A DNA stretch of 16,104 nt from Burkholderiales bacterium (GTDB lineage: Bacteria > Pseudomonadota > Gammaproteobacteria > Burkholderiales > Burkholderiaceae_D), in contig JACPVY010000005.1 of the NCBI GenBank assembly GCA_016197345.1, positions 1-16,104 on the forward strand. Direction: 5' to 3'. The notes under the pieces are model-generated. The model was not told where the DNA came from. It did no database searches and saw only the letters and a list, made by a program, of their open reading frames with translations. The translations under genes were made by a program, and so were the position numbers. Below, piece by piece: positions 1 to 16,104 of the stretch (positions within the stretch are counted from its first letter, which is position 1; every line of letters starts with the position of its first letter).

Positions 1-1125
1 GATACCCAAGGCGATACCCTGCTCGGTGGCGATGGCGACGACGTATTGAATGGCGCTAAGGGTAACGATAGCCTCGATGGCGGCACTGGTGCAGACAAAA
101 TAACGGGCGGCGGCGGTGTTGATATTTTGCTGGGCGGTGATGGCAATGACGAGCTAAGCAGCGGCGCCGTGTACGACGATCAAAGCAAAACGTGGGGTGC
201 TGATACCCAAGGTGATAGCCTCGATGGTGGTTTAGGTGCCGATAATTTGAGTGGCGGTGCTGGCAACGACACGCTGCTCGGTGGGGATGGCAATGACACG
301 CTCGCCGGTGGCGGCGCTTATGACATCTTGCAGGGCGGGGCGGGCAACGACCAACTCAGTAGCGGCCAAAATTATGATTATGCCCATAGCCGCGCTGTTG
401 CCGATACCGTAGGCGATGTGCTTGATGGCGGCGCCGGCAATGATGCGGTGTATGGCGCGCAAGGGAATGATAGCTTAGCGGGTGGCGACGATAACGACAC
501 TCTCGCCGGCGGTGGCGGTATCGACCTTTTGCAAGGCGGGAATGGTGATGATCAACTCAGTAGCGGGCAAGGCTATGACTATAGCAAACTGGTAGCGCAG
601 CAAGACACCCAAGGCGATACGCTAGAGGGCGGTAGTGGTAACGATACGCTCTATGGCGCGGCTGGTAACGATAGCCTAGACGGTGGCGTCGGCAATGACT
701 ATTTGAGTGGCGGCGGTGGCAAAGATAGCGTGAGTGGCGGCGATGGTGATGATCAAGTCTATAGCGGCTCAGTGTATGACCCTGCCAGCGCCAGTTATGC
801 GCTCGATACCCAAGGCGATACGCTGAGCGGCGGCAACGGTCAGGATACGCTAGGCGGGGCAAATGGTAACGATAGCCTAGATGGCGGTAACGGTAATGAC
901 ACGATTTTTGGCGGCGGCGGTTACGATACCTTGCTCGGTGGCGACGGCGATGATCAACTCAGTAGCGGCAACACCTATGACAAAGTAGGTGGCCCGGCCC
1001 GCACCGATACCCAAGGCGACAATATGTCTGGCGGTGCTGGCAACGATACGTTGTATGGTGGTGATGGCAATGACACCTTAGACGGTGGCACTGGCCTCGA
1101 TAAACTCTACGGCGGGAACGGCAAC
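1..1125 (+). repeat. 67-residue (201-bp) super-repeat inside the RTX array
   Basis: The anchor DTQGD (DTVGD once) recurs at bases 1, 202, 403, 604, 805 and 1006, exactly 201 bases apart each time. There are five complete units and a sixth that runs into the protease linker. Each unit is five RTX nonapeptides (45 residues) plus a 22-residue spacer of form SGxxYD-x8-DTQGD-x-L. No insertion or deletion breaks the register over the five units. Stretches such as the codons for QLSSG are almost identical between units while the 8-residue variable part is not, which suggests old duplications with selection on length. The array probably continues upstream of the window. Confidence 0.9.
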
Positions 1126-2739
1126 GACTATTACATCATCAATAATCGCAATACCTATGTCTATGACAGCGCTGGCATCGATAGCGCCTTGATCACGGCC
1201 AATTTCGTGAAAGCGCCAGCCAATGTCGAAAATATCAGCTATGCCACTGGCGTGCAGGCATTGCCGTATTGGCTCGATACGCTGATGTATGGCAATTCCC
1301 CTAGCGCCGCCCTAAGCAAACTGACCAGCACCACGATTTACTACGGCTTCCCTGATAGCAACTTGCAGCGCACCTCGAGCGATACTGGTTTTACACCGAT
1401 TCCCGAAGCGCATCGCGCCTTTGTGCGCAGTTTCTTTGCCAATTTGCAGACCGAAATCGGCCTCAAATTTGTTGAAACTACTAACCGCACGCTGATGGAA
1501 AATACCGACACCATCGTCTTTAGCGGTGCCACCTTAGCCGCTAGCGTGGGCGGCGATGGCGGTGATCGCGTTCGTATCAATACCATAGGCTGGACAGAAG
1601 AAGCGCCGATGTCGCTGTATGTGCATGAGGTAGGCCATGTGCTGGGTTTGAAGCACCCGTTTGCGCATGCCGATGCGAATGGCCAAGTCGGCGAAGGGCC
1701 GTATATTCCAGATGCAGAAGACGCGCGCCAATTTACCATCATGTCTTACACCACGGGCACTTATGTCGAAAGTGCCGAATACAGTCCATTTGATTTGGCG
1801 GCATTGCAATACTTGTATGGTGCCAATCCGCAAGCACGGGCGGGCAACAACACCTATAGCATCGCGCCCGATCAAGCGAATTTCATCTGGGATGGCGCTG
1901 GGGTAGATACGCTGAGTGCAGCAGGGCTTAGTCAAGCAGCAACCCTATTTTTGGAGCCGGGCTATTGGGGCTATATCGGTAGCAAAGCCAGCCTGATTTC
2001 AGCGGCGGGACAGGTCACGCTCAATTTTGGGACGCAGATCGAAAATCTAACGGGCGGCGATGGTAGCGATAGCTTGAGCGGCAACAGCATTGCGAATGTG
2101 ATCAGTGGTGGTGCTGGTAATGACAGCATTAGCGCGTTGGCGGGAAATGACCAGATAAGCGGTAATGCAGGTGACGATAGCCTAGATGGTGGGACAGGTG
2201 TGGATACCGCTGTCTATAGCGTGCGTTATAGCAATGTCACGATTAGCAAAAATGGCAGTAATTTCACACTGCATGACAATAGTGGTAGTGAGGGGACAGA
2301 CACTTTGCTGAATGTAGAGCGCATTAAATTCAGCGATACCATGGTGGCGCTTGATATCAATGGTAGTGGCGGTCAAGCGTATCGTGTGTATCAAGCAGCG
2401 TTTAATCGCACTCCCGATGCGGGCGGCCTAGGCTATTGGATCAAGGCGCTAGATGATGGCGCGCTATTGCGCGATGTTGCACTCGGCTTTGTGCGCTCGG
2501 ACGAGTTTAAATCGGTGTATGGCAGCAATCCTAGCAATGCCGCGCTCGTGACGAAATATTATGAAAATGTCTTGCACCGCGCGCCTGAAGCGGGTGGCTA
2601 TCAATATTGGCTAGGGGTGTTAGATCAAAAGCAAGATAATGCCGCCGGCGTGCTCGCCAGCATCAGCGAAAGCGCTGAGAATCAAGCCGGCGTGATAGGC
2701 GTGATTGGGAATGGCTTTAGCTATACGCCGTTTGGCTAG
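1..2739 (+). CDS. Large RTX metalloprotease, serralysin-like M10 with DUF4214 tail (5' partial)
   Basis: The reading frame is open from base 1, so the start lies upstream; a TTG at 46 sits inside the repeats and is not a credible start. It leaves 912 residues (numbered from base 1). Order: residues 1-375 are glycine/aspartate nonapeptide repeats (GGxGxDxLx) that bind calcium in the beta-roll fold; 421-608 are a zinc protease domain with [12 protein letters not shown] at 542-553 (three zinc His, catalytic Glu) and the Met-turn IMSYTTG around Met581; then a serralysin C-terminal-like region with [11 protein letters not shown] and a second short RTX block near 684-735; from 792 a DUF4214 region with two half motifs (FNRTPDAGG and LHRAPEAGG). 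Known for the family: RTX proteases are secreted unfolded by type I secretion and fold in external calcium. No secretion genes are in the window. Placing a long RTX array before the protease is unlike classical serralysins, where it follows the protease. Substrate unknown. Confidence 0.9.
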
Positions 2740-2767
2740 GGCCGTAAGCGTCTATCGCGAAAGGGGA

Positions 2768-2792
2768 GTAGGGTGGGCAACTTGTTGCCCAC
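2768..2792 (+). repeat. REP-like hairpin element, forward
   Basis: It begins GTAGGGTGGGC and has perfect 9-bp arms GTGGGCAAC (2773-2781) and GTTGCCCAC (2784-2792) around a 2-base loop. It lies 33 bases after the stop of the RTX protease. The same type of element recurs at 3034, 5752 and 10278. Its likely partner in reverse orientation ends at 2970. Confidence 0.8.
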
Positions 2793-2891
2793 GGATTTGA
2801 AGCATCGTAAAAAACACCTAATTTAGTGTAATTGCCAATATTTAATGGTTCGATTTGTTCAAATTACTATGCAAATTGCGAGGTTTACTGC

Positions 2892-2910
2892 GGTGGGCAA
2901 CACGTTGCCC
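2892..2910 (+). repeat. Short palindrome related to the REP-like elements
   Basis: GGGCAAC (2895-2901) and GTTGCCC (2904-2910) form 7-bp arms around AC. The start GGTGGGCAAC matches the core of the neighbouring elements, but the GTAGGGT head is missing. It runs straight into the 26-bp tandem repeat. Confidence 0.7.
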
Positions 2911-2911
2911 G

Positions 2912-2963
2912 AACACCGACGGACAACATGTTGTCCAAACACCGACGGACAACATGTTGTCCG
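2912..2963. repeat. 26-bp tandem repeat, two copies, each with a 16-bp perfect palindrome
   Basis: Copies are 2912-2937 and 2938-2963 and match at 25 of 26 positions. Each is AACACCGAC followed by the perfect palindrome GGACAACATGTTGTCC (2921-2936 and 2947-2962). The second copy is followed by CGCCCTTAC ending at 2970, close to the CGCCCTAC tail of the reverse element at 10457, so this may be the expanded right half of a REP-like pair that starts at 2768. Confidence 0.85.
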
Positions 2964-3033
2964 CCCTTACCGGATGCGTTTTGCGTTTTGCGACACCCTT
3001 GAGGAGGCTGTCGCGAAACGTGCTGTTGCTTTT

Positions 3034-3056
3034 CGTAGGGTGGGCACAAGCCCACC
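3034..3056 (+). repeat. REP-like hairpin element, forward
   Basis: CGTAGGGTGGGC head; arms GGTGGGC (3039-3045) and GCCCACC (3050-3056) around ACAA. It pairs with the inverted copy at 3139-3162. Confidence 0.8.
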
Positions 3057-3138
3057 GTCTTTGATTTTTAAAATACTTTTGGCATGACTATTATTGGTTT
3101 CATTGCCAAAAACAACATTTCAATTGATCATCGGCAAT

Positions 3139-3162
3139 GGTGGGCGAGTCGCCTACCCTACG
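3139..3162 (-). repeat. REP-like hairpin element, reverse
   Basis: Arms 3139-3147 and 3149-3157 pair with a single G:T-type mismatch, followed by the inverted head ACCCTACG (3155-3162). Together with 3034-3056 it bounds a 128-bp segment with inverted ends and an AT-rich interior. Confidence 0.75.
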
Positions 3163-3287
3163 ATATACAACAGCGCCATCCACAAACTTCGCTGCCGTGT
3201 GGAAATTTTTTGGCATCAAGCAATATTGTGCGTTTGCGGTAAAATAGCGGCACTGCGCTGTGGTTGGCGCGCAACTTCTCCCCGACT

Positions 3288-4448
3288 ATGCCCCGGCTGT
3301 CACCTCTGTTGTACATCACTATCCTTGCCATCCTCGGTCATATGGTGCTGGCGGGAGTCCGCATCACTACCTCTTTGTATGCTTTGTCGTTACACGCTTC
3401 ACCTGCTGTCGTCGGTAGTTTGGTTGCCTTTACGTCACTGTTACCGATGTTTTTAGCAGTGCGCGCGGGCCGCTGGCAAGATCGGGTTGGCCTTGCCCTG
3501 CCGCTACGCTTAGGGCTAGCTTGTTTGATTGCTGGTTCCTCTATCGTGGTGCTATTGAATCAATTATGGGTGTTGTATGTCGCGGCAACCCTAGTCGGCG
3601 TCGGCTTCATGATGTTGCATGTTGCATCGCAAAATATGGTCGGCGTATTGAGTGCGCCAGAAAAGCGCGCCGCCAATTTCAGTTGGTTGGCTTTGGGCTT
3701 TTCCACCTCTGGTTTTTTGAGTCCAGTGATCTCGGGCGTCATCATTGATCACTTTGGTCACCATGCGGCCTATATCACGTTTTGTGCGATTGCTGTTTTG
3801 TCCATGGCACTGATTCAATTCAGCAATTTTTCCGATGTGCCACGGGCGCAGGTGGCGCAGAACAAGAGTCTGCCCGGGCAACAGAGTTTTTTAGATTTGT
3901 TTTGGCACGATAAGCCGCTACGCCATATTTATTTCATAGGCATTTTGCTCGCTTCATCGTGGGATTTGTTCACCTTCGTGATGCCGATTTATGGCACTAG
4001 CCACGGTTTTTCCGCGTCCTTAATCGGCTTCATTCTTGGCTGTTTTTCTGCTGCCACTTTTTTCATTCGTTTTTGCATTCCGCTACTGACGCGCTATCTG
4101 GCTGAGTGGCGCATGTTGTTGTTAGCGTTGTTGATCACTTGTTTGTGCTTCGCCGTTTTACCGTGGTTGCATAGCGCGTGGAGTTTGATGGCACTAGCGT
4201 TTGTGTTGGGGATAGGTCTAGGCGCAAGTCAGCCGAATATTCTCAATTTATTACATCAAGCCGCACCACCTGCGCGTGCGGCTGAAGCAGTGGGTATCCG
4301 TGTCACGATTAGTAATGCATCGCAAGTGGTATTCCCGTTAGCGTTTGGAGTTGTGGGTGCCAGCATGGGTTTGTTGCCAGTATTTTTGGCGATGAGTGCC
4401 GTCGTCGCTTCTGGCGTGCCGCTGGTATGGCGTAAAGCTTTTCACTGA
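3288..4448 (+). CDS. MFS transporter (386 aa)
   Basis: A hydrophobic protein of 386 residues with about twelve predicted membrane helices, so an inner-membrane secondary transporter. The loop between helices 2 and 3 reads GRWQDRVGLALPLRLG, a good match to the major facilitator signature GxxxDRxGxxxxL. There is a longer cytoplasmic loop in the middle (residues about 180-205), as usual between the two six-helix halves. I chose the ATG at 3288, which starts just before the first helix; a TTG at 3264 would add eight residues. Neither has a clear Shine-Dalgarno sequence. The stop is 8 bases before the hemerythrin-PdxH gene, so the two are probably co-transcribed. Substrate cannot be told from sequence; a vitamin B6 compound is only a guess from the neighbour. 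Confidence 0.88.
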   Translation: MPRLSPLLYITILAILGHMVLAGVRITTSLYALSLHASPAVVGSLVAFTSLLPMFLAVRAGRWQDRVGLALPLRLGLACLIAGSSIVVLLNQLWVLYVAATLVGVGFMMLHVASQNMVGVLSAPEKRAANFSWLALGFSTSGFLSPVISGVIIDHFGHHAAYITFCAIAVLSMALIQFSNFSDVPRAQVAQNKSLPGQQSFLDLFWHDKPLRHIYFIGILLASSWDLFTFVMPIYGTSHGFSASLIGFILGCFSAATFFIRFCIPLLTRYLAEWRMLLLALLITCLCFAVLPWLHSAWSLMALAFVLGIGLGASQPNILNLLHQAAPPARAAEAVGIRVTISNASQVVFPLAFGVVGASMGLLPVFLAMSAVVASGVPLVWRKAFH

Positions 4449-4456
4449 GAAAATAT

Positions 4457-5650
4457 ATGAACGAATCCTTATTTGAACCTGTCCCTGATTTTGATCAGCC
4501 AATCGCAGTGCTAAAACACTGCCATAACCGCATCCGCAAGCAAATTGCGACGATGCAGCGCTTGCTAGAGCATTTGCCTAGCGCGGGTGCCGATGAGCAA
4601 GCACAGCAAGCGGCAAAAGCCGTGCTGAAATATTTCAATCAAGCGGCCTTATTGCACCACGCCGACGAAGAAGAGAACTTGATGCCGATGTTGAGTGCGA
4701 CGGCGCAAGGGGAAGACGCCGAATTGCTCACGCAATTGCTGCCGAAAATCTTGAAAGAGCACAAGATGATGGAAGCAACGTGGCAAGTGTTGGCACTACA
4801 GCTAAGCGATATCGCGACGGGTGAGTCGGACGCCTTGTCGGAACACGATGTGCAGAATTTTAGCGATTTGTATGCAGGTCATATGGTGAAAGAAGAAACG
4901 CATATCGCGCCTATGGCGATGCGCATTTTTTCGGCCGAACAAATGGCGAGCCTAGGCGAAGCGATGAAAGCCCGGCGTGGTCTCTCGCAAGCGATGCCAG
5001 CCACCGTACCCTTGCCCGATATCGCCGCGATGCGTACTGATTATGCGCAAAAAACCTTGTCGGAACACGATGTACTAGACCAGCCTATCGACCAATTCGG
5101 CGTCTGGTTTGCTGAAGCGATTGCCGCCAGCGTGGCCGAAGCTAATGCGATGAGCGTGGCCACGGTCGATGCACAAGGGCGCCCTAGCAATCGCATTTTG
5201 CTGTTGAAAAATGTCGATGCGCGCGGTTTCACCTGGTTCACTAATTACGATAGTCGCAAAGGGCAAGATTTGGCGGCGAATCCACATGCCGCGCTGCTAT
5301 TTTTCTGGAATGAATTAGAGCGGCAAGTGCGGATAGAAGGCACGGTGGAGCGCATTAGCGCAGAAGAAAGCGATGCCTATTTCCACAGCCGCCCTTTGGC
5401 CAGCCGCTTAGGTGCGGTCGCTTCCGCCCAAAGCCAGCCGATTGTTGATCGCGCGAGCATGGAGCAGCAATATGCCGCAGCGCAAGCCAAATTTGGGGAC
5501 GCACCAGTGCGCCCAGCAGAGTGGGGCGGCTATCGCTTAAGCCCGACCCGCATCGAATTTTGGCAAGGCCGCCAATCGCGTTTCCATGATCGCATTGTGT
5601 ATATCTTGCAAGCCGATGGCAGTTGGAGCAAGCAGCGCTTGCAGCCGTAG
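4457..5650 (+). CDS. pdxH: Hemerythrin-like domain fused to pyridoxamine 5'-phosphate oxidase (PdxH)
   Basis: One 397-residue protein with two domains. Residues about 15-172 form a hemerythrin/HHE helical bundle with a full set of candidate di-iron ligands: His23 (in HCHNR), His68 and Glu72 (HHADEE), His102 (KEHKMME), His142 and Glu146 (GHMVKEE). Residues about 181-397 match the whole of PdxH, which oxidises pyridoxamine or pyridoxine 5'-phosphate to pyridoxal 5'-phosphate with FMN and O2. Counterparts of the E. coli active-site residues are present by alignment from memory: Arg193/Tyr196, Arg246 and Lys251 (RILLLK), Tyr308/Arg312/Ser316 (YFHSRPLAS) and Arg375/His377 (SRFHDR). PdxH alone is about 218 residues, and Met180 to the end is exactly 218, so the hemerythrin part is a clean N-terminal addition with no frame break between. 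It follows an MFS gene by 8 bases. I do not recall this fusion as a described protein. Possible roles of the extra domain (O2 supply, O2 or nitric oxide sensing, iron-linked control) are inference. Confidence 0.92.
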   Translation: MNESLFEPVPDFDQPIAVLKHCHNRIRKQIATMQRLLEHLPSAGADEQAQQAAKAVLKYFNQAALLHHADEEENLMPMLSATAQGEDAELLTQLLPKILKEHKMMEATWQVLALQLSDIATGESDALSEHDVQNFSDLYAGHMVKEETHIAPMAMRIFSAEQMASLGEAMKARRGLSQAMPATVPLPDIAAMRTDYAQKTLSEHDVLDQPIDQFGVWFAEAIAASVAEANAMSVATVDAQGRPSNRILLLKNVDARGFTWFTNYDSRKGQDLAANPHAALLFFWNELERQVRIEGTVERISAEESDAYFHSRPLASRLGAVASAQSQPIVDRASMEQQYAAAQAKFGDAPVRPAEWGGYRLSPTRIEFWQGRQSRFHDRIVYILQADGSWSKQRLQP

Positions 5651-5751
5651 TGGGTGGTTCAGAAATAGGGACGGATTGACTGGTCTTGCAACGTCACCTG
5701 TCCTTAGTGGATATCTGAATATGTTGGTATTCGGTAAAAAGAGCGCATCTT

Positions 5752-5775
5752 CGTAGGGTGCGCGCCCCGCGCACC
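5752..5775 (+). repeat. REP-like hairpin element, forward (GTGCGC variant)
   Basis: CGTAGGGTGCGC head; 8-bp arms GGTGCGCG (5757-5764) and CGCGCACC (5768-5775) around CCC. Same head as the other elements, but the stem is GTGCGC instead of GTGGGC. Confidence 0.8.
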
Positions 5776-5925
5776 AAAACGATGTTAACGATAGTTACGT
5801 GGCGCTAAAGATTTACCGGATCTATTGAGCATGTCCCTTTACCTAGGCTCCATTGCTAGTCAAAGTAAATCAATCAACTAACGGTGATGTCGATAAATTG
5901 AGTGCTATACCGATACCAACATAGT

Positions 5926-5948
5926 GGTGCGCGAGGCGCGCACCCTAC
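5926..5948 (-). repeat. REP-like hairpin element, reverse (GTGCGC variant)
   Basis: 8-bp arms GGTGCGCG (5926-5933) and CGCGCACC (5937-5944) around AGG, ending in the inverted head CACCCTAC at 5948. It pairs with 5752-5775 and shares its GTGCGC stem variant, so the two members of the pair match each other better than they match other pairs. Confidence 0.8.
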
Positions 5949-5960
5949 AATCAACATCAT

Positions 5961-8273
5961 CTATCGATGCGCCACCGCATCCACCACGCATAGCGCCGTC
6001 ATATTGACAATCCGCCGCACGGTAGAAGATGGCGTCAAGATATGCACGGCGCGCGCGCAGCCGAGCAAAATTGGGCCAATCGCAATGCCATTGCCGGAGG
6101 TGGTTTTCACCAAGTTATAGGCAATATTGGCGGCATCGATATTCGGCATCACCAGCAAATTCGCATCTTCTTTTAGCGTCGATTGCGGCATGATCGATTT
6201 GCGCAGGGCTGAATCCAATGCTGTGTCCCCATGCATTTCGCCATCCACTTCTAGCCACGGCGCATCGCGTTGGATCAATTCCAACGCGGCGCGCATTTTT
6301 TTCGCGGATTCGCTATCGCTAGAGCCAAAATTGGAATGCGATAACAGCGCCGCCCGTGGTTGCAAACCAAAACGCATCATTTCATCGGCTGCCATGATGG
6401 TGATTTCGGCCAGTTCCTCAGCGTTTGGATTTTCATTGACGTGGGTATCGACTAGCGCTAGCTGGCGCTCTGGCAATAGCAAGACATTCATCGCCGCATA
6501 GACATTGCTGCCACCGCGTTTGCCCAGAATTTGGTCGATGTAATGCAAGTGCAAACCAGTGGTGCCAAAGGTGCCGCAGATCATGCCGTCGGCATGTCCC
6601 TTATGGATCGCCATCGCGCCGATCAATGTATGGCGACGCCGCGTTTCAATCTTGGCATATTGCTCCGTCACGCCGCGTCGCGCGGTCATCTGGTGATAAG
6701 TCTGCCAATAATCGCGATAGCGTTCATCGTGCTCTGGGTTGATGACATCGAAATCCACACCTGCTTGCAAGCGCAGACCAAATTTGGCGATGCGCGAAGC
6801 CAGCACCGAAGGGCGGCCAATCAACATCGGTTTCGCTAAACCCTCATCGACCACGATTTGCACCGCACGCAACACGCGTTCATCTTCGCCTTCGGCATAG
6901 ACGATACGTTTGCGGCCATCTGGCGATTTTTTGGCGACATCAAACAGCGGTTTCATGAACGTGCCGCTGCGATAGACGAATTGCTGTAGCTTGTCGCTAT
7001 AGGCTTGCATATCGGCGATAGGCCGTGTGGCGACCCCCGATTCTTGCGCCGCACGTGCTACTGCCGGCGCGATTTTCATCAGCAAGCGCGGATCAAATGG
7101 CATCGGGATCAGGTATTCTGGCCCGAACGATAGGTTTTGAATGCCATAGGTGGTGGCGACGATATCGGATTGCTCTGCCTGGGCTAATTCGGCAATCGCA
7201 TGCACCACCGCGATTTCCATTTGACGCGTGATCGTGGTCGCGCCGCAATCCAAAGCACCGCGGAAAATATATGGGAAGCACAGCACGTTATTGACTTGGT
7301 TCGGGTAATCCGAACGACCTGTCGCTACAATCGCATCGGCACGCACCGCCATCACTTCTTCCGGCAAAATTTCTGGGGTAGGATTGGCGAGCGCGAGCAC
7401 CAAGGGCTTGGCCGCCATCTTACGCACCATGTCTTGCTTCAAAACGCCACCCGCCGAGAGGCCAAGGAAAATATCGGCATCAGGTATCACTTCGGCCAGC
7501 GTGCGCGCTGGAGTGTCTTGTGCGAAGCGCTCTTTATCCGGGTCCATCAACTCGGTGCGTCCCTTATAGACGACCCCAGCGAGGTCTGTCACAAAAATAT
7601 TTTCAAGGGGGAAGCCCAGATCGACTAGCAAATCAAGGCAGGCCAGCGCTGCTGCGCCCGCGCCTGATACCACTAATTTGCATTGCTTGATATCTTTGCC
7701 GACGACCTTAATACCGTTCAAAATCGCCGCACCAACGATGATGGCGGTGCCATGTTGATCATCGTGGAAGACCGGAATATTCATCTTGCCGCGCAATTTG
7801 CGCTCAATGTAAAAGCACTCTGGCGCTTTAATGTCTTCCAGATTAATGCCGCCAAAAGTCGGTTCTAGCGAGGCGATGATGTCGCACAATTTATCTGGGT
7901 CTTGCTCGTTGATTTCGATATCGAAGACATCGATGCCAGCGAACTTCTTAAACAGCACGCCTTTGCCTTCCATCACGGGTTTGGATGCGAGTGGCCCGAT
8001 ATTGCCCAGACCCAGCACCGCCGTACCATTGGTGATGACGGCGACTAAATTGCCGCGTGCGGTGTATTTGTAAGAAGCGGCAGGATCTAACGCGATTTCT
8101 TCGCAAGGGGCGGCAACGCCGGGCGAATAGGCGAGCGCTAAGTCGCGCTGGTTGGTTAGTTGTTTGGTGGCGGTGACGCGGATTTTGCCGGGGGTTGGAA
8201 ATTCATGGTATTCCAAGGCGGCGAGGCGTAGTTTTTTACGTAATTCTTCTTTTTGTTCAGATGATGCATCCAT
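5961..8273 (-). CDS. maeB: NADP-dependent malic enzyme with phosphotransacetylase-like domain (MaeB)
   Basis: The 770-residue length agrees with the large two-domain malic enzymes (E. coli MaeB is about 760). It converts malate to pyruvate and CO2 with reduction of NADP, in the cytoplasm, feeding pyruvate and NADPH. Residues 1 to about 430 are the malic domain: [10 protein letters not shown] around Tyr49, [15 protein letters not shown] from 101, NLEDIKAP near 144-151 (metal-binding acids), FHDDQHGTA at 169-177, the dinucleotide-binding SGAGAAA at 203-209, and the later ANPTPEI and [24 protein letters not shown] motifs. From about 440 the C-terminus is phosphotransacetylase-like; in the family this part is regulatory (acetyl-CoA response), not a proven transacetylase. 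The ATG at 8271-8273 has a purine-rich GGGAAGG upstream. It appears monocistronic, and its 3' end faces the hemerythrin-PdxH gene. Cofactor choice of NADP is by family, not read from residues. Confidence 0.95.
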
Positions 8274-8343
8274 ACTTTACGGCCTTCCCTCTGTCTCGTT
8301 GGCTATCGGACGTGGCGGCACGCCCGCTAATTGCAGCACAGCG

Positions 8344-8352
8344 ATTCTAGCA
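8344..8352 (-). promoter_or_regulatory. Candidate extended -10 promoter for maeB
   Basis: On the - strand TGCTAGAAT reads as an extended -10 element (TGn plus TAGAAT, hexamer at 8344-8349), about 70 bases before the maeB start. No good -35 box is seen at 16-18 bases, which is tolerated by extended -10 promoters. Prediction by eye only. Confidence 0.35.
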
Positions 8353-8411
8353 GAGCAGGGCGAATGGATTCAGCTAATTTCCAGCAAGACTGAATTTATG
8401 CGGAAAATACT

Positions 8412-8438
8412 AAGCCCAGCACAAACCTTGCTGGGCTT
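8412..8438 (-). terminator. Hairpin after the outer-membrane transporter gene
   Basis: Perfect 9-bp arms AAGCCCAGC (8412-8420) and GCTGGGCTT (8430-8438) with a 9-base loop, starting 12 bases after the stop of the gene ending at 8450. On the - strand the stem is followed by AGTATTTT, a poor T tract, so termination may be weak. Confidence 0.55.
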
Positions 8439-8449
8439 TGCATTTGCTC

Positions 8450-9304
8450 TCAAAACTTGGCCGAAAACCCTAGCGTCCACGCCCAATTGGGCGTGTTTTT
8501 GTTCAAACCGCGTGAGATAGCGGTATCGACTTGGGTAGTTTTGGAGAGTAAATATGACATACCGACATCAAATGTCGCCACTGTGCCGCCATATTTGCTG
8601 CTAGCGATCTGCGGTGTCGCGATTTCGACAAAGCTGCGGAAATTATCGGTCCAGTTTTTACCGAGCACGACACCGAAGATACCGCTAGTAAAGCGTTCAC
8701 CCGTTGCCGTTTTATCGAACATGATGCCGGGCATAATGCCCAAGCTCATTTCATTCGGTAATTCCCATTCGGCGGACATGCGCACCGACGGCCGCACGCC
8801 ATTGCCACGAAAGGCGCTGGAGCCAGAGGCAAAGTCGAGATGGAATAAAAAACCAATCGAAGGTGCATTGCCCGCAGCATCTAGCGCATGCCATTTCAAA
8901 CCCAGCGAGGTATCGGCAAAGCCACTTTCGCTGACGGCGATGCCCGTTGCGCTATCTTCAGTGCGGGCGCTGATGTGGCCATCGGTTTCTAAGCGGAGTT
9001 CCCAATCTTCAGTCACGCCATAGCGCAGCAAAAATGGGGTTGACCATTTGCGATCTTTCACGCCGTCAAGATTATTGCGCTCATACGCGACACTGGCTTC
9101 AATTTGAAAGCGACCTTTGCCGACTGTGTCGCTAGATTCGACAAAATCGGGGCGATCGGTGACGATTTTGTCTTCTTTGGCCTTTTCTGCGGCCTTTTCT
9201 TCGGCCCAGCCGGGGCTGCTCAATAGTAACGCACAGCAGGCTAAGCTACTTGCGCACAGTTGTGTAAAACGACGGGAACGCTCATAACGGATTGCATGAT
9301 CCAT
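8450..9304 (-). CDS. Putative outer-membrane transporter, Phenol_MetA_deg-like (284 aa)
   Basis: Residues 1-34 form a signal peptide (basic start, hydrophobic stretch LACCALLLSS, likely cleavage after GWA), then a charged EEKAAEKAKEDK linker and a beta-rich region with IVTDRPDFVESSDTVGKGRFQIEASVAYE, typical of proteins annotated as transporters of the MetA-pathway-of-phenol-degradation family. The protein ends in Phe (GFSAKF), as outer-membrane beta-barrels usually do. I chose the ATG at 9302-9304 because AAGGAA lies just upstream and the signal peptide starts there; an upstream in-frame start at 9433 would add 43 residues with no signal character. What it transports is unknown; the family name comes from one phenol pathway and does not show phenol use here. 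The next gene upstream on the same strand (TlpA-like) is 263 bases away. Confidence 0.8.
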   Translation of the reverse strand: MDHAIRYERSRRFTQLCASSLACCALLLSSPGWAEEKAAEKAKEDKIVTDRPDFVESSDTVGKGRFQIEASVAYERNNLDGVKDRKWSTPFLLRYGVTEDWELRLETDGHISARTEDSATGIAVSESGFADTSLGLKWHALDAAGNAPSIGFLFHLDFASGSSAFRGNGVRPSVRMSAEWELPNEMSLGIMPGIMFDKTATGERFTSGIFGVVLGKNWTDNFRSFVEIATPQIASSKYGGTVATFDVGMSYLLSKTTQVDTAISRGLNKNTPNWAWTLGFSAKF

Positions 9305-9387
9305 GATGTTTTCCTTGTTTAGGTGGCAGTAAAGGGAGACGGCAGGGCAGATGCGTATCAGGCAAGGCAGGGGGGACCTGCTGGCCT

Positions 9388-9410
9388 GAACTGCTGGGTG
9401 GAGGCAGTTC
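9388..9410. repeat. Small inverted repeat in the leader of the transporter gene
   Basis: GAACTGC (9388-9394) and GCAGTTC (9404-9410) form 7-bp arms with a 9-base loop, 84 bases before the start of the transporter gene. It could be a leader hairpin or a regulator site; nothing more can be said. Confidence 0.4.
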
Positions 9411-9567
9411 TGGGTGACGACGTATGTGCGCACGGTGTGATGTGTGCAGTAGTGGCTACATGATGCACGCCTCGCCGCGCCACCGCAAGCACCGCATGCA
9501 AGTTCGCTTAAAAATGTGGTAGCGCAGGCGCATCTATGCTGGCGGCGGGAAGTAAGGCGTTGGCGAG

Positions 9568-10095
9568 TTAGGTGGCTAAGGCTTTATCTAGCAATTGGTG
9601 TAATTCGGCAAAGCTTGGTTCGCCGACATAGCGTTTGATGATTTTGCCATCTTTACCAATCACGAAAGTGGTCGGGGTGAGGGCCACATCGCCAAATGAC
9701 TTGGCGAGATCACCTTGCGTATCCAGCGCAACTTTGAATGGCAGTTGGCGGGTTTGCGTGTAGTTCAATACGTAATCTGGGCGGTCATATTGCATCGCGA
9801 CGGCGATATATTCCAAACCTTGCCCTTTATATTTTTGATAGGTTTCCACCATTTTTGGCATTTCCTTGACGCAGGTTGCGCAAGAAGTTGCCCAAAAATT
9901 CACCATCACGACTTTGCCTATCAAGCCACTCGTCGTCATTTTTTGCCCGGTGATATCGGTATAAGTCACTTCAGGCGCACTGCGATTGGCCGTCATCGCC
10001 ATATAACCATAGGCGGCCACCGCCGCAACGGCGGCAATCCCTAGCCAGGTGGCGATTTTGGTAGCGGTAGATTTGGGAGTAGTTGGCGTAGTCAT
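9568..10095 (-). CDS. Membrane-anchored TlpA-like thiol:disulfide oxidoreductase (175 aa)
   Basis: An N-terminal membrane segment at about residues 13-33 (IATWLGIAAVAAVAAYGYM) is followed by a thioredoxin fold that should face the periplasm. The active site is Cys72-Ala-Thr-Cys75 in FWATSCATCVKEMP, and the cis-proline loop is Pro141 in ALTPTTFVI, so the redox centre is complete. The arrangement fits the TlpA/ResA-like group that reduces or shuffles disulfides, often in cytochrome or metalloprotein maturation; the partner is unknown, and no cytochrome genes are nearby. The ATG at 10093-10095 has GGA upstream (GATGGAAAAATC); a start at 10137 would add 14 residues. The following gene on the strand, an outer-membrane transporter-like protein, is 263 bases away, so co-transcription is not certain. 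Confidence 0.88.
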   Translation of the reverse strand: MTTPTTPKSTATKIATWLGIAAVAAVAAYGYMAMTANRSAPEVTYTDITGQKMTTSGLIGKVVMVNFWATSCATCVKEMPKMVETYQKYKGQGLEYIAVAMQYDRPDYVLNYTQTRQLPFKVALDTQGDLAKSFGDVALTPTTFVIGKDGKIIKRYVGEPSFAELHQLLDKALAT

Positions 10096-10277
10096 GATTT
10101 TTCCATCAGCAATACAAGTGCCGCATAGAGTCAGCACGGTGGATTTGGTTCATTCTGTTTCAATGGGCAGAATGATAACCGGATTCGCGCCACCTTGTAT
10201 CAGGGCAAGCAATGGAGGAACCCTAGCGGGCTGTGTTGTTGCCGAATGCAATGGATGGCGTGTGTTGAACTGACGTG

Positions 10278-10304
10278 CGTAGGGTGGGCAACTTTGTTGC
10301 CCAC
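10278..10304 (+). repeat. REP-like hairpin element, forward
   Basis: CGTAGGGTGGGC head; perfect 9-bp arms GTGGGCAAC (10284-10292) and GTTGCCCAC (10296-10304) around TTT. Nearly identical to the element at 2768, 7.5 kb away. Confidence 0.85.
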
Positions 10305-10431
10305 GGCAGTAGACGCTTTTTGTGCCGGAGCCTCAGCACCTAAGGCAAGGATGCTGTTTGGATCAGCAATGTAACGCAAATTACAAAAATAGTCTCTTGC
10401 CCAGCATTGCTATGGGCTAACTGCCAATGCC

Positions 10432-10457
10432 GTGGGCAACTTGTGCCCACGCCCTAC
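10432..10457 (-). repeat. REP-like hairpin element, reverse
   Basis: 7-bp arms GTGGGCA (10432-10438) and TGCCCAC (10444-10450) with a 5-base loop, followed by GCCCTAC ending at 10457 (inverted GTAGGGC head). It pairs with 10278-10304 across 180 bp. Confidence 0.78.
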
Positions 10458-10476
10458 TGACCGAGTTACGCGTGGG

Positions 10477-12522
10477 TCACCACACCTTCACCCGTTTCTC
10501 CGGCGCTAAATACAAGCCTTGCCCGGCCTGCACATCATATGCGCGATACCACTCGTCCACGTTGCGCACGGTGGCGGTGCGGTAGCGGGCGGGGGAGTGG
10601 CCGCCAGTGAGTAATTGGCGGCGGAGGCTGGCTTCGCGTGATTTGTTGCGCCAGGCGAGGGCGTAGCCGGCAATAAATAGGCGATCGTGTTGCAAGCTAG
10701 CCGCCTTGCCTAGCGTGGCGTGATAGGCGTCTAGCGCGGCACTTAAGCCCGCTAAGTCTGAAATATTTTCATTCAAGGTTTGTTGGCCATTCACCGCTAG
10801 ATCGGGCAGGGCTTGGTAGGCGTTATATTGCGTGGCTAAAGCCTGTCCCATTTCCTTGAAGTGGGACAGATCTTGCGCCGTCCACCAATTGCGCAAGCGG
10901 CCTTGGGCATCGAATTGCGCGCCGCTGTCGTCAAAACTGTGGCTGATTTCATGGCCGATCACGGCGCCGATAGCGCCATAGTTTTGCGCCTCGTCTGCCG
11001 TGGCATCAAACATTGGTGCTTGTAAAATCGCGGCAGGGAAAATCAGTGCGTTTTGTAATGGCAGATTTGCCGCATTCACGGTTTGGCTAGACATCACCCA
11101 CTCAGAACGATCCACTGTTTTGCCCAATTTCGCTAGCGCTTGTTGTGTCGCAAATTGCTCTGCGCGTAGCTGATTGCCGAGTGCCTCTTGTGGCGAAATT
11201 GCTAAGCCTTGATACGACTTCCAGCGATCAGGGTAGCCAATGCCCACGTACAGGGTCTTGAGTTTTTCTTGCGCTTGCGCCTTGGTGCTCGCGGCCATCC
11301 AATCGAGTTTATCGATCCGGCGACTAAAGGCGGCAATCACATTGCTGACCATGGTGGTGATGCGCGCTTTATTTTCAGCGGGAAAATATTGTTGTACATA
11401 GAGTTGGCCTAGTGCGTCCCCCAGCGCTTCATCGACTGCGGCAATTGCGCGCCGCTCGCGTGGTGCTTGGCTAGGTGTCCCTGCCAGCGCCACGCCATAA
11501 AAAGCGTAATGTTGTTCGGCAAAGGCTTTCGGTAGCAAGCTGGCCGCATGATTGAGGGTGTGGAAAGTCAAATAATCGCGCCAGACGTGCAAATCGTGGC
11601 TTTGCACGAGTTGGGCGGTGCGGATCACGGCTTTGGGATGCCAAACCGTGATCGATTGTTGTCGGTTCAATTGTGCGCTAGCGAAAAATGCACGCCAATC
11701 CATGCCCGGCGCACGCCGAGAAAATTCGCTGAGTTTCCAGCTATTGTCCGCCTTCGTCACCTCATCGGATTCTTGCCGCGTCGTGTGGCTAGCAGCCAAT
11801 GCCAATTCCAATTGGAAGATTTTTTCGGCGCGTGCTGCGCTGTCTTTGAGGCCGGCTAATTGCAAAAGGGTGGCGATATGTTGGCGATATTGCTGCTGTA
11901 GCGCCTGCATTTTCGGCTTGGCTTGGTAATACACTTGATCCGGCAAACCGAGACCGCCTTGCAGCAAATAGGCGTGATTGTGTTGTGGATCATGGAAGCC
12001 CTGCGCTACCCACAAGCCGAAGATGTTTTCGGTGCTATAGCGGCTCAAGTTCAATGGATCGACATCGGCACGGATGCTAGCGCCTAGTATTTGCGCTAAT
12101 TGGCGGCGGGTTTTGATGGCGGCGATGCGCTCTAGTTGTGGTTGCAGTGGACTCAAGCCCAAGGTTTCGATGCGCGCTTCATCCATGTAAGCGAGGTAGA
12201 AATCGCGTACTTTGTTGCTTTCGGCCGTGACGGCGAGTTTGCTTTCTGGCTGCAGCAATTGCTGCATGATTTTTTGCAATTGCAATTCAGTGTCACGCAT
12301 TTGCATGGAAAATACGCCCCAACTACCGCGGTCTGCCGGGATCTCGGTTTTCTGTTCCCATTCGCCATTCACAAACTCATAAAAATCATCACCAGCGCGA
12401 ACGGTGGTGTGTGCGTTTGATGTGCTTGTCGTGACAGGATGAGGTGCGGCAGCAGGACTAGGGCTTTGTGCGCTAACGCTAGCGGTCAGGCAATACAGCA
12501 AACTGATAAGCGATTTCTTCAT
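10477..12522 (-). CDS. M13 family zinc metalloendopeptidase (PepO/neprilysin-like)
   Basis: The 681 residues match the usual length of bacterial M13 peptidases, which cut small peptides. Zinc site: His524-Glu-Ile-Ser-His528 (HEISH) with the third ligand Glu585 and Asp589 in NENISDLAG. Also present are the substrate-binding VNAANLPLQNALIFPAAILQ region (family NAYYxPxxNxIxFPAGILQ), the N-terminal domain start GDDFYEFVNGEWEQKTEIPADRGSWG, and a C-terminus ending KVW. The family often has a Cys in a C-terminal CxVW; here it is RVKVW. A signal peptide (MKKSLISLLYCLTASVSAQ) predicts export to the periplasm. The ATG at 12520-12522 has GGAA upstream. It appears to be a single-gene unit, with a terminator for the upstream gene at 12606-12635. 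Confidence 0.95.
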   Translation of the reverse strand: MKKSLISLLYCLTASVSAQSPSPAAAPHPVTTSTSNAHTTVRAGDDFYEFVNGEWEQKTEIPADRGSWGVFSMQMRDTELQLQKIMQQLLQPESKLAVTAESNKVRDFYLAYMDEARIETLGLSPLQPQLERIAAIKTRRQLAQILGASIRADVDPLNLSRYSTENIFGLWVAQGFHDPQHNHAYLLQGGLGLPDQVYYQAKPKMQALQQQYRQHIATLLQLAGLKDSAARAEKIFQLELALAASHTTRQESDEVTKADNSWKLSEFSRRAPGMDWRAFFASAQLNRQQSITVWHPKAVIRTAQLVQSHDLHVWRDYLTFHTLNHAASLLPKAFAEQHYAFYGVALAGTPSQAPRERRAIAAVDEALGDALGQLYVQQYFPAENKARITTMVSNVIAAFSRRIDKLDWMAASTKAQAQEKLKTLYVGIGYPDRWKSYQGLAISPQEALGNQLRAEQFATQQALAKLGKTVDRSEWVMSSQTVNAANLPLQNALIFPAAILQAPMFDATADEAQNYGAIGAVIGHEISHSFDDSGAQFDAQGRLRNWWTAQDLSHFKEMGQALATQYNAYQALPDLAVNGQQTLNENISDLAGLSAALDAYHATLGKAASLQHDRLFIAGYALAWRNKSREASLRRQLLTGGHSPARYRTATVRNVDEWYRAYDVQAGQGLYLAPEKRVKVW

Positions 12523-12605
12523 GGCGGTTCCGTTGGCGGCTGGCAGGGGCTGACTGATAAAGCATTAGTGTAGCGCGCTGCTACCCTAACCCGCGACGGA
12601 AAATG

Positions 12606-12635
12606 AAAAAGCCGTAGCAAGTGCTACGGCTTTTT
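12606..12635 (-). terminator. Intrinsic terminator after the PKD/FnIII protein gene
   Basis: Stem GCCGTAGC (12611-12618) and GCTACGGC (12623-12630) with a 4-base loop, flanked by A5 on the left and T5 on the right. It can work in both directions. On the - strand it lies 62 bases after the stop at 12698 and ahead of the M13 gene, so it should separate the two transcripts. Confidence 0.9.
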
Positions 12636-12697
12636 GTCGAACGATGTTAGCGCACTGCTATGGAGGGCTGAGCGCTAACGCCTTGCGATGCCCTCAC

Positions 12698-15031
12698 TTA
12701 GCGGCAAATTTGTACACCTTTTGCACCTGGTTGGCCTGCCATCAAGCAGTTGCAAGCACTGCCCTTAGTGATGCGTGCCGTGCCAGCATTCGAGAAATTG
12801 CTGCAAGCACCATTGCTGCAGGCTTTCACCCACAGATAGGTGTTTTGACGCACGGTAATCGAGGCCGAGGTTGCAGACGTCGATTGGTACAACGTTGCTG
12901 TTGTGCTGTCATTCGTGGTGTTGCGGAAGACGCGGTATTCGTTGGCACCCGCAATCGCATTCCAGTTTGCCGTGCTGTCGCCCGAGCAGAGGTCATCTGC
13001 ACGTACGGTCAGCGTTGGCGCGCTAGGAACCACCACAACATTGACAGTAATTGGGTTGGTAAAGCTGCCGCAACCGGAAGCATTGCAAGCACGTACGCGG
13101 AAGTTATACGAACCCAGCGCTAAGTTCAAATTGGTGCTGGTTGCATTTTGGTTGAACACGCTAGTCCAAGCGCCGCCATTGGCTTGTTGTTGCAATTCAT
13201 AGCTTTGTACCACGCCGCTTGCCGCGCCCCACGAAATCGCCAGATTTGCGCCCGATTGTGCTGGTGCGCTGATATTGCTTGGTGCGCTAGGTGGTGCTAA
13301 TGGCGCAACATTGACGACGCGGGTGGTCGCGATGTTGTTATAGCTACGACCGATGCTGTCCGAAACTGCCATCACTTTCACAGTTTTGGTGCCAGTGCTG
13401 GCCCAGTTATGTGCTTGGAAAACTTGTTGATTTGGTTCGCCAGAAACAGCCGAAGTCGTACCATCGCCCCAATCAATTACATAGTTCATGGTGTCTTTGA
13501 ATGGTACGCAATTACGCATCATTGCTGCATAGCCAGTACCGCTTGCACTTGGGTTGCTGGAGCCAACGATGACTGGGGTCAAAGCGCTGGTTGCTTCAGG
13601 TTCCAATTCTTTGAAATACAAATTGCGGCGCAACGCCCAGAATTCTGCTTTGTCGCGTTTGGTGTAATCACTGACTTTAAAGGTTTTCCAGCCTGGGATG
13701 CTCAGCTTCCAATCCATCCACGTCCAGCTCTTCTTACCGATAATTTGCCATTTGCCATACAACGCGATTTGCGCGTTGACATCTAACACCGCGCTTTTCA
13801 GCATTTCGGTATTGCCATCGCCATCGGCGTCGCCGCAGTTATTGCCGTAATAGGCCCACAAGCTAGATGGAGCCGATAATTCGGTACCAATCCCCGCGCT
13901 AGCAAACCATTCGCTATACAAATAGCCGTTGGCTTCAATCGCTGCATAGGGCTTCACACCGACGTTGACCGACACACCAGCACGCGAACCAGTCGCGGTA
14001 TTTTGGAATTGCACGGTGGAATTATTGGTGCCATCGCAATTGCTTTGGGTACAGGTGTAGTCAAAGCTATACACACCAGTCCCAGCGTGCGAGACGGAAA
14101 TCGAACCTGCCAAGGTGGCATTGGCATCCACACCGAAATAATACGGTACGTTCAAACCTAACAACACAGGAATTGGGCCGACGAAGAAGGTCCAAGTGTT
14201 GCTATACAAATTGGTTTTTGGCGATTCCCACAGTTTCCCTTGGGCGGTTACCGAACCAGTCAGCGAAATGACGCTGTTATTCAGATTTAAATCACCTTTG
14301 GCGTGAATATTATCAAAGCGCACCGCATAAGGAATGCCGATGCAGCTATTGGCGCGATAAGAATAATTAAATGTATAGTCAATTTTGCCATTCATTGGCA
14401 AATCAGCGCCTAGTGTTGCGCTTAAACCATCTGTCAAATTAAAGTTTTTTGCTTTACTTTGATTGTTGATATTGACGCTACCGCTTTTCGATTTGCCATA
14501 CCATTTACCACCGCAACCAAACAGGCTAGGGGCGAGTTGGATTGCTTCATTTTGGCGGAAGGCCGAATATTTCTTTTGTTCGCTACCGGTGGCCATTGCC
14601 TCGACCACACCTTTATGAACAAAAATAACTGGCGTCAAATTGGAAGAGCCGAGCGCATTCACGCCGGCAGTCTTCGCCATTTGTTTGCGAGCCGCGAGGC
14701 TAACGGTAAATTCGCCTGCCAAATCTTGTTTGATCGCGGCTGGCAGTGGTGCATTATTCAGCCCCTCGATCGAATCAATCATGTAGACGGTGGTGAAATC
14801 GGTCGCGGCGAGACCATTGCCATCCGGCGGCAGCGGTGCCGCTGGTGGTTGGAATTCACCGCCTATGCTGACGGTAGGAACCGTCACCAGTTTCCAACCA
14901 GTACCGCTAGATTGGGTTTGAAACGGTGGTGTAGGGGAATCTTCAAAACTGACGGCTTGCACTGTGCCGCAAAATAGCGGCAACGCGAGCAGCATCGCCG
15001 CGCTCAGAGGCTTCGAAATGAAACGTTGCAT
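12698..15031 (-). CDS. Exported protein of unknown function with PKD and fibronectin-III-like domains
   Basis: 777 residues from the ATG at 15029-15031, chosen because a signal peptide (MQRFISKPLSAAMLLALPLF, probable cleavage after VQA) begins there and AGAGAAAG lies upstream; an upstream start at 15148 would add 39 residues before it. Residues about 27-490 match no family I recognise: rich in Ser, Thr, Asn and beta-prone, with paired cysteines (YTCTQSNCDG) and near residue 400 a DADGDGNTE stretch like a calcium-binding DxDxDG loop. About 500-575 is a PKD domain (YVIDWGDGTTS, later HNW and GTKTVKVMAVSDS); about 580-757 are two fibronectin-III-like repeats (PSAPSNISAP..., PSAPTLTVRA...). The last 20 residues hold three Cys. 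PKD and FnIII domains usually serve as spacers or carbohydrate/protein contacts in surface or secreted proteins; no catalytic motif is seen. Single gene with its own terminator. Confidence 0.8.
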   Translation of the reverse strand: MQRFISKPLSAAMLLALPLFCGTVQAVSFEDSPTPPFQTQSSGTGWKLVTVPTVSIGGEFQPPAAPLPPDGNGLAATDFTTVYMIDSIEGLNNAPLPAAIKQDLAGEFTVSLAARKQMAKTAGVNALGSSNLTPVIFVHKGVVEAMATGSEQKKYSAFRQNEAIQLAPSLFGCGGKWYGKSKSGSVNINNQSKAKNFNLTDGLSATLGADLPMNGKIDYTFNYSYRANSCIGIPYAVRFDNIHAKGDLNLNNSVISLTGSVTAQGKLWESPKTNLYSNTWTFFVGPIPVLLGLNVPYYFGVDANATLAGSISVSHAGTGVYSFDYTCTQSNCDGTNNSTVQFQNTATGSRAGVSVNVGVKPYAAIEANGYLYSEWFASAGIGTELSAPSSLWAYYGNNCGDADGDGNTEMLKSAVLDVNAQIALYGKWQIIGKKSWTWMDWKLSIPGWKTFKVSDYTKRDKAEFWALRRNLYFKELEPEATSALTPVIVGSSNPSASGTGYAAMMRNCVPFKDTMNYVIDWGDGTTSAVSGEPNQQVFQAHNWASTGTKTVKVMAVSDSIGRSYNNIATTRVVNVAPLAPPSAPSNISAPAQSGANLAISWGAASGVVQSYELQQQANGGAWTSVFNQNATSTNLNLALGSYNFRVRACNASGCGSFTNPITVNVVVVPSAPTLTVRADDLCSGDSTANWNAIAGANEYRVFRNTTNDSTTATLYQSTSATSASITVRQNTYLWVKACSNGACSNFSNAGTARITKGSACNCLMAGQPGAKGVQICR

Positions 15032-15090
15032 TGATAATCTTTCTCTTGGTAATATTTGAATACCCCACATGGAATAATTGCGCTGTGGGT

Positions 15091-15154
15091 TAGCTAGTTT
15101 AAGTGTATAGCTAGTATGTTTGATACACCATTCACGTAGCGCGCGCATACTAGC
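15091..15154. promoter_or_regulatory. Repeats upstream of the exported-protein gene, possible operator
   Basis: TAGCTAGT occurs at 15091-15098 and 15108-15115, 17 bases apart (about one and a half helical turns), and GCTAGTATG (15110-15118) is repeated inverted as CATACTAGC (15146-15154). The cluster lies 60-123 bases upstream of the start on the - strand, where a regulator site would be expected. No regulator gene is adjacent. Confidence 0.35.
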
Positions 15155-15413
15155 ATGTTATTTTCAGAAATCCAGAGAGTAAATAATTTATTGCTAGAAG
15201 TTTTAATGTCTTGAAGCGGAAATTATTTTTTGATAAAGCAAGATAGTCATTAAATTTAAATATAGAAACAGCGTGCTGAAATAAGAGATTCACTTCCTGA
15301 TGAATAGTTATTACAAATGAAGGGAGGGAGTTATTATTAGTTTCCGCCTAAAGAATGTGGCGAACGCTAGCAGCCCCTAGCCGCGTGCGGTTTCGCGCGG
15401 GTGTCTGGCAAGA

Positions 15414-15443
15414 TTGAGCAAGGCTACCGCGCTCTGTCATAAT
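15414..15443 (+). promoter_or_regulatory. Candidate sigma-70-type promoter of the 143-aa gene
   Basis: TTGAGC (15414-15419) and CATAAT (15438-15443) with an 18-base spacer, 39 bases before the ATG at 15482. A GC-rich imperfect hairpin (15381-15400) sits just upstream of the -35 box. Prediction by eye. Confidence 0.5.
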
Positions 15444-15481
15444 GCGCCTTCATCGCCATCGTCACGTTAGCAAGGAACATC

Positions 15482-15913
15482 ATGGATTATTTCGACCCCG
15501 ACTCCATCCCCGGCACTGAACCACACCGTTGGCTGATGCTAGAAAATATCCAAGAAATCGAAGCTTGGATGGATTTAAATGACCGCGAATTACGCAAATT
15601 GCTGGCAGACAAACCGGGACAGACGCAAGGGCAGGGGATTTGCTTTAGTTTGTTGCATGGTGGTGAGATTTACGTGCATAGCACCGAAACCGGTGATATT
15701 TTATTAGATGTGACTGCGGACGCCGCTTGGGTTGCTCCTGTGATTAGCGCCGCGACACGCGTGGCTCCGCCAGCGGGACAGGTTTGGGCCTTGCCACAAG
15801 GAAGTTTGTTGCCCCTTATTCTCGGCCTGAATAGCCTGATTGCGACCAGCCATCTCGTGCTGGAGCATCGCTATAGAGGCGCGTTTGCCCAACGTCAATT
15901 TCATCGCGAGTAA
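15482..15913 (+). CDS. Hypothetical protein (143 aa)
   Basis: I do not recognise the family. The start is well supported: AAGGA at 15472-15476 is five bases before the ATG, and a promoter lies upstream. The protein has no signal peptide; the N-terminal half is acidic (DYFDPDSIPG, EIEAWMDLNDRELRKLL), then IYVHSTETGDILLDVTADAAWV looks like beta strands, and a hydrophobic stretch GSLLPLILGLNSLIATSHLVL lies near residues 106-126 and could be a buried helix or a membrane segment. Its coding frame, start signals and length argue that it is real. The next frame starts four bases after its stop. Confidence 0.65.
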   Translation: MDYFDPDSIPGTEPHRWLMLENIQEIEAWMDLNDRELRKLLADKPGQTQGQGICFSLLHGGEIYVHSTETGDILLDVTADAAWVAPVISAATRVAPPAGQVWALPQGSLLPLILGLNSLIATSHLVLEHRYRGAFAQRQFHRE

Positions 15914-15917
15914 TGAC

Positions 15918-16104
15918 ATGCCCCTAGATAGCGATCCCCATTTCCCCCGCATTCGTGAATTTGTTGAGCAGCTCGGTATCGCTGTCATTCCGCGCCAGCT
16001 TGGCGACGATACCTTTTTGCCGCGCTAGCATGCAGTTGCAGCGAGTTGCCTGTGGCTAATTGCTGAAAATCAAGCCTTGCCGATGTCTGTATCGCGCATT
16101 ACAC
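15918..16104 (+). pseudogene. Possible second gene of the pair, interrupted by a stop codon
   Basis: From ATG 15918 a 36-residue frame (MPLDSDPHFPRIREFVEQLG..., ending in DDTFLPR) reads like the N-terminus of a real soluble protein, and starts four bases after the upstream stop, as in an operon. It hits TAG at 16026-16028; the same frame then stays open to the window edge (25 more codons). It may be a nonsense-interrupted or frameshifted gene, a sequencing error, or a true small protein. The opening up to FLPR recalls the start of a proteobacterial hypothetical family from memory only; I would not name it. Confidence 0.3.

Follow-up and report, generated by a model that had tools for sequence, protein, structure and literature searches.

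A hemerythrin-like domain with a predicted di-iron site fused to PdxH in a family of Burkholderiales

One gene of the window (the whole stretch of 16,104 nucleotides of Burkholderiales DNA analysed here) joins a hemerythrin-like (HHE) domain to a complete PdxH in a single open frame. Both parts belong to known families, and the fusion is present in databases as plain PdxH. In eight genus groups the final reaction of vitamin B6 cofactor synthesis, in which a flavin enzyme uses O2, is tied in this way to a predicted di-iron site that is conserved. The locus exists in fused, adjacent-separate and hhe-free forms, so the contribution of the iron domain is directly measurable, in vitro as well as in vivo. 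The reading preferred here, tentatively, is that the HHE bundle would be a tethered, semi-independent di-iron module that handles peroxide, NO or iron next to the flavin. Almost equally likely is a neutral merger of adjacent genes; a sensor or gate, an electron relay from flavin to iron, and O2 delivery follow in that order.

Architecture of the fused protein

The frame runs from the HHE bundle through a linker to the complete PdxH (Table 1), and the junction lies just ahead of the PdxH active-site lid, a role of the N-terminal segment described in PMC10969823. Domain, profile and residue checks confirmed the uninterrupted 397-residue frame that the sequence-only reading had described, with its hemerythrin-type domain and a full PdxH carrying the residues named there. 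That reading had also allowed for a frame break between the two parts. None was found, and an assembly or frame artefact is ruled out, as the same fused frame recurs in 55 further genomes. The separate HHE proteins of relatives stop shortly past the segment equivalent to the fifth helix of the fusion. A single-chain structure model of the fusion (pTM 0.55) places the domains without confidence. An exact 19-base direct repeat, perhaps due to chance, is located at 4833–4851 in the HHE part and at 5055–5073 at the start of PdxH.

Table 1. Features of the fusion gene and of the gene upstream (window positions; residues numbered in the fused protein)
Feature	Position	Strand	Basis or remark
MFS transporter	3264..4448	+	PF07690; stop 8 bases upstream of the fusion gene
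hhe::pdxH fusion gene, 397 aa	4457..5650	+	single open frame
HHE (hemerythrin-like) domain, residues 15-154	4499..4918	+	
His23 codon, predicted iron ligand, within invariant H21-C22-H23	4523..4525	+	invariant in 56/56 fused rows
HxxxE ligand pair (predicted), helix B, His68 to Glu72	4658..4672	+	fused-row conservation
His102 codon, predicted iron ligand, helix C	4760..4762	+	fused-row conservation
HxxxE ligand pair (predicted), helix D, His142 to Glu146	4880..4894	+	fused-row conservation
Fifth helix, residues 160-173, closes the HHE unit	4934..4975	+	structure model
Linker, residues 174-187	4976..5017	+	low model confidence; length varies among relatives
PdxH part, residues 188-397	5018..5647	+	
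PdxH N-terminal lid segment with Arg193 and Tyr196 (= E. coli Arg14 and Tyr17)	5021..5065	+	alignment offset, conservation

The fusion encodes a complete PdxH, whose oxidase role is predicted from residues, fold and profile score. It scores 264.5 bits against the TIGR00558 (PdxH) model, with a cut-off of 180 bits, and all 44 aligned fused proteins match this model at E up to 0.001. R193, R246, K251, R375 and H377 are conserved in 149 of 149 relatives, whether fused, split or hhe-free; R312 and Y196 are conserved in 148. The protein is thus like the PdxH of TIGR00558 in having the whole enzyme, an above-cut-off score, the catalytic and lid residues and the fold, and differs from it by the N-terminal HHE domain. 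Loss of the PLP-feedback arginines of E. coli PdxH was considered as a mark of fusion and rejected: the positions of the allosteric Arg23 and Arg24 are unconserved in the fusion and in non-fused relatives, that is, in all three states, and the second of the two is Arg in 4 of the 47 hhe-free rows.

The fused gene seems to be the only PdxH gene of the DXP-dependent route in most hosts examined. The family search returned one match each in 50 of the 56 fused genomes and more in the other six; the additional match in G018, one of these six, is the HHE half of its fused frame. No second PdxH was found in the window's own genome, which is 68% complete. Of 12 genomes tested for pdxJ, 11 have the gene, the sole miss being that same incomplete genome; PdxH is therefore probably needed in the hosts. 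None of the internal starts from which free PdxH could be made is conserved among the 56 fused genes; a start with a preceding SD-like motif occurs near the junction in three of them, each time at a different place. As a separate observation, all 12 sampled genomes of genus g6 (1.2–2.6 Mb) gave no match to the query and so apparently have no PdxH.

The hemerythrin-type fold proposed for the N-terminal region was borne out by a PF01814 score above the cut-off and by a four-helix bundle. Conservation points to an HHE part that would bind two irons. The six predicted ligands, in the order H-HxxxE-H-HxxxE, are invariant in all 56 fused proteins despite a mean between-genus identity of 62% for HHE (70% for PdxH in the same fused genomes), which counts in favour of the tethered module. 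H21, C22, H67, E71, W109, Y139 and E147 are further invariant residues of the fused rows. Split rows with sequence in this region keep the six ligands in all cases except G101; the rows G045 and G087 are cut there by contig ends.

The signature of O2-carrier hemerythrins is H-HxxxE-HxxxH-HxxxxD, with five His, one Glu and one Asp, according to PMC9388753. The fused HHE departs from it in two places. Position 106 (helix C +4) is Asp in 49, Glu in six and Phe in one of the 56 fused rows, and position 147 (helix D +5) is Glu in every row. The O2-binding character that had been suggested for the domain thus finds no support in its ligands.

The same ligand set, four His and two Glu, is found in YtfE/RIC, where PMC9052748 gives the ligands as His84, His129/Glu133, His160 and His204/Glu208. 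The spacing is nearly the same, with 45, 4, 30, 40, 4 in the fusion and 45, 4, 27, 44, 4 in YtfE as numbered in that paper. The fusion, however, has no match to ScdA_N, the N-terminal domain with a Cys pair, and scores 21.6 bits against the RIC/YtfE model TIGR03652 (cut-off 204.7 bits). Its score of 27.4 bits against NF053874, the model of the ribosome-binding persister protein PA2171, also lies below the cut-off (190 bits). NMB1532 of Neisseria meningitidis (PDB 2p0n) is a separate HHE protein, a 172-residue chain without the PdxH part. Fusions of hemerythrins with MCP or GGDEF domains (PMC4919030) likewise join an HHE-fold domain to another domain; those described in that text are O2-binding hemerythrins, whereas hhe::pdxH has another ligand set and a biosynthetic enzyme as partner. 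The string 'pyridox' is absent from the main text of PMC4919030, the full list of architectures there being a figure. No description of an HHE–PdxH fusion was found in the open-access literature, to which the search was confined; this agrees with the sequence-only reading, which named none.

Distribution and origin of the fusion

The sample comprised 195 genomes of the window's family, of which 180 matched the query; the best 150 of these 180 were classified. Fused hhe::pdxH is present in 56 of the 150, in eight genus groups. In 47 genomes (15 genus groups) hhe and pdxH are split, being adjacent on the same strand, and in the remaining 47 the 2 to 4 kb upstream of pdxH contain no such hhe; in the three hhe-free genomes that were searched (G004, G013 and G026), the HHE subfamily is absent altogether. 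The two genes are thus linked, by fusion or adjacency, in 103 of 150 genomes.

A database search for the fused architecture, as had been proposed, retrieved it: the 120 matches listed, of 6318, cover 98–100% of the query and contain the hemerythrin domain and both PNPOx Pfam domains. Nearly all entries that bear a source name are labelled pyridoxamine 5'-phosphate oxidase or pdxH; the hosts given are Massilia, Telluria or unassigned Pseudomonadota, and a Duganella genome also carries hhe::pdxH. Outside the family, no fusion was found among the matches listed for samples of 300 genomes of the order, 369 of the class and 299 of the phylum, which partly overlap, and HHE lies beside none of the six outside matches that reach furthest into the HHE side. 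As a separate gene, the HHE subfamily is matched in 99 of the 300 order genomes, 7 in the family and 92 outside it.

The spacing of the split pairs suggests how the fusion came about. The start of pdxH overlaps the hhe stop in 16 of the 47 pairs; in 25 pairs the two are at most 24 bases apart, and in six the start follows the stop by 38–86 bases. Both genes are in the same reading frame in 18 pairs, 14 of which have 39–51 nt between the homology blocks. The corresponding linker of the fused proteins is 11–49 residues long and has 11–15 residues (33–45 nt) in 15 of 56. With same-frame pairs spaced so nearly like fused linkers, loss of one stop codon would be enough, and we infer that the fusion arose in this way from an adjacent, closely spaced hhe–pdxH pair.

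The trees allow a single fusion event, which is possible, without settling it. The PdxH tree needs two changes of state, from fused to non-fused or the reverse. A 73-row subset gives three changes, and a single fused clade is not rejected there (p-AU 0.76). The HHE tree also needs three changes and groups the window's genus g1 and g9 next to g12, a split genus (support 94), so that the genes may have fused a second time in the window's lineage, or g12 may have reverted. Genome G038 (L082) has a PdxH inside the fused clade of the PdxH tree, yet no upstream HHE; no HHE relic was found, and the HHE part has possibly been lost. In G101 (L081, 127–1315), of genus g28 and with a genome of 1.7 Mb, hhe is broken by stops and the pdxH frame is open; this suggests a dispensable hhe in that genome.

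An MFS-like gene lies upstream of pdxH or hhe in 25 of the 150 genomes. The gene order is MFS-pdxH in 17 genomes, MFS-hhe-pdxH in six and MFS-hhe::pdxH in two, both of the window's genus; these arrangements are one locus in three states. The MFS transporter and the fusion of the window possibly share a transcript. A scan of positions 2700–6000 gave 3 promoter-like sites (3.4 in shuffled sequences) and 9 terminator-like sites (5.2 in shuffled sequences), a result that tells little. No stress-system neighbours were recognised near the locus, and defence-system models matched none of three proteins compared with them. The commonest neighbour clusters are present in all three states and a few smaller ones in fused genomes only (4–5 genera); these clusters are rough, since stop-to-stop frames were counted, shadow frames included. 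Around separate HHE relatives outside the family, no neighbour recurs at more than 3 of the 23 loci (flanks of 1.5 kb).

Possible roles of the HHE domain

From what is seen in the sequence, namely the fusion, the ligand conservation, the copy number, the linker variation and the adjacent genes in relatives, we infer the chemistry and the benefit of the HHE module. The bundle would be produced one-to-one with PdxH and would handle small reactive molecules beside it, be it H2O2 from the flavin, NO or loose iron; cofactor synthesis would then continue under oxidative or nitrosative stress. Its semi-independence is suggested by the existence of the pair as two proteins and by the free variation of tether length, and the same two features make rigid channelling or strict covalent gating unlikely. 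Proteins of related type offer some precedent: YtfE reduces nitrite, as reported in PMC9052748, and a hemerythrin-like protein (HLP) of M. kansasii is described in PMC8913304 as a weak catalase and NO peroxidase. The latter protein, however, has an extra tyrosine ligand, said in that paper to be unique to mycobacterial HLPs, which counts against the analogy.

The main weakness of the module reading is quantitative. The kcat of E. coli PdxH is about 0.25 per second, or roughly one turnover in four seconds, as listed in PMC8215295 (in a table whose header is partly cut). So slow an enzyme would release little H2O2 beside the rest of metabolism and would gain little from a private scavenger. The absence of a nearby hhe in 47 of 150 genomes, with the subfamily missing from all three of these that were searched, also counts against the module, as do G038, an hhe-free member of the fused clade, the lack of a recognised stress-system neighbour, and the correlation between HHE and PdxH identities, with r of 0.71 in fused pairs but only 0.35 in split pairs. 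A neutral merger of adjacent genes would, moreover, leave the same genomic record.

Such a merger is the strongest rival. The HHE protein would have a job unrelated to B6, for instance the handling of NO, peroxide or iron, and a lost stop would have joined the two genes with no gain. This agrees with the adjacent genes of the 47 split genomes, with the variable linker, with how common the subfamily is elsewhere as a separate gene and with the lack of a shared neighbour around such genes; the trees, too, are compatible with a small number of fusions that were then inherited. Retention of the fused form in eight genus groups and the linkage of hhe to pdxH in 103 of 150 genomes speak against it. 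If the iron domain is functional, it would couple cofactor supply to iron, O2, NO or peroxide; otherwise the locus would offer a clear-cut natural example of a gene merger that was neutral and has been retained.

A sensor or gate is a very slightly less likely reading than a neutral merger. HHE would report the state of O2, NO or iron and set the activity or the lifetime of the attached PdxH, through conformation or through folding stability, the PdxH lid directly following the linker. Hemerythrin-type sensing by folding stability is known from FBXL5. A covalent lever, however, fits poorly with a linker of variable length and low model confidence and with 47 genomes that encode separate proteins. 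The feedback arginines, unconserved also in split and hhe-free relatives, do not help this reading, as their loss is not tied to fusion.

In flavodiiron proteins FMN occurs together with a di-iron site, as is predicted for the fusion; they are made of a flavodoxin and a metallo-beta-lactamase-type di-iron domain, and neither of these defining domains is among the Pfam matches of the fusion. By analogy, HHE::PdxH might be a flavin–di-iron oxidase built from unrelated parts. Reduced FMN would pass two electrons from PNP or PMP to the tethered di-iron site, which would reduce O2 (to water), H2O2 or NO, and PdxH would work without releasing H2O2. B6 cofactor synthesis could then proceed without peroxide release, or continue when O2 is scarce. 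The idea, improbable as it is, has in its favour a predicted two-electron donor beside a predicted two-electron acceptor in one protein, and the invariance of Trp109, Tyr139 and Cys22 in all 56 fused rows. These three residues are, however, kept in split proteins too, the single-chain model gives no confident domain placement, and the idea is an analogy.

Storage or delivery of O2 to the flavin at low oxygen, the main idea of the sequence-only reading, is very improbable: PdxH does use O2 (PMC10969823) and some hemerythrin-fold proteins bind it (PMC9388753), but the carrier signature is lacking, one site per slow enzyme would hold almost no O2, and a tether of such variable length and low model confidence, with separate proteins in 47 genomes, makes it unlikely that O2 is passed to FMN across a fixed geometry. 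The other proposals of that reading, a peroxide-protecting role and a gate responsive to O2 or iron, may still hold, as may one responsive to NO.

Other features of the window and its genome

The window also encodes, at 46–2739, a large RTX-repeat protein with DUF4214; it contains an HExxHxxGxxH-like stretch and is possibly a secreted metalloprotease. For a 143-aa frame at 15482–15913, Pfam gave no match within an E limit of 0.001. Elsewhere in the same genome, contig C325 (L001, L002) carries two more HHE-domain frames close together, which are not close relatives of the fused HHE. On the reverse strand of the window, at 5961–8273, lies a gene for an NADP-dependent malic enzyme whose C-terminal domain is phosphotransacetylase-like, a common arrangement.
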